DNA of 64,000 bases from Promicromonospora sp. MEB111 (GTDB taxonomy: Bacteria; Actinomycetota; Actinomycetes; Actinomycetales; Cellulomonadaceae): the NCBI RefSeq assembly GCF_030209445.1, contig NZ_JARVSD010000004.1, forward strand, positions 248,001 through 312,000, read 5' to 3'. The notes beneath the pieces are model-generated. The model saw nothing but the letters and a program-made list of their open reading frames with translations. It made no database searches and was not told the origin of the DNA. This document shows, one piece after another, positions 1 to 64,000 of the stretch; positions within the stretch are counted from its first letter, which is position 1; each line of letters starts with the position of its first letter. The position numbers were made by a program, and so were the translations under genes.

Positions 1-426
1 CGAGACGAGCAGCTCGCGCAGCCACCGCCAGTCGGTCAGCTCGATGACCACGGACAGCGCGACCCCCAGCACGACCGCCAGCGCCAGGCCCAGGAACGCG
101 AGCTGCAGCGTGGCCGGGAAGGCCTCGAAGAACACCTCGACGGCGGGCCGGCGCTGGTAGAGGCTGTCCCCGAAGTCCCCGAGGACGGCGCCCGACAGCG
201 CGTCCCCGTACTGCACGAGGACCGGGCGGTCCAGGCCGAGCAGCTCACGCTGCTCGGCCAGGAGCTGCTCGACGTCGCCGCCGGAGGCGCCCATCGTCAG
301 GCCGCCCGCCGCGTCGCCGGGGACGATGTAGAGCAGGAAGAACGCCCCGGTGAACGCGCCCCACACCACGATCGCTGCGTAGCCCAGCCGCCGCACGGCG
401 TACTTCAGCAGCCCGTACCTCAGCAC
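1..426 (-). CDS. Peptide-type ABC transporter permease (DppB/OppB family), 3' part outside window
   Basis: The first 142 codons of an inner-membrane permease are present; the gene runs off the left edge. The N-terminus (MLRYGLLKYAVRRLGYAAIV) is a classic DppB start, with one hydrophobic segment followed by the periplasmic stretch ending LLGLDRPVLVQYGDAL and then a second membrane segment (LQLAFLGLALAVVLGVAL). The GTG start follows the stop of the upstream binding-protein gene by a single base, so the two are co-translated. By family it should dimerise with a DppC-type permease lying beyond the edge. It is paralogous to the permease at 10689-11717. Confidence 0.88.
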   Translation of the reverse strand, partial: MLRYGLLKYAVRRLGYAAIVVWGAFTGAFFLLYIVPGDAAGGLTMGASGGDVEQLLAEQRELLGLDRPVLVQYGDALSGAVLGDFGDSLYQRRPAVEVFFEAFPATLQLAFLGLALAVVLGVALSVVIELTDWRWLRELLVS

Positions 427-427
427 C

Positions 428-2062
428 TCACTTCTCCGAGAGCCAGGCGTTGTAGAGGTACTGGTCCAGGCCCACCGGCTGGATGTCGTGCACCGTGGGC
501 TGGAAGGCCCAGATGTCGGTGTCGTTCACGATCGGCAGCACGTAGGCGTCCTCGACCAGGAGCTGGGCGGCCTCGTCGACGATCTTCTGCCGCGCCTCCG
601 GCTCGATCACGGTGTTCTGCTCCTGGAGCAGGTCGTCGAGGCGCCGGCCGGTCTCGTCGTCGTCCGCGATGAACGAGCGGTTCGAGCCCGTCTCCACGCC
701 GTAGTTGGCGCGCAGCACGTCGGGGTCCGGCGTGGAGTGGTACCAGTAGGCGATGTCGTACTCGCCGGACAGCAGCTTCTCGTTCGCCTCTGCGTCCAGC
801 GGCGGGTCCAGGACCAGCTCGATGCCGAGCTCCTTCCATTGCGCCTGCACCACCTGCTCGGCCGCGCCGTCCCGCGGGAAGCGGAAGGAGAGGCGGTCGC
901 CGGCGGCGTTGACCCGGATGCCGTCGGACCCGGTCTCGGACCAGCCGGCCTCGTCCAGGAGCTGCTTCGACAGCTCCGGGTCGTAGGTGAGGTACTCGCT
1001 CTGGTCGGAGTAGAACGGGTTCGCCGTGCTGAGCGGGCCCGTCGCGGCCTGGTCGTAGCCGCCGGAGACCAGCTTGGTGAACTCCTCGCGGTCGATGCCG
1101 TGCTGGAGCGCCTGGCGCACCCGGACGTCCTTCAGGACCTTCGAGGAGGTGTTGACCGGCCACTCCGTACCCGTCGCGGGGTTCGTGGTCTCGGTGATGG
1201 TCAGGCCGGCGGCCTCGAGCTGGTCCACGTACTTCGCGTTGACCCAGTAGATGAACTGGAGCTCCTCGCCGCCGATGACGGCGCCGTTGCGCACCGAGTC
1301 CTCGGGGATGATCTTGTAGACCACCTCGTCGAGGTAGGCCGGGCCGGTCCGCTCGAAGTACTGGGGCGCCCAGTCGTAGTCCGCGCGCTTCTTCAGGACG
1401 ATCCGCTGGTTGGGCGTGTACTCCTCCAGGTAGAACGGGCCGGAGCCGTCCAGGAACTTCTGCCGCTCCTCGACCGGCAGCGCGGCCGTCTTCGCCGACA
1501 CGATGCCCGCGTGCGCACGCGACAGGCTCACGAGGAACGCGGCGTTCGGCTTGGCGAACTCCACCTCGACCACGTGCTCGGACGGCGTCCGGATCTCCTT
1601 GATGCCCTCGACGATGGTCTTGGCGCTGGAGTGGATGCCGGGGCGGTCGAGGCTCTCGAAGTTCTGCTTGACGACCTCGGAGGTCAGCGCGGTGCCGTCG
1701 TGGAACGTCACGTCGTCGCGCAGCGTGAACGTGTAGACGCGGGCGTCCTTGACGGTCCACTCGGTGGCCAGCCAGGGCTCGATCTCCTTGGTCTCCGGGT
1801 TGAAGAAGACCAGCGAGTCCGTCAGGGCCCGGGCGACCGTGCGCCACACCTGGTTGACGACGGCGGCGTCGACCCCGTTGGGCTCGGCGGCCAGGCCGAT
1901 GTTGAGGGTGCCCCCGGGGCGGTCCTCCTCGGGCACCGGTGCTGACGCGGTCCCGGAGCCGGTGCTGCAGGCGGAGACCACCAGGGACACCAGCACGGCC
2001 GCGGTGGCGGCGAGGCGCCACCGTCCGCGCCTGTTCGTGGCGGGCCTTCTCGTCGTGGACAC
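428..2062 (-). CDS. Extracellular solute-binding lipoprotein, oligopeptide/nickel type (SBP family 5)
   Basis: A 544-residue lipoprotein that captures substrate outside the membrane for the permease encoded immediately downstream. The N-terminus has an Arg-rich n-region, a hydrophobic core (AAVLVSLVVSA) and a lipobox Cys (VVSAC, about residue 27). The body carries SBP_bac_5 features: GGTLNIGL near the mature start, VYTFTLRDDVTFHDG, and VRQALQHGIDREEF. The GTG at 2062 is preferred because GAGGAG lies 8 nt before it; upstream in-frame starts have no such site. It shares the stretch TGPAYLD with its paralogue at 8979-10655, so both belong to one subfamily. Substrate is unknown; the neighbouring flavin enzymes suggest an organosulfur or amino-acid-like compound rather than ordinary peptides (inference). 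Confidence 0.9.
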   Translation of the reverse strand: MSTTRRPATNRRGRWRLAATAAVLVSLVVSACSTGSGTASAPVPEEDRPGGTLNIGLAAEPNGVDAAVVNQVWRTVARALTDSLVFFNPETKEIEPWLATEWTVKDARVYTFTLRDDVTFHDGTALTSEVVKQNFESLDRPGIHSSAKTIVEGIKEIRTPSEHVVEVEFAKPNAAFLVSLSRAHAGIVSAKTAALPVEERQKFLDGSGPFYLEEYTPNQRIVLKKRADYDWAPQYFERTGPAYLDEVVYKIIPEDSVRNGAVIGGEELQFIYWVNAKYVDQLEAAGLTITETTNPATGTEWPVNTSSKVLKDVRVRQALQHGIDREEFTKLVSGGYDQAATGPLSTANPFYSDQSEYLTYDPELSKQLLDEAGWSETGSDGIRVNAAGDRLSFRFPRDGAAEQVVQAQWKELGIELVLDPPLDAEANEKLLSGEYDIAYWYHSTPDPDVLRANYGVETGSNRSFIADDDETGRRLDDLLQEQNTVIEPEARQKIVDEAAQLLVEDAYVLPIVNDTDIWAFQPTVHDIQPVGLDQYLYNAWLSEK

Positions 2063-2316
2063 GGTCTTTCTCCTCGGATCGGGAACGTAGGTGACACCGC
2101 CCCTTGCAGTGCGGCGGGAATGAGACGGGAAAAAATCCGACGAGTCAACCAATCCGGCAAAGAGTCCATATAGTGGGCGGACGGCGCCCGCAGCCCTGTC
2201 ACCGGGCGCGACAGCTCTCCGTGGCTCCTGTCCGGAGGGTGAGACGCCGAACTGGGGCATTGACGAAGGGCCCCCGACATGAGTGTCTGGCCTTCCGTCC
2301 ACCCCACGGAGCACTC
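2063..2316. promoter_or_regulatory. Divergent promoter region between binding protein and nitroreductase
   Basis: This 254-nt gap separates two divergent genes. On the minus strand a TACGTT hexamer (2084-2089) is a plausible -10 for the binding-protein gene. On the plus strand GTGAGACGCCG (2239-2249) resembles the GTGAGAAGTCCGG box found at three other promoters nearby, but it is imperfect and no good -10 lies 31 nt downstream. An A-tract (GGGAAAAAATCC) sits near 2128-2139. I see no gene here and no convincing SAM riboswitch. Confidence 0.4.
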
Positions 2317-3372
2317 ATGACAGCCATCGACGCCTTTCTGGTCACCACCCCGACCGAGACAGCTCCCGCACCCCCGGCCCGCAGGCCGGCCCGGATCACC
2401 CGAGCACCCCGGGCGCACCAGCCCGGTACCACGCCCGAGATCGCGCGCGACGAAGCGCACGGCTCCACGCGCGACCCCTCCCAGCACCCCGAGTCACCCG
2501 AGCACGCCGGCCGGCTCGCCGCGGCCCGCGTCCAGGTCGCCGCCCGCTACGGCGTGAGCCCGCGGCGCGCCGACACCGCGGCCCCGCAGGTGTCCGCGAC
2601 CATCGCCGCGGCGGCCGACCTCCCGCGGTCGGTGCTGGACGTCCAGCTCGCGCACCGTTCGGTCCGGCGGTTCCTGCCCGGACCGCTGCCGCCCTCCGTG
2701 CTGCCCACCCTGGTGGCGGCCGCGCAGTCCGCGCCGACCACGTCGAACCTCCAGCTCTGGAGCGTCGTGGCCGTCACCGACCCGGCGCGTCTCGCCCGCG
2801 TGGCCGCCCTGTCGGGCGAGCAGGAGCACGTGCGCGACGCGCCGCTCCTGCTGGTGTGGGTGGCCGACGTCGCCCGCGTCCGCGCCCTCGCCGAGCGGCG
2901 GAACACGTCCGTGCACGCGACCGGGTACCTGGAGACCACGGTCACCGCGTACCTCGACGCGGCGCTCGCGGCCCAGAACGCCGTGGTCGCCGCGGAGTCG
3001 CTCGGGCTGGGCACCGTCTACCTCGGCGGGGTCCGGGACCGGCCCGAGGAGCTCGCGGGCGAGCTGCGGCTGCCCCGGGGCGCCGCGCCGGTGACGGGCC
3101 TCGTCGTCGGGCGTCCCGACCCGGCCTGCCCGGGGCGGGTCAAGCCACGGCTGCCGCAGGCCGTGGTGCTGCACCACGAGACCTACGACACGGCGCGGCA
3201 GCTCCGGCCGCTGGCGGCCTACGAGAAGCGCATGACCGACTTCTACCGCGACGAGGGGCTCGACGGCGGCTGGATCGGGCGCACCCTGACCCGCCTGCGC
3301 GGACCCGCGGCCCTGCGCGGGCGGGAGCGGCTGCGGTCGGCGCTGGCCGCGCTGGGCATGCCGTCCTGGTGA
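2317..3372 (+). CDS. Nitroreductase-family FMN oxidoreductase with N-terminal extension
   Basis: A 351-residue protein. The nitroreductase fold begins near residue 110 ([14 protein letters not shown], then [18 protein letters not shown]) and includes the late flavin-contact segment [16 protein letters not shown] and GLVVGRPD. This family uses bound FMN and NAD(P)H to reduce nitro, quinone or flavin substrates. The first 70 or so residues are Pro/Ala/Arg-rich and look disordered. The ATG at 2317 follows CGGAG and is the best start after the divergent gap. The neighbouring flavin reductase, FMN reductase and transporters suggest it belongs to the same flavin-dependent scavenging pathway. The exact substrate cannot be read from the sequence. 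Confidence 0.85.
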
Positions 3373-3373
3373 C

Positions 3374-3407
3374 CGGGCGGCTCGCCGCACCGGCGGCGAG
3401 CCGCCCG
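3374..3407 (+). terminator. Hairpin terminator after nitroreductase
   Basis: A perfect 15-bp stem (3374-3388 with 3393-3407) closed by a 4-nt loop starts 1 nt after the nitroreductase stop codon. It is followed by TCTCGCC rather than a run of T, as is common in high-GC actinobacteria. Confidence 0.8.
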
Positions 3408-3472
3408 TCTCGCCATGCGAGAGCCTGCGGGCGCTCCTTGCCGACGGCGGCGCGGGGTGGTCGGCTGCGGGC

Positions 3473-4492
<1,020 letters not shown>

Positions 4493-4495
4493 CCG

Positions 4496-4530
4496 GGGCT
4501 GCGCCGCGTCAGATCGCCGCGGCGCAGCCC
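4496..4530. terminator. Bidirectional hairpin between convergent genes
   Basis: A 13-bp perfect inverted repeat (GGGCTGCGCCGCG at 4496-4508 with 4518-4530) sits between the convergent aldo/keto reductase and flavin reductase genes. The 9-nt loop and the sequence just after the stem carry the same GTCAGATCGCC string, a short direct duplication that also spans the flavin-reductase stop codon. Confidence 0.75.
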
Positions 4531-4533
4531 GCG

Positions 4534-5097
4534 TCAGATCGCCGTGTCGTCGCCGATGCGGTGGTACGCCCGGTTCTTGTACACCAGGGGAGACGCGGCA
4601 GGCTCCCCGCCGGCCTCGGTGAGGCTGGACGCCAGCGCCCGCAGCGAGACGAGGTAGCTGTCGCCGATCGGGGTGCGCTGCACGACGCGTGCCCGGAACC
4701 AGGACACGGCGCCGTCGATGACGGGCTCGCCCGTGGGCAGGGGTGTCCAGCCGCCGTCGGCGAAGCGGTCGATGCCGCTGGTGGCGAAGCGGGCGGAGAC
4801 GTCGTCCTGGTGGTCGGCGAGGAAGCTGACGGCGAGTGTGCTGGCCTCGGAGATCGCGGGCCAGGACGACGAGGTCGAGGCGAGCGAGAAGGCGAGCAGC
4901 GGGGGCGCCGCGGAGACGGAGATGACCGAGGTGGCGGTGAACCCGACGGGCCGGTCCTCGTGCAGCAGGGCGACGACGGCGACGCCGGCGGGGTGGTTGC
5001 GGAAGACGGTCTTGAACTCGTCGGGGCTGAGCTGGGGCTCGTCCTGCTGGGCCAAGAGCTCCTCCAGGGCGGACAGGTCGATGTTCTCCGCGGTCAT
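4534..5097 (-). CDS. Flavin reductase family protein (HpaC/RutF-like)
   Basis: A 187-residue protein with the flavin_reduct domain: FRNHPAGVAVVALLHEDRPVGFTATS, then SAAPPLLAFSLASTSSSWP, and a late GDSYLVSLRA strand with conserved YKNRAYHRIGD near the C-terminus. Such proteins reduce FMN or FAD with NAD(P)H and pass the free reduced flavin to a two-component monooxygenase. Its ATG overlaps the stop of the upstream FMN reductase (ATGA), so the two are translationally coupled. The partner oxygenase is not in the window and may lie beyond the left edge with the rest of the first transporter operon (inference). Confidence 0.88.
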   Translation of the reverse strand: MTAENIDLSALEELLAQQDEPQLSPDEFKTVFRNHPAGVAVVALLHEDRPVGFTATSVISVSAAPPLLAFSLASTSSSWPAISEASTLAVSFLADHQDDVSARFATSGIDRFADGGWTPLPTGEPVIDGAVSWFRARVVQRTPIGDSYLVSLRALASSLTEAGGEPAASPLVYKNRAYHRIGDDTAI

Positions 5098-5744
5098 CGT
5101 GCGACCTCCTCGACACCGGCAGCGGCACCGGCCGGGACACCGGCAGCGGCACCAGCCGGAACGCGGGCCGGGACGACGACGCCGGGGCCCGTCGCCCGCC
5201 GCAGCGACTCGCCCGCGCGGCTCAGCCAGGCCTCGATCACGCCGTCGAGGTCGGCGAGCTGGCTCTCCGTGACGGTCAGCGAGCGGGCCGGCACCACGGC
5301 GCCCAGCTCGACGAGCACGGGCCGCAGGTGCACCTCCCCGGCCAGCGCGTGCGCGGGGTTGCCGGAGACCACGAGCGGGACGGCGACCACGCCCGCCAGG
5401 CCGTCGTTGCCGTACAGGTCGAGGAAAGCCTTGAGCAGGCCGGTGTAGGCCGCCTTGTAGACGGGGGTGGCGACGACGGCGACGGTGGCGCCGGCGAGGC
5501 GCTCCTTCGCGGCGTCGGCCTCGGGGTGCTCGGCGGCGAGGATCTGGCCCGCGAACGTGGCGAGGTCGATCGTGGCGACGTCGTCGATGCCCAGGTGCGC
5601 GGCGATCCGGTGCGCCGCGGCCTCGGCGGCGCGCAGGGTGCGCGACCCGGGACGGGGGTTCCCGGAGACGACCACGACGGTGCGTGCGGGCGGGGCGGTG
5701 GTGGTCGGTGCGGTCGGTGCGGTCGGTGCGGTGGGTGAGGTCAT
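5094..5744 (-). CDS. NAD(P)H-dependent FMN reductase (SsuE/MsuE-like, LLM-partnered type)
   Basis: A 216-residue flavodoxin-like reductase. VVVVSGNPRPGSRT near residue 25 is the FMN phosphate loop, and TPVYKAAYTGLLKAFLDL is the signature around the isoalloxazine site of SsuE-type enzymes. It resembles the reductases that partner luciferase-like monooxygenases in organosulfur or methyl-compound oxidation. It is first in an operon with the flavin reductase (4-nt overlap). Both ends are repetitive: a TAP repeat (about residues 5-15) encoded by 9-nt DNA repeats, and a duplicated VPAGAAAG near the C-terminus, both prone to slippage. The ATG at 5744 has GAGGAG upstream. A shared regulatory box precedes it. 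Confidence 0.87.
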   Translation of the reverse strand: MTSPTAPTAPTAPTTTAPPARTVVVVSGNPRPGSRTLRAAEAAAHRIAAHLGIDDVATIDLATFAGQILAAEHPEADAAKERLAGATVAVVATPVYKAAYTGLLKAFLDLYGNDGLAGVVAVPLVVSGNPAHALAGEVHLRPVLVELGAVVPARSLTVTESQLADLDGVIEAWLSRAGESLRRATGPGVVVPARVPAGAAAGVPAGAAAGVEEVAR

Positions 5745-5807
5745 GGGAGGGCTCCTCGCAACGTGTTGAGCTCGGTGGTCGCGCGGTGGGCGGTTGACCG
5801 TGGTGGA

Positions 5808-5858
5808 GGTATAGGCGGCGAATCGGAAGATGACCAGGAGGAGACCCGGACTTCTCAC
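5808..5858 (-). promoter_or_regulatory. Promoter and conserved box upstream of FMN reductase operon
   Basis: Read on the minus strand, GTGAGAAGTCCGG occupies 5858-5846 and a TATACC -10 occupies 5813-5808, 32 nt further on. The 13-mer is identical to the one at 8888-8900 in front of the second transporter operon, and similar to that at 7255-7243. The position (about -45 to -57) suits an activator site. The rest of 5745-5885 shows nothing else. Confidence 0.6.
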
Positions 5859-5885
5859 TATCCGGACCCGGACGTGGGCGGCGCG

Positions 5886-7133
5886 TCAGCCGAAGGCGCG
5901 TGCCAGCCGCTCGACGGCGGTGCGCAGCTCGTCGTCGGTGCGGTCGCCGTACGCGAGCCGGAGTCGGCGCGCCGAGTCGGTGCCCGGTCCCGTCACGAAG
6001 AACTCGCCCTGCTGGTAGTCGATTCCCTCGGCGCTCGCGCGGGCGTGCAGCTCGCGGGAGTCCACCGCGTCGTCGGTCAGCCGCGGCCAGAGGAAGAACC
6101 CGCCCTCGGGGACGGTGACGTCGAACCGCCCCGGGAGCTGGGTCTCCAGCTCCGAGACGAGCAGCTCGGCACGGTGCCGGTACAGCTCGCGGGCGGCGCC
6201 GAGCGTGGTGTCGAACCAGCCGGGGCGGCTGACCAGCAGGTGTTCCACGAGGGTCTGCACGAACGTCGAGGAGTGCGAGTCCTGGCGGTTGCGCAGCCGT
6301 ACGAAGGTGTCGACCAGGTGGTCGGGGAGCACCAGCCAGCCCAGACGCAGGCCCGGGCCGAGGGTCTTGGTGAACGTGTTGACGTGCACCACGTGCCCGG
6401 AGTCGAAGAACACGCGCCGCCCCTGGTCGGTGCCGGCGAACCGCAGCTCGCGGTACGGGTCGTCGGCGATGACCACGAAGCCGTACCGCTCCGCCAGCTC
6501 CACCAGCGCGGCCCGCTTGGCCGCCGACAGCGTGCCCTGCGAGGGGTTGTGGAAGTCCGGCACGGTGTACACCGCGGCGATGCGCTCGCCCTCGGCGAGT
6601 CGCCGGGCCAGGTGCTCGACGTCGAGCCCGTCCGCCTCGACCGGCACCGGCAGCGTGCCGGCGCCGACGAGCTCCAGGGTGCGCAGGAACAGGGGGTAGG
6701 CGGGATTGTCGACGGCCACCAGGCCGCCGCGCTCGACGAGGGCCTGCACCGTCAAGGACAGGCCGTGCATACCGCCGTTGGTGACGAGGATCCGGCGCGG
6801 GTCCACACCCTCGCGCTCGGCGATCCAGCCGCGCAGCCCCTCGAAGCCGTGCGATCCGGAGTACTGCAGGGCGGCGGCCGCGCCGCCGGCGTCCCAGACC
6901 TCGCCGAGCGCCCCGCGCAGCTCCTGGAGCGGCAGCGCCGACGGGTCGGGGATGCCGCCGAGCAGGCGGATCGCGTCCGGGCGCGGCGACAGCAGGCTCT
7001 GGTCGCCGAAGCCCTTCGGGACGGTCAGGCCCTGCGCGAGGGCGGCCGGGACCAGGGGGACCGGCGCCGGCTGCCGGGATTCCGCATCCGGGGCGGCCGC
7101 CGTGCCCGGGACGGTCGGGTCGGTGAGCGTCAT
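5886..7133 (-). CDS. PLP-dependent aminotransferase, class I/II (2-aminoadipate/MocR-type)
   Basis: A 415-residue fold-type I aminotransferase. The Schiff-base lysine is Lys256 in VNTFTKTLGPGLRLGW; other cofactor contacts are VTNGGMHGLSL (phosphate side), DNPAYPLF, and DDPYREL with its conserved Asp and Tyr. The sequence resembles LysN/2-aminoadipate aminotransferases and the C-terminal domain of MocR regulators, but there is no N-terminal wHTH, so it is a stand-alone enzyme. Start ATG at 7133 follows GAGGAG. It is transcribed divergently from the FAD-linked dehydrogenase and has its own copy of the shared regulatory box. A role in converting an imported amino compound to a keto acid fits the neighbourhood but is inference. 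Confidence 0.88.
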   Translation of the reverse strand: MTLTDPTVPGTAAAPDAESRQPAPVPLVPAALAQGLTVPKGFGDQSLLSPRPDAIRLLGGIPDPSALPLQELRGALGEVWDAGGAAAALQYSGSHGFEGLRGWIAEREGVDPRRILVTNGGMHGLSLTVQALVERGGLVAVDNPAYPLFLRTLELVGAGTLPVPVEADGLDVEHLARRLAEGERIAAVYTVPDFHNPSQGTLSAAKRAALVELAERYGFVVIADDPYRELRFAGTDQGRRVFFDSGHVVHVNTFTKTLGPGLRLGWLVLPDHLVDTFVRLRNRQDSHSSTFVQTLVEHLLVSRPGWFDTTLGAARELYRHRAELLVSELETQLPGRFDVTVPEGGFFLWPRLTDDAVDSRELHARASAEGIDYQQGEFFVTGPGTDSARRLRLAYGDRTDDELRTAVERLARAFG

Positions 7134-7205
7134 GTCGTCTCCTCGCAGGTTCGGTGCGGCCGGCCCGACGGCGGGAGCCGCGGCCGGGACGTGCTTCGCG
7201 GCGCA

Positions 7206-7255
7206 GATATACGGCCAGGCACGGCCGGACGCCGCACTGTTGCCGGAACTTCTCA
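7206..7255 (-). promoter_or_regulatory. Promoter and conserved box upstream of aminotransferase
   Basis: On the minus strand TGAGAAGTTCCGG (7255-7243) precedes a TATATC -10 (7211-7206) by 31 nt. It matches the boxes at 5846-5858 and 8888-8900 apart from one extra T. The distance from box to -10 is kept (31, 31 and 32 nt in the three cases), which argues for a real transcription-factor site. Confidence 0.6.
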
Positions 7256-7348
7256 GTCCCTGGACGCCATGGGCCGCCGGCTGCCCAGGATCCGAGACGT
7301 CGCGACGGACCGTTGACGGGCGCGGGGCCACCTCGTACAACCGCGACC

Positions 7349-8836
7349 ATGTCGACCACCACCTCGCCCGCAGAGGGCCCTGCCCAGGCCACCCGTCCCG
7401 CATCCGCCGGAACACCCGCCGCGGGCGGCGCCGGAACCGGCGTCGCGACCACCGCCCCGGCGCTCGTCGCCGCGCTGCGCGAGCACCTCGCGGCGGCCGA
7501 CGTGCTCACCGCGCCGGACGACGTCGAGCCCTACCGCTCCGACGTCACCGGCCTGCGCGCGGACCGCCCCCCGGCCGTCGTCGTCGTGCCGCGCACGGTG
7601 GAGCAGGTCCAGGCGGTCGCGCGGACGGCGAGCGCGCACGGCGTGCCGCTCGTGGTGCGCGGCGCGGGGACCGGGCTGGCGGGTGCGGCGGCGGCGCCGG
7701 CCGACGGCATCGTGCTGTCCACCGCGGGTCTGGCCGGCATCCGGATCGACCCGGACGACCACGTCGCCGTGGTCGGCCCCGGGGCGATCACCGACCACGT
7801 CGACCTCGCCGCCCGCGAGCACGGGCTGATGTACGCCCCGGACCCCGCGTCGTCCCAGATCTCGACGATCGGCGGCAACATCGCGACCAACGCGGGCGGG
7901 CTGCGCTGCGTCAAGTACGGCGTGACGCGGGAGTCGGTGCTGGCGCTGGACGTGGTGCTGGCGGACGGGACGCTGCTGCGCACCGGGCACCGCAGCGTCA
8001 AGGGCGTGGTCGGCTACGACCTCGTGAGCCTGGTCGTGGGCAGCGAGGGCACGCTCGGGATCGTCGTCGGCGCCACCCTCCGCCTGCTGCCCGCGCCCAC
8101 GCACGTGCGCACGCTCGTGGTCTCGGTGCCTAGCCTGCCCGACGCCGGGCGCGCCGTCGGGGTCGTGACCGGCTCGGGCGTGCGCCCCTCCACGGTCGAG
8201 CTGCTCAACGCCGAGACGCTGGAGAACATCGACGCGCACAGCGGTACCGACCTGGTGGCGCGGCACGGGGGCGGCCTCGTGCTCGTCCGCACCGACGGCC
8301 CGGGCGCCGACGTCGAGATCACGGCGCTCGCGGACGCGCTGTCCGCCGCGGGCCTGCGCGCCCAGGTGCTCGACGACGCCGAGGGTGAGCGCTACTACGA
8401 GCTGCGCCGCACGGGGCGCGGCCGGCGCGACGACCTGTGGTCGGTCGGCGAGGACGTGGCGGTGCCGCGCTCGGCGCTGGTGCCCGTGCTCAAGGCGATC
8501 GAGGAGATCGGCCGGCGGTTCGACGTCGCCGTCAGCGCCGTCGCGCACGCCGGCGACGGCAACCTGCACCCCGGCCTGAGCGTGCCGCGCCTGCCCGGCG
8601 AGACCGCCCCGCCCGCCCGGCTGCACGAGGCCGCGGACGCCCTGGTCCGCGCGGCGCTCGCGCACGGCGGCACCCTCAGCGGGGAGCACGGCGTGGGCTC
8701 GGCCAAGCGCCGCTGGCTCGCGGACGAGCTCGGCGCCGAGCAGATCGCGCTGCAGCGCGCGATCAAGGCGGTCCTCGACCCCGCGGGCATCCTCGCCCCG
8801 GGCGGTTTCCTCGCGGACGACGCCGCCGCGCGCTGA
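7349..8836 (+). CDS. FAD-binding oxidase/dehydrogenase, glycolate oxidase GlcD / D-lactate dehydrogenase type
   Basis: A 495-residue flavoprotein. The PCMH FAD domain spans roughly residues 60-240 (PPAVVVVPRTVEQVQAV, VVRGAGTGLAG, SSQISTIGGNIATNAGG, KYGVTRESVLALDVVLADG, GSEGTLGIV). The FAD-oxidase C-terminal domain follows, with HAGDGNLHPG and SGEHGVGSAKRRW, the substrate and metal-contacting segments of D-2-hydroxyacid dehydrogenases. No GlcE or GlcF partner is present, so a single-subunit D-lactate or 2-hydroxyglutarate-type enzyme is likelier than glycolate oxidase. The mRNA appears leaderless: TACAAC (7336-7341) lies 7 nt before the ATG. It may oxidise a hydroxy or keto acid made by the neighbouring aminotransferase (inference). 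Confidence 0.87.
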   Translation: MSTTTSPAEGPAQATRPASAGTPAAGGAGTGVATTAPALVAALREHLAAADVLTAPDDVEPYRSDVTGLRADRPPAVVVVPRTVEQVQAVARTASAHGVPLVVRGAGTGLAGAAAAPADGIVLSTAGLAGIRIDPDDHVAVVGPGAITDHVDLAAREHGLMYAPDPASSQISTIGGNIATNAGGLRCVKYGVTRESVLALDVVLADGTLLRTGHRSVKGVVGYDLVSLVVGSEGTLGIVVGATLRLLPAPTHVRTLVVSVPSLPDAGRAVGVVTGSGVRPSTVELLNAETLENIDAHSGTDLVARHGGGLVLVRTDGPGADVEITALADALSAAGLRAQVLDDAEGERYYELRRTGRGRRDDLWSVGEDVAVPRSALVPVLKAIEEIGRRFDVAVSAVAHAGDGNLHPGLSVPRLPGETAPPARLHEAADALVRAALAHGGTLSGEHGVGSAKRRWLADELGAEQIALQRAIKAVLDPAGILAPGGFLADDAAAR

Positions 8837-8887
8837 TCCGGGGAAGGTTTCCCGGAGCAAGGTTGTCTCAATTTTGTGTCTCATGAT

Positions 8888-8937
8888 GTGAGAAGTCCGG
8901 CATGAGCCATGGACGTGGGCCCCGTGCTCGCTACCGT
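8888..8937 (+). promoter_or_regulatory. Promoter and conserved box upstream of second transporter operon
   Basis: GTGAGAAGTCCGG (8888-8900) is followed 31 nt later by TACCGT (8932-8937), a TAnnnT -10. Just upstream, TCTCA motifs near 8865-8885 form an additional imperfect inverted pattern with TGAGA. The 13-mer is identical to the minus-strand copy at 5846-5858. The remainder of the 142-nt gap 8837-8978 holds only the leader. Confidence 0.6.
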
Positions 8938-8978
8938 CCGCGCCAGTCGTCAGACCACCGCACCTGAAGGAGACACCG

Positions 8979-10655
8979 ATGAGCACCACGTCTTCCGGCC
9001 GCCCGCCGGGCCGCACCGGGCGTACGCGCCGGGCGGTCCAGGCCGCCGTCGCCGCCCTCGCCACCGTCACCCTCACGGCGGCCTGCGCGGCCGGCGGCCC
9101 GGCGGAGGCCGGCGGGGGGAGCGGCGAACCGCGCGAGGGCGGGGACATCGTCTTCCTCATCGACTCGCTCGGCGACACCTGGATCCCCAACAACAGCTCG
9201 ATCTCCAGCTTCCAGGGGCACGTCTGGGGCCACGTCACCGACAAGCTCGTCTACGTCGACGCGGAGGGCGAGGTCAGCCCCTGGGTCGCCGAGAGCTGGG
9301 AGCAGAACGACGACGCCACGCAGTTCACGCTCCACCTCAAGGACGGCGTGACGTTCTCGGACGGCAGCCCTCTCGACGCGGCCGCCGTCGTCGAGAACCT
9401 CGACACCTGGGCGTTCGGCGCGCCGGACGCGGGGATCAGCCCCGTGGGCCTGTTCCCCAAGACCTACGACCGCGCGGAGGCCGTGGACGAGAGCACCGTC
9501 GAGGTGTACTTCGACGCCCCGACCCTCGGCTTCGTGCCCACCCTGGGCTACCACGGCTCGATCCTGGTCTCGCCCGAGACCCTCGCCCTGCCCGCCGAGG
9601 AGCAGGCAGACCTGTCCAACGACATCGGCTCCGGCCCGTTCGTCGTCGAGTCCTGGAAGGAGGGCGACAGCGTGGTCCTGACCAAGCGCGAGGACTACGA
9701 CTGGGGCCCCGAGGCCGTGGGCCACACCGGCCCGGCCTACCTCGACACCATCACGTACAAGCTGGTCGCGGAGTCCTCGACCCGTACGGGCGCGGTCCAG
9801 TCCGGCCAGGCCGACGTCGCCTACAACGCCACGCCGCAGGAGCTCGACTCGTTCAAGGAGCAGGGTTTCTCGGTCGACGTGCCGCGCTACCTCGGCTTCG
9901 TCAACGGCTACCGCCTCAACACCCGCGTGGCGCCGTTCGACGACACCCTGGTGCGGCAGGCGTTCCAGCACGGCATCGACCGCGACGAGATCCTGTCGAC
10001 CGTCTACACCGAGGACTGGTCCGCCGCCGAGGGTCTGATCCAGAGCAACGTCCCGGAGGCGACGGACCACTCCGACTCCTTCGCCTACGACCCCGAGCTG
10101 GCCGCCTCCCTGCTGGACGAGGCCGGCTGGACCGAGGGCGCCGACGGCGTCCGCACCAAGGACGGCGAACCGCTCGAGCTCACGCTCTACCCCAACCCCT
10201 ACCTGGCCACGTCCAAGGCGATCGACGAGCTCGTGGCCCAGCAGCTCGGCGAGCTCGGCTTCGCCGTCGACATCCAGGCGTACGACGTCGTCACCTTCGG
10301 CGAGCGGGTCTCCGACAACACGTCGCTGTCCAACTACGAGGTCACGCGCAGCTTCATCGACGTCGGCACCGTGGCCAGCATCCTGACCGACGCCGAGAAC
10401 GGCGAGGACTGGTTCGGCCTGGGCCAGAGCGACGAGCGGACCAACGAGCTGCGCGACGCCGTGGCGCAGGCCACCGACCTGGACGAGCGCGCGAAGGCGG
10501 TCGACGAGCTGCAGGAGCACCTCCTGGAGGAGGCCTACTTCGCGCCGGTCACGCAGATCGTCCAGCGCATCTACGTGAGCAACCCCGAGCTGCACGACGT
10601 GACGTACAACGGGGTCGCCTACGCCAGCTACTACACGGCGTGGCTCGAGGACTGA
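8979..10655 (+). CDS. Extracellular solute-binding lipoprotein, oligopeptide type (SBP family 5)
   Basis: A 558-residue exported binding protein. It has an Arg-rich n-region, hydrophobic AAVAALATVTLTAA and a lipobox-like Cys (TLTAAC, about residue 36), followed by a Gly-rich linker. SBP_bac_5 landmarks include FTLHLKDGVTFSDG, LVRQAFQHGIDRDEI and repeated solvent-exposed acidic stretches. It heads the operon SBP-permease-permease-dual ATPase. It shares the segment TGPAYLD plus flanking residues with the binding protein at 428-2062, so the two systems probably import related compounds. GGAG lies before the ATG. Confidence 0.92.
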   Translation: MSTTSSGRPPGRTGRTRRAVQAAVAALATVTLTAACAAGGPAEAGGGSGEPREGGDIVFLIDSLGDTWIPNNSSISSFQGHVWGHVTDKLVYVDAEGEVSPWVAESWEQNDDATQFTLHLKDGVTFSDGSPLDAAAVVENLDTWAFGAPDAGISPVGLFPKTYDRAEAVDESTVEVYFDAPTLGFVPTLGYHGSILVSPETLALPAEEQADLSNDIGSGPFVVESWKEGDSVVLTKREDYDWGPEAVGHTGPAYLDTITYKLVAESSTRTGAVQSGQADVAYNATPQELDSFKEQGFSVDVPRYLGFVNGYRLNTRVAPFDDTLVRQAFQHGIDRDEILSTVYTEDWSAAEGLIQSNVPEATDHSDSFAYDPELAASLLDEAGWTEGADGVRTKDGEPLELTLYPNPYLATSKAIDELVAQQLGELGFAVDIQAYDVVTFGERVSDNTSLSNYEVTRSFIDVGTVASILTDAENGEDWFGLGQSDERTNELRDAVAQATDLDERAKAVDELQEHLLEEAYFAPVTQIVQRIYVSNPELHDVTYNGVAYASYYTAWLED

Positions 10656-10688
10656 CGGGGCTCGGGGACTGACGGGGGGAGACGAGTC

Positions 10689-11717
10689 ATGAACGCGAGC
10701 TACCTGCGGTTCGCCGGCCGCCGCCTGCTCCAGGCGGTCGTGGTGGTGCTGCTGGCGTACGTGTTCACCTTCGTGGTGATCAGCGTGCTGCCCGGCGACC
10801 CGGTGACCAACACCCTGCGCAACCCGGAGAACGGCTTCACCGAGGAGGAGATCGCCCGGATCGTGGCCTACTACGGGCTCGACCAGCCCGTGGTGGTCCA
10901 GCTCTGGCAGTCGCTGTCCCACTTCGTCGTCGGCGACCTCGGCGTCTCGCTGCGGTCCAACCTGCCGGTGACCCGCCTGGTCGCCGAGGTGGTGCCGTCC
11001 ACGCTGGCGCTCGCGGCGTCGGCCCTGGCCGTGGCCCTGGTGCTGGCGTTCGCCGTCGCGTACGGCACGCAGAACCTGCCGCGCAGGTACGGGCAGGGCG
11101 TGCTGCGGGCGCTCCCGTCGCTGTTCCTGTCGGTGCCGGCGTTCGTGGTGGGCCTCCTGCTCATCCAGGTCTTCGCGTTCCAGCTCGGCCTGTTCCGGGT
11201 GATCGAGCCCGACGGCGCGTGGGCCACGTTCTTCGCCGCCGTCGCGCTCGGCATCCCGGTCTCCGCCCAGGTGGCCGAGGTGCTGATCACGGGGCTCGAC
11301 CACGAGTCGCGGCAGGAGTACGCCGCCGTCGCCCGGTCGCGCGGGCTGGGGCAGGCGCGGCTGTTCGCCAAGCACCTGCTCAAGCCGTCGTCCCTGCCGG
11401 TCGTGACGGTGGTCGCCCTCACGGTGGGCGAGCTGCTGGGCGGCGCGCTCATCATCGAGACGATCTTCGGCCGCACCGGCGTCGGCAGCCTGGTGCAGCG
11501 CTCGGTCTCCACGCAGGACCTGCCGGTGCTGCAGGCGGTGGTCTCGCTGGCGGCCGTCGTGTTCGTCGTCGTCAACCTGCTCGCGGACCTCGTCTACCCG
11601 CTGCTCGACCCGCGGGTCCGGCTGGACCGGGCGCCCCGGAAGGCGGCCGGGCAGCCCGGTCCTGAGCAGCCCACGCCCGAGCAGCCCATCCTGGAGAGGC
11701 AGGTGAGCGTCCCATGA
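10689..11717 (+). CDS. ABC transporter permease, DppB/OppB family
   Basis: A 342-residue permease with six predicted membrane segments. It has the standard DppB N-terminus (YLRFAGRRLLQAVVVVLLAYVFTF), the periplasmic segment VLPGDPVTN, and the cytoplasmic EAA loop around EYAAVARSRGLGQARLFAKHLLKP that docks the ATPase. The C-terminus carries a repetitive PEQPTPEQP tail. The ATG follows a GGGGGGAGACGAG tract, and the stop overlaps the next gene by 4 nt (ATGA), showing coupling with the DppC partner. Confidence 0.93.
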   Translation: MNASYLRFAGRRLLQAVVVVLLAYVFTFVVISVLPGDPVTNTLRNPENGFTEEEIARIVAYYGLDQPVVVQLWQSLSHFVVGDLGVSLRSNLPVTRLVAEVVPSTLALAASALAVALVLAFAVAYGTQNLPRRYGQGVLRALPSLFLSVPAFVVGLLLIQVFAFQLGLFRVIEPDGAWATFFAAVALGIPVSAQVAEVLITGLDHESRQEYAAVARSRGLGQARLFAKHLLKPSSLPVVTVVALTVGELLGGALIIETIFGRTGVGSLVQRSVSTQDLPVLQAVVSLAAVVFVVVNLLADLVYPLLDPRVRLDRAPRKAAGQPGPEQPTPEQPILERQVSVP

Positions 11718-12562
11718 CCGCCGCCACCACCGTCGTCGGCTCGTGGCGGACGGCGTCCGCCCGCGCCTGGTCCGGCGCCGTCCCGCCCACCGTGCTGCTC
11801 TCGTTCGCGGTGCTCCTGGTCGTGCTGCTGTGGTCGCTCCTGCCCGGCGTCTTCGCGACCCAGGACCCCGTCAACGGGGTGCCGGCGGACAAGCTCCTGG
11901 GGCCGAGCGCGGCCCACTGGTTCGGCACCGACCACCTCGGCCGCGACCTGTTCGCGCGGGTCGTGCACGGCACGGCGTCCTCGGTCACGAGCGCGCTCGT
12001 CGCCGTCACGATCGGCGTCGTCGTCGGGGGTGCGATCGGCCTGGTCGCCGGGTCCGCCGGCGGCTGGACCGACGTCGTGCTGGCCCGCGTCGTCGACGTG
12101 CTGCTCGCCATCCCGAGCTTCCTGCTCGCCGTGGTCATCGTCAGCTCGCTCGGCTTCGAGACCGTCAACGCGGCCATCGCGACCGGCGTCTCCGCCGTGG
12201 CCGTGTTCGCCCGGGTCATGCGCGCCGAGGTGATCAAGACCCGCCGTGCCGTGTTCGTCGAGGCGTCCGTGCTGCAGGGCGGCTCGCGCGCGCACGTGCT
12301 CCTGCGGCACGTGCTGCCCAACGCCTCGCGGTCGCTGCTGGCGCTCGCGGTGCTCCAGTTCGGGCTGTCGATCCTGGTGATCGCCGGCCTCGCGTTCCTC
12401 GGCTATGGCGACCCGCCCCCGGCGTCCGACTGGGGCCTGCTCGTCTCGTCGGGCAAGGACTACCCGACGGCGCCGTGGCTCGTGTACGCGCCCGCGCTGG
12501 TCGTGGTGGCCACGGTGCTGTCCGTGAACCGGATCAGCCGCTGGCTGCGGCGGACCGCCTGA
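11714..12562 (+). CDS. ABC transporter permease, DppC/OppC family
   Basis: A 282-residue partner permease. The extracellular DppC motif around HWFGTDHLGRDLFARVVHG is intact, and the EAA loop reads EASVLQGGSRAHVLLRHVLPNASR. The late GLAFLGYGDPPPASDWGLLVS motif is diagnostic of the OppC group. Translation begins in the 4-nt overlap with the upstream permease. With the SBP and dual ATPase it forms a complete importer. Confidence 0.93.
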   Translation: MTAATTVVGSWRTASARAWSGAVPPTVLLSFAVLLVVLLWSLLPGVFATQDPVNGVPADKLLGPSAAHWFGTDHLGRDLFARVVHGTASSVTSALVAVTIGVVVGGAIGLVAGSAGGWTDVVLARVVDVLLAIPSFLLAVVIVSSLGFETVNAAIATGVSAVAVFARVMRAEVIKTRRAVFVEASVLQGGSRAHVLLRHVLPNASRSLLALAVLQFGLSILVIAGLAFLGYGDPPPASDWGLLVSSGKDYPTAPWLVYAPALVVVATVLSVNRISRWLRRTA

Positions 12563-12624
12563 CCCGACCTGCCCTGATTGCCCCGCCCGTTTGTCCAGAC
12601 CCGATCCCATCGAGGGAGCACGCC

Positions 12625-14292
12625 ATGACCGTGACCGCCGCCGCGCCCGCCGGCGTCGCCGCCGCCCCCGCCTCGTCCGCGCTGCTGCGCGTCGAGGGCC
12701 TGACGGTCGCCTACGGCCGCACCCATGTCGTCTCCGACGTCTCCTTCACGCTGGGGCGGGGCGAGAGCCTCGCGCTGATCGGGGAGTCCGGGTCCGGCAA
12801 GTCCACCATCGCCCGTTCGCTGCTACGCCTCCTGCCCGACGCCGGCGCGGCTCACGGCCGGGTCGAGTTCGAGGGGCGCGACGTCCTCTCCTTGCCCGAA
12901 CGGCAGTTTCGCCCGCTGCGCGGGCGGTCCCTGGGGTTCGTGCCCCAGGACCCGGGCAGCTCGCTGAACGCCGTGCGCACCATCGGCGCCCAGGCGCAGG
13001 AGGCCGCCGCGCTGACGGGCGAGCGGGACGCCGGCACGCGACGCCGGCTGATCCTCGACACGTTCGCGCAGGTGGGCCTCGACGACCCGGGGCGCGTCTA
13101 CGACTCGTACCCGCACCAGCTCTCGGGCGGCATGCTGCAGCGCGTGCTCATCGGGCTCGCGGTGCTGCCGCGGCCGGCGCTGCTGGTCGCCGACGAGCCG
13201 ACGTCCGCCCTCGACGTGACCATCCAGAAGCGGATCCTCGACCTGCTGTCCGAGCTGCGGGCCGACCTCGGCATCAGCCTCCTGCTCATCACGCACGACC
13301 TGGCGATCGCCGCCGAGCGCGCCGACTCGCTCGTGGTCCTGCGCGACGGCGTGGTCCAGGAGGCGGGGCCGACGGCGCAGGTGTTCGCCGCGCCCCGCTC
13401 CGCCTATGCGCGCGAGCTGCAGGCCGACGTCCCGGCCCTCAACCCGGACCGGTACCGGGCGCTGCGGGAGACCCGGGCCGGCTCCGCCGGTGACCCGGGC
13501 TCCGCCGAGGCGACCGAGGCCGCGCCCAGGATCGAGCTGCGCGGCGTGACCAAGGCGTTCACCGTCGAGGGTCGCCGGCTCACGGCGTTGGACGACGTCT
13601 CCTTCGCCGTCCGGCACGGCACCACGCACGCGCTGGTGGGGGAGTCGGGCTCGGGCAAGACCACGGCGGTACGGCTCCTGCTCGGCCTCGACCAGGCCGA
13701 CGACGGCGAGATCCTCGTCGCGGGCGAGCCCGTCCACGGCCGCTCGGCCGCCGGGCTGCGGGCCGTACGCCGGCACCTCCAGCTCGTCTACCAGAACCCG
13801 TTCACGTCGCTCGACCCGACGTGGCGCGTCGAACGGCTGGTGCGCGAGCCGCTGGACCGGTTCGGTATCGGCGACCGGGCCGAGCGCACCGTCCGGGTGC
13901 GGGAGGCGCTCGCCGCCGTCGGGCTGGCCGAGGAGCTGCTGGCGCGGCGTCCCGGCGCGCTGTCGGGCGGGCAGCGGCAGCGCGTGGCGATCGCCCGCGC
14001 GCTCGTGCTGCGCCCCGACGTGCTGGTGCTCGACGAGCCGACGTCGGCCCTCGACGTGACCGTGCAGGCCGACCTCGTCGAGGTGCTCGTGCGCCTCCAG
14101 GCCGAGCTCGGCCTGACCTACGTCTTCGTCTCGCACGACCTGGCCCTGGTCCGCCAGCTCGCGGACACGGTCACGGTGCTGCACCGCGGCCGGGTCGTGG
14201 AGGGGGGCGAGGTCGAGAAGATCTTCGCGACCCCGGCCGCCCCCTACACCCGCCGCCTCCTGGACTCGATCCCGCACCCGTCGGGTGGGTGA
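12625..14292 (+). CDS. Dual ATP-binding protein of peptide ABC transporter (DppD-DppF fusion)
   Basis: A 555-residue protein with two complete ABC modules in tandem. Module 1 has Walker A GESGSGKST, signature LSGGM and Walker B LLVADEPTSALDVT. Module 2 has GESGSGKTT, LSGGQ and VLVLDEPTSALDVT, and both keep the switch His (ITHDLA, VSHDLA). Fusing the two ATPases of an oligopeptide importer in one chain is common in actinobacteria. The ATG at 12625 is chosen because GAGGGAG precedes it; a 62-nt gap separates it from the permease gene. No oligopeptide-binding C-terminal Cys cluster was seen. Confidence 0.92.
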   Translation: MTVTAAAPAGVAAAPASSALLRVEGLTVAYGRTHVVSDVSFTLGRGESLALIGESGSGKSTIARSLLRLLPDAGAAHGRVEFEGRDVLSLPERQFRPLRGRSLGFVPQDPGSSLNAVRTIGAQAQEAAALTGERDAGTRRRLILDTFAQVGLDDPGRVYDSYPHQLSGGMLQRVLIGLAVLPRPALLVADEPTSALDVTIQKRILDLLSELRADLGISLLLITHDLAIAAERADSLVVLRDGVVQEAGPTAQVFAAPRSAYARELQADVPALNPDRYRALRETRAGSAGDPGSAEATEAAPRIELRGVTKAFTVEGRRLTALDDVSFAVRHGTTHALVGESGSGKTTAVRLLLGLDQADDGEILVAGEPVHGRSAAGLRAVRRHLQLVYQNPFTSLDPTWRVERLVREPLDRFGIGDRAERTVRVREALAAVGLAEELLARRPGALSGGQRQRVAIARALVLRPDVLVLDEPTSALDVTVQADLVEVLVRLQAELGLTYVFVSHDLALVRQLADTVTVLHRGRVVEGGEVEKIFATPAAPYTRRLLDSIPHPSGG

Positions 14293-14314
14293 CGCGGGCG
14301 ATCACCCTGGAGGC

Positions 14315-15289
14315 TCAGGAGTTCACCACCTCGGCGACGTGCGAGAACCAGGACTCCCGTCCGCCGCCGGCGTGGCCCACCGAGTTGAAGTACTCCCAGC
14401 CGAAGACGCCGCCGAAGTCGGGGTGGCGGTCCACCAGGGTGCCGACCGTGGCGTCGAACGTGGGCGGGTCCACGTACCCGCTGCAGTTGCCGGGGTTGGT
14501 CACGGTGCCCGCCACGACGCGGCCCGGCGTGAAGCCGTTGGCGAGGATCTGGTCGTAGACCGTGGTCGTACGCAGGTCGCCCCAGCCGCAGTAGAACTGG
14601 GTGTTGTACCAGTCGATCCGGTCGCCGGCCTGCCGCTCCAGCTCCGCGTAGGAGAAACCGCCGGAGAAGCTCGTTCGGCCCGCCATGTCGGTGGCGACCG
14701 GCGTCAGGGTGACCACGAAGTCCGGGCCGAAGTCGGCTCGCAGCGCGTCGACCAGGTGGACCGTGTCCGCCAGCGAGAACGTCTCCTCGATGTCGAGGTC
14801 CACGCCGTCGAGGTCGTAGGCGCGCAGGAAGTCGCGCAGGACCGGGTAGAACCGGTCGAAGTCCTCCCGCAGGTAGCGGTAGGTGCCGGGCGCGGCGCCG
14901 CCGAGGAACGCGCTGACCGTGACCCCCTGGTCCTGCATCGTCGCCAGGTCGTCCCACATGACGCCGAGCTCGGCGTGGTCGGCCGGGATGTCGTTGACCG
15001 TGAGGGACGCGTCGGCGTTCAGGTGGATCGCGCCCACGTTGACGTCCGTGACCGAGCCGAGCAGCGGCTTGGGGTCCACGTAGCGGCGCACCCCGTCCGA
15101 GCCGGTCTCGTAGATCGTCTGGTAGAAGGCGATGACCCGGTGGTCGGCGGCCTGTGCGGCCGCCGGTTCCCGCGCTGGTTCCTGCGCCGGTTCCTGCTCC
15201 AGGGCGGTGGCCGCGGGGCCCGCCGCGGCGGTCAGCGCCAGCAGGCCGGCCGTCAGTGCGGCGCCGAGTCGGACGAGCGATCGGGACAT
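14315..15289 (-). CDS. Secreted GH18 family glycosidase (chitinase / endo-beta-N-acetylglucosaminidase-like)
   Basis: A 324-residue secreted protein. A signal peptide (LGAALTAGLLALTAAAGPAATA) is followed by an EPAQEPAREPAA linker and one GH18 barrel. The catalytic DxxDxDxE motif reads DGVDLDIEE with the acid Glu168, and substrate-stacking residues (FYQTIY, WYNTQFYCGWG, GWEYFNSVG) are in place, so it should be active. The short barrel with no chitin-binding module resembles endoglycosidase-type GH18 enzymes that release N-glycans as much as true chitinases; I cannot decide. It converges on the transporter operon with only 22 nt between stop codons. Confidence 0.82.
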   Translation of the reverse strand: MSRSLVRLGAALTAGLLALTAAAGPAATALEQEPAQEPAREPAAAQAADHRVIAFYQTIYETGSDGVRRYVDPKPLLGSVTDVNVGAIHLNADASLTVNDIPADHAELGVMWDDLATMQDQGVTVSAFLGGAAPGTYRYLREDFDRFYPVLRDFLRAYDLDGVDLDIEETFSLADTVHLVDALRADFGPDFVVTLTPVATDMAGRTSFSGGFSYAELERQAGDRIDWYNTQFYCGWGDLRTTTVYDQILANGFTPGRVVAGTVTNPGNCSGYVDPPTFDATVGTLVDRHPDFGGVFGWEYFNSVGHAGGGRESWFSHVAEVVNS

Positions 15290-15464
15290 CGGTGACTCCC
15301 TTTCTCCGGGCGGTCTCGTGCGGTGCTCCGCCGAAGCGCTCCGGGCACCCCTGGGACCGTAGGCGGCGCCTCCGCCGTCGGACAAGGAGGGCGGCCCGAC
15401 CATGGGGATATCCCTCATGCCGGGCCGGGCCGGGCCGGGGACGGGGGTCGGGCCGGGGACGGCG

Positions 15465-15497
15465 GAGGCCGGACTCCCCGGCGGGGAGCCCGGCCTC
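15465..15497 (-). terminator. Hairpin terminator of catalase operon
   Basis: A 14-bp stem with one A-C mismatch and a 3-nt loop (15465-15479 with 15483-15497) lies 20 nt past the catalase stop. The rest of the 15290-15516 gap holds the GH18 promoter side and a CGGGC-rich tandem stretch near 15420-15440. Confidence 0.75.
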
Positions 15498-15516
15498 GGC
15501 GTCGTGCGGGGGAGCG

Positions 15517-16965
15517 TCAGGCGGCGACGGCGGCGCGCAGCTTGGCGCCGAGCTCCTCGTCCACGTTCGTCCAGTACTGGAAGAAGCGCTCGCGGATCTC
15601 GTCGACGGTGATCGACTGGCCCTGGCCGGTCAGGGTCTCCAGCAGACGGGCCTTGGCGCCGTCGTCGTAGACCTCGCGGTAGAGCGTGCCCGGCTGGACG
15701 AAGTCGCCGTCCTCGCTGTGCAGCGTGGCGGCCGTGCGTACCAGCTCGCCGTCCGACTCCCAGGCGCCGTCGTGCCCGCGGGCCGGGTCGGCGACGGGGC
15801 CGCCGAACGAGTTCGGCGCGTAGTTGGGCGTGCCCACCTCGTTGAAGTGGTGCCGCTGCGAGCCGTCCTGCGAGTAGTTGTGCACCGGCGCGGCGTGCGG
15901 CTGGTTCACCGGCACCGACTGGTAGTTGGTGCCCACGCGGTAGCGCTGCGCGTCCGGGTAGGAGAACACGCGGGCCATCAGCATCTTGTCGGGCGAGATG
16001 TCCGTGCCCGGGACCTGGTTGGCCGGGGACAGCGCGATCTGCTCGATCTCCGCGAAGTGGTTCTTCGGGTTGCGGTTCAGCGTGAAGTGGCCGAAGTGGA
16101 TCAGCGGGTAGTCCGCGTGCGGCCAGACCTTGGTCAGGTCGAACGGGTTGAACCGGTACGTCTTCGCGTCCTCGTACGGCATGACCTGGACCTTGATGTC
16201 CCAGACCGGGTTGTCGCCGCGCTCGATCGCCTCGTACAGGTCGCGGCGGTAGTAGTCGGCGTCCGCACCGGCGATCTTCTCGCCCTCCTCACCGCTCAGG
16301 AACTTGACGCCCTGGCGGGAGATGAAGTGGTACTTGACCCAGAACTTCTCGCCCGCGGCGTTGGTCCACAGGTAGGTGTGCGAGCCGTAGCCGTTCAGCT
16401 CGCGCCACGAGGCCGGCAGGCCGCGGTCGCCCATGAGGTAGGTGACCTGGTGGGCCGACTCCGGCGACAGGGTCCAGAAGTCCCACTGCATGTCGGCGTC
16501 GCGCAGCCCCGACCAGGGCAGGCGCTTCTGCGAGTGGATGAAGTCCGGGAACTTGATCGCGTCGCGGATGAAGAACACCGGCGTGTTGTTGCCGACGATG
16601 TCGAGGTTGCCCTCGGTCGTGTAGAAGCGCAGCGCGAAGCCGCGCACGTCGCGCCAGGTGTCGGGGGAGCCCATCTCGCCGGCGACGGACGAGAAGCGCA
16701 GGGCAACCTCGCCCTTCGCACCCGGCTGGAAGGCCGCCGCACGCGTGTACTGCGACACGTCACCGGTGATCTCCCACTCACCGAAGGCGCCGCCGCCCTT
16801 GGCGTGCACGATCCGCTCCGGGATGCGCTCGCGGTTGAACTGGGCGAGCTTCTCGACCAGGTAGCGGTCGTGGAGGACCGTGGCGCCGTCGGCGCCGACG
16901 GTCAACGAGTGCGCGTCACTGGCGACCGGGGTACCGGTCTGCGTGGTGGTGTAGGGAGTGGTCAT
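15517..16965 (-). CDS. katA: Monofunctional haem catalase
   Basis: A 482-residue clade-3-sized catalase that dismutates hydrogen peroxide in the cytoplasm. The distal haem pocket is intact: His54 in [15 protein letters not shown] and Asn in [14 protein letters not shown] (about 126-127). The proximal ligand is Tyr336 in [14 protein letters not shown]. Residues around [17 protein letters not shown], in the NADPH-binding part, are also typical. It lies 74 nt downstream of a Fur-family repressor gene on the same strand, the arrangement known from Streptomyces catR-catA and mycobacterial furA-katG, so peroxide induction through that repressor is expected. Confidence 0.95.
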
Positions 16966-17039
16966 TCAGACGTGCCTTCCTCTGCTGCTGCTAGCGGGGG
17001 TTCTTGCGGGGTTCCAGCGGGGCTGGAAGGTCTGTGCGG

Positions 17040-17504
17040 TCAGGGTTGCGTGGCGGGATCCGCGCCGGGTGCCTTGCCGCGGCAGTCGGGACACAGGCCC
17101 CAGTACGTCACCTCGGCGGTCTCGACCACGAACCCGTGGTCGTCGCTCGGGGTGAGGCAGGGCGCGTGGCCCACCGTGCAGTCCACGTCGCCGATGGCGC
17201 CGCAGGAGCGGCAGACGATGTGGTGGTGGTTGTCGCCGGTGCGCCGCTCGTAGCGGGCGGGGTGCCCGGCGGGCTCGATACGGCGCAGGAGGCCCGCGTC
17301 GGTCAGCGCGTGCAGGACGTCGTAGACCGCCTGCACGGACACGGTGCCGAGCTCCGAGCGGACCGAGCCCAGGACGGCGTCGGTCGTGGCGTGCTGGTTC
17401 TCGCCCACGGCGCGCAACGCGGCCACGCGGGCGGCGGTCACGCGCAGGCCGGCGCCGCGGAGGAGCTCCTCGGGCGAGGCGGCGGCGGGGGCGATGGACG
17501 TCAT
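17040..17504 (-). CDS. Fur-family peroxide/metal-responsive repressor (CatR/FurA-like)
   Basis: A 154-residue Fur protein: winged helix (LRVTAARVAALRAV...TVSVQAVYDVLHALTDAGLLRRI), the DNHHHIVCRSCG metal loop, and the CxxC pairs CRSC and CPDC that hold structural zinc. It is upstream of and co-directional with katA, so it most likely represses the catalase operon and is inactivated by peroxide oxidation at its regulatory metal site. The ATG at 17504 is 7 nt after a TAGGCT -10 (17517-17512), indicating a leaderless transcript. A perfect operator overlaps the -35 position, so it autoregulates. Confidence 0.9.
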   Translation of the reverse strand: MTSIAPAAASPEELLRGAGLRVTAARVAALRAVGENQHATTDAVLGSVRSELGTVSVQAVYDVLHALTDAGLLRRIEPAGHPARYERRTGDNHHHIVCRSCGAIGDVDCTVGHAPCLTPSDDHGFVVETAEVTYWGLCPDCRGKAPGADPATQP

Positions 17505-17524
17505 GACCAGCAGCCTAGGCCCTA

Positions 17525-17543
17525 AACTGGAATCATTCCAGTT
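17525..17543. promoter_or_regulatory. Fur-type operator, perfect 9-1-9 palindrome
   Basis: AACTGGAATCATTCCAGTT is a perfect inverted repeat of two 9-mers around one C. It lies 7 nt upstream of the TAGGCT -10 of the fur-katA unit and covers the -35 position, where a repressor would block RNA polymerase. Fur, PerR and CatR boxes of this size and symmetry are well known. Confidence 0.88.
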
Positions 17544-17629
17544 GAGTGGGGCAACAGCTTTCGCCCGGCGAAAACGGGGAGCGGCCGACCTCACACCCCG
17601 CCACGTGGCGGGTGCTCTCCTCCTCCTGG

Positions 17630-17872
17630 TATCGTTGAGGGAAGACCGACCCGGTGTGAGCCGGGTGCGCAAAGTGGATTCCATCCCACCCGAGTCACGA
17701 CGGTGCACCGCAAGGTGCCGACAGAGTCCGGGTCCTTGGTCGGACACGAAGGGCCGGCGGTGCTGCTGCCGGGCCAGCGTGTCCTTTCCTCGTGATGGCC
17801 TCCACCTGTGTTCAGGGCGGGGGCCATTTCCCGTTCCTGGTGGTCCATCAACGACTTCTTAGGAGCATCACC
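17630..17872 (+). promoter_or_regulatory. infC promoter and structured 5' leader with attenuator-like hairpin
   Basis: A TATCGT -10 (17630-17635) starts a leader of about 230 nt. It contains two strong hairpins: GGACACG (17742-17748) pairs with CGTGTCC (17778-17784) around an inner GGCCGGC stem, and ATGGCCTCC (17795-17803) pairs with 17819-17827, enclosing a further CCTG/CAGG helix and followed by TTT. The second ends 45 nt before the start codon and could act as an attenuator. Leaders of this operon are autoregulated by L20 or IF3 in other bacteria; the mechanism here is inference. Confidence 0.6.
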
Positions 17873-18856
17873 ATCACCGAGCCTCGCATCAACGACCGGA
17901 TCCGTGTCCCCGAGGTCCGACTCATCGGTCCTGGCGGGGAGCAGGTCGGCGTGGTTGCCACGGCGGTCGCCCTGAAGCTCGCCCAGGACGCTGACCTCGA
18001 CCTCGTCGAGGTCGCGCCGGACGCCCGCCCGCCCGTCGCCAAGCTCATGGACTTCGGCAAGTTCAAGTACGAGTCCGACATGAAGGCGCGAGAGGCCCGG
18101 CGCAACCAGGCGAACACGGTCCTCAAGGAGATCCGTTTCCGCCTCAAGATCGACCCGCACGACTACGGCACCAAGAAGGGCCACGTCGAGCGGTTCCTCT
18201 CGGCCGGCGACAAGGTCAAGGTCATGATCATGTTCCGCGGCCGCGAGCAGTCGCGCCCGGAGATGGGTCGTCGCCTGCTGGAGCGCCTGGCGGAGGATGT
18301 CGCCGATCTCGGTTTCGTCGAGTCCATGCCCAAGCAGGACGGCCGCAACATGACCATGGTCCTCGGGCCGGTCAAGAAGAAGGCGGACGCCAAGGTCGAG
18401 CAGCGCAAGCGCGCGGCCGAGGTGAACGCGGGCCGGATGACCAAGTCCGAGGCCAAGGCCCAGGCGCGTGCGGTCGACGAGGCCGGCGACGCGGAGCCCG
18501 TCGAGGACCAGATCGACGAGACGGTCGAGACCGTGGTCGAGGAGCCCGCGGTCGCGGCTGCTCCGGAGCCCGTCGAGGCGCCGGTCGTCGAGGCCGAGCC
18601 GGAGCCCGTCGTCGAGCCGGAGCCGGAGCCTGAGCCCGAGCCGGTCGTCGAGGCCGAGCCGGTCGCCGAGCCCGAGCCCGCCGTCGAGGCGCCTGCCCCG
18701 GCAGCGGCGAAGCCGGCCGCGAAGCCCGCGGCAAAGGCTGCCTCCAAGCCGGCAGCGAAGCCCGCCGCCAAGGCAGCTCCCAAGCCGGCCCCGGCCCCCA
18801 AGCCGGTGCCGAAGCCCGTGGCTCCCAAGCCGCGTGCGCCGCGCAAAGCCGGCTGA
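17873..18856 (+). CDS. infC: Translation initiation factor IF-3, AUC start, long C-terminal tail
   Basis: The core (about residues 1-180) is a complete IF-3: [24 protein letters not shown] at the N-domain, then [41 protein letters not shown] and the C-domain [14 protein letters not shown]. No ATG, GTG or TTG fits; the best start is ATC at 17873, 7 nt after AGGAG (17861-17865), matching the rare AUU/AUC starts IF-3 genes use for autoregulation. After the core there is a tail of over 120 residues, first Glu/Pro/Val-rich and acidic, then Ala/Lys/Pro-rich from about residue 278, probably disordered. It heads the infC-rpmI-rplT operon. Confidence 0.93.
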
Positions 18857-18959
18857 GGCCGAGGTCCCCAAGACCACCACGACACCGGGCCGGCTGACCG
18901 GCCCAGGTACACGTCGCCGCTCCAGCAGCGGTCGACCGACATGAGGAGAGACGGCAGTC

Positions 18960-19154
18960 ATGCCGAAGAACAAGACGCACTCCGGCTCCAAGAAGCGGTT
19001 CCGGGTCACGGGTAGCGGCAAGGTCATGCGCGAGCAGACCAACGCCCGCCACTACCTCGAGCACAAGTCCAGCCGCCGTACGCGTCGTCTGGCCGTGGAC
19101 CAGGTCGTCGCGCCTGCCGACGTCAAGAAGATCAAGAAGCTGCTCGGTAAGTGA
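18960..19154 (+). CDS. rpmI: Large-subunit ribosomal protein bL35
   Basis: A 64-residue, highly basic protein with the full bL35 sequence: [22 protein letters not shown] at the start and the conserved C-terminal KKIKKLLGK. It lies in the canonical order infC-rpmI-rplT. GAGGAG (in ATGAGGAGAGACGGC) precedes the ATG. The 103-nt gap from infC contains no separate promoter that I could identify. Confidence 0.97.
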
Positions 19155-19223
19155 CCCCCGCGGCGCGCGCCTGACGCGCGCCGCCCGGAACCCTTCCAGC
19201 CCCGAAGTAACAAGGAGTCTCAC

Positions 19224-19607
19224 GTGGCACGCGTGAAGCGGGCAGTCAATGCCCAGAAGAAGCGCCGTACGACCCTCGAGCGCGCCGCCGGTTACCGCGG
19301 CCAGCGCTCGCGCCTCTACCGGAAGGCGAAGGAGCAGGTCACCCACTCGCTCGTCTACGCCTACCGTGACCGGAAGGCGCGCAAGGGCGACTTCCGCAAG
19401 CTGTGGATCCAGCGCATCAACGCTGCGTCCCGCGCGGAGGGCCTGACCTACAACCGCCTCATCCAGGGCCTCAAGGCCGCTGGTGTCGAGGTCGACCGCC
19501 GCATGCTCGCCGAGCTCGCGGTCAACGACGTGGCGGCGTTCAACGCCCTCGTCCAGGTCGCCAAGGACGCGCTGCCGGCGGACGTCAACGCCCCGGCCGC
19601 TGCCTGA
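19224..19607 (+). CDS. rplT: Large-subunit ribosomal protein bL20
   Basis: A 127-residue protein with the typical bL20 sequence: [20 protein letters not shown], the long basic helix [40 protein letters not shown], and the globular C-terminus [27 protein letters not shown]. It binds 23S rRNA early in assembly and in other bacteria represses its own operon through the infC leader. AAGGAG lies 8 nt before the ATG. Confidence 0.97.
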
Positions 19608-19657
19608 GGTTGAGCATCTCACCGGACGCCCGGACAGTGTCCTCCTCGGAGGCACCC

Positions 19658-20506
19658 GTGCCGCTTGACGTGACGCTCGCGAATCCGCGAGCCGACCGGG
19701 TCAAGCAGGTGCGGGCACTGTCCGGGCGTTCGGCGCGCTCCCGGCATGGCCTGTACCTGGTGGAGGGGCCGCAGGGCGTCCGCGAGGTGGTGCGGCACGC
19801 CTCGGCGTCGGTCCGGGACGTCTACCTGACGCCGTCGGCGGCGTCGCGCTACACCGAGATCGTCGACGACGCGCGCGCGGCCGGGGTGTTCCTGCACGTC
19901 GGTACCCCGGAGGTGCTCGACGGGATGAGCGCCGACGCCCAGGGTGTGCTCGCCGTCGTCCGCTCCGCCGCGCCCTCGCTGCGCGAGGCGCTCGACGGGC
20001 GGGACCCGGAGCGCGCCGGCCGGCCGCTCCTGGTCGCGGTGCTCGCCACGGTCCGGGACCCGGGGAACGCCGGCACCGTGATCCGCGCCGCGGACGCCGC
20101 CGGTGCCGACCTCGTCGTGCTCGCGGGGGAGAGCGTGGACGTGCACAATCCCAAGGTGGTGCGCTCCACCGCGGGGTCGCTGTTCCACCTGCCCGTGGTG
20201 ACGGGCCTCCCGCTGGACGCCGCGCTGGCGGAGCTGCGTGCCGCCGGGTGCCAGGTCCTCGCCGCCGACGGCACCGGCCCGTTCGACCTGGACGACCTGC
20301 TCGACGACGCCGGCAGCGGCACCGCCCCGGACCTCGCCGGGCCTACGGCCTGGGTGTTCGGCAACGAGGCGTGGGGCCTGCCGGAAGCCGACCGGGCCCT
20401 GGCCGACGCCGTGGTGCGCGTGCCGATCCGCGGTAGGGCGGAGTCGCTCAACCTCGCGACCGCCGCGACGGTCTGCCTGTACGCGAGCGGCAGGGCGCAG
20501 CGCTGA
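19658..20506 (+). CDS. SpoU/TrmH-family RNA 2'-O-methyltransferase
   Basis: A 282-residue methyltransferase. The N-terminal RNA-binding part (HGLYLVEGPQGVREVVRH) precedes a SPOUT knot with all three motifs: NAGTVIRAADAAGAD, FGNEAWGL and SLNLATAA. It transfers a methyl from SAM to a ribose 2'-O, most likely on 23S rRNA given its place after rplT; exact site unknown. The GTG at 19658 is preferred because GGAGG (19649-19653 region) sits just upstream; an in-frame TTG near 19613 is a weaker alternative. Confidence 0.9.
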   Translation: MPLDVTLANPRADRVKQVRALSGRSARSRHGLYLVEGPQGVREVVRHASASVRDVYLTPSAASRYTEIVDDARAAGVFLHVGTPEVLDGMSADAQGVLAVVRSAAPSLREALDGRDPERAGRPLLVAVLATVRDPGNAGTVIRAADAAGADLVVLAGESVDVHNPKVVRSTAGSLFHLPVVTGLPLDAALAELRAAGCQVLAADGTGPFDLDDLLDDAGSGTAPDLAGPTAWVFGNEAWGLPEADRALADAVVRVPIRGRAESLNLATAATVCLYASGRAQR

Positions 20507-20550
20507 GGCTGCCCGACGCGGCCGCCGACGTCTGGGGCGCGTGGGGCCAC

Positions 20551-21129
20551 GTGCTGCGCCCGGCTGTGCCGGCGTTGCTCGGCGCCGTCCTGGCGATCCG
20601 CCTGCTCGTGCGGATCCGGCGCCTGCGGGGCGTCCCGAACGACCGTGCCTGGCGGCACTCCGTCGCGGAGGTCGGCATGGTCGTCGGCACGGCGCCGTGG
20701 GTGTGGATGATCCTCACGCCCCGGCCCGGGGAGCGCGGCCTCTCGCTCGTCCCCCTCCAGGATCTTGCGGACCAGCTCTCGGGGCCCGTCCCCGCCGCGG
20801 TGGTGCAGGTGGGCGGCAACCTGCTGGTCCTCGCCGCGCTCGGCTTCTTCCTGCCGGTGCGGTTCCGGCTCGTGCCGGGGTCGGGCAGGCGCGCCGGTTC
20901 GCGCGAGCGCGCCGAGCCTGGGCCCTGGCCGCGCACCGTGGCGGTGCTCGCCCGGGTCGCCGTCGTGCTCCTCGGGGTGGCGGTGACCGTGGAGGTGCTC
21001 CAGTACGCGCTGGGGCTCGGACGGGTGACGTCCGTGGACGACGTGCTGGTGAACGTAACCGGCGGGCTGCTGGCGGCGCTGTGCTCCCGGAGGTGGTGGG
21101 CGGACCGTGCGCCGTTCGGCGGGCGCTGA
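20551..21129 (+). CDS. VanZ-like family membrane protein
   Basis: A 192-residue membrane protein with four to five hydrophobic segments. VanZ-family landmarks are WMILTPRPGERGLSLVPL near residue 55, a central QVGGNLLVLAALGFFLPV helix, and the C-terminal EVLQYALGLGRVTSVDDVLVN motif. The biochemical role of VanZ-like proteins is unresolved; some confer mild teicoplanin resistance. The start is uncertain: GTG at 20551 is used, but the frame is open upstream towards the methyltransferase stop and no clear ribosome site decides it. Confidence 0.78.
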   Translation: MLRPAVPALLGAVLAIRLLVRIRRLRGVPNDRAWRHSVAEVGMVVGTAPWVWMILTPRPGERGLSLVPLQDLADQLSGPVPAAVVQVGGNLLVLAALGFFLPVRFRLVPGSGRRAGSRERAEPGPWPRTVAVLARVAVVLLGVAVTVEVLQYALGLGRVTSVDDVLVNVTGGLLAALCSRRWWADRAPFGGR

Positions 21130-21198
21130 GGACGCCCGAGCGGGTGACTCTTGCTCCTGCTGTATCGCCTCGCGACGTGGTCACCTACCGTGGGGCAG

Positions 21199-21669
21199 AT
21201 GAGGTACATGCCTGATCTGAACCGCATCAGCGAGGCCCTGACCGGAGCGTTCGGCGTGCGGCAGGTGTACGGAGATCCGGTCGAGCGCGACGGGACCCTC
21301 GTGATCCCGGCCGCCCGCGTGGCGACCGGCGGGGGCTCGGGCGGCGGGGGCGGCACCGAGCCGGGTGGCCACCACGCCAAGGCCGGTGACGCCAAGGCCG
21401 GTGACGCCGAGGGCGGCGAGGCCGGGCCGGGCACCGAGGCCGACACCGAGGCGGACGGCGAAGCCGGCGCGCTCGGGGAGGGTGGCGGCGGCGGGTTCGG
21501 CTTTGGCCGGCGCGCCGAGCCGGCAGGTGCCCTCGTCGTCGACGACCAGGGCGTGCGCTGGGTGCCCGCGGTCGACGTGAACCGGATCGTCCTCGGGGGC
21601 CAGATCGCGTTCGTGCTCGCGGCCGCCGTGGTCGCGTGGGCCGTCACGCGCCGCCGCCGTCGTCGGTGA
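21199..21669 (+). CDS. GerW/YtfJ-family protein
   Basis: About 156 residues. The N-terminal domain (NRISEALTGAFGVRQVYGDPVERDGTLVIPAARVATGGGSG) and the strand ALVVDDQGVRWVPAVDVNRIV match the GerW/YtfJ family, which also occurs in non-sporulating actinobacteria with unknown role. Between them lies a low-complexity Gly/Ala/Glu/Asp region with a duplicated KAGDAKAGDAE unit. A hydrophobic C-terminal helix ends in a poly-Arg tail, suggesting a membrane anchor. Starts at 21199 and 21208 are both possible; GAGG precedes the second. Confidence 0.75.
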   Translation: MRYMPDLNRISEALTGAFGVRQVYGDPVERDGTLVIPAARVATGGGSGGGGGTEPGGHHAKAGDAKAGDAEGGEAGPGTEADTEADGEAGALGEGGGGGFGFGRRAEPAGALVVDDQGVRWVPAVDVNRIVLGGQIAFVLAAAVVAWAVTRRRRRR

Positions 21670-21713
21670 GAAATGGGCTCCCTGCAGCGCGGGCCTGCCC
21701 CTAGGATCGTCAG

Positions 21714-22310
21714 GTGCGGTTGTTCACGGCGGTCATCCCGCCCCAGAGCGTTCTTGACCACCTCGGGCTCGCGATCGATGGCGTACCTGCCTCGCCGCGG
21801 TGGGTGCCCCGCGAGAGCCTCCACATCACCCTCGCGTTCTACGCGGACCTCCCGGAGGGGACGGTCCCCGAGCTGCGTGACGACCTGTCCGACGTCGCGC
21901 GGAAGCACGGGCCCATCGACCTGAGGCTGCGTGGTGCCGGGTCGTTCGGGGCGCGCGTCCTGTGGATCGGCGTCGACGGCGGGACCGAGGCCCTGAAGGA
22001 CCTGGCGACCGACTGTCTGGCGGCGTCCCCTCGCGAGGTGCCCGACGACGTGAAACCGCACCGTGCGCACGTCACCGTGGCCCGTGCCCGCGCCGGGCAG
22101 GTGAAGCCGCCGCGCGGCCGGGACCGCTGGGGCAAGCGGGCCGGGGCCGAGCCGCGGTCGGCGCTGGAGCCCGCCGCCCAGGCGCTCTCCGTGTACGCCG
22201 GACCGGCGTGGACGGCAGACTCGTTCGCGCTCGTCGAGTCCCACCCGGGGGAGGGGCCCCAGGGCGGTCCGCGGTACGAGGTCGTGGAGACCTGGACGCT
22301 CGAGGGCTGA
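21714..22310 (+). CDS. thpR: RNA 2',3'-cyclic phosphodiesterase (2'-5' RNA ligase family)
   Basis: A 198-residue 2H phosphoesterase. The two catalytic HxT motifs are present: LHITLAF near residue 38 and RAHVTVAR near residue 117. The family hydrolyses 2',3'-cyclic phosphate RNA ends and in vitro ligates tRNA halves. The middle shows the expected SFGARVLWIGVDGG strand. TAGGAT (21702-21707) ends 6 nt before the GTG, so the transcript is probably leaderless. A strong hairpin follows the gene. Confidence 0.88.
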   Translation: MRLFTAVIPPQSVLDHLGLAIDGVPASPRWVPRESLHITLAFYADLPEGTVPELRDDLSDVARKHGPIDLRLRGAGSFGARVLWIGVDGGTEALKDLATDCLAASPREVPDDVKPHRAHVTVARARAGQVKPPRGRDRWGKRAGAEPRSALEPAAQALSVYAGPAWTADSFALVESHPGEGPQGGPRYEVVETWTLEG

Positions 22311-22334
22311 CGGGCCCCGAGGAGGTCGGGTGCC

Positions 22335-22375
22335 GTCCCCACGGCCGGGACCAGGGCCGCCCCGGCCGTGGGGAC
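22335..22375 (+). terminator. Hairpin terminator after thpR
   Basis: A perfect 15-bp stem (GTCCCCACGGCCGGG at 22335-22349 with 22361-22375) and an 11-nt loop, 25 nt past the thpR stop. No T-run follows. Confidence 0.8.
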
Positions 22376-22703
22376 ATGGCTGTTCGAGGTGCCGCCGCCC
22401 GGTGGGCCGGACACGCCAGGGAAGAGGCCGTGGCAACGGCCGACACGTCCCGCTCACCGTGGACCCGGACTCGAACATGCGTTCTACATTAACGCACTGG
22501 TTCGCGATGCGCCACCGATCGTCAACAAGAGCTTTCTTGGGTGGTGATCCGAGATCAAACGCCCTAAACGGGCAGAATGGCTCGCCGGTGCGGTGCGAGG
22601 TTATGCCTCCTCACCGACACGAAGAAAAAGTGTGCCAAGCGGGTGGGGGTGCGCCCACCGAATCGCGTTGCCCGGTCGCGACGGGGCATGGAATGATGGC
22701 GCC
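22376..22703. other. Non-coding stretch of lower GC upstream of pheS
   Basis: I see no gene in this 328-nt stretch. From about 22466 to 22580 base composition is visibly richer in A and T than the flanks and includes small inverted repeats: TGCGTT/AACGCA near 22480-22497 and CAAGA/TCTTG near 22530. Between 22668 and 22700 a TTGCCC...GAATGAT arrangement could be a promoter. Function is unknown. Confidence 0.35.
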
Positions 22704-22775
22704 ATGCAGCCACTGACCCGCCGATTTATGCGGCCCGCCACGGGCCGTGCGGCGAGCGCTGCGCGCGGGCACTGA
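22704..22775 (+). CDS. Possible 23-residue leader peptide ahead of pheST
   Basis: A short reading frame (MQPLTRRFMRPATGRAASAA...) starts 31 nt after a possible promoter and ends 113 nt before pheS. It overlaps a perfect 7-bp hairpin (CGGCCCG at 22731-22737 with 22741-22747). Position and hairpin recall attenuator leader peptides of pheST operons, but it holds only one Phe codon, which weakens the case. It could be chance. Confidence 0.25.
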   Translation: MQPLTRRFMRPATGRAASAARGH

Positions 22776-22816
22776 GCTGCCCTGTGGACAACGCGTCCTG
22801 AGCCCTGGCGGGCACC

Positions 22817-23956
<1,140 letters not shown>

Positions 23957-23957
23957 A

Positions 23958-26510
23958 GTGCCCCTCATCGTGAAGGACTGGCTCGCTGACCACGTCGAGC
24001 TGCCCGCGGACCTGACCGCCGAGCAGCTCGCGGCCGACCTGGTGAAGGTCGGCCTGGAGGAAGAGGCGATCCACGGCGCGGCCGTGACCGGCCCCCTGGT
24101 GGTGGGTCGCGTCCTCGAGATGACCCCCGAGCCGCAGAAGAACGGCAAGACCATCAACTGGTGCCGGGTCGACGTCGGACCCGAGCACAACGACGACGAG
24201 GGCGCGCGTGGCATCGTCTGCGGCGCGCACAACTTCGGCGTGGGCGACTACGTCGCGGTCTCGCTGCCCGGCACGGTGCTGCCCGGCCCGTTCCCGATCG
24301 CCGCCCGCAAGACCTACGGGCACGTGTCCGACGGCATGATCTGCTCCGTCCGGGAGCTCGGGATCGGCGAGGACCACGACGGCATCCTGGTGCTGACGCG
24401 GAACGGGTTCGCCGAGGAGGACCTCACCCCCGGCCAGGACGCGATCGCGCTTCTCGGCCTCGGGGAGGAGGTTCTCGAGATCAACGTGACCCCCGACCGC
24501 GGCTACGCGTTCAGCTACCGCGGCGTGGCGCGCGAGTACGCCCACTCCACGGGTGCCAAGTTCACCGACCACGGTCTGGCCACCGGTACCGAGCCGGCGG
24601 CCACCGCGGACGGGTTCGAGGTGCGGGTGCAGGACGACGCGCCGATCAACGGCGTGGTCGGCTGCGACCGCTTCGTGACGCGCATCGTGCGGGGCATCGA
24701 CCCCTCCGCGCCCACGCCTGCCTGGATGAAGCACCGCCTCGAGGGCTCCGGCATGCGGTCCATCTCCCTGGCGGTCGACATCACGAACTACGTGATGCTC
24801 GACCTCGGGCAGCCGCTGCACGCCTACGACCTGGCACAGGTCTCGGCGCCGATCGTGGTCCGCCGGGCGGTCCCGGGCGAGCGGCTCACCACGCTCGACG
24901 ACGTCGACCGGGCCCTGGACGCCGAGGACCTGCTGATCACCGACTCGCCCGTCGGCGCGGGCAGCCGCGTGCTCGGCCTGGCCGGCGTCATGGGCGGAGC
25001 GTCGTCCGAGGTCAGCGCGACCACCACCGACGTGCTCGTCGAGGCGGCGCACTTCGACCAGATCACGGTCGCCCGTACCGCCCGCCGGCACAAGCTCTCG
25101 AGCGAGGCCGCCAAGCGGTTCGAGCGCGGTGTCGACCCCCTTCTGCCCGCCGTCGCGGCGCAGCGCGTCGTCGACCTGCTGGTCGAGCTCGGCGGCGGCA
25201 CGGCCGACGCCGCCGTGAGCGACCTCGACGAGACCGGGACGCCCGCCCCCATCGCGCTCAAGGTCACCGAGCCCACCCGGCTCTCGGGCGTCGAGTACAC
25301 CCCGGAGCAGGTACGCAGCACGCTCGAGGAGATCGGCGCCACCGTCGAGGGCGCCGGCGGGGCGGTGCTCACGGTCACGCCGCCGTCCTGGCGGCCCGAC
25401 CTGACCGAGCCCGCCGACCTGGTCGAGGAGGTCGTGCGCATCCAGGGTTACGGCGAGATCCCGTCGATCCTCCCGGCGGCCACGGGTGGTCGCGGGCTCA
25501 CCGCCGAGCAGCGCACGCGCCGCTCGGTCGCGCGCGCCCTGGCCGAGGCCGGGTTCGTCGAGACCCTCAGCTACCCGTTCGTCGGCACGGCCGAGTACGA
25601 CGCGCTCGGCCTGCCGGCCGACGACCAGCGCCGTGTCTCGCTCCGCCTCGCGAACCCGATGGCGGACGACAAGCCGCTGATGCGGTCCAACCTGCTCGTC
25701 ACGCTGCTCGACACCGTGCGGCGCAACGTGTCCCGCGGGCTCACGGACCTCGCGGTCTACGAGATCGGGCTGGTCACCACCCCGGTGGACGGAACCCCCG
25801 TGGCACCGGCGCTGCCCGGCGGCGTGCGGCCCACCGACGAGCAGCTCGCGGCACTCGCGGCGGCGGTCCCCGACCAGCCGCGCCGGGTCGCCGGTGTGCT
25901 GACCGGCAGGCGCGAGCTCGCCGGCTGGTGGGGCCCGGGCCGTGCCGCCGGCTGGGAGGACGCCCTGGAGGCGGCGCGCCTCGTGGCCGAGCGCGCGGGG
26001 GTCGACGTCGTCGTCTCCGCCGATCCCGAGCGGATGCCGTGGCACCCGGGACGCTGCGCGCGTCTCGAGCTCGCGGACGGGACGCTCGTCGGCCACGCCG
26101 GCGAGCTGCACCCCAAGGTCGTCGAGTCGCTCGGTCTGCCCGCGCGGGCGGCGGCGTTCGAGGTGGACCTGACCGTCCTGGTCGGTGCGGCGTCGGGCGA
26201 GCCCGTCGTCGCCACGCCGGTGTCCGCGTTCCCCGCGGCCAAGGAGGACTTCGCCTTCGTGGTCGACGGCGGGGTGCCCGCCGAGGCGGTGCGGTCGGCG
26301 ATCGTCGCCGGGGCCGGCGAGCTCCTGGAGGACGTCGCCCTGTTCGACGTCTTCACGGGGGAGCAGGTGGGCGAGGGCAAGAAGTCGCTCGCATACTCAC
26401 TGCGGCTGCGTGCGGCGGACCGGACGCTGTCGGCGAAGGAGGTCCGCGCGGTGCGCGACGCCGTCGTGGAGTCGGCGTCGGCCGAGGTGGGCGCGGTGCT
26501 GCGTGGCTGA
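23958..26510 (+). CDS. pheT: Phenylalanine-tRNA ligase beta subunit
   Basis: An 850-residue subunit, normal length. Domains in order: the N-terminal B1 segment (LPADLTAEQLAADLVKVGLEEE), an EMAP-like tRNA-binding fold (about 40-155, with GIVCGAHNFGVGDYVAVSLPG), B3/B4 editing region (DITNYVMLDLGQPLHAYD), B5 with EVVRIQGYGEIPS, the catalytic-like module, and a C-terminal FDX-ACB domain (FPAAKEDFAFVVD...LFDVFTGEQVGEGKKSLAYSLRLRAADRTL). GTG start one base after the pheS stop. It overlaps the next gene by 8 nt. Confidence 0.97.
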   Translation: MPLIVKDWLADHVELPADLTAEQLAADLVKVGLEEEAIHGAAVTGPLVVGRVLEMTPEPQKNGKTINWCRVDVGPEHNDDEGARGIVCGAHNFGVGDYVAVSLPGTVLPGPFPIAARKTYGHVSDGMICSVRELGIGEDHDGILVLTRNGFAEEDLTPGQDAIALLGLGEEVLEINVTPDRGYAFSYRGVAREYAHSTGAKFTDHGLATGTEPAATADGFEVRVQDDAPINGVVGCDRFVTRIVRGIDPSAPTPAWMKHRLEGSGMRSISLAVDITNYVMLDLGQPLHAYDLAQVSAPIVVRRAVPGERLTTLDDVDRALDAEDLLITDSPVGAGSRVLGLAGVMGGASSEVSATTTDVLVEAAHFDQITVARTARRHKLSSEAAKRFERGVDPLLPAVAAQRVVDLLVELGGGTADAAVSDLDETGTPAPIALKVTEPTRLSGVEYTPEQVRSTLEEIGATVEGAGGAVLTVTPPSWRPDLTEPADLVEEVVRIQGYGEIPSILPAATGGRGLTAEQRTRRSVARALAEAGFVETLSYPFVGTAEYDALGLPADDQRRVSLRLANPMADDKPLMRSNLLVTLLDTVRRNVSRGLTDLAVYEIGLVTTPVDGTPVAPALPGGVRPTDEQLAALAAAVPDQPRRVAGVLTGRRELAGWWGPGRAAGWEDALEAARLVAERAGVDVVVSADPERMPWHPGRCARLELADGTLVGHAGELHPKVVESLGLPARAAAFEVDLTVLVGAASGEPVVATPVSAFPAAKEDFAFVVDGGVPAEAVRSAIVAGAGELLEDVALFDVFTGEQVGEGKKSLAYSLRLRAADRTLSAKEVRAVRDAVVESASAEVGAVLRG

Positions 26511-27381
26511 CACGGCCGCGCCGAACCCGTCCGAGGCGGCCGCGCCCGGGCCCGCCCGCACGGCGCTCGTCACGGGCGCCTCGCGCGGCATCGGCCGGGA
26601 GATCGCGCTGGGTCTCGCGCGAGCAGGGCTGGACGTCGCCCTGCTCGCGCGGGACGCGGCGCGGCTCGAGGCCGTGGCCGCCGAGGTCCGGGCTGCCGGG
26701 GCGACCGCCGCGGTGCTCACCGCCGACGTGTCCGACCCGGCGGCGGTACGTGCCGCCGTCGGGCAGGCGGAGGACGCGCTCGGCTCGATCGACCTCCTGG
26801 TCAACAACGCGGGTGCCATCGAGTCCGAGCACCCGCTGTGGGAGGCCGACCCCGACGAGTGGTGGTCGGTCTTCGAGACCAACGTGCGCGCGCCGTTCCT
26901 GTTCAGCCGCTTCACGGTACCGGGCATGATCGCGCGCGGCGGGGGCCGGGTCGTCGACCTGGCCTCGGGTGCGAGCTCGCACGAGATGGCCGGCGGGCAC
27001 TCGGCGTACAACGCGAGCAAGACCGCGCTGGTGCGGATGGGCGCCAACCTGCACGAGGACGGTTTTCCGCACGGGATCCGCGTCTTCGAGCTGGCGCCCG
27101 GGGTCGTGAAGACCGACATGTCGACGGGCATGACGCTGCACGAGAACCGCACGGAGTGGACCCCGGCCGAACGGGTGACCGACGTGGTCAACGCGATCGC
27201 GGCGGGGGAGCTCGACGCGTGCTCGGGCTGGTTCCTGCGGGTCTCGGACGACACCCCCGAGTCGCTCAAGGCGCTGGCCGCTGACGTCGCGGAACAGGGC
27301 GCCGGGGCGACCGCACGCCGGCTGCGCGTGCTCCCGGCCGGCAGCGGTGACCCACTGGCCGCGGCCCTCACGGGCCGCTGA
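26503..27381 (+). CDS. Short-chain dehydrogenase/reductase
   Basis: A 292-residue classical SDR. It has the NAD(P)-binding TGASRGIGREIA near residue 25, NNAG near residue 102 and the catalytic Ser/Tyr/Lys set with SAYNASK. ARDAARLEA after the second strand suggests NADP(H) preference. Translation starts at GTG inside the end of pheT, an unusual pairing with a tRNA synthetase that probably only reflects shared transcription. Substrate unknown. A 33-bp inverted repeat ends the unit. Confidence 0.88.
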   Translation: MADTAAPNPSEAAAPGPARTALVTGASRGIGREIALGLARAGLDVALLARDAARLEAVAAEVRAAGATAAVLTADVSDPAAVRAAVGQAEDALGSIDLLVNNAGAIESEHPLWEADPDEWWSVFETNVRAPFLFSRFTVPGMIARGGGRVVDLASGASSHEMAGGHSAYNASKTALVRMGANLHEDGFPHGIRVFELAPGVVKTDMSTGMTLHENRTEWTPAERVTDVVNAIAAGELDACSGWFLRVSDDTPESLKALAADVAEQGAGATARRLRVLPAGSGDPLAAALTGR

Positions 27382-27414
27382 CGGGGTACGCAGCCAGGCT
27401 GACCCGGCCGCAAG

Positions 27415-27484
27415 TTCGCTTCGAGACCCGAGTTTCTTCGCTTTGAGACGGCTCAAAGCGAAGAAACTCGGGTCTCGAAGCGAA
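27415..27484. terminator. 33-bp perfect inverted repeat between convergent genes
   Basis: Arms 27415-27447 and 27452-27484 are perfectly complementary over 33 bp with a 4-nt loop (ACGG). The repeat sits between the SDR and the convergent SGNH esterase gene. It is far longer than needed for intrinsic termination and has no T-run. The remaining sequence to 27603 includes short GTCTTGTCAGCAGG-type direct repeats near 27553-27600. Confidence 0.75.
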
Positions 27485-27603
27485 GAGGCGCGGTCTCGAG
27501 AGGGATCGGGAGCGATCGGGCAGCTGCTGCGTCCCCGCGACCAGCCGGCCCGTCTTGTCAGCGGGGCCAGTCTCGTCAGCAGGCCGTCTTGTCAGCAGGC
27601 CCG

Positions 27604-28872
27604 TCAGCGTGCCGGGAGCGCAGCGCTCAAGAGCCGGCCCAGCGGGATCGACCGGGCGATCGCCGTCTGCCCCGCGATGTTCGCGTGGACCCCGTCCCCG
27701 GTGTCGTACGGCGGGTAGATGGAGTTCGGGTTGTCCGGGTCGCGCAGCACGGCGTCGAGGTCGAACACGCCGTCGCAGGTCCCCGAGCAGTTGCCGCCCG
27801 CCCGGACGAAGTCGTTCACGACCGCGCGCCGCGCGTTCTGCTCGGCGGTGTAGCCGGGCCGCGGCGTGATCGGCGTGACGAAGACCCGGATCCCGGCAGC
27901 CCGCAGGCGGGCGAACGTGTCCCGGTAGGCCGCCAGGATCGTCTCGGCGCTGCAGTTGTTCGCGAGGTCGTTGGTGCCGTAGTAGTAGATGACCGCCCGC
28001 ACGCGGTGGAGCGCGAGCACGTCGCGGTCCAGGCGCGAGACGCCGTCCAGGCCGCCGGCTCCGCACGCGGGCGCCGCCGTGGTCCCGGCGATCCCCTCGT
28101 TGACCACGGCGACCTGACGGCCGGCGGGCAGCTCGTCCACCACGCGCTGCGCGAGCGTGTCGGTCCAGCGCTGGAACACCGCCGGCGCCGGGCAGCCGGT
28201 GCCGCAGTTGTCCGCGCCCACGCCGTCGACCACCGAGCTGCCGTAGGCGACCACCGTGCCGGCGACGTCGGGGCCGAGCACATCGACGGCGCTGACCAGG
28301 TAGGTCCAGCCGTGCGTGTCGGGGAAGCCGGCGCCCGAGGTGTCGGCGGTGGTGTTGCCGCCGCCCGTCGTCGAGAAGTAGTTGGTGCGGCCCGCCAGGT
28401 CGTGGAGCATCATCCGGGTCGGGTTCGCGAGGTAGAAGCTGACGGCGAGGTCGTCCAGGGCGGACGTCGCCAGGCTCACCGGGTCGCTCCAGACCTCGCC
28501 GCCGGCTGGGACCGACACGGTGGGCGAGCCGCCGAAGGTGACGGTGCGCAGGGTCTCCGGCCGCACGGCCGCACCCCCGGCGCTCAGCCCCGCGGTGGTC
28601 GCGTTCACCACCAGGGGAGCCGTGCCGAACTGGTTCTGCAGCCGCACGCGCAGCGCGGAGCCGCCCTGCGTCAGCCGGGTCACGACCCGGACCGACCGGT
28701 TCTGGAACGTCTCGGGGCTCAGCCCGGAGCTGCGCTGCTGCGACTGCGTCCACGCCGTCGACCACTCGTCGGCGTCGGGCGCGGAGGCGCCGGCGGTGAC
28801 GCCGCCGCCGACGGCGACCCCCGCCGCCGTGACGAGCGTGATCACGGTACGTGCAAGGTCTCGGAACACCAT
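27604..28872 (-). CDS. Secreted SGNH/GDSL hydrolase
   Basis: A 422-residue secreted esterase-like protein. A signal peptide (about 1-30, ending GVTAGASA) precedes an N-terminal beta-sandwich domain and a C-terminal SGNH fold. The catalytic blocks are VAYGSSVVDG (Ser nucleophile), YYYGTNDLANN (block III Asn) and DGVHANIAG (Asp/His). The active-site set is complete. Similar two-domain enzymes remove acyl groups from plant polysaccharides or lipids; the substrate cannot be told from sequence. The ATG at 28872 is preferred over an upstream in-frame start because it begins the signal peptide. Confidence 0.85.
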   Translation of the reverse strand: MVFRDLARTVITLVTAAGVAVGGGVTAGASAPDADEWSTAWTQSQQRSSGLSPETFQNRSVRVVTRLTQGGSALRVRLQNQFGTAPLVVNATTAGLSAGGAAVRPETLRTVTFGGSPTVSVPAGGEVWSDPVSLATSALDDLAVSFYLANPTRMMLHDLAGRTNYFSTTGGGNTTADTSGAGFPDTHGWTYLVSAVDVLGPDVAGTVVAYGSSVVDGVGADNCGTGCPAPAVFQRWTDTLAQRVVDELPAGRQVAVVNEGIAGTTAAPACGAGGLDGVSRLDRDVLALHRVRAVIYYYGTNDLANNCSAETILAAYRDTFARLRAAGIRVFVTPITPRPGYTAEQNARRAVVNDFVRAGGNCSGTCDGVFDLDAVLRDPDNPNSIYPPYDTGDGVHANIAGQTAIARSIPLGRLLSAALPAR

Positions 28873-28936
28873 CGGTCCACCCGCTCCGTTGCTCGAGTCG
28901 GCACTGATCGAGTACGTGGCGTGGCACACCGTGCGC

Positions 28937-28968
28937 CCCGCCAGGCGGAACGCCCGCCAGGCGGAACG
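28937..28968. repeat. Two tandem 16-bp repeats in a promoter gap
   Basis: CCCGCCAGGCGGAACG occurs twice head to tail (28937-28952, 28953-28968) between the divergent SGNH esterase and the secreted protein gene. Each copy contains the small palindrome CCGCCAGGCGG. They may be regulator sites. On the plus strand TACGGT (29049-29054 region) is a possible -10 for the downstream gene. Confidence 0.5.
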
Positions 28969-29090
28969 TATGACCCGGGCACCCGACTGTCAACGCTGTC
29001 ATCGCCGACCGGGTGACTTTTTTCCTGGCCTGCGGGCGCGTCCGCTCCTACGGTGTGCGGGCAACCGTCCCCTCGTGCAAGGAGACCACC

Positions 29091-30380
29091 ATGCGCCGTC
29101 GCCGCCGCTCCGCACTCGCCGTCGCGAGCCTCGGGCTGGCCGCCCTGCTCGCCACCGCGGGCCAGGCCACAGCGAGCCCGTCCACAGCGAGCCAGGCCAC
29201 AGCGAGCCCGTCCACGTCCGAGCAGGCCGTGCAGTCCGAGCAGGCTGCCCTCGCGGCCGCCGCGACCCCGCTCACCGCGAGCAACTTCCGCTACACGCTG
29301 TCACAGACGTCGTCGACCCTGGTCAGCGCGCTCGACTCGGCGCTGCCCAACGTGACGATGGGCGCGGTGGCCGACGACGCCAACCGCACCCCGAGCTGCG
29401 GCAGCGCCCCGTCGGTCACGAACCGCACGGCGTACTACTGCTGGAACGACGGCGACCAGGACACGGACGCCTGGTACCCGCAGGGCATCACCACCAGCTC
29501 GGACGCGTACGCCGAGGGCACCTACGACGGCAAGCGGATCAACCTGGTGAGCTGGTACGACCACGCCGAGGACGGTATCGACAAGGGCGTCCGCATCAGC
29601 GTGTCGAACCTGTCGGCGAGCGCCTCCGCCCCGCCGTACCGGCACATCCTGCTGGTCGAGCCGAGCGGGACGGCGAGCGCGCCGTCGTTCAAGGCCGTGA
29701 ACGTCCATGCGGGCGGCATCATGTGGTACGGGAACCTGCTGTACGTGGCGGACACGAGCGGCGGGTTCCGGGTGTTCGACCTGAACCACCTGTGGCAGGT
29801 CTCGACGGGGAACTCGTCGGCGATCGGGTGGCAGTCGGACGGTTCGTACCAGGCCTTCGACTACAAGTACGTGCTGCCGCAGACGGCGAAGTTCACCGAC
29901 TCGACGGCGGGCGGGTACGCGCAGCTGCAGCACTCGTCGGTCTCGCTGGACCGGACGAGCACGCCGGACTCGGTGGTCGTCAGCGAGTACCGCAGCGCGG
30001 CCGACGTCGATGCGGGCGCGCAGGTCAGGACGATCCGGGTGCCGATCGACTACACGAACCGGTACCTGAAGCCGGCGTCGGACGGGATCATCAAGGCGAC
30101 CGAGGCCTACCGGACGGACCTGGAGAGCGTGCAGGGTTCGACGGCGATCAACGGGGAGTTCTTCTTCTCGCAGAGCGACGGTTCCGACCACGCGGACCCG
30201 AACTCGGACGGTGACCTGCACACGTTCGTGGCGCCGTCGGGCTCGATCGTGCGGCACGGCAACGCGCTCACGGTGGGGGCGGAGGACCTGTCGTACGACC
30301 CGACGAGGGACTACCTGTGGTCGCTGGGCGAGTACCCGGGCTACCGGTGGGTGTACGCGGCGGACGCGTCGACGTTCTGA
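29091..30380 (+). CDS. Secreted protein of unknown function, beta-propeller-like
   Basis: A 429-residue exported protein I do not recognise. The signal peptide (RRRRRSALAVASLGLAALLATAGQATA) is followed by an exact protein repeat (TASPSTASQ, TASPSTS) coded by a 27-nt DNA duplication near 29168-29216. The mature part is rich in Ser, Thr, Tyr and Asp with recurring motifs such as GGIMWYGNLLYVADTSGGFRVFDL and YLWSLGEYPGYRWVYAAD, suggesting a propeller of repeated strands. No catalytic motif is evident. AAGGAG precedes the ATG. Confidence 0.7.
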   Translation: MRRRRRSALAVASLGLAALLATAGQATASPSTASQATASPSTSEQAVQSEQAALAAAATPLTASNFRYTLSQTSSTLVSALDSALPNVTMGAVADDANRTPSCGSAPSVTNRTAYYCWNDGDQDTDAWYPQGITTSSDAYAEGTYDGKRINLVSWYDHAEDGIDKGVRISVSNLSASASAPPYRHILLVEPSGTASAPSFKAVNVHAGGIMWYGNLLYVADTSGGFRVFDLNHLWQVSTGNSSAIGWQSDGSYQAFDYKYVLPQTAKFTDSTAGGYAQLQHSSVSLDRTSTPDSVVVSEYRSAADVDAGAQVRTIRVPIDYTNRYLKPASDGIIKATEAYRTDLESVQGSTAINGEFFFSQSDGSDHADPNSDGDLHTFVAPSGSIVRHGNALTVGAEDLSYDPTRDYLWSLGEYPGYRWVYAADASTF

Positions 30381-30403
30381 GCCTCGGCACCGACGCCCCG
30401 CCT

Positions 30404-30453
30404 GACGGGTCAGACGGACGGGTCACCCCCGTGACCTGTACGTCTGACCCGTC
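30404..30453 (+). terminator. Nested hairpin terminator
   Basis: GACGGGTCAGACG (30404-30416) pairs with 30441-30453 over 13 bp, enclosing a smaller GGTCAC/GTGACC stem. It begins 23 nt after the secreted-protein stop and ends before the GH15 promoter. Confidence 0.7.
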
Positions 30454-30518
30454 GTGGGAGTGAGGTGGCCGCGTGTCGTGTGCTGTTCACCGGGTCGAGC
30501 CGAACCTAGGGTGGTCCC

Positions 30519-32345
30519 GTGACGCGTCGCATCGAGGACTACGGGATGGTCGGTGATCTCCAGACCGCCGCACTGATCGGCCGGGACGGATCGGTCGACT
30601 GGATGTGCCTGCCGAGGTTCGACTCCCCGGCGTGCTTCGCGGAGCTTCTCGGTGACGAGCGGCACGGGTCGTGGCGGCTGGGCCCGACGTCGGGCGGCGA
30701 CTGCACGAGCCGGCGCTACCGGGACGGCACCCTGATCCTCGAGACGGAGTGGGACCTGCCGGAGGGGCGGGTCCGGGTGATCGACTTGATGCCGCCGCGC
30801 GGGGACGAGGCCGACCTGGTCCGGATCGTCGAGGGGGTCAGCGGCAAGGTCGCCATGACCACCGAGCTGCGGCTCCGGTTCGACTACGGGAACATCGTGC
30901 CCTGGATCACGCAGGACGGGGACGCGCTGCGCGCCGTGGCGGGCCCGGACTCCGTGCGCATCGACTCGGTGGTCCCGATGGCGCGTGAGGGCGTGAGCGA
31001 CGGGTCGGTGCTGCGTGCGGAGTTCACCGTGGGACCGGGTGACCGGGTGCCGTTCGTCCTGAACTATCACGCGTCCCACCTGGAGACCCGGGACCCGGTG
31101 GAGCCGTACGCGGCCTTGCGCGACAGCGAGGACTTCTGGCACTCCTGGCTCGAGGGCTGCAGCTACACGGGGCAGTGGCCCGACGCCGTGCACCGCTCGC
31201 TGATCACGCTGAAGGCCCTCACCTACGCCCCGACGGGTGCGATCGCGGCGGCAGCCACGACGTCGCTGCCCGAGCAGCTCGGCGGCACCCGCAACTGGGA
31301 CTACCGGTACTGCTGGCTGCGCGACGCCGGTCTCACGCTGCAGGCCCTGATCGGCACGGGCTTCATCGACGAGGCGCGCGAGTGGCGGGCGTGGCTCCTG
31401 CGGGCCGTGGCCGGCGACCCGGCGGACCTGCAGATCATGTACGGGCTCGACGGGCGGCGCCGGCTGCCGGAGTACACGCTCGACTGGCTGCCCGGCTTCG
31501 AGGGGTCCGCGCCGGTGCGGATCGGCAACGACGCGGCAGGTCAGCTCCAGATCGACGTGTGGGGCGAGACGCTGGACGCCCTGCACCACGCGCGCGAGGC
31601 GGGGCTGGAGCAGGACCAGGACGTGTGGCGGCTGCAGCGGGCCCTGCTGGAGCACCTCGAGGAGCACTGGGACGACCTCGACAACGGGCTCTGGGAGGTG
31701 CGCGGTCCGCGCCGCGCGTTCGTGCACTCGCGCGTCATGGCCTGGGCGGGCTTCGACCGGGCCGTCCGCGCCGTCGAGAAGTACGGCCTGGTCGACGAAC
31801 CCGTCGAGCGCTGGCGCGCCGTGCGCGACCGGATCCACGACGACGTGTGCACCCACGGGTTCGACGCCGAGCGGAACACGTTCACGCAGTTCTACGGCTC
31901 GGACGGGCTCGACGCCGCGCTGCTGCTGATCGGCCAGGTCGGCTTCCTGTCCTGGGACGACCCCCGCGTCGTCGGCACCGTGGACGCCGTGCAGCGCGAG
32001 CTCGGCCAGGACGGGCTGCTGCGGCGCTACCACAACGAGGCCGACGACCAGGTGGACGGCCTGCCCGGCGCCGAGGCGACGTTCCTGGTGTGCAACTTCT
32101 GGCTGGTCGACGCGCTGCACGGCATCGGCCGGGTCGACGAGTCGGTCGCCCTGTTCGAACGGCTGCTCGCCGTGCGCAACGACCTGGGCCTGCTCAGCGA
32201 GGAGTACGACCCGGCCACCGGCCGGCACCTCGGCAACACACCCCAGGCGTTCAGCCACCTGGGTCTGGTGAACAGCGCGCTGCGGCTGGGTCAGCCCCGC
32301 GAGTCGCGCCAGGCGACCCAGTCCGTGACGGTCGACAGGTCGTAG
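30519..32345 (+). CDS. Glycoside hydrolase family 15 protein (trehalase/glucoamylase-like)
   Basis: A 608-residue cytosolic GH15 enzyme (no signal peptide). The N-terminal beta-sandwich starts RRIEDYGMVGDLQTAALIGRDGSVDW, which marks the bacterial GH15 group that includes actinobacterial trehalases. In the barrel, Glu393 (DNGLWEVRG) and Glu561 (LLSEEYDP) are the expected acid and base; RNWDYRYCWLRD is the substrate-binding segment. The likely role is hydrolysis of trehalose or short alpha-glucans. TAGGGT (30507-30512) is 6 nt before the GTG, so the mRNA is probably leaderless. Its last 55 nt overlap the convergent LLM gene. Confidence 0.88.
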   Translation: MTRRIEDYGMVGDLQTAALIGRDGSVDWMCLPRFDSPACFAELLGDERHGSWRLGPTSGGDCTSRRYRDGTLILETEWDLPEGRVRVIDLMPPRGDEADLVRIVEGVSGKVAMTTELRLRFDYGNIVPWITQDGDALRAVAGPDSVRIDSVVPMAREGVSDGSVLRAEFTVGPGDRVPFVLNYHASHLETRDPVEPYAALRDSEDFWHSWLEGCSYTGQWPDAVHRSLITLKALTYAPTGAIAAAATTSLPEQLGGTRNWDYRYCWLRDAGLTLQALIGTGFIDEAREWRAWLLRAVAGDPADLQIMYGLDGRRRLPEYTLDWLPGFEGSAPVRIGNDAAGQLQIDVWGETLDALHHAREAGLEQDQDVWRLQRALLEHLEEHWDDLDNGLWEVRGPRRAFVHSRVMAWAGFDRAVRAVEKYGLVDEPVERWRAVRDRIHDDVCTHGFDAERNTFTQFYGSDGLDAALLLIGQVGFLSWDDPRVVGTVDAVQRELGQDGLLRRYHNEADDQVDGLPGAEATFLVCNFWLVDALHGIGRVDESVALFERLLAVRNDLGLLSEEYDPATGRHLGNTPQAFSHLGLVNSALRLGQPRESRQATQSVTVDRS

Positions 32346-33070
32346 TCCGGGCCGGTCACCCCGACGGTGAACAGCGTGGCCCCGGCCGCCACGAGGGCCT
32401 CGCCCTCCTGAGCGGGCGAGCCCTGCGCCTGCACCGAGCGCTCGACCAGTGCGGCGGTGTCCCGCCCGACGGCGGCACCGTGCTCGTCGAGGATCGCGGA
32501 CTTGCTCGTCAGGGTCGGCACATCGCCGAACGCGTGCCAGATGTCGGCGTGCTCGGCCACGATCCGCAGCGTCTTGCGCACCCCGCCGCCGCCGATCAGG
32601 ATCGGGATCTCGCGCGAGGGCGCCGGGTTGCCGGCCGCCAGCCGGGCCTTGATACGCGGCATCGCGTCGGCCAGGCTCGCGATGCGTGAACCCGCCGTGC
32701 CGAACTCGTAGCCGAACTGGTCGTAGTCCTTCTCGAACCAGCCGGCGCCCAGGCCCAGGATCAGCCGCCCGCCCGAGATGTGGTCGACCGTGCGTGCCAT
32801 GTCCGCCAGCAGGTCGGGGTTGCGGTAGCCGATGCCGGTCACGAGCGCGCCGATCTCCACGCGCTCGGTCTGCTCCGCCCACGCGCCGAGCATGGTCCAG
32901 CACTCGAAGTGCTTGCCGTCGGGGTTGCCCCGCAGCGGGAAGAAGTGGTCCCAGTTGAAGATGATGTCGACGCCGGCGTCCTCGGCGCGGAGCACCGCGT
33001 CACGCAGGGCGGAGTAGTCGGCGTGCTGGGGCTGGAGCTGGACACCGATGCGGATCGGGCGGTCTGTCAT
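32291..33070 (-). CDS. LLM-class F420-dependent oxidoreductase
   Basis: A 259-residue luciferase-like barrel: IRIGVQLQPQHADYSALRDAVLRAEDAGVDIIFNWDHFFPL, GALVTGIGYRNPDLLADMARTVDHISGGRLILGLGAGWFEKDYDQFGYEFG and the late PILIGGGGVRKTLRIVAEHADIWH are family hallmarks. Members of this TIGR-type subgroup in actinobacteria usually use coenzyme F420 rather than FMN; that is family knowledge. TAGGCT (33082-33077) lies 6 nt before the ATG, giving a leaderless transcript divergent from tenA. Confidence 0.86.
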   Translation of the reverse strand: MTDRPIRIGVQLQPQHADYSALRDAVLRAEDAGVDIIFNWDHFFPLRGNPDGKHFECWTMLGAWAEQTERVEIGALVTGIGYRNPDLLADMARTVDHISGGRLILGLGAGWFEKDYDQFGYEFGTAGSRIASLADAMPRIKARLAAGNPAPSREIPILIGGGGVRKTLRIVAEHADIWHAFGDVPTLTSKSAILDEHGAAVGRDTAALVERSVQAQGSPAQEGEALVAAGATLFTVGVTGPDYDLSTVTDWVAWRDSRG

Positions 33071-33140
33071 GGCGGCAGCCTACGACTGGTCCGATCCGGC
33101 AGCCTACGGCCCGCCCGATCCGGTAGCCTCTGCCGCACGT

Positions 33141-33214
33141 GACACGGGGTGCCCTGCCAGGGCTGAGACCACACCCGTCGAACCTGATCCAGATCATGCT
33201 GGCGAAGGGATGTC
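33141..33214 (+). promoter_or_regulatory. TPP riboswitch (THI element)
   Basis: The aptamer is recognisable by its conserved strings: ACGGGGTGCC, GGGCTGAGA, ACCCGTCGAACCTGATCCAG, and TCATGCTGGCGAAGGGA. GACA (33141-33144) closes P1 with TGTC (33211-33214). A TAGCCT -10 (33124-33129) starts the RNA just upstream. The ribosome site AAGGGA (33205-33210) of tenA is inside the conserved 3' part, so thiamine pyrophosphate binding should hide it and block translation. Confidence 0.95.
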
Positions 33215-33218
33215 CATC

Positions 33219-33989
33219 GTGACTTCTTCTGCTGTCCCCGTTTCCGCCGAGACCCCGGCCGGCGTCGCCGAGCCGGCCCGCCGCGGCGCCGTCCGCCCCT
33301 TCACCGAGGAGGCCTGGGAACGCATCGCGGGCTGGCGCGACGCCGTCGAGCACATGCCGTTCGTCCGGGCGCTCGGGGACGGCTCGCTGCCCGCCGAGTC
33401 CTTCGCGTTCTACCTCGCCCAGGACGCCGCCTACCTGCGCGAGTACTCGCGCATCCTGGCGCGGGCCGCGCAGGTGGCGCCCGACCCGGCCGCGCAGGGC
33501 TTCCTCGCGCGGTCGTCCGTGACGGCCCTGGAGGTCGAGACGGCGCTGCACCGCGACTGGCTGGGCGCCCACGCCGGGCTGGCGGCCAGCGAGGTCGCCG
33601 CGATCGAGCCGTCCCCCGTGACCGCGGCGTACACGGGCCACCTGCACGCCGCGGCGTCGGGCAGCTACGCCGAGACGGTCGCCGCGCTCCTGCCGTGCTT
33701 CTGGCTCTACGCGCACGTCGGGAGCGTGCTCGTGGACCTGGCCGGACGCCGCCCCGGCGGCCTGGCGGGGCACCCGTACGGGGCCTGGATCGGCACCTAC
33801 GGCGACGAGGCCTTCCAGGAGTCGACCCGGCAGGCCCGCCGTCTGGCCGACGACGCGGCCCGCTGGGTCTCCCCGGACGAGCGCGAGCGCATGCTGCGGG
33901 CGTTCGAGATCTCGTCGGTGCATGAGTACCTCTTCTTCGAGCAGGGCCTGACCGCCCCGACCTGGCCGACGCCGCCCGTCCGCGCCTGA
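33219..33989 (+). CDS. tenA: TenA-family thiaminase II / aminopyrimidine aminohydrolase
   Basis: A 256-residue TenA. The active-site residues are present: Asp69 (FYLAQDAAYL), the nucleophile Cys160 (LLPCFWLYAHVG) and Glu236 (SSVHEYLFFEQG), so it belongs to the Cys-type group that hydrolyses aminomethylpyrimidine from degraded thiamine for salvage. GTG at 33219 is chosen over ATG at 33210 because it stands 8 nt after AAGGGA. It is a single gene under a TPP riboswitch, with no thiC, thiD or thiE next to it, which supports a scavenging role. Confidence 0.92.
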   Translation: MTSSAVPVSAETPAGVAEPARRGAVRPFTEEAWERIAGWRDAVEHMPFVRALGDGSLPAESFAFYLAQDAAYLREYSRILARAAQVAPDPAAQGFLARSSVTALEVETALHRDWLGAHAGLAASEVAAIEPSPVTAAYTGHLHAAASGSYAETVAALLPCFWLYAHVGSVLVDLAGRRPGGLAGHPYGAWIGTYGDEAFQESTRQARRLADDAARWVSPDERERMLRAFEISSVHEYLFFEQGLTAPTWPTPPVRA

Positions 33990-34034
33990 GGCGTGTCGGT
34001 CGGGCGCGAGATCGTGTCCCGAGGTCGAGACTAG

Positions 34035-34063
34035 GGGGTGACGCCGGCCGCCGGCGTCACCCC
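34035..34063 (+). terminator. Hairpin after tenA
   Basis: A perfect 13-bp stem (GGGGTGACGCCGG with 34051-34063) and 3-nt loop lies 45 nt past the tenA stop and directly before the ribosome site of the next gene, so it may serve as tenA terminator or as leader hairpin. Confidence 0.65.
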
Positions 34064-34081
34064 TCCAGGACAGGAGCACCG

Positions 34082-34513
34082 ATGCCGAGCTACAGCACCT
34101 CCGCCGAGATCGACGCCTCGCCCGAGGCCGTCTGGGCGGTCTTGTCCGACGTCGAGCACATGCCCGACTGGACGTCGTCCATGACGTCGGTCGAGATCAT
34201 CGACGGGCCCAACCCGCCGGACGTCGGCACGCAGGTGCGGATCGAGCAGCCCAGGCTGCCGCTCGCGATCTGGCTGATGGACGAGTGGGACCCGCCGCGC
34301 CACTTCGCGTGGATCAGCGAGGCGCCGGGCCTGACCACGCAGGCGGAGCACCTGGTCGAGCCCCTGCCCGACGGCCGCTCCCGCGTGACGCTCGCGATCA
34401 CGCAGACCGGTTCCCTGGCCTGGCTGTTCGGCAACCTGGTGCGGGGCCGCACGCGGCGGTACGTCGACACCGAGCTGGCCGGGCTCGAGGCCCGCGTCAC
34501 CCAGCGGGGCTGA
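34082..34513 (+). CDS. SRPBCC (START/polyketide cyclase-like) family protein
   Basis: A 143-residue helix-grip protein. MPSYSTSAEIDASPEAVWAVLSDVEHMPDWTSSMTSVEIIDG is the standard START-like N-terminus and RSRVTLAITQTGSLAWLFGNLVRGRTRRYVDTELAGLEARV the closing helix. Such proteins bind hydrophobic ligands; no catalytic residues can be assigned. ACAGGAG precedes the ATG. It overlaps the end of the convergent tam gene by 17 nt. Confidence 0.85.
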   Translation: MPSYSTSAEIDASPEAVWAVLSDVEHMPDWTSSMTSVEIIDGPNPPDVGTQVRIEQPRLPLAIWLMDEWDPPRHFAWISEAPGLTTQAEHLVEPLPDGRSRVTLAITQTGSLAWLFGNLVRGRTRRYVDTELAGLEARVTQRG

Positions 34514-35273
34514 CGGCGTCCCGGGTGGCCACCGCGAACACCCGGCGGAACGCCAGCGGCGTGCCGCGCTCGAGCTCGGGGTAGGCCTCCCGGAGCGCCG
34601 CGCCGAACTCCTCCTCGAACCTGGCGCGCAGGGCCGGGTCCTTCGCCTCCAGCGCCTGGAGCGTGGGCTGCGCGCCGGTCGCCGAGATCCAGCGCAGCAC
34701 CGGGTCCGGTCCGTGCAGGACGTGCGTGTAGGTGGTCTCCCACGCGTCGACGGTCCAGCCCGGCCGGGCCAGGAGCTCCAGGTACTCGGCCGGGTCGGCG
34801 GTGGCCCGCCGCTCGACCGGCCCGACGACGTCGGCGTACGGCGCGCGGGCGGCGACCTCACGCAGGAGCCGGTGGCTGGGCGCGTCGTGGTTGCCCGGCA
34901 CCTGGAACGCGAAGGTCTGCGTGGCGCGGTCGGCGAGCGTGGTGAGGAGCTCGCGGTGCCCCGGGACCCACTGGAGCGCCGCGTTGCTGATGACGAGGTC
35001 GGCGGTGTGCTCGTCCGTGCTGAGGTCGGCCAGCACGTACTCGGTGCCCGGGTCGGCGGCGCGGGCCCGGTCGATCATGGCGGGGGAGGCGTCCACCCCG
35101 GTGACGTGCGCCTCGGGCCAGCGTGCGCGGAGCACGGGGGTGAGATGGCCCGGACCGCACCCGAGGTCGACGATCGTGGCGGGCGTGCCCGGCACCCGGG
35201 CGACCAGCTCCGTGAACGGGCGGGACCGCTCGTCCGTGTACTGCAGGTAGGCACCGGGGTTCCAGTCGGCCAT
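34497..35273 (-). CDS. tam: Trans-aconitate 2-methyltransferase
   Basis: A 258-residue SAM-dependent methyltransferase. MADWNPGAYLQYTDERSRPFTELVARV is the Tam N-terminus; the SAM loop is IVDLGCGPGHLTPVL, followed by TGVDASPAMI and SNAALQWVPGH. Tam methylates trans-aconitate, an inhibitor of aconitase formed spontaneously from cis-aconitate. The ATG at 35273 follows GAGGAG. A perfect palindrome of MarR type just upstream fits the known control of tam by the MarR protein TamR in Streptomyces; no marR gene is adjacent here. Confidence 0.9.
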   Translation of the reverse strand: MADWNPGAYLQYTDERSRPFTELVARVPGTPATIVDLGCGPGHLTPVLRARWPEAHVTGVDASPAMIDRARAADPGTEYVLADLSTDEHTADLVISNAALQWVPGHRELLTTLADRATQTFAFQVPGNHDAPSHRLLREVAARAPYADVVGPVERRATADPAEYLELLARPGWTVDAWETTYTHVLHGPDPVLRWISATGAQPTLQALEAKDPALRARFEEEFGAALREAYPELERGTPLAFRRVFAVATRDAVSPAG

Positions 35274-35292
35274 CACAACTCCTCGCCGTCGA

Positions 35293-35312
35293 GTATCTTG
35301 ATGTCAAGATAC
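35293..35312. promoter_or_regulatory. MarR-type operator upstream of tam
   Basis: GTATCTTGATGTCAAGATAC is a palindrome with perfect 9-bp arms and 2-nt spacer, 20 nt upstream of the tam start. The half-site ATCTTGA is typical of MarR/PecS/TamR-like regulators. Confidence 0.75.
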
Positions 35313-35372
35313 ATCACGACGGGCCGGGCCGCGGCGTCCGCCCGGGCTCACGACGGGCGGACGCCGTCCGCG

Positions 35373-36782
35373 CTACGCGACCTCGATGTAGTCCAGCTCC
35401 GTGAACGCCGTCCCCTTGCCCAGCCGGACGGTGTTCCAGCCGGCTTGCAGCGTGATGTCCTTGCTGGACTGCTGCCAGTTGTCCCAGCCGGTGATCGGGT
35501 AGCTGATGGACCCGGCCGACGCCCCGTTGACCGTGACCGTGTGCGACGCCGTCACGGCCGAGCCGTTGGCGTAACCCACGTGCAGCGTGTAGCTGCCGGA
35601 CGTCGGCACGTAGACCGAGCCGACGTCGACCCAGCTGTCGGCGTGGTCGATGTAGGCGGCGACCTTGCCGTCGGACGCGCCGGCCGCGTTCTCGCGGACC
35701 GTGCAGTTGTTCAGGGTGCCGCGCTCGGCCTCGTAGCGCACCCGGCTGCCGCGCACCACCGGGTTCGAGTTCGCCCAGCCGAGGTCGGCGACGTACATGC
35801 CGCGGCCGCCCGCGTCCCGGTGGCCGTGGAAGATCAGCTTGTCGCCCCCGGCGTCCCGCAGCACGTCGGCGCCGCCTGGTCCGGACACCGCGCCGTCGAG
35901 CGAGTCGGTGGTCATCAGGAACCGGAACGCCTTGGTGTACGGGCCGGTGATCGAGCTGGCCACCGCGTAGTTGGTGCCGTACGAGTTGGTGCTGTACGGG
36001 CCCGCCGAGTAGAACAGCACGTACGTGCCGCCCACCTTGGTCACGACCGGCGCCTCGATGATGCCGGCCTCGTCGGCCCGGTCGTTGCGCAGCACCTGGG
36101 TGGCGCCGCCCTGGAAGGTGAGGCCGTCCGCGGCCACGCGCTGCACGTGGATCCAGGTGGTGGCGCCGATGGCGTTGCCGTCGTTCTTCCACAGGATGTA
36201 CCGGGTGCCGTCGGTGTCGACGAAGCTGGACGCGTCGATCGCGCCGCCCGCCTCCAGCGGGCAGATGAGCGGCTCGCTGCCGACGGGCGCGAACGGGCCG
36301 CCGGGGGAGTCGGCCAGCGCCGCGCCGATGCACTGCCGCCCGGACGCGGTGTGCCACGCCGTGTAGTAGAGGACGTACTTGCCGTCGGCGCGCTGCGAGA
36401 CGTCGGGCGCCCAGGTGCGTCCGGTCTTGGCCCACGCGCCGAGGGTCGGCAGGGCGTCGGCGGACTGGAAGGTCCACGGCCCGTCCGGGTCGGGCGCGGT
36501 GGCCCAGGGCAGGTTCTTGCCCTGGTTGGTGGCGTACGCGTAGTAGGTGTTCCCGAACTTCGACACGTCGGGGTCGGGGAAGTCGCGGTCGAGCACGAGG
36601 CTCGGCCGCACCGTCGTCCGGACGGAGACGTCACCGGCGGGCGCGCCGTCCGCGGGGGCGGCGGCGGTGGCGCCGTCGTCCGCGGGCGTGGCGGCGGCCG
36701 AGCTGGTGGTGAGGGCGCCGAGCGCCAGTGCGGCGACGGCGGCCCCGGCGGCCAGGGCGCGGGAGAAGCGAGGAAGTACCAC
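35373..36782 (-). CDS. Secreted GH43 alpha-L-arabinofuranosidase/arabinanase with C-terminal CBM35-like module
   Basis: A 469-residue secreted enzyme. Signal peptide about 1-30, then a low-complexity linker. The five-blade propeller carries the GH43 triad: Asp70 (DRDFPDPDVSKF), Asp183 (GGAIDASSFVDTDG) and Glu243 (AGIIEAPVVTK). From about residue 345 a CBM35/CBM6-like module follows (VRYEAERGTLNNCTV...SWVDVGSVYVPTSGSYTLHVGYANGS). It probably acts on arabinan or arabinoxylan outside the cell. The GTG at 36782 is preceded by GGAGG; upstream in-frame codons lack a ribosome site. An AACGTT-centred element upstream may bind a LacI repressor. Confidence 0.88.
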   Translation of the reverse strand: MVLPRFSRALAAGAAVAALALGALTTSSAAATPADDGATAAAPADGAPAGDVSVRTTVRPSLVLDRDFPDPDVSKFGNTYYAYATNQGKNLPWATAPDPDGPWTFQSADALPTLGAWAKTGRTWAPDVSQRADGKYVLYYTAWHTASGRQCIGAALADSPGGPFAPVGSEPLICPLEAGGAIDASSFVDTDGTRYILWKNDGNAIGATTWIHVQRVAADGLTFQGGATQVLRNDRADEAGIIEAPVVTKVGGTYVLFYSAGPYSTNSYGTNYAVASSITGPYTKAFRFLMTTDSLDGAVSGPGGADVLRDAGGDKLIFHGHRDAGGRGMYVADLGWANSNPVVRGSRVRYEAERGTLNNCTVRENAAGASDGKVAAYIDHADSWVDVGSVYVPTSGSYTLHVGYANGSAVTASHTVTVNGASAGSISYPITGWDNWQQSSKDITLQAGWNTVRLGKGTAFTELDYIEVA

Positions 36783-36873
36783 GTTGAACCTCCGAGCTGG
36801 AACGAACCGGACGGGTGAATTGTCGCTACCGCGCGGATCGGTGTAAAGGCCTGGGTGCGCGCAGGGGCGAAAA

Positions 36874-36896
36874 GGATCCAACGTTAAACCGATCCG
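36874..36896. promoter_or_regulatory. Possible LacI-type operator upstream of GH43 gene
   Basis: An AACGTT core (36880-36885) is flanked by GGATC on one side and GATCC on the other. LacI-family sites in actinobacterial glycosidase promoters often centre on ACGT. Symmetry is imperfect and no lacI gene lies nearby. Confidence 0.35.
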
Positions 36897-36956
36897 ATGC
36901 CCAACTGCTTGCACCGATCGCCCGGCCCTGTCGGCTCTGTCGGTCCCGGCGGCGTC

Positions 36957-37054
36957 GGCAGCCTGCGTCGCGAACTCGGCAGCTTGCGTCGCGAGCTCGG
37001 TAGTTGGCACTGAGATCGGCACAGGCCTGTGCCGATCTCAGTGCCAACTACCGA
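36957..37054. repeat. Tandem repeat and 58-bp perfect palindrome between qor and GH43 genes
   Basis: Two imperfect copies of GCGTCGCGAnCTCGGnAG lie head to tail (about 36965-36982, 36987-37004). The second runs into a palindrome whose arms 36997-37025 and 37026-37054 are perfectly complementary over 29 bp with no loop. It probably terminates the upstream quinone-oxidoreductase transcript. The rest of 36783-37141 holds only the GH43 promoter side. Confidence 0.7.
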
Positions 37055-37141
37055 TGACGCGGGCTATGTGCCGACTCGGCGGCAACTGCCGAATACGACG
37101 TCACGCCACCTGCCAGCAGCACCCCGTACCGCGCCCACCAC

Positions 37142-38125
37142 TCAGGGGACCAGCAGCACCTTGCCCGTCGTGGCCCGGGACTCCAGCGCCTGGTGCGCCT
37201 CGCCGGCCTCGGCGAGCGGGTAGGTCGCCCCGATGCGCACGTCCAGGTCGCCAGACGCCGCGGACGACAGCACCTCCGACGTGCGCCACTCCAGCTCCCC
37301 GCGCGTGAGGGTGTAGTGCGCGATGGTGGGCCGCGTCAGGAACAGCGAGCCACCCCGGTTGAGGCGCTGCGGGTCGAACGGCGGCACCTGGCCCGACGAC
37401 CCGCCGAACAGCACGAGCATGCCGCGGGGGCGCAGCGAGGCGAGCGACGCCTCGAAGGTGGTCCGGCCCACGCCGTCGTACACCACGTGCATGCCCTGGC
37501 CGTCGGTCAGCTCGCGCACGAGCGCGGGCAGCTCGGCCGTGATGTCGTCCATCGCGGCGTAGTCGATGGTGTGCGCCGCGCCGGCCGCGGCGGACAGCGC
37601 CGCCTTCTCCGGGGTGGAGACCGTGGTCACCACCCGCCCGCCGCGCGCCACGGCGAGCTGGGTCGCCAGCAGGCCCACGCCGCCCGCGCCCGCGTGCAGC
37701 AGCACGTCGTGCCCGGGCTGCACCTCGAACGTGGACCGCACCAGGTAGTGCGCGGTGATGCCCTGCAGGGGGAGTGCGGCGGCCGTGGTCAGGTCGAGCC
37801 CGGCCGGTACGTGCACGACGCCGGAGGCGTTGACGGCGACGAGCTCCGCGTACGAGCCGGGCCCGTCGTGCCAGGCCACCCGGTCGCCGACGGCGAAACC
37901 GGTGACGCCATCGCCCACCGCCTCCACGGTGCCCGCGCCCTCGGCGCCCACCACGTGCGGGTACTCCATCGGGTACACGCCCGCGCGGCGGTAGGTGTCG
38001 ATGAAGTTCACGCCCGCGGCCGCGACGCGGAGCAGGAGCTGCCCCGGTCCGGGTGCCGGGTCGGGGAGCTCGGTGTACGACAGGACCTCGGGGCCGCCCG
38101 CCTCACGGGCTACGACTGCGCGCAT
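37142..38125 (-). CDS. NADPH:quinone oxidoreductase (zeta-crystallin type MDR)
   Basis: A 327-residue zinc-free medium-chain dehydrogenase. It has the GroES-like N-domain (VAAAGVNFIDTYRRAGVYPMEYPHVVGAEGAGTVEAVGDGV), the quinone-reductase segment LQGITAHYLVRSTFEVQPG, and the NADPH loop LLHAGAGGVGLLATQLA; zinc ligands are absent. The whole chain is of QorA type. TAGGCT (38137-38132) ends 6 nt before the ATG: leaderless, divergent from argC. Confidence 0.9.
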   Translation of the reverse strand: MRAVVAREAGGPEVLSYTELPDPAPGPGQLLLRVAAAGVNFIDTYRRAGVYPMEYPHVVGAEGAGTVEAVGDGVTGFAVGDRVAWHDGPGSYAELVAVNASGVVHVPAGLDLTTAAALPLQGITAHYLVRSTFEVQPGHDVLLHAGAGGVGLLATQLAVARGGRVVTTVSTPEKAALSAAAGAAHTIDYAAMDDITAELPALVRELTDGQGMHVVYDGVGRTTFEASLASLRPRGMLVLFGGSSGQVPPFDPQRLNRGGSLFLTRPTIAHYTLTRGELEWRTSEVLSSAASGDLDVRIGATYPLAEAGEAHQALESRATTGKVLLVP

Positions 38126-38203
38126 GGGCCGAGCCTACGTCGCGTGCGGCGGGGCCCGAGGGCGGCCCCGCCCGGCGTCGTCGGGCACCGGTTTCGCCCC
38201 GGC

Positions 38204-38221
38204 TGCATAACTATGTACACT
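38204..38221 (+). promoter_or_regulatory. argC promoter with candidate ARG box
   Basis: TACACT (38216-38221) lies 7 nt before the argC ATG, so the operon mRNA is probably leaderless. TGCATAACTATGTA (38204-38217) is an almost symmetrical AT-rich element overlapping the -10, in the place and style of an ArgR site. The operon encodes argR itself, so feedback is expected. Confidence 0.6.
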
Positions 38222-38228
38222 ACCGAAT

Positions 38229-39326
38229 ATGTCCAGCAGCCAGCTCATCCGAGTCGCCGTCGCGGGCGCTTCCGGCTACGCGGGCGGAGAGGTCCTGCGC
38301 CTCCTCGCGGCCCATCCCTTCGTCGAGATCGGCACGCTCACCGCGCACGCGAGCGCGGGGTCGAGCCTCGGCGAGGTCCAGCCGCACCTGCGCGGCCTCG
38401 CGCACCGCATCCTGGAGCCCACCACGCCCGACACGCTCGCCGGCCACGACGTCGTGGTGCTCGGCCTGCCGCACGGCGCGTCGGGCCAGATCGCGGCCCA
38501 GCTCCCGGACGACGTCCTGGTCATCGACCTGGGCGCCGACCACCGGCTGGAGTCGGCGAGCGACTGGGAGCAGTTCTACGGTTCGACGCACGCCGGGACC
38601 TGGCCGTACGGGATGCCCGAGCTGATCCACGCCGAGGCGCCCGGTGCCGATGTGACCGGCGCCGACCTGAGCAGGGCCGCCCGCCAGCGCGACAAGCTGC
38701 CCGGCGCGCGCCGGATCGCCGTGCCCGGCTGCAACGTCACGGCGGTGACGCTGGGCCTGCAGCCCGGTGTCGCTGCGGGCGTGGTCGAGGCCACCGACAT
38801 CGTGGCCGTGCTGGCCAACGGCTACTCGGGCGCGGGCAAGGCGCTCAAGCCGCACCTCCTGGCGAGCGAGGCGCTCGGTTCGGCCCAGCCGTACGGCGTG
38901 GGCGGTACGCACCGGCACATCCCGGAGATCCAGCAGAACCTGCGGGCCGCCGGCGCGCCGGAGGTGGGCATCAGCTTCACGCCCACGCTCGTACCGATGG
39001 CTCGCGGCATCCTCGCGACCGCGACCGCCAGGCTGGCGCAGGGCGCGGACCCGGAGCAGGTCCGCGCCGCGTGGGAGGCCGCCTACGCCGACGAACCGTT
39101 CGTGCACCTGCTGCCGGAGGGCCAGTGGCCCAGCACGGCGATGACGCTCGGCGCCAACACGGCGCTCGTGCAGGTGGCCGTCGACGCGGCCGCGCGCCGG
39201 GTCGTCACGGTCACGGCCATCGACAACCTGGTCAAGGGGACCGCGGGCGCCGCGGTCCAGTCCATGAACCTCGCCCTCGGCCTGCGGGAGACCGCCGGCC
39301 TCATCACCGAAGGAGTCGCCCCGTGA
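38229..39326 (+). CDS. argC: N-acetyl-gamma-glutamyl-phosphate reductase
   Basis: A 365-residue enzyme reducing N-acetylglutamyl phosphate to the semialdehyde with NADPH. The cofactor loop [25 protein letters not shown], the active-site Cys in [16 protein letters not shown], and a late [10 protein letters not shown] segment are present. It is the first gene of an eight-gene arginine operon. Its stop overlaps the argJ GTG by 4 nt. Confidence 0.96.
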
Positions 39327-40500
39327 GCGTCACCGCGGCACAAGGATTCCGGGCGTCCGGCGTCACCGCCGGCCTCAAGGCCTCCGGCAGGCCGGACCTG
39401 GCGCTGGTCGTCAACGACGGTCCCGAGTTCGCCGCCGCCGCGGTGTTCACGAGCAACCGCGTGGTCGGCGCGCCGGTGATGTGGTCGCGCCAGGCGGTGA
39501 AGGACGGCGCCGCCCGCGCTGTCGTGCTCAACTCCGGCGGGGCGAACGTGTGCACCGGACCGGGCGGGTTCCAGGACGCGCACGCCACCGCGGAGAAGGT
39601 CGCCGGGGAGCTCGGCATCGGCGCGATCGACGTGCTGGTGGCCTCCACCGGCCTGATCGGCGTGCGGCTCGCCGCGGACAAGCTGCTCGCGGGCGTTCCC
39701 GTGGCGGTCGGGGGGCTCGCCGCGGATGACGCCGCGGGCCAGGCTGCCGCCACCGCGATCATGACCACCGACACCGTGGCCAAGACGGCGGTGCGCACCG
39801 TCGAGACGCCGGCGGGCACCTTCACGGTGGGCGGCATGGCCAAGGGCGCGGGCATGCTCGCCCCCGCCCTGGCGACGATGCTGTGCGTGGTGACCACGGA
39901 CGCCGTCGTCCCGGCGGCGGACGCGGACGCCGCCCTGCGGGCCGCCACGCGCGTCACCTTCGACCGCGTCGACTCCGACGGCGCCATGTCCACCTCGGAC
40001 ACCGTGGTGCTCATGGCGTCGGGCGCCTCGGGCGTGCCGGCCGACCTGGACGCGCTCACCGAGGCCGTCACCGCGATCTGCGCCGACCTCGCGCGGCAGC
40101 TCGTGGCCGACGCCGAGGGCGCGTCCCACGACATCGCGATCACCGTCACCAACGCGACCACCGAGGACGCCGCGCTGGCCGTGGCCCGCGCCGTGAGCCG
40201 GTCCAACCTGGTCAAGGCCGCCGTGTTCGGCAACGACCCGAACTGGGGCCGCATCCTGTCCCAGGTCGGCACCGTGCCCGAGGACGTCGCGCCGTTCGAC
40301 CCGGCCGAGCTCGACGTGAGCGTCAACGGCGTCATGGTCTGCAAGGCCGGCGGCGCCCACGAACCGCCGGAGAAGGTCGACATGGCCGCGGCCCGCGAGG
40401 TCACGTTCACCATCGACCTGCACGCAGGCGACGCCGAGGTCACGCTGTGGACCAACGACCTGACGCACGACTACGTCCACGAGAACAGCGCGTACAGCAC

Positions 40501-40504
<4 letters not shown>
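39323..40504 (+). CDS. argJ: Bifunctional ornithine acetyltransferase / N-acetylglutamate synthase
   Basis: A 393-residue ArgJ that recycles the acetyl group from N-acetylornithine to glutamate. The self-cleavage site is in [14 protein letters not shown], between Ala184 and Thr185, giving the Thr nucleophile of the beta chain. [27 protein letters not shown] and the C-terminal [17 protein letters not shown] are family signatures. Whether it is mono- or bifunctional cannot be told. Overlaps argB by 4 nt (ATGA). Confidence 0.95.
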
Positions 40505-43653
<3,149 letters not shown>

Positions 43654-43654
<1 letters not shown>

Positions 43655-44172
43655 TGGTCACCCGGCAGCCGGCGACGACGGCGACCACCGCGACCACGAA
43701 GGCGGCCCGGCACGCCCGGATCACCGCGATCGTCACGCGCAACGCGATCCACTCGCAGGCCGAGCTGGCCGATGCCCTGGCGGCCGACGGCGTGAGCGTC
43801 ACGCAGGGCACGCTGTCGCGCGACCTGATCGAGCTGCAGGCCGAGAAGGTGCGCGGCTCGGACGGCACGCTCGTCTACGCGGTCCCCGGCGAGGGTGGGG
43901 ACCGCAGCGCCCAGTCCGACGCGAGCGAGGAGTACCTGTCCGCGCGGCTGGCCCGGCTCGCCAAGGAGCTGCTGGTCTCGGCCGAGTCGTCGGGCAACCT
44001 CGTGGTGCTCCGCACCCCGCCGGGGGCGGCCAACCTGCTGGCCTCGGCCATCGACCACTCCGTCTTCCCCGGGATGCTGGGGACCATCGCGGGGGACGAC
44101 ACGATCCTCGTGATCGCGCGCGACGCCGACGGCGCCGCCCTCGCGGGCCGCTTCCTCGCGCTCAGCGCCTGA
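43654..44172 (+). CDS. argR: Arginine repressor
   Basis: A 172-residue ArgR. The winged helix (about 15-85) contains [42 protein letters not shown]; the C-terminal hexamer domain has the arginine-binding [29 protein letters not shown] stretch is encoded at the N-terminus (ACGACGGCGACC repeats). Being inside the operon it should repress, with arginine as co-repressor. TGATG overlap with argF. Confidence 0.95.
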
Positions 44173-44224
44173 GAACCCACCAGAATTGCACCTGAACACC
44201 ACCACCGGAAAGAGAACGTCAATC

Positions 44225-46947
<2,723 letters not shown>

Positions 46948-46975
46948 CGACGCCGGTCCCGCGCCGGCGCGGGTC

Positions 46976-47035
46976 GTCTACCCGGCGATCGTGCCCGGAT
47001 CTCACGTGGATTCCGGGCACAATCGCTGGGTAGAC
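46976..47035 (+). terminator. 24-bp inverted repeat after argH
   Basis: Arms 46976-46999 and 47012-47035 pair over 24 positions with two G-T wobbles and a 12-nt loop, ending with TTTCC. It lies 28 nt past argH and terminates the arginine operon. Confidence 0.8.
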
Positions 47036-47053
47036 CTTTCCGAGGGGAGTGGG

Positions 47054-47605
47054 ATGACCGTCACGCCAGGGGTGCTGGGTGAGGTGCTGGGGCGGATCCG
47101 GGTGGTCGACGCGCGTCTGGTGTGCGTCGACGGGCCCGCCGGGTCGGGCAAGACGACCCTGGCCGCGCAGCTCGGGGACGCGCTGGAGGCCCCGGTGATC
47201 CACATGGACGACCTCTACGAGGGCTGGGCGGCCGGCCCCGACGGCGGCGCCGAGAACCTGCGCCGCTGGGTCCTGGACCCGCTGGCCGCGGGGGAGCAGG
47301 TGCGCTACCGGCGTTACGACTGGGTCGAGGGCGACTGGGCCGAGTGGCACGACGTCCCGCCGTCGGCCCACCTGGTGGTGGAGGGCTGCGGCGCGGGCGC
47401 GCGCCAGGTGGACGCCCTGGGCGCGTTCCGCATCTGGGTCCAGGCCGACGACGCCGAGCGGCTGCGCCGCGGCCTGGCGCGCGACGGCGAGGAGGCGCGC
47501 GAGCACTGGCTGCGCTGGATGGCCGACGAGGCCGAGCACTACGCGCGCGAGCGCACCCGCGAGCGGGCCGACCTCCACGTGGACGGCGTCGGCGCGCTGA
47601 TCTGA
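47054..47605 (+). CDS. Uridine kinase-like P-loop ATPase
   Basis: A 183-residue nucleoside-kinase fold: Walker [17 protein letters not shown] near residue 25, [11 protein letters not shown], a VVEGCGAG strand and the arginine-rich lid around [21 protein letters not shown]. Such small AAA/Udk-like proteins are common in actinobacteria; a true uridine kinase is larger, so substrate is unknown. GAGGGGAGTGGG precedes the ATG. Confidence 0.82.
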
Positions 47606-47645
47606 TGGAGCGGACGACCCAGGAGCGAACCCGAGTGACGCACCC

Positions 47646-48323
47646 ATGACCGTGCCGGCCCGCCCGTTCTTCGACCGCCCCGTGGTCGACGTCGCGCGCG
47701 ACCTGCTCGGCGCCACCCTGACGCGCCGCACGCCCCAGGGTGCCGTGACCCTGCGGTTGACCGAGGTCGAGGCCTACGACGGGACGAACGACCCCGGCTC
47801 CCACGCCTTCCGCGGCCCGAGCCGGCGCAACGAGACGATGTTCGGCGAGCCCGGGCGGCTCTACGTGTACCGGCACCTGGGCCTGCACTACTGTGCGAAC
47901 GTGGTCTGCGGCCCGGACGGGACGGCGTCCGCGGTGCTGCTGCGGGCCGGCGAGGTGACAGGTCCCGGGCCCGACGGCGTCGCACTGGCGACGACAAGGC
48001 GCCTCGCCTCCGGCGTCGTGCGCGCCGAGCGCGACCTGGCGCGCGGCCCCGCCCGCCTCACGGTCGCGCTCGGCCTCGACCTGGCCGACGACGGCGCCGA
48101 CGTCACCGACCCGGAGGGTGCGGTGGTGCTGGAGGTGCCCGAGGCGCCGTCGGGCAGCGTGCTGTCCGGGCCGCGCGTGGGCGTGAGCGGCGACGGCGGC
48201 CGCGCCGACCTGTACCCGTGGCGCTTCTGGCTCGACGGCGAGCCGACGGTGTCGGTCTACCGCCCAGCGACGAAACGCCCCGCCGCGAACCGGCCCACGA
48301 CGCAACGCCCCGCGCGAACCTAG
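47646..48323 (+). CDS. 3-methyladenine DNA glycosylase (AAG/MPG family)
   Basis: A 225-residue base-excision enzyme. FFDRPVVDVARDLLGATL, EVEAYDGTNDPGSHAFRG (catalytic Glu), NETMFGEPGRLYVYRHLGLHYCANVV and SGPRVGVS are AAG signatures. It flips out and removes alkylated purines. The C-terminus ends in a low-complexity Thr/Arg/Pro tail (TKRPAANRPTTQRPART). 40 nt downstream of the kinase gene. Confidence 0.92.
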   Translation: MTVPARPFFDRPVVDVARDLLGATLTRRTPQGAVTLRLTEVEAYDGTNDPGSHAFRGPSRRNETMFGEPGRLYVYRHLGLHYCANVVCGPDGTASAVLLRAGEVTGPGPDGVALATTRRLASGVVRAERDLARGPARLTVALGLDLADDGADVTDPEGAVVLEVPEAPSGSVLSGPRVGVSGDGGRADLYPWRFWLDGEPTVSVYRPATKRPAANRPTTQRPART

Positions 48324-48325
48324 TT

Positions 48326-48380
48326 CTCCTATGCCTAGTGCTGCTAGGGTAGGCATCCCTAGCAGCACTAGGCATAGGAG
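48326..48380. promoter_or_regulatory. Nested palindrome covering the padR start region
   Basis: Arms 48326-48349 and 48357-48380 pair perfectly over 24 bp. An inner inverted repeat ATGCCTA/TAGGCAT (48331-48337, 48350-48356) shares half-sites with the outer one, so TGCCTAGTGCTGC-type half-sites occur three times. The right arm includes the AGGAG of padR. It can be a PadR operator, the terminator of the glycosylase gene, and an RNA hairpin hiding the ribosome site. Confidence 0.7.
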
Positions 48381-48385
48381 TGCAG

Positions 48386-48748
48386 GTGCACATCGACAAG
48401 GATCTGGTCGCGGCGTCCGCCACGCCGCTCGTCCTCGGCATCCTGGCCGACGGCGAGTCGTACGGCTACGCGATCCTCAAGCGCGTCAACGAGCTCTCCG
48501 GCGGCCGCATGGAGTGGACCGACGGCATGCTCTACCCCCTGCTCCACCGGCTGGAGCGACTGGAGTACGTCAAGGCCACGTGGGGCACGTCCGACGTCGG
48601 GCGGCGGCGCAAGCACTACGCGATCACCGCGTCGGGCAAGGAGGCGCTCGCGGAGCGCCGTCAGCAGTGGGCGGTCGTCTCCGACGCCCTCAAGCAGGTC
48701 TGGCAGGACGTCCAGCCCGGCCCCGCGGTCGCGGAGGGGTGGGCCTGA
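48386..48748 (+). CDS. PadR-family transcriptional regulator
   Basis: A 120-residue short PadR: PLVLGILADGESYGYAILKRVNELSGGRMEWTDGMLYPLLHRLERLEYVKATW is the winged helix, with a short C-terminal helix for dimerisation. GTG at 48386 is 5 nt after AGGAG; GTG at 48380 is an alternative. It overlaps the next gene, a HAAS-domain membrane protein, by one base, a common pairing in which PadR controls the membrane protein in response to envelope or drug stress. Confidence 0.9.
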   Translation: MHIDKDLVAASATPLVLGILADGESYGYAILKRVNELSGGRMEWTDGMLYPLLHRLERLEYVKATWGTSDVGRRRKHYAITASGKEALAERRQQWAVVSDALKQVWQDVQPGPAVAEGWA

Positions 48749-50157
48749 TGAGCGAACAGAACGCGAACGACGCCGGACCCGCCCAGCAGACGGAGCCCGC
48801 CGAGCACGTCGTGCTCGAGGAGCAGATCGACCTGTGGCGCGGCTACGTCCAGCGCCGTCGGGCGATCTCGGCGGCCGACGTCGACGAGATGGAGGACCAC
48901 CTGCGCGGCCAGGTCAGCGACCTGACCGCGAGCGGGCTGGAGGACGAGGAGGCCTTCCTCGTGGCGGTCAAGCGCATGGGCAACCTCGACGAGGTGTCCC
49001 GCGAGTTCGCTCGCGAGCACTCCGACCGGCTCTGGAAGCAGCTCGTGCTGGTCCCCGAGGACCCGGGCGACGGCGGACGCTGGCGCGAGCTGGCCGTCGT
49101 CCTGGCCCTCGCGGTCGGCGCGGGGATCGTGCTCAAGGTCCTGCTCGCCGCCACGACCGGCAACGAGCTGGTGCTCGTGCGCAACGCCGTCTTCGCCGTC
49201 CTGCCGTTCCTGGCGGGCTACTTCGTGTGGAAGCGGCACGTCCCGTGGCGGGTGAGCGCCCTGCTGGTCGCGGTCACGACGGCGCTGGCGCTCGTGGTCA
49301 ACCTCTACCCGTTCGAGCCGGGGGAGTTCGACGCACCCGGCATGACCGAGTTCCTCGCGATCACCCACACGCCCGTGGTGCTCTGGCTGCTCCTGGGCGT
49401 CGTGTACGCGGGCGGGGCGTGGCGGTCGAGCGCGCGCCGCATGGACTTCGTCCGGTTCACCGGCGAGCTCATCATCTACCTCGCGCTCATCGCGCTCGGC
49501 GGCGGGCTGCTCATCGGGCTCACCTTCGGCTCGCTCAGCCTGGTCGGAGTGGACTTCGAGCCCTTCCTCGGCGACTGGCTCCTGCCGTTCGCCCTGCCCG
49601 GCGCGCTCCTGGTCGGCGCGTGGCTGGTGGAGGCCAAGAAGAACGTCGTCGAGAACATCGCCCCGGTGCTGACCCGGGTGTTCACGCCCCTGACGATCGT
49701 CATGCTCGTCGCGATCTTCGTGGTGCTGCTCGTCAACGGACCGCTCACCGCGGTGGACCGGGACCTGCTCATCCTCATGGACGCGATCCTCGTGCTGGTC
49801 TTGTTCCTGCTGCTGTACTCGATCTCGGCACGTGACCCGCTCGCGCCGCCCGGGATCTTCGACTGGCTGCAGCTCGTCCTGGTCGGGGCGGCGCTCGCGG
49901 TGGACGCCGTGGCGCTGACCGCGATGCTCACCCGCATCGCCGAGTTCGGCTTCACCGCCAACAAGGTCGCGGCGCTCGGGCTCAACCTCGTGCTGCTGGT
50001 CCACCTCGCGTGGGCGGCGTGGCTGGCGACCGGATTCGTCCGCGGGCAGCGCGCCTTCGGCGCGATCGAGCGCTGGCAGACCCAGTACCTGCCGGTCTAC
50101 GCCGTCTGGGCCGCGATCGTGGTGGTGACGTTCGGCCCGATCTTCGGCTTCGCCTGA
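48748..50157 (+). CDS. Membrane protein with N-terminal HAAS/permease-prefix domain
   Basis: A 469-residue protein. Residues about 25-100 (IDLWRGYVQRRRAISAADVDEMEDHLRGQVSDL...FLVAVKRMGNLDEVSREFAREHSDRLW) form the HAAS/permease-prefix helical domain. The rest has about ten to eleven membrane helices with no recognisable catalytic motif. It is coupled to padR (TGATG). The role is unknown; PadR-HAAS pairs often accompany transporters. Confidence 0.8.
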   Translation: MSEQNANDAGPAQQTEPAEHVVLEEQIDLWRGYVQRRRAISAADVDEMEDHLRGQVSDLTASGLEDEEAFLVAVKRMGNLDEVSREFAREHSDRLWKQLVLVPEDPGDGGRWRELAVVLALAVGAGIVLKVLLAATTGNELVLVRNAVFAVLPFLAGYFVWKRHVPWRVSALLVAVTTALALVVNLYPFEPGEFDAPGMTEFLAITHTPVVLWLLLGVVYAGGAWRSSARRMDFVRFTGELIIYLALIALGGGLLIGLTFGSLSLVGVDFEPFLGDWLLPFALPGALLVGAWLVEAKKNVVENIAPVLTRVFTPLTIVMLVAIFVVLLVNGPLTAVDRDLLILMDAILVLVLFLLLYSISARDPLAPPGIFDWLQLVLVGAALAVDAVALTAMLTRIAEFGFTANKVAALGLNLVLLVHLAWAAWLATGFVRGQRAFGAIERWQTQYLPVYAVWAAIVVVTFGPIFGFA

Positions 50158-50168
50158 CCACCCTTCGT

Positions 50169-50225
50169 TGAGTGCTGGATCTTCGCCCTTTTTCGTGTGC
50201 CAGAAGGGCGAAGATCCAGCACTCA
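50169..50225. terminator. 22-bp perfect inverted repeat between convergent genes
   Basis: TGAGTGCTGGATCTTCGCCC begins the left arm (50169-50190), perfectly complementary to 50204-50225 over 22 bp, with a 13-nt loop beginning TTT. It fills the gap between the HAAS membrane gene and the ATP-grasp gene and can end both transcripts. Confidence 0.82.
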
Positions 50226-50230
50226 CCGGG

Positions 50231-51208
50231 TTACGCCGGGTAGGTCTCGCGCAGCACCTTCGCGAGGTGGCGGACGATCTCGCGGGGGCCCGACTTCGCC
50301 GTGCCCCGCTCGACGTCGCTGTTGTAGTTCGTGTTGGTGTTCACGTCGTACGTCAGCACCCGGCCGTCGGCCGTCCGGATGTTCTCGATGCCCGCCACCT
50401 CGATGCCGTGCCGTTCGGTGAACGCGAGGTACCTGTCCACGACCGGGTCGTCGTAGCCCTCGCGTTCGGAGAACAGGCCCCAGTCGTCGTCGGGCGCCAT
50501 GGAGATGGTCGCGCCGACCGGTGGGATCGGGCGGCCCGTCTCCGGGTCGATGACGCACGCGTCGGCGGGGCAGAGCTGGAACCCGCCGCGCTCGGTGTCA
50601 CCGCGGACGGCGTACACCATCTCGCCACCCACGATCTCGACGCGCGTGATGCCGCCGTCGGCCGCCACGACGTACTCCTGGATCAGCATGATGCCGTCCA
50701 CGGGCTCCTCGTACTCGTCGGACCCGACGTAGTCGGCGAGGTTCTCGAACGAGTCGAACTTGCGCACGCCCAGGCCCTTGCCGCCCTGGTTGTGCTTGGT
50801 GACGAACGGCGTGGGGAAGCCCTGTGCCGCCTTGAGCACCTGGTCGCGCCCGACGGCGGCCACGGTGCGCGGCGTGTCGATCCCCGCGGCGCGCAGAGCG
50901 GTGAGCTGGTCCACCTTGCTGACCTCGAGCTCCAGCACGCGGCGGCCGTTGACCGTGCGGCGTCCGTACGCCTCCAGCCAGGACAGCACCGCGCGCGAGT
51001 AGTCCTTGGTCAGGCCGTGGTCGCGCGTGTGGCTGCTCGCCGAGATGCGCGACCAGAAGATGCCCTCGGGCGGCGCCTCGTCCAGGTCCAGGACGCCGTC
51101 GGTCAGCACCCACTCGACGTAGTCGACGCCCTCGGCCGCGAAGGCCTCGGCGAACGGGGGGAACCACTCGGGGTTCTCGTGCAGGGCATAGATCTTCGGG
51201 GCGCTCAC
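50231..51208 (-). CDS. ATP-grasp family protein (RimK-like ligase)
   Basis: A 325-residue ATP-grasp enzyme. LELEVSKVDQLTALRAAGIDTPRT starts the central domain; FVTKHNQGGKGLGVRKF is the glycine-rich ATP loop, and AGIENIRTADGRVLTYDVNTNTNYN contains the metal-binding carboxylate and Asn residues. The family forms carboxylate-amine bonds; a RimK-like glutamate ligase is plausible but unproven. GTG at 51208 is favoured by GGAAGG 5 nt upstream over GTG at 51223. Confidence 0.8.
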   Translation of the reverse strand: MSAPKIYALHENPEWFPPFAEAFAAEGVDYVEWVLTDGVLDLDEAPPEGIFWSRISASSHTRDHGLTKDYSRAVLSWLEAYGRRTVNGRRVLELEVSKVDQLTALRAAGIDTPRTVAAVGRDQVLKAAQGFPTPFVTKHNQGGKGLGVRKFDSFENLADYVGSDEYEEPVDGIMLIQEYVVAADGGITRVEIVGGEMVYAVRGDTERGGFQLCPADACVIDPETGRPIPPVGATISMAPDDDWGLFSEREGYDDPVVDRYLAFTERHGIEVAGIENIRTADGRVLTYDVNTNTNYNSDVERGTAKSGPREIVRHLAKVLRETYPA

Positions 51209-51265
51209 AGGAACCTTCCGCACGCGTGGCTGACGGCTATGGGACCCATCAATACTTTCACGCCG

Positions 51266-52588
51266 TCAGCGCAGGCCGGCTGTGTCCTGTGGCACATCCG
51301 ACGCTCCCTGCTCCGGCGCGGCGGCAGCATCCTCCGGCGTCGCGGCAGGTGCCTCGGGCGCCGCGTCGACCTGCGCGAGCGAGCGCCGCGCCCCGGGGAA
51401 CGCGAGGATCGCGCCCAGCACCGCCACCAGCAGCACGCCGGCGAGGATCAGCAGCGACTCCACGGAGAACTGGTCGGCCAGCGGCCCGAACACCACCATG
51501 GACAGCGGCATCGCCACGGTCATCACGATCCCGACGAAGCCGAAGACCCGGCCCTGCATCTCGGGTTCCACGCGCTCCTGGATGATCGTCAGCGCCGGTG
51601 TGTTGAGCGCCGCGAACATCACGCCGATCACGAGCCCGATCGTGAAGAACACCCACATGTTCGTGGACACGCCCAGCCCGGCGACCAGCACGCCCGTGGC
51701 GATCACCGATCCGACCATGAGGCGCACCCGGCGCGTGATCCTGGGCCCCACCGTGGCCATGATGATGCCGCCCAGCAGCATGCCGCCGCCCCAGAACAGC
51801 TCGTTGGCGGTCAGCTTCCACACCTCGTCGCCGAACGTGCGGGTGACCATGAGCGGGGTGAGGTAGCTGGGCGCGCCCACCAGGAACATCACCAGCGCGA
51901 ACAGCGTGATGAGCCAGCGCACCGGCGCGTTCGCCCGGATGTACCGCACGCCGGCGGCGAGGTCGCCGAAGTAGCTGACGGGCTCGCCGGCGTCGGACCG
52001 CACCAGGCGCGGCACCGCGACCAGCGCGAGCATCCCGACGCCGAGCAGGGCGGTCACCACGTCCACGAAGAAGACGGTGACGATGTCGAACGAGGCGTAG
52101 ATGACGGCCGCCAGGGCAGGGGCGAGCAGCATCATGCCCGACTGGATGGACTGGAAGATGCCGTTGACGCGCATGAGCTGGTCGGCTGGTGCGATCTGCG
52201 GGATCATCGCGCTGACCGCCGGCGTCTGGATGCCCGCGAAGACGGAGCGCACGGCCAGCGCCGCGTAGATGACCCAGAGCGAGTCGACGCCGCTGACCAT
52301 GAGCAGCGCGAGCCCGAGGGTCGCCAGGGCGATGACGGTGTCCGAGCCCATGATCAGGAACTTGCGGTGGTGCCGGTCCGCCCAGACGCCGCCGAAGATC
52401 GACACGAACGCCTGCGGCAGCATGCCGAACACGATGCTCAGCATGAGCACCGACCCGGACCGCGTCTCGATGGTCAGGTGCCACATCACCGCGTACATGA
52501 CCACCATCGACCCGAACAGGGAGATGGTCTGGCCGGCGAGGAACAGCCCGACGTTGCGCTTCCAGCGGGGCATGTCGACATCGCTCAT
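51266..52588 (-). CDS. Major facilitator superfamily transporter
   Basis: A 440-residue transporter with 12 hydrophobic segments. The loop 2-3 motif reads GGVWADRHHRKFLI and the chain resembles MFS_3/MefA-like exporters (NVGLFLAGQTISLFGSMVVMYAVMWHLT). The C-terminal 40 residues are a Pro/Ala/Glu-rich cytoplasmic tail. Drug or metabolite efflux is the family expectation; no regulator is attached. Confidence 0.88.
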   Translation of the reverse strand: MSDVDMPRWKRNVGLFLAGQTISLFGSMVVMYAVMWHLTIETRSGSVLMLSIVFGMLPQAFVSIFGGVWADRHHRKFLIMGSDTVIALATLGLALLMVSGVDSLWVIYAALAVRSVFAGIQTPAVSAMIPQIAPADQLMRVNGIFQSIQSGMMLLAPALAAVIYASFDIVTVFFVDVVTALLGVGMLALVAVPRLVRSDAGEPVSYFGDLAAGVRYIRANAPVRWLITLFALVMFLVGAPSYLTPLMVTRTFGDEVWKLTANELFWGGGMLLGGIIMATVGPRITRRVRLMVGSVIATGVLVAGLGVSTNMWVFFTIGLVIGVMFAALNTPALTIIQERVEPEMQGRVFGFVGIVMTVAMPLSMVVFGPLADQFSVESLLILAGVLLVAVLGAILAFPGARRSLAQVDAAPEAPAATPEDAAAAPEQGASDVPQDTAGLR

Positions 52589-52671
52589 GGCTCAACCCTG
52601 CCTGACGCCGCAGCGGTTCGCCGATGGTTTTTCGTTTCCATGCCACGTCCGACGACGCGGCGCCACCGAAC

Positions 52672-53340
52672 TCATCGCAGGAACAGCTCGACCACCGGCA
52701 CGGCGACGTCGGGCCGCGCCGTGGGCAGGTGCAGCGTGAGGGTGCCGGGCGGCTGCCCGCCGGGCGTGGTGTTCCACGCCTTCTGGTCCGGGTCGGCGCG
52801 GGTGGCACGCAGCTCGGAGCCGTCGTGCAGGAGCTGTGCGTACCGGACCCGGTCGGCCAGCCCGCGCAGGTGCACGTGCGCGAACGGCCACGCGAACAGG
52901 TGCAGGTACAGCCGGTCGGCCCGCTGCGTGAGCACGACGCCGGGCGGCAGCCCTGGCGCGAGAGCCTCGGCCCGCACGGCCTCTGCCAGCTCCCCGACCA
53001 GGTCGCGGCCGCGCGTGCGCGCGATGGTGTAGTCGCTCACGGCGGAGTCCCACAGGGCGAAGCCGTCGTGGTGCTTGGTGGTCAGCACCACGTACCGCAT
53101 CCCGGCGTCCTTGGCGGCGCGGGCGATCGCGCGGGCGTCGAACAGGTCGGGATCGAACACCTCGGCGTAGCGCGCGTAGTGCTCGGCGGTCTGCCGCTCG
53201 TTGTTCAGCACCCACTCGTGCCGGGCGGCGGCCGAGTAGAGCCCGACGTGCACGAACAGGCCGAACCTGGCCTCGGTGAACCAGGCCCGGCCGGGTGCGA
53301 CGGTGGGGCGGGCTGGACCGGCTGGGACATGGCGGAGCAC
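52672..53340 (-). pseudogene. Alpha-L-fucosidase (GH29) remnant with internal in-frame deletion
   Basis: A 222-residue reading frame made of two distant parts of a GH29 fucosidase. Residues about 18-115 are the start of the barrel (WFTEARFGLFVHVGLYS, EHYARYAEVFDPDLFDA, YVVLTTKHHDGFALWDS, RDLVGELAEAVRAE). It then jumps to the C-terminal sandwich (GVVLTQRADRLYLHLFAWPF, RVRYAQLLHDGSELRAT, VAVPVVELFLR). About 200 residues, including the catalytic Asp region, are missing, yet the frame stays open. A GAGGAG-ATG start near 53331 lies in another frame, hinting at a second lesion. It cannot be an active fucosidase. Confidence 0.82.
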
Positions 53341-53506
53341 TCCTCGTCGAGTGGATGGTTCCGGAGCGGGGGAGAGGTATGACGTATCGCTCCGAGCGGG
53401 TCCCTCCTATCGGGTCCGATGGGTGATCTGCCCCTTCGGTTCCGGCCGGATCGGTGCTATAGATTGGATGAATCGCCATCGCAGCCGCTTCCCAGGAGGA
53501 GTACCC

Positions 53507-54273
53507 GTGACCACATCCCTTGAGTTCGACGGCGTCCGCGCCATCGTCACGGGAGGGCGTCCGGCATCGGCGCCGCCGTCGTGACCGCCCTGCTGCGGCG
53601 CGGCGCCCAGGTCGTCTCGATCGACCGCGCGTCCGACGGCGTGCCCGAGGGCGCCCACGGCGAGGTCGCCGACGTGACCGACGACGCCGGCGTCCGCGCC
53701 GCGGTCGAGGCCGCCGCCCAGCGACTGGGCGGCATCGACGTCGTCGTCAACAACGCCGGCATCGGCGCCCAGGGCACCGTCGCCGACAACGACGACGCCG
53801 AGTGGCTGCGCGTGCTGGACGTGAACGTGCTCGGCATCGTGCGCGTCACCCGCGCCGCGCTGCCGTACCTGCGCGAGTCCGAGCACGCCGCGGTGGTCAA
53901 CACGGCGTCGATCGCCTCGTGGACCGGGCTGCCGCAGCGCGCCCTGTACTCCGCCAGCAAGGGCGCCGTGCAGGCCCTCACGCTCGCGATGGCCGCCGAC
54001 CACGTGCGCGAGGGCATCCGTGTGACCTGCGTGAACCCCGGCACCGTTGACACGCCCTGGGTGGGCCGCCTGCTCGACGCCGCCGCGGACCCCGACGCCG
54101 AGCGCGCCGCCCTCGAGGCGCGTCAGCCCACCGGCCGCCTCGTGAGCCCCGAGGCCGTCGCCCACGCCGTCTGCTACCTCGCCAGCCCGCTCGCCACCGC
54201 GACCACGGGCACGGCGCTCGCGGTCGACGGCGGCATGCACGAGCTGCGCGTCCGCCCGCCCGAGCAGTCCTGA
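53507..54273 (+). pseudogene. Short-chain dehydrogenase (2-keto-3-deoxy-L-fuconate dehydrogenase-like), frameshifted
   Basis: Translation should start at GTG 53507, 6 nt after AGGAGGA. It reads MTTSLEFDGVRAIVTGG and then loses frame in a G-run at 53552-53557 (GGAGGGCG). One extra base there would restore TGGASGIGAAVVTALLRRG. Downstream the SDR is complete, with NNAGIGAQG, YSASKGAVQALTLAMA and PGTVDTPW, to 54273. Without correction only a 25-residue peptide or an internal start at 53581 lacking the cofactor loop could be made. A sequencing error in the G-run is possible. The neighbouring FAH hydrolase suggests oxidation of 2-keto-3-deoxy-L-fuconate. Confidence 0.8.
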
Positions 54274-54309
54274 ACGTGACCGCCCACCCGATCCGAGAAC
54301 GAGGACACG

Positions 54310-55161
54310 ATGCACCTGCTCCGCCTGGGCCCCGCCGGCCAGGAGATCCCCGCCGTCACCTCTGACGGCGTCACCTACGACCTGCGCCCGCTGACCGCCG
54401 ACGTCGACGGCGCGTTCCTCGCCGCCGACGGCGTGGCGCGCACCCGGACCGCCCTGGCCGCGGGGGAGCTGCCCGTGCTCGACGGCGCCGACGCGCTGCG
54501 CCGCGGGGCGCCGATCGCGCGGCCCGCCGCCGTCGTCTGCATCGGGCAGAACTACGCCGCGCACGCGCGCGAGTCCGGCGCGGAGCCGCCGCTCCTGCCG
54601 ATCATCTTCTTCAAGCACCCCAACACCGTGGCCGGGCCGGACGACGCCGTGCCGCTGCCGCCCGGCGCCGAGAAGGTGGACTGGGAGGTGGAGCTGGCGG
54701 TCGTGATCGGCCGGCGCGCGAGCTACCTGCCGTCCGTCGAGGCCGCGCGCGAGCACGTCGCGGGCTACACCGTGGTGGACGACGTCAGCGAGCGGGCGTG
54801 GCAGCTCGACGACTCCCTGGGCCAGTGGTCCAAGGGCAAGTGCGGCCCGGGGTTCCTGCCCACCGGCCCGGCGCTCGTGCCGGCCGACGAGGTGGACCCG
54901 GGCGGGCTGCGGCTGCGCTCCTTCGTGAACGGGGAGCCGCGGCAGGACTCGTCGACGGCCGACATGATCTTCGACGTCGCCGCGATCGTGCACCACCTGT
55001 CGCAGTACATGGCGCTGGAGCCGGGCGACCTGATCTGCACGGGCACGCCCGAGGGCGTCGCCCTCTCGGGACGCTTCCCGTACCTGCGGGACGGCGACGA
55101 GGTCACCCTGGAGATCGAGAGCCTGGGCCGGCAGACCCACACCTTCACCTCCCTCTCCTAG
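54310..55161 (+). CDS. Fumarylacetoacetate hydrolase-family protein (2,4-diketo-3-deoxy-L-fuconate hydrolase-like)
   Basis: A 283-residue FAH enzyme. CIGQNYAAHARESGAEPPLLPIIFFKHPNTV begins the fold; metal-binding acids are in KVDWEVELAVVIG and GYTVVDDVSERAWQ; the C-terminal GDLICTGTPEGVALSG closes the site. All key residues are intact. Next to an SDR and a lactonase-type amidohydrolase, it probably cleaves 2,4-diketo-3-deoxy-L-fuconate to pyruvate and lactate, the last step of the non-phosphorylative L-fucose route (known pathway, local inference). Ribosome site GAACGAGGA. Confidence 0.88.
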   Translation: MHLLRLGPAGQEIPAVTSDGVTYDLRPLTADVDGAFLAADGVARTRTALAAGELPVLDGADALRRGAPIARPAAVVCIGQNYAAHARESGAEPPLLPIIFFKHPNTVAGPDDAVPLPPGAEKVDWEVELAVVIGRRASYLPSVEAAREHVAGYTVVDDVSERAWQLDDSLGQWSKGKCGPGFLPTGPALVPADEVDPGGLRLRSFVNGEPRQDSSTADMIFDVAAIVHHLSQYMALEPGDLICTGTPEGVALSGRFPYLRDGDEVTLEIESLGRQTHTFTSLS

Positions 55162-55167
55162 CAGGAC

Positions 55168-55211
55168 GTGTCAGACGCTCAGATCCCTCCAGGGATCTGA
55201 GCGTCTGACAC
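55168..55211. terminator. 21-bp perfect inverted repeat between convergent genes
   Basis: GTGTCAGACGCTCAGATCCC starts the left arm (55168-55188), which pairs perfectly over 21 bp with 55191-55211 around a 2-nt loop. It lies between the FAH gene and the convergent beta-helix remnant. Confidence 0.82.
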
Positions 55212-55216
55212 ATCGG

Positions 55217-56035
55217 TCAGAAGATGCTCATCTCGCCCGCCGGGCCCTGGCGGTAGGCCGTGAAGTAGCCCGGGGCCGCCAGCGGGTTGTTCGCCGTGTC
55301 GTCGAGGTAGCGCCACACCGGCTCGCCGTCCACGCGCAGCACCACGCGGATGCCGCCCGCGACGTCCACGGCGCCGAAGGTGACCTCGTGCGTCGAGTTC
55401 GGCTCGATCATCGTGTTGGGGAAGACGTCGATCATGAAGACGTCGATCTGGAGGATGTCGTCGCGGGCCGACGTCTCGATCACACGGTCGAGCACGGCCT
55501 GCTCGGTCACGGGGGAGAAGCCGTCGTAGGGCAGCTCCTTGCCGCCGGAGATCGTGGCGGTCTCGCCCGGGTAGGAGCGGTAGGTGACGGGCGCGGCGGC
55601 GGTACCCGAGTCCTCGGCGCCGAGGGTGAACGACGCCGAGCGCTCGTACGTGCCCTCCCGCAGGTAGACGGTCACGCCGTCGGCCGGGAGGTTGCCGGCC
55701 GTCCGGAGCGCGCGGATGGCGTCACGCGCCGCCTCCAGCGTGGCCAGGGGTGTGGTCCTCGTACCGGCGGCGCCGTCGTCGCCGTCCGGGGCGAGGTAGA
55801 TCGTGCCCTGCGCGCCCGGCGCGTGCGGGCCCTTGCCGGGCTTGCCGGGCTTGCCCGGCTTGCCGTGGCCCTTCCCGGGGCGCTTGTCGTTCCCCTTGTC
55901 GGTGGTGGTGGTGGCTGACGCGTGCTGGGCCCCGGTCTGCTGCGGGGCGGCCGTGGCGGCCGGGCCGGTGGTAGTCGCGCCGACGACGCACGTGGCGACG
56001 GCGGCGGCGAGCAGGGCTGACAGATGTCGCTTCAT
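55217..56035 (-). pseudogene. Secreted right-handed beta-helix glycosidase (GH141-like), internally deleted
   Basis: 272 residues. A signal peptide and a Lys/Gly/Pro linker (GKGHGKPGKPGKPGKG) precede the start of a beta-helix enzyme (TIYLAPDGDDGAAGTRTTPLATLEAARDAIRALR, VYLREGTYERSASFTL, ISGGKELPYDGFSPVTEQAVLDRVIETSARDDILQ). The chain then passes abruptly to what looks like the very C-terminus of a carbohydrate-binding sandwich (MIDVFPNTMIEPNSTHEVTF, GEPVWRYLDDTANNP, GPAGEMSIF). Whole enzymes of this kind are usually 600 residues or more. At the suspected junction GAAGACGTCGAT occurs twice with 15-nt period (55421-55432, 55436-55447). GH141 includes fucosidases, fitting the locus. Confidence 0.72.
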
Positions 56036-56155
56036 TGCGAGTGCTCCGACCTCTTCGGTGATGGTCACGGACTGCGGGTCGTCCTCGACCCGCGGCTGGC
56101 AGCGGGAGCGATGCCCGGTACCGTCGGACCCGTTCGTCACACGAGGGAGTGCTTC

Positions 56156-56827
56156 ATGACCAGCAGCGGTATCACCACCGGACAGGCCGCCGAACGACTC
56201 GTCTTCGTCGGGGACTCGATCACCGACGCCGGCCGTGACCGCGCGGACGCCGGGTCGCTCGGCGACGGCTACGTCAGCCTCGTCGCGGCCGACCTGCCCG
56301 GCGCCCAGGTGCGCAACGTCGGCATAGGCGGCGACCGTGCCGTCGACCTGGAGGCCCGCTGGGAACGCGACGTCGCCGGCACCGCGCCCGACGTGCTCAG
56401 CGTGTACGTGGGGGTCAACGACACGTGGCGCCGCTACGACAACGACGACCCCACGAGCGCCGAGGACTTCGAGGCCACCTACCTGCGGCTCCTGGACCGG
56501 GTGCCCGGCAGCCCGCGCCTGGTTCTCGTGGAGCCGTTCCTCCTGCCGGTGCGGCCGGAGCAGCGCGACTGGCTCGGCGACCTCGCGGGCAAGCGGGCGG
56601 TCGTCGCACGCCTGGCGGAGCAGGCGGGCGCCGCGCTGGTGCCCCTGCACTCCCTGCTCACGGCCGCTGCGGACGCGCTCGGCGGGACGGAGGGCGCCGT
56701 CGCCCTCGCCCCCGACGGCGTGCACCCCACGCCCGCGGGGTCACGAATCATCGCCGACGCCTGGCTCGCGGCCTACCGCTCCGGTGCACAAACGATTGTC
56801 GATAATGTCGCTAGGCTGGGCGGATGA
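56156..56827 (+). CDS. SGNH/GDSL hydrolase (intracellular esterase)
   Basis: A 223-residue SGNH hydrolase without signal peptide. VFVGDSITDAGRDR (Ser nucleophile), VRNVGIGGDRAVDL (block II Gly), VYVGVNDTWRRY (block III Asn) and APDGVHPTPAGSRI (Asp/His) are all intact. It may deacetylate sugars released by the secreted glycosidases. GAGGGAG precedes the ATG. Its end overlaps the GntR gene by 4 nt. Confidence 0.88.
   Translation: MTSSGITTGQAAERLVFVGDSITDAGRDRADAGSLGDGYVSLVAADLPGAQVRNVGIGGDRAVDLEARWERDVAGTAPDVLSVYVGVNDTWRRYDNDDPTSAEDFEATYLRLLDRVPGSPRLVLVEPFLLPVRPEQRDWLGDLAGKRAVVARLAEQAGAALVPLHSLLTAAADALGGTEGAVALAPDGVHPTPAGSRIIADAWLAAYRSGAQTIVDNVARLGG
56795..56817 (+). promoter_or_regulatory. 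gntR promoter with operator
   Basis: ATTGTCGATAAT (56795-56806), inside AACGATTGTCGATAATG, sits just before the TAGGCT -10 (56812-56817) of the GntR gene. The same AACGATTnTCGAT sequence occurs upstream of the binding-protein chimera at 60837-60823 (minus strand). Overlap with the -35 suggests autorepression. Confidence 0.7.
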
Positions 56828-57537
56828 CTGATGCGTTGAGCGGGATCTCGGGCCTCGAGCGCGGGCTGCTGTCCGACCAGATCTACGACCTGGTCAAGTC
56901 GATGATCAAGTCGTCGCAGCTGGCCCCGGGCGAGCAGCTCGTGGAGTCACAGCTGGCCCGCCGCCTGCGCGTGAGCCAGGCCCCCGTGCGCGACGCGCTC
57001 AAGCAGCTCGCGCACGAGGGCCTGGTGACGCACGTGCGGCACCAGGGCAACTTCGTGACCAAGCACTCCGACGAGGAGGCCCAGCAGGCCAAGCAGGCCC
57101 GCGTGGCGCTGGAGGCGCTCGCGGGCCGGCTCGCCTGCGGGCGGCTCACGGCCGAGACCCGGGCGCGGCTCGAGGAGTTCATCGTCGCCATGCACGGCAC
57201 GGTCGACGCGCAGGACCTGCCCGCGTTCCGCGAGCTCGACTTCGGGTTCCACCGCGCGGTCATCGAGGCCAGCGGCAACACCTACCTGCCGCGCATGTGG
57301 GACATCATCGAGCCGAGCCTGCGCTCGATGCACCTGCTCGGCGACCCCGAGTTCACCGGCGACTGGCACCAGGTGGCCGACTGGCACCGCAGCCTGCTCG
57401 ACGTCCTCGACGGCGGCGACGCAGACGCGGCCTCGGCCCTCTTCGAGGCACACGCCGCGGGGACCCTGCTCGACGCCGACGCCGACGGCCTCCAGAGCAA
57501 AACAGGACAAGCCGGGCTCACCCCCTCCGAAGGCTAG
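56824..57537 (+). CDS. GntR-family regulator, FadR/FCD subfamily
   Basis: A 237-residue regulator. The winged helix (about 15-80: LSDQIYDLVKSMIKSSQLAPGEQLVESQLARRLRVSQAPVRDALKQLAHEGLV) is followed by an all-helical FCD ligand domain with metal-binding His/Asp positions (ELDFGFHRAVIEASGN, DWHQVADWHRSLLDVL). FCD regulators commonly sense sugar acids; here L-fuconate or a related acid is a reasonable guess. A leaderless start (TAGGCT 6 nt before ATG) and operator precede it. Confidence 0.9.
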   Translation: MTDALSGISGLERGLLSDQIYDLVKSMIKSSQLAPGEQLVESQLARRLRVSQAPVRDALKQLAHEGLVTHVRHQGNFVTKHSDEEAQQAKQARVALEALAGRLACGRLTAETRARLEEFIVAMHGTVDAQDLPAFRELDFGFHRAVIEASGNTYLPRMWDIIEPSLRSMHLLGDPEFTGDWHQVADWHRSLLDVLDGGDADAASALFEAHAAGTLLDADADGLQSKTGQAGLTPSEG

Positions 57538-57568
57538 CCCGGCGAGGCATCCTCGTTACGATTCGCAT

Positions 57569-59275
57569 GTGAGATCGGGGTGGTTCGAGGAGGCGACGGC
57601 ACGCAGCGCCGTCGGCCACGAGGCCCGGACCGTCGCGTGGGAGGCCACGCCGCTCGGTCCGCCCAGCACGTGGCCGGAGTCCCTGCGGCATGCCGTGCGG
57701 CTGTGCTTCTCCACGCGGTTCCCCGTGATGATGGTCTGGGGCCCGGACCTGACGCTGATCTACAACGACGGCTACCGGGACATGCTCGGCACGGCCAAGC
57801 ACCCCGCCGCACTGGGTGCGTCGGCCCGGGTCGTGTGGGCCGAGATCTGGGACGACATCGGTCCGCTGTTCGACACGGTGCTGGCCACGGGGAGGCCGAC
57901 GCTCAACGAGGACCTGTACCTGCTGATGAACCGGTCGGGGTACGCCGAGGAGACCTACTTCACCTTCTCCTACAGCCCGCTGCTGGACGACGACGGGCGC
58001 GTCGTGGGCGTGCTGGACATCGCGACCGAGACCACGCGCGCGGTCGTGAACCAGCGGCGGCTGGCCCTGCTGGGTGAGGTGCACGGCGTCCTGCCCGGCA
58101 CGTTCACCGACCTGCGGACCTTCGCCCAGCCCGTGATCGGCCTGCTGGCGGCGAGCCCGGACGTCGCCCGGGTCGCCCTCTACGCCGCGAGCGGTCCCGA
58201 GGTGGTCCTGGAGGCCGGGGACGAGCCGGAGCCCAGCGAGCTGCGCCTGGTCGTCCGGGCACTGCGCTCCGGTCGGCGTCAGGTGGTCCCGGGCACGGTG
58301 GTCAAGCCCGTGCGGTCCGGCCAGGGCAGCGGCGTCATCGCCGCGCTCGTCCTGCGCGGCACCGCGGCACGGCCGTGGGACGCGGACCATGCCCGCTTCA
58401 TGGTGGTCCTGTCGACCACGGTCACCTCCGCGCTGCGCGACGTCGTCCGCCGCCGGGTGCAGGACGACGCGCTGCGGCTGAGGGCCGTGCACTCCGAGGA
58501 GGAGCGGGCCCGGGCCTCCGAGGTGTCCCTGGCGCTGCAGCGGGCCGTGCTGACCGACCCGCCGCGGCTGGACGACCTGGAGGTGGTCGTGCACTACCAG
58601 CCCGCCGCCGTCGAGCGGAACATCGGCGGCGACTGGTACGACGCGTTCACGCGGCGCGACGGCGCGACCACCGTGGTGATCGGCGACGTGATCGGGCACG
58701 ACCTGGACGCCGCCGTGGCGATGGGGCAGATCAGGTCGCTCGTGCGGGCCATCGGGTACGACAGCCAGGAGACGCCCGCACGGGTGCTGGAGCGGGTCGA
58801 CGCCGCCATCGACGGCCTAGCCCTGGGAAGCTCCGCCACGGCCACCGCACTGGTGGCGTGCGTCGAGCGGCCGGCCCGGCCGGGCGGGGACGAGGCCCGC
58901 ACGGTGCGCTGGTCCAGCGCGGGTCACCTGCCACCGATCCTGGTCCGGGCCGACGGCACGACGGAGGTCCTGCGGATCCGCAACGACCTGCTGCTCGGCA
59001 TGGATCCGGGGACCCTGCGCCGCGACCACGTGACCGACCTCCGGCCTGGTGACACGCTGGTGCTCTACACCGACGGCCTGATCGAGACGCGGGACGACCG
59101 CCTGCGCGCCCGCCTGGACAAGCTCGCCGAGGTGCTCGAGGGAACGCAGACCGCGGACCTGGGGACCGTCGTCGAGACGGCCCTGAGCGGCATGCTCTCC
59201 GTCACGGCCGACGACGACGTCGCGATCGTGATGGTGCGGTGCAGCGCCCGGCCGGGCGCTCCCGTCAACCGGTGA
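57569..59275 (+). CDS. PAS/GAF-containing PP2C-type serine phosphatase (SpoIIE/RsbU-like)
   Basis: A 568-residue signalling protein. An N-terminal PAS domain (about 25-155: GPPSTWPESLRHAVRLCFSTRFPVMMVWGPDLTLIYNDGYRDML) and a GAF-like region (about 165-310) precede a PP2C SpoIIE domain (about 340-560) with NIGGDWYDAF, VIGDVIGHDLDAA, SSAGHLPPILV, LVLYTDGLIE and DDDVAIVMVR. Metal-binding Asp residues are present. It likely dephosphorylates an anti-sigma-factor antagonist in a stress cascade. TACGAT (57557-57562) is 6 nt before the GTG: leaderless. Its end overlaps the convergent amidohydrolase by 11 nt. Confidence 0.9.
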   Translation: MRSGWFEEATARSAVGHEARTVAWEATPLGPPSTWPESLRHAVRLCFSTRFPVMMVWGPDLTLIYNDGYRDMLGTAKHPAALGASARVVWAEIWDDIGPLFDTVLATGRPTLNEDLYLLMNRSGYAEETYFTFSYSPLLDDDGRVVGVLDIATETTRAVVNQRRLALLGEVHGVLPGTFTDLRTFAQPVIGLLAASPDVARVALYAASGPEVVLEAGDEPEPSELRLVVRALRSGRRQVVPGTVVKPVRSGQGSGVIAALVLRGTAARPWDADHARFMVVLSTTVTSALRDVVRRRVQDDALRLRAVHSEEERARASEVSLALQRAVLTDPPRLDDLEVVVHYQPAAVERNIGGDWYDAFTRRDGATTVVIGDVIGHDLDAAVAMGQIRSLVRAIGYDSQETPARVLERVDAAIDGLALGSSATATALVACVERPARPGGDEARTVRWSSAGHLPPILVRADGTTEVLRIRNDLLLGMDPGTLRRDHVTDLRPGDTLVLYTDGLIETRDDRLRARLDKLAEVLEGTQTADLGTVVETALSGMLSVTADDDVAIVMVRCSARPGAPVNR

Positions 59276-60137
59276 TCCCGTAGAGGCGCGCGGCGGTACC
59301 TGACCACAGGGCCGACACCGCGGCGTCGTCGAGCCGGGGGAGCGCGCGGGCGGTGCGCCCGACGACCTCCGCGTACGGCGCGACCCGGGCGGACATCGGC
59401 CAGTCGCTGCCGAACAGCAGACGCTCCGGCCCGAGCAGGTCGACGGCGGCGCGGGCGATCAGTGCGACCCGGCCGGCGTCGGCCGGGCCCGCCGTGTGGA
59501 GGCCGGAGAGCTTGGCGTGCACGCGCGGCCGCGCGGCGACGTCCGCCAGCGCGGCGCGCCACGCCCCGTCGGGCGCCCCCGTACCGAGACCCAGGTGGCA
59601 GACGACGACGTCGAGCGCCGGGTGGCGGTCGGCCAGGGCCGCGACGGCGGGGAGCTGCTCGGGGCGCACGAGCGTCTCCAGCACCCGGCCGGTGCCGGCG
59701 AGCCCGGCGCACAGGGCGTCCAGCCCGGCGACGTCGGACAGGTCGGCGGCCCCGCCCGGCACGGCGAGCCGGACGCCGGCGACGGGTACGCCGTCGTCGA
59801 GGAGCGGTTGGGCCATGCCTGCCCAGGCGGCGGGGCCGCCGGGGCGGGTGTCGTACTGGAGCACCACCGGCCCGGGCAACGGGCCGTGCCCGGCGGCCCG
59901 GGCGGCGAGCCAGCGTGCCTCGCCCTCGGTGTCCGCGGCCTGGACGGCGACGGCGGCGCGCACGGGTACCGGGGACGTCGCCGTAGCGCGGGCCAGGTCG
60001 TCCGGGCCGACGCGCCGCGGCAGGCCCAGGCGCTCGGCGAACCAGGAGATCCGCATCGCGCCGGTGTCCCAGAGGTGCACGTGCGCGTCGACGATCCCGT
60101 CCGGAACCGCCCCGCCCGAGGAGAGGCCCGCGCTCAT
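59265..60137 (-). CDS. Amidohydrolase family protein (L-fuconolactonase/L-rhamnonolactonase-like)
   Basis: A 290-residue TIM-barrel amidohydrolase_2 enzyme. IVDAHVHLWDTGAMRISWF is the metal-binding HxH strand; VVVCHLGLG, HAKLSGLHT and LLFGSDWPMS supply the later His and Asp. Length and motifs match lactonases of the L-fucose and L-rhamnose oxidative routes. ATG overlaps the stop of the upstream chimera by 4 nt, preserving the coupling once made with an aldo/keto reductase (fucose dehydrogenase). The gene looks intact. Confidence 0.85.
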   Translation of the reverse strand: MSAGLSSGGAVPDGIVDAHVHLWDTGAMRISWFAERLGLPRRVGPDDLARATATSPVPVRAAVAVQAADTEGEARWLAARAAGHGPLPGPVVLQYDTRPGGPAAWAGMAQPLLDDGVPVAGVRLAVPGGAADLSDVAGLDALCAGLAGTGRVLETLVRPEQLPAVAALADRHPALDVVVCHLGLGTGAPDGAWRAALADVAARPRVHAKLSGLHTAGPADAGRVALIARAAVDLLGPERLLFGSDWPMSARVAPYAEVVGRTARALPRLDDAAVSALWSGTAARLYGITG

Positions 60138-60727
60138 GCCGGTGCCGGTGCGGACCGCGCGGCGTCGAGCGCGGCCCACAGGTCCTCGGGCACGTCGGCC
60201 GCCGCGGCGTCGGCGAAGACGTCGACCTCGGCCGGGGTGCGCGCCCCCACCACGACGGCCTCGACCCCCGCGACCCGCAGCGGGTACCGCGCCGCCGCCT
60301 GCAGGGAGTGGCTGGTCATCCAGTCGCCGCCCGTCTGGATCGGGGTCCAGCCGGCGTCCTTGAGCTTGCCGAGCGCGGCGGTGAGCTCCTCCACGGTGCC
60401 CGGCGTCTCGGTGATGCCCGCCTCCTCGAAGGCGGTCTTGTTGTAGAACCACAGGCTCTGCAGCTGGAACCCGATGCCGGCCATGTAGTACTTGCCGTCG
60501 ATCGAGTACTGGTCGGCCAGGGGGCCGCCGGTCGCCCAGTCGTACTGCGACAGGTCCACCAGCTCGGGCGCCAGGTCGACCGTGGGCGGCATCGACTGCA
60601 CGACGTCGGGCGCGTCGCCCGCGGTCAGCAGCCGGGGCGGGGCGGCGGCCACGCCCTCGGCGCCGGCGAGGGTGAGGGCGGCCGCCGTGAGCGTGCCCAC
60701 GCTCGCCAGGGTGCGGTGCTTGATCAT
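60134..60727 (-). pseudogene. In-frame chimera: sugar ABC binding-protein fragment fused to aldo/keto reductase tail
   Basis: 197 residues in three pieces. A lipoprotein-type signal (MIKHRTLASVGTLTAAALTLAG) lacks the Cys and the usual first 50 or so mature residues. A middle section of an SBP family 1 protein follows (LLTAGDAPDVVQSM, YSIDGKYYMAGIGFQLQSLWFYNKTAFEEAGI, VEELTAALGKLKDAGWTPIQTGGDWMT). From about residue 145 it becomes the C-terminus of an aldo/keto reductase (AARYPLRVAGVEAVVVGARTPAEVDVFA, PEDLWAALDAAR). The deletion would have removed the rest of the SBP, permeases and most of the reductase (L-fucose dehydrogenase) while keeping frame. No known activity can be expected. Confidence 0.8.
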
Positions 60728-60822
60728 CGTTGATCCTCTCGGGTTGCCGCAGCGTTCCAGGGGGTGCTGTGCGTTGGCCTGGGCGTACGGCCTACGACTG
60801 TGGAGTGACGTCTCGGGGAGAG

Positions 60823-60838
60823 TAATCGATAATCGTTG
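60823..60838 (-). promoter_or_regulatory. GntR operator upstream of binding-protein chimera
   Basis: On the minus strand AACGATTATCGATTAC (60838-60823) matches AACGATTGTCGATAAT at 56791-56806 in 13 of 16 positions. TACTCT follows directly and could be the -10. It marks this as the start of the former transport operon controlled by the GntR protein. Confidence 0.65.
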
Positions 60839-60885
60839 GATTGGGAAGAAGGTGGGTCCCGTCCCACGCCGCATAGGCTCGCGGG

Positions 60886-61587
60886 GTGAACCGGACCGAC
60901 CGCATGTACGCGATCGTCGAGGAGCTGCGGGCCGTCTCGCCGCGTCCGCGGAGCGCGTCGTGGCTGGCAGATCGGTTCGAGGTCAGCCGGCGGACCATCG
61001 AGCGCGACATCAGCGCGCTGCAGCAGACCGGTGTGCCCGTCTGGGCCGAGCCGGGCCGTACCGGGGGCTACTGCCTCGACCGCGCACGGACGCTCCCGCC
61101 GGTGAACTTCAGCCCCGACGAGGCGGTCGCCGTCGCCGTCGCGCTCGGCGGCCTGGCCGGGACGCCGTTCGCGGGCGCGGGCGCGACGGCGCTCCGCAAG
61201 ATCCTCGCGGCCATGCGGGACGACGACGCGACCGCCGCTCACGACCTCGCCGGACGCGTGCACCTCCTCGGGGCGCCGCCGCAGGTGCCACCGGTCCCCG
61301 CCGTCCTCACCGACGCGATCTCAGCACGCCGCGTCCTGCGCCTGCGGTACACCGACCGGGCGGGCGCCGCGACCACGCGCGACGTCGAGCCGCTCGGCTT
61401 CGTCGGGTCGTCCACGGCGTGGTACCTGCTGGCCTGGTGCCGGCTGCGCGACGGGATCCGCGCCTTCCGCCTCGACCGCGTCGACCGGGTCACGGCCACC
61501 AGCGAGCGCGCACCCCGGCGGGTGGTCCGGCCGGAGGACGTCCAGGTGCCCGACGGTGACCTGCGCACCCTGACGTTCCTGGGCTGA
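60886..61587 (+). CDS. WYL-domain transcriptional regulator
   Basis: A 233-residue HTH-11/WYL protein. The N-terminal HTH reads RMYAIVEELRAVSPRPRSASWLADRFEVSRRTIERDISALQQTGVPVWAEPGRTGGYCL; the WYL domain (about 145-215) has the conserved SSTAWYLLAWCRLRDGIRAFRLDRVDRV. WYL domains bind nucleic acid or nucleotide-like ligands. TAGGCT (60874-60879) is 6 nt before GTG: leaderless. Targets unknown; the VOC gene downstream is a candidate. Confidence 0.88.
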   Translation: MNRTDRMYAIVEELRAVSPRPRSASWLADRFEVSRRTIERDISALQQTGVPVWAEPGRTGGYCLDRARTLPPVNFSPDEAVAVAVALGGLAGTPFAGAGATALRKILAAMRDDDATAAHDLAGRVHLLGAPPQVPPVPAVLTDAISARRVLRLRYTDRAGAATTRDVEPLGFVGSSTAWYLLAWCRLRDGIRAFRLDRVDRVTATSERAPRRVVRPEDVQVPDGDLRTLTFLG

Positions 61588-61715
61588 CCGCGCGCTCCGC
61601 GGTCCACCGCGGAGACACAGACGGGGAAACACCGACACAGGGGTGTCGCGCGGCGGGCGGAGGCTGGTCGCGGGCCACGGAGAGACCGTGGCCCGTGACC
61701 TGGAGGTCCACCGCC

Positions 61716-62138
61716 ATGCACCACGCCACCCTCGCCTCCGTACGCCTCATCACCGACGACGTCGACCGGCTGACGGCCTTCTACGAACGCGTCACCGGCA
61801 CCGCGGCGCAGCGGCCGTCGCCCGACTTCGCCGAGCTGCGCACCGACCGGGGCACCCTCGCCATCGGCAGCACGCGGACGGTCCAGCTCTTCGGCCCCGG
61901 CTCCGCGGCCCCGGCGGCCAATCGCACGGCGATCGTGGAGTTCCTCGTCGACGACGTGGACGCCCTGTTCGCCGGGCTCGGCGACACGGTCGAGACCGTG
62001 ACCCCGCCGACCACCATGCCGTGGGGCAACCGCTCGCTGCTCGTCCGCGACCCCGACGGCACCCTGGTGAACCTGTTCACGCCCGTGAGCCCGGAGGCGC
62101 GCGAGCGCAGCGGGACGGAACGCAGCGGGATGGAATGA
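61716..62138 (+). CDS. VOC-family (glyoxalase/bleomycin-resistance-like) protein
   Basis: A 140-residue VOC protein with two beta-alpha-beta-beta-beta modules: HATLASVRLITDDVDRLTAFYERVTG and VEFLVDDVDALFAGLGD, ending SLLVRDPDGTLVNLFTPV. Metal ligands cannot be assigned with certainty. The tail repeats RSGTERSG. GGAGG lies upstream of ATG 61716. It may belong with the WYL regulator upstream (128-nt gap). Confidence 0.85.
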   Translation: MHHATLASVRLITDDVDRLTAFYERVTGTAAQRPSPDFAELRTDRGTLAIGSTRTVQLFGPGSAAPAANRTAIVEFLVDDVDALFAGLGDTVETVTPPTTMPWGNRSLLVRDPDGTLVNLFTPVSPEARERSGTERSGME

Positions 62139-62258
62139 GGGCGAGCCCCGCGCCGCCGTCGGGCAGACTATGACGTGCGGGCCCACGACGAGCCCGGCGA
62201 GCGGCCCGCCCGGGCCGCGCGCCACCAAGAAGTCCCACGAAAGCAAGGAGCACCCACG

Positions 62259-63518
62259 GTGACCGACATCCTCGACGAGCTGCAATGGCGAGGCCTGGTG
62301 GCACAGTCCACCGACGAGGCCGCGCTGCGTTCTGCACTGTCGGAGGGCACCGTGGACTATTACGTGGGCTTCGACCCCACGGCCCCGTCGCTGCACATCG
62401 GCAACCTCGTCCAGATCCTCACGGCACGCAGGCTGCAGGACGCCGGCCACCGGCCCTACCTGCTGGTCGGCGGCGCGACGGGCCTCATCGGCGACCCCCG
62501 CGACTCGGGCGAGCGCACGCTCAACTCGCCCGAGGTGGTCGCCGGCTGGGTGGAGCGCATCCGCGCCCAGATCGAGCCGCACCTGTCCTTCGAGGGCGCC
62601 AACGCCGCGCGCATGGTGAACAACCTCGACTGGACCGCCCCGATGTCCGCGATCGAGTTCCTGCGCGACATCGGCAAGCACTTCCGGATGGGCACCATGC
62701 TGTCCAAGGACATCGTGGCCAGGCGGCTCGCCTCGGACGAGGGCATCAGCTTCACCGAGTTCAGCTACCAGGTACTGCAGGGCATGGACTACCGCGAGCT
62801 GTACCGGCGGCACGGCATCACCCTGCAGCTCGGCGGCAACGACCAGTGGGGCAACCTGCTGGCCGGCGTCGAGCTGATCCGCAAGGCCGAGGGCGTGAGC
62901 GCGCACGCGCTCACCACGCCGCTCATCACCAAGGCCGACGGGACCAAGTTCGGCAAGTCCGAGGGCGGCTCCATCTGGCTCGACCCGGAGATGACCAGCC
63001 CCTACGCCTTCTACCAGTTCTGGCTCAACCAGGCCGACGCCGACGTCGTGAACTACCTCAAGGTGTTCACGTTCCGGTCGCGCGAGGAGATCGCGGAGCT
63101 CGAGCGCGAGGTGGCCGAGCGGCCGTTCGCGCGGGAGGCCCAGAAGGCGCTCGCGGGTGACGTGACCACCCTGGTGCACGGCGCCGGGGCGACCGAGGCG
63201 GTCATCGCGGCGAGCCAGGCGCTGTTCGGCCGCGGCTCGCTCGACGACCTCGACGCCCGGACGCTCGCGGGTGCGGTGGCCGAGCTGCCGCGCGTGACGG
63301 CCAAGGCCGGCGACCTGGTCGCCGACCTGCTGGTGGGCTCGGGGCTCGTGGCGTCCAAGGGCGCCGCGCGGCGCGCGATCGCGGAGGGCGGCGCCTACGT
63401 GAACAACGTGAAGGTGACGTCGGACGACGCCGCGCTCGCCGGCGAGGACCTGCTCCACGGGCGGTACGCGGTGCTGCGCCGGGGCAAGAAGACCCTGGCG
63501 GTCGCCGCCTCGGAGTGA
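62259..63518 (+). CDS. tyrS: Tyrosine-tRNA ligase
   Basis: A 419-residue class I synthetase. [20 protein letters not shown] has the HIGH motif (HIGN), [12 protein letters not shown] binds tyrosine, and [14 protein letters not shown] is the KMSKS equivalent. A C-terminal S4 RNA-binding domain ([23 protein letters not shown]) completes it. GTG 62259 has AGGAG 8 nt upstream. A single strong terminator follows. Confidence 0.97.
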
Positions 63519-63570
63519 CCTCCTGACCGACGGTCCCACCCGGCCGCTCCACCGGCACGTCCGGAGCACG

Positions 63571-63606
63571 ACGGCGGCCGCCCGCTCACCAGCGGGCGGC
63601 CGCCGT
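63571..63606 (+). terminator. Rho-independent terminator of tyrS
   Basis: A perfect 16-bp GC-rich stem (ACGGCGGCCGCCCGCT with 63591-63606) and 4-nt loop, followed by TTTCGTCT, the most canonical terminator of the window. Confidence 0.92.
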
Positions 63607-63657
63607 TTCGTCTGCCCGGACACTTTTCGCCCGCCTCTGGTCTCCTGCGAAGCCAGA

Positions 63658-63679
63658 TCTTGCCCGATTCCGGGCAAGA
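63658..63679. repeat. Small inverted repeat upstream of the last gene
   Basis: TCTTGCCCG (63658-63666) pairs with CGGGCAAGA (63671-63679) over 9 bp with a 4-nt loop, 40 nt before the ATG at 63719. It could be an operator or a second weak terminator. Confidence 0.45.
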
Positions 63680-63718
63680 AGTTGTCGTTACCCGCCCGGA
63701 TGGGCCACGCTCAGCGGC

Positions 63719-63982
63719 ATGAGGACGTCTCCCGATCTCGTCGCCCAGGTGGCGGCGACCACCGGACTCACGCCCGCCGAGGCGGCGCGCGTGGTCGGCG
63801 ACGTCGTCGCGTACTTCGCCGAACCGGTGGAGGACGTCGTCCGGCGCCGGCACGCCGAGCTGAAGACCCACGGCGCGAAGAACCCCGAGATCTTCGCGCG
63901 CATCGCCGCCGAGCTGGAGCAGCGGGTCGTCGCGGCACCGCAGCTCAGCGAGCGACAGCTGCGCCGGATGATCTACGGCTGA
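63719..63982 (+). CDS. Small protein of unknown function
   Basis: An 87-residue, mostly helical protein I do not recognise. The N-terminal half (DLVAQVAATTGLTPAEAARVVGDVVAYFAEP) resembles a helix-turn-helix or HU-like dimer helix; the C-terminal half is polar and regular (VRRRHAELKTHGAKNPEIFARIAAELEQ), ending QLSERQLRRMIYG, a pattern that looks conserved rather than random. CACGCT 7 nt before the ATG hints at a leaderless start. It follows tyrS beyond its terminator and a small inverted repeat. Confidence 0.6.
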   Translation: MRTSPDLVAQVAATTGLTPAEAARVVGDVVAYFAEPVEDVVRRRHAELKTHGAKNPEIFARIAAELEQRVVAAPQLSERQLRRMIYG

Positions 63983-64000
63983 GCCGGCGCCTCCCGCGGG

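Follow-up and report, generated by a model that had tools for sequence, protein, structure and literature searches.

A spare sugar-catabolic island, probably in very early decay, in the genome of Promicromonospora sp. MEB111

Organization of the locus

The window is the whole 64,000-nucleotide stretch of contig NZ_JARVSD010000004.1 (positions 248,001 to 312,000, assembly GCF_030209445.1) that was analysed. It contains a group of sugar-related genes whose intact, collinear counterpart (L109) lies on contig C12 of G010, a sister genome of the same genus. The parts of the window locus are as follows.

52672-53330, minus strand: remnant of a GH29 alpha-L-fucosidase; PF01120 matched over profile positions 27-156 of 345 only, the middle half being gone
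52964-52965: junction J1, from the breakpoint alignment; 663 bp (221 codons) of GH29 gone relative to G010
53290-53291: 1-nt deletion near GH29 codon 14; aligned to G010, G004 shown for comparison
53508-54273, plus strand: SDR-family dehydrogenase with a 1-nt deletion near 53556; open frame from 53581, without the N-terminal part
54310-55161, plus strand: FAH-family hydrolase, intact; PF01557; 97.9% to G010 over 281 aa; dN/dS 0.085
55217-56035, minus strand: remnant of a parallel beta-helix enzyme (earlier label GH141-like); first ~218 and last ~78 codons
55441-55445: junction J2; 3,099 bp (1,033 codons) gone; 4-nt microhomology GTCG
56156-56827, plus strand: GDSL esterase, intact; PF13472/PF00657; residues 2-221 of the 221-residue G010 protein matched
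56824-57537, plus strand: FCD-type GntR regulator, intact; PF07729, PF00392; dN/dS 0.09
57569-59275, plus strand: SpoIIE-type phosphatase, intact; PF07228; same position in G006, G007 and G009
59265-60137, minus strand: lactonase-type amidohydrolase, intact; PF04909; NF052480 103.7 bits, cut-off 400
60134-60727, minus strand: in-frame chimera of an SBP N-terminal part and an aldo/keto reductase (AKR) tail
60298-60299: junction J3; 6,118 bp gone (rest of the SBP through AKR codons 1-279)
60661-60668: junction J4; 156 bp (52 codons) of the SBP gone
60886-61587, plus strand: WYL-domain regulator, intact; PF13280, PF08279; 94.9% to G010 over 233 aa

The WYL regulator gene is divergent from the SBP gene, and the stop codon of the chimera overlaps the lactonase start. 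The island is absent from this site in G006 and G007, and the G009 site has only the SDR, FAH and GDSL genes. The SpoIIE-type phosphatase gene is a resident of the site, being present also in genomes that lack the island.

Lesions relative to the sister locus

Deletion sizes were measured against one sister genome, G010. A second, G004, was comparable gene by gene alone, as its assembly has N-gapped scaffolds and a gene order that cannot be trusted. Relative to G010, four large stretches and, at two further places, a single nucleotide are missing from the window. No nonsense mutation was seen in the locus in this comparison, and two small indels thus stand beside four deletions longer than 150 bp. 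The damage falls in glycosidase, catabolic or transport genes, while the SpoIIE-type gene in their midst is untouched.

The deletion in GH29 removes 221 of the 440 codons of the G010 ortholog, in which PF01120 is covered over positions 27-344; about 200 missing central residues had been anticipated by the original prediction. A 1-nt deletion at ~53,290, which that prediction missed, takes the native ATG (53330-53328) out of frame; the open frame in the window begins instead at an upstream GTG. The GH141-like gene had been said to lack most of its body, and it has indeed lost 1,033 of 1,329 codons; the full-length 1,329-aa G010 protein contains Beta_helix and Big_2 domains and has PDB sequence matches to 9rx2 and 5mqp. 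At J3, SBP codon 195 runs in frame into AKR codon 280 of 330, so that only the last ~51 AKR codons are left; the deletion also took four whole genes encoding two ABC permeases, a 660-aa protein and an RraA-like protein. The second SBP deletion (codons 22-73) takes the lipobox cysteine. The fusion of SBP and reductase tail, recognized earlier, is therefore correct and in frame, but the J4 deletion and the loss of four genes had been overlooked. The SDR gene, full length in G010 (257 aa) and in G009, was rightly called frameshifted: comparison with G009 shows GGGG shortened to GGG near 53,556.

The three deletions that lie within single genes (663, 3,099 and 156 bp) are all multiples of 3. The view that the broken genes mostly keep their frames thus holds for the large deletions and fails for the SDR and for the native start of GH29. 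The FAH, lactonase, GDSL, FCD-GntR and WYL genes are stop-free and match G010 over nearly their whole length, in agreement with the expectation that regulator, hydrolase and lactonase were intact.

Pathway assignment

The gene set was compared with route 3, the non-phosphorylating L-fucose pathway comprising FucA, FucB, FucC, FucF and FucG, as outlined in PMC11199699. As in that outline, an AKR, a lactonase of the amidohydrolase type, an SDR and an FAH hydrolase are encoded in the sister locus. In contrast to it, no FucC-type L-fuconate (sugar-acid) dehydratase was recognized among the locus genes scanned, and the family models score below cut-off for the locus proteins (the FAH hydrolase reaches 230 bits against NF053535, cut-off 500). 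The window copy further departs from it in having no complete AKR, SDR, importer or GH29: it contains no complete candidate for the L-fucose 1-dehydrogenase (the sister AKR is a PF00248 protein), its only match for the 4-dehydrogenase is the frameshifted SDR, and its GH29 catalytic domain is incomplete. The L-fucose label originally given to the gene set is plausible rather than proven: the lactonase and the hydrolase score far below the NCBIfam cut-offs, and the locus genes scanned yielded no recognizable dehydratase. In the intact sister locus, a GH29 fucosidase and an ABC importer accompany the AKR, lactonase, SDR and FAH genes.

Parallel loci and other genomes

Two further loci with a similar gene set occur in the genome. 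The one on contig C7 looks intact, with near full-length, stop-free genes for an AKR, an SBP, two permeases, a lactonase, an FAH hydrolase and an SDR; an enolase-superfamily gene lies near it, and others lie elsewhere in the genome. The broken GH29 is the sole PF01120 match in this genome, and such a match is missing in 7 of 13 genomes of the genus. The missing GH29 and beta-helix pieces have no match anywhere else in the genome, and a genome-wide search with the missing 6.1-kb piece returned only paralogs at 66-74% and short fragments. Placement of the missing pieces on other contigs was accordingly rejected.

GH29 is complete in G010, in G004 (where it is split over two contig pieces by a scaffold gap) and in four loci of other genera. 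None of the matches listed from the other 12 genomes of the genus spans a junction; the comparators for the beta-helix gene and the SBP were G010 and G004 alone, and for this AKR G010 alone. Comparison with the syntenic locus of relatives, which the original prediction had proposed, thus yielded an intact collinear copy, with no listed match sharing the short forms. A plasmid search gave 10 records, each a partial match with 60-80% identity.

Selection and age

Limited to retained codons (GH29 gave 0.27 when overlapping matches crossed the junction), the dN/dS of the remnants is 0.18 (0.12-0.26), compared with 0.18 (0.14-0.22) for the intact genes of the locus. The same retained codons give 0.09 (0.05-0.15) in the G010-G004 pair, and the beta-helix remnant by itself gives 0.29 (0.17-0.46) versus 0.12. 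The dN/dS of the remnants is mildly higher than in the G010-G004 pair and beyond that gives no clear signal of relaxed selection. Since remnants and intact locus genes give equal values, either the lesions arose recently or the cell does not carry them. For every 0.01 neutral substitutions per site, 0.5 nonsense mutations and, at an assumed indel rate, 2.1 indels would be expected in 689 codons, a stop codon included. By a hand estimate from the two small lesions, neutral divergence amounts to roughly 1-2% at most.

Reading frame and the phase of short repeats

All four large events keep the frame, an outcome with a probability of 1/81 under random phase and of about 0.06-0.12 with the measured phase shares. 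Short repeats of 3-4 nt in these genes are in phase in 46-64% of cases. For repeats of at least 4 nt, the in-phase share is 53% in 62 sister-genome genes, against 44% for 11 genes of E. coli and 48% for 8 of T4; shuffling brings it to 33%. The GC-rich genome studied here thus shows the strongest bias, yet the effect extends beyond GC-rich DNA. As short repeats in these genes are in phase about half the time or more, frame-keeping is weak evidence. Where strong codon-position bias coincides with deletions between short repeats, in-frame large deletions and fusions would be much commoner than 1/3, so that a deletion which leaves the frame open is not in itself evidence of function or of selection for new proteins.

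A stronger form of this idea, which we regard as doubtful, is that composition by itself biases decay by large deletions towards keeping the frame, since codon-position bias places short repeats within a gene mostly in phase. If true, dying genes would pass through shortened or chimeric open frames, a selection-free supply of new short proteins. The present locus, where all four events stayed in frame, would be an instance; the weak junction homology speaks against it.

Origin of the damage

The likeliest explanation is that one of three parallel loci has recently begun to decay locally, and we consider it probable that this locus, an accessory sugar-catabolic island, is a spare one at a very early stage of decay. 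Among the three options originally put forward, ongoing pathway loss is the best supported, given the full-length forms in G010 and the apparently intact C7 locus. If the flux can pass through the C7 locus, the window copy would recently have come under relaxed selection. Deletions and small indels would then have built up, with short homologies perhaps the sites of the large deletions, whose frame-keeping would need no special selection. Because the fused SBP-reductase frame continues to terminate on the lactonase start, expression of the intact downstream genes may persist. The spectrum is deletion-heavy for such young decay, and the four in-frame outcomes, the weak junction homology and a dN/dS without clear relaxation also count against the decay reading.

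A variant compatible with decay attributes the loss to a strain that no longer meets fucosylated glycans rather than to redundancy. We think this somewhat unlikely: the genome's only GH29 is broken, as the variant would have it, but two other loci of similar make-up remain, one apparently complete, and for the same reason use of the free sugar has probably been kept.

An assembly artefact was considered at two levels. The genome is 99.43% complete in 35 contigs. The alignment of contig C33 to G010 contains 22 gaps, four of which are the locus deletions. Nine others were inspected one by one, nine smaller or two-sided ones being left out: eight look intergenic by ORF ends (one, at 242-250 kb, is ambiguous), and the ninth is a gene-internal difference of ~120-130 bp in which G010 is the shorter. 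A gene-by-gene check of C33 and C7, with sister genes matched at 75% or more, flagged 17 of 168 genes in the direction from sister to window genome, four in the locus and 13 outside. Large missing interiors occur in 3 of the 168 (GH29, GH141 and AKR), all in the locus; the SBP fell below the match threshold and counts as a fourth gene with large loss. Read by eye, the 13 outside flags look like over-extended starts or terminal stops. In one of them, 54 of 193 residues are missing from the beginning (coverage 0.72); two others, in ORFs of 741 and 527 aa, could be real frameshifts, their first parts matching at 71-84% versus 95-96% for the remainder. In the opposite direction, 6 of 81 and 7 of 96 genes were flagged, including one with a coverage of 0.10 close to C33:250,000, where the ambiguous gap lies. 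A previous form of the check found 14 of 98 odd, and 19 of 99 in reverse, mostly through one stop in an over-extended start. On the alignment gaps and the gene check, a general assembly fault was rejected for the two contigs examined.

A local error, in which the strain has full-length genes and assembly or gap closing dropped four pieces, is unlikely. It would account for remnants that look constrained, as intact genes should, and for the few small lesions alongside the large ones; the G004 assembly also breaks in GH29, ~30 bp from J1, which hints at a spot that is hard to assemble. Against it, in-register homology at the junctions, with the sister sequence as proxy, is at most 4 nt and hardly above control, whereas assembler overlaps are far longer; repeat-mediated collapse was rejected on the same figure. 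Similar large gene-internal loss was not found elsewhere on C33 and C7, the missing pieces are absent from other contigs, the two 1-nt lesions in neighbouring genes are separate events, and the genome is nearly complete. The repeated assembly collapse originally suggested is thus disfavoured by weak junction homology, large gene-internal losses seen only in the locus on the two contigs examined, and two separate small lesions.

It is highly improbable that selection has kept the truncated and fused frames open as new, functional proteins: four of four large events are in frame and remnant dN/dS is low, but GH29 has lost its middle half and cannot be read in frame from its native start, the SBP lacks the lipobox and its second half, its permeases are gone, full-length ancestors explain the low dN/dS (0.09 over the same codons in G010-G004), no relative examined shares the junctions among the matches listed, and phase bias covers part of the frame-keeping; this earlier suggestion gained no positive support.

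Comparison with known systems

Groups of GH29, SDR, AKR and FAH genes in Isoptericola and Krasilnikoviella (L029, L031, L032, L033) resemble the locus in having GH29 on the opposite strand beside the SDR and FAH genes, and their proteins are 85-90% identical to those described here. They differ in that GH29 is near full length and in that another AKR (~50% identical) lies between the SDR and FAH genes.

Recent pseudogenization of redundant accessory catabolic clusters is ordinary in bacteria, and narrow-term searches of one open library mostly found no paper on such a case or, among the entries listed for one search, papers that looked unrelated by title and opening lines. The locus shares with such clusters several adjacent broken genes, intact sister orthologs, redundancy and truncated forms that were not seen to be shared; it differs in that large deletions outnumber small lesions and keep the frame. 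It looks like ordinary gene loss caught early, its in-frame appearance being partly a default of coding-DNA make-up. Ordinary as a case, it allows each step of the loss to be read against the intact copy in the sister genome.

An intact counterpart of the locus

In a comparison of 13 genomes of the genus, contig C12 of the sister genome G010 (locus L109) was found to carry an intact locus collinear with the window, positions 248001-312000 of contig C33 in the Promicromonospora genome (G000; 6.23 Mb, 35 contigs, 99.43% complete). Comparison with the syntenic locus of a relative, one of the checks proposed with the original prediction, yielded full-length collinear forms. In window order, these encode a GH29 fucosidase (440 aa), an SDR (257 aa), an FAH hydrolase (281 aa), a parallel beta-helix enzyme with Big_2 domains (1,329 aa), a GDSL esterase, an FCD-GntR regulator, a SpoIIE-type phosphatase, a lactonase, an aldo/keto reductase (AKR, 330 aa), an RraA-like protein, a 660-aa protein, two permeases, a sugar solute-binding protein (SBP, 419 aa) and a WYL regulator. 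Among the best PDB sequence matches of the beta-helix enzyme are the parallel beta-helix protein 9rx2 and the glycoside hydrolase BT_1002 (5mqp). The 660-aa protein (L109:4448-6430) has no Pfam or NCBIfam match and is possibly an undescribed carbohydrate-active enzyme; a 49% identical relative is encoded on G000 contig C32.

Judged from its gene families, the G010 locus would encode an importer and the oxidative, non-phosphorylating breakdown of a 6-deoxy or related sugar, probably fed by the fucosidase and the beta-helix glycosidase; the steps of such a degradation pathway are outlined in PMC11199699. The L-fucose route originally proposed finds fitting families in G010. However, the window lactonase and FAH hydrolase score below their NCBIfam cut-offs (103.7 bits against 400 and 230 bits against 500, respectively), and no dehydratase was recognised among the locus genes scanned. 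No complete catabolic route is left in the window.

Lesions within the locus and gaps beyond it

Lesions in the window (J1-J4, deletion junctions with breakpoints placed against G010)
52,964/5: J1, 663 bp lost from GH29
~53,290: one base lost from GH29, placing the conserved ATG out of frame
near 53,556: one G lost from SDR
55,441-5: J2, 3,099 bp lost from the beta-helix gene
60,298/9: J3, 6,118 bp lost, joining SBP codon 195 in frame to AKR codon 280
60,661-8: J4, 156 bp lost from SBP (codons 22-73), lipobox Cys included

The predicted central loss in GH29, the loss of most of the body of the "GH141-like" (beta-helix) enzyme, the fusion of the SBP to the AKR tail and the SDR frameshift are all borne out. 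FAH, GDSL, GntR, lactonase and WYL are stop-free and near full length, as had been said of the regulator, hydrolase and lactonase. That broken genes mostly keep their frames holds for all four large events, the J3 fusion included, but not for the SDR or for GH29, whose open frame starts at a GTG upstream of the conserved ATG.

The palindrome at 55163-55213, just behind the FAH gene, is a member of an inverted-repeat family dispersed over >30 places in G000 (~79-92% identity, mostly on both strands; five places under a strict pattern), with more copies in G009 and G010. These look like terminator-type repeats.

Alignment of the window's contig, C33, with 440 kb of G010 C12 gave 23 collinear blocks covering 162 kb, separated by 22 gaps. 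Five gaps are clean losses in C33, namely the four locus deletions and one of 1,467 bp that ends between genes. Inspection covered the locus gaps and nine of the 18 others, the 1,467-bp gap among them, the remaining nine being smaller or two-sided. Of the nine inspected, eight seem to lie between genes, one of these ambiguously, and the ninth is a gene-internal difference of ~120-130 bp, with G010 the shorter. When single genes were compared on C33 and C7, 17 of 168 sister genes matched at ≥75% were flagged, four of them in the locus (GH29, SDR, beta-helix, AKR); the SBP, below this threshold because of its own gap, is absent from the 168. None of the 13 flagged genes outside shows a large internal gap. 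We attribute these flags to over-extended start sites or to differences at the ends; in one of the genes the first 54 residues are missing, and two could carry genuine frameshifts. The missing GH29 and beta-helix pieces have no match elsewhere in G000; the missing 6.1-kb piece matches 66-74% paralogs and short fragments.

A probably redundant accessory island

Between the MFS and tyrS genes, G006 and G007 carry only the SpoIIE-type gene, which is also present in G009 and is therefore the resident of the site, the remaining genes forming an accessory island. The site in G009 additionally holds a compact SDR-FAH-GDSL trio with intact frames (L113:4131-6490) and no other catabolic genes, either a reduced or an ancestral form of the island. 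In G004 (C170 and C104; L111, L112), five 100-N gaps join locus parts in a scrambled order that looks like a scaffolding error.

Two further G000 loci have a similar make-up. On C7, AKR, SBP, two permeases, lactonase, FAH and SDR are near full length and stop-free, and an enolase-superfamily gene lies at 128.5 kb. The C32 locus contains SDR, FAH, AKR, RraA-like, 660-aa-type, permease and SBP genes; its lactonase (L118:11519-12212) appears split over two frames, so this locus may also be eroding. The broken GH29 is the sole PF01120 match in G000, a family present in 6 of 13 genus genomes. At G005:C13:82003-82964, two adjacent matches each cover one half of the GH29 profile, possibly a frameshifted GH29 in a different species of this genus.

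Age of the damage

Between G000 and G010, dN/dS of the retained GH29, beta-helix, SBP and AKR codons is 0.18 (0.12-0.26). Intact locus genes have the same value (0.18; 0.14-0.22), and that of core neighbours is close (0.24; 0.20-0.31). The GH29 remnant gives 0.10-0.21 against four Isoptericola/Krasilnikoviella orthologs; intact GH29s, compared with one another and with G010 and G004, give 0.08-0.23. Since the remnants resemble intact genes, the damage is young or absent from the cell altogether, and these values alone fit both. Between G010 and G004, remnant codons give 0.09 (0.05-0.15) and intact genes 0.16 (0.12-0.22), so dN/dS may have risen slightly in G000, most visibly in the beta-helix remnant (0.29 for G000-G010; 0.12 for G010-G004). 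Most likely, the lesions reflect real, recent and local decay of a redundant island; an assembly error is less likely but has an appreciable probability, and functional short proteins are improbable.

Open frames and junction homology

The longest in-register exact matches at the junctions are 4, 4, 2 and 3 nt (control median 2, 90th percentile 4), with identities of 14, 11, 10 and 10 of 25 (control mean 8.2). Because this homology is weak, deletion via short homologies is only inferred. Repeats within locus genes fall in phase in 46-52% of cases at ≥3 nt and 53-64% at ≥4 nt, which makes four in-frame events of four less surprising (chance ~0.06-0.12 with the measured shares, versus 1/81). Nothing here requires a new mechanism. 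The in-phase share of 4-nt repeats is 53% in 62 G010 genes, 44% in 11 E. coli genes and 48% in eight T4 genes, against 33% after shuffling; the effect is strongest in G010 at these lengths, yet it is also seen in AT-rich T4.
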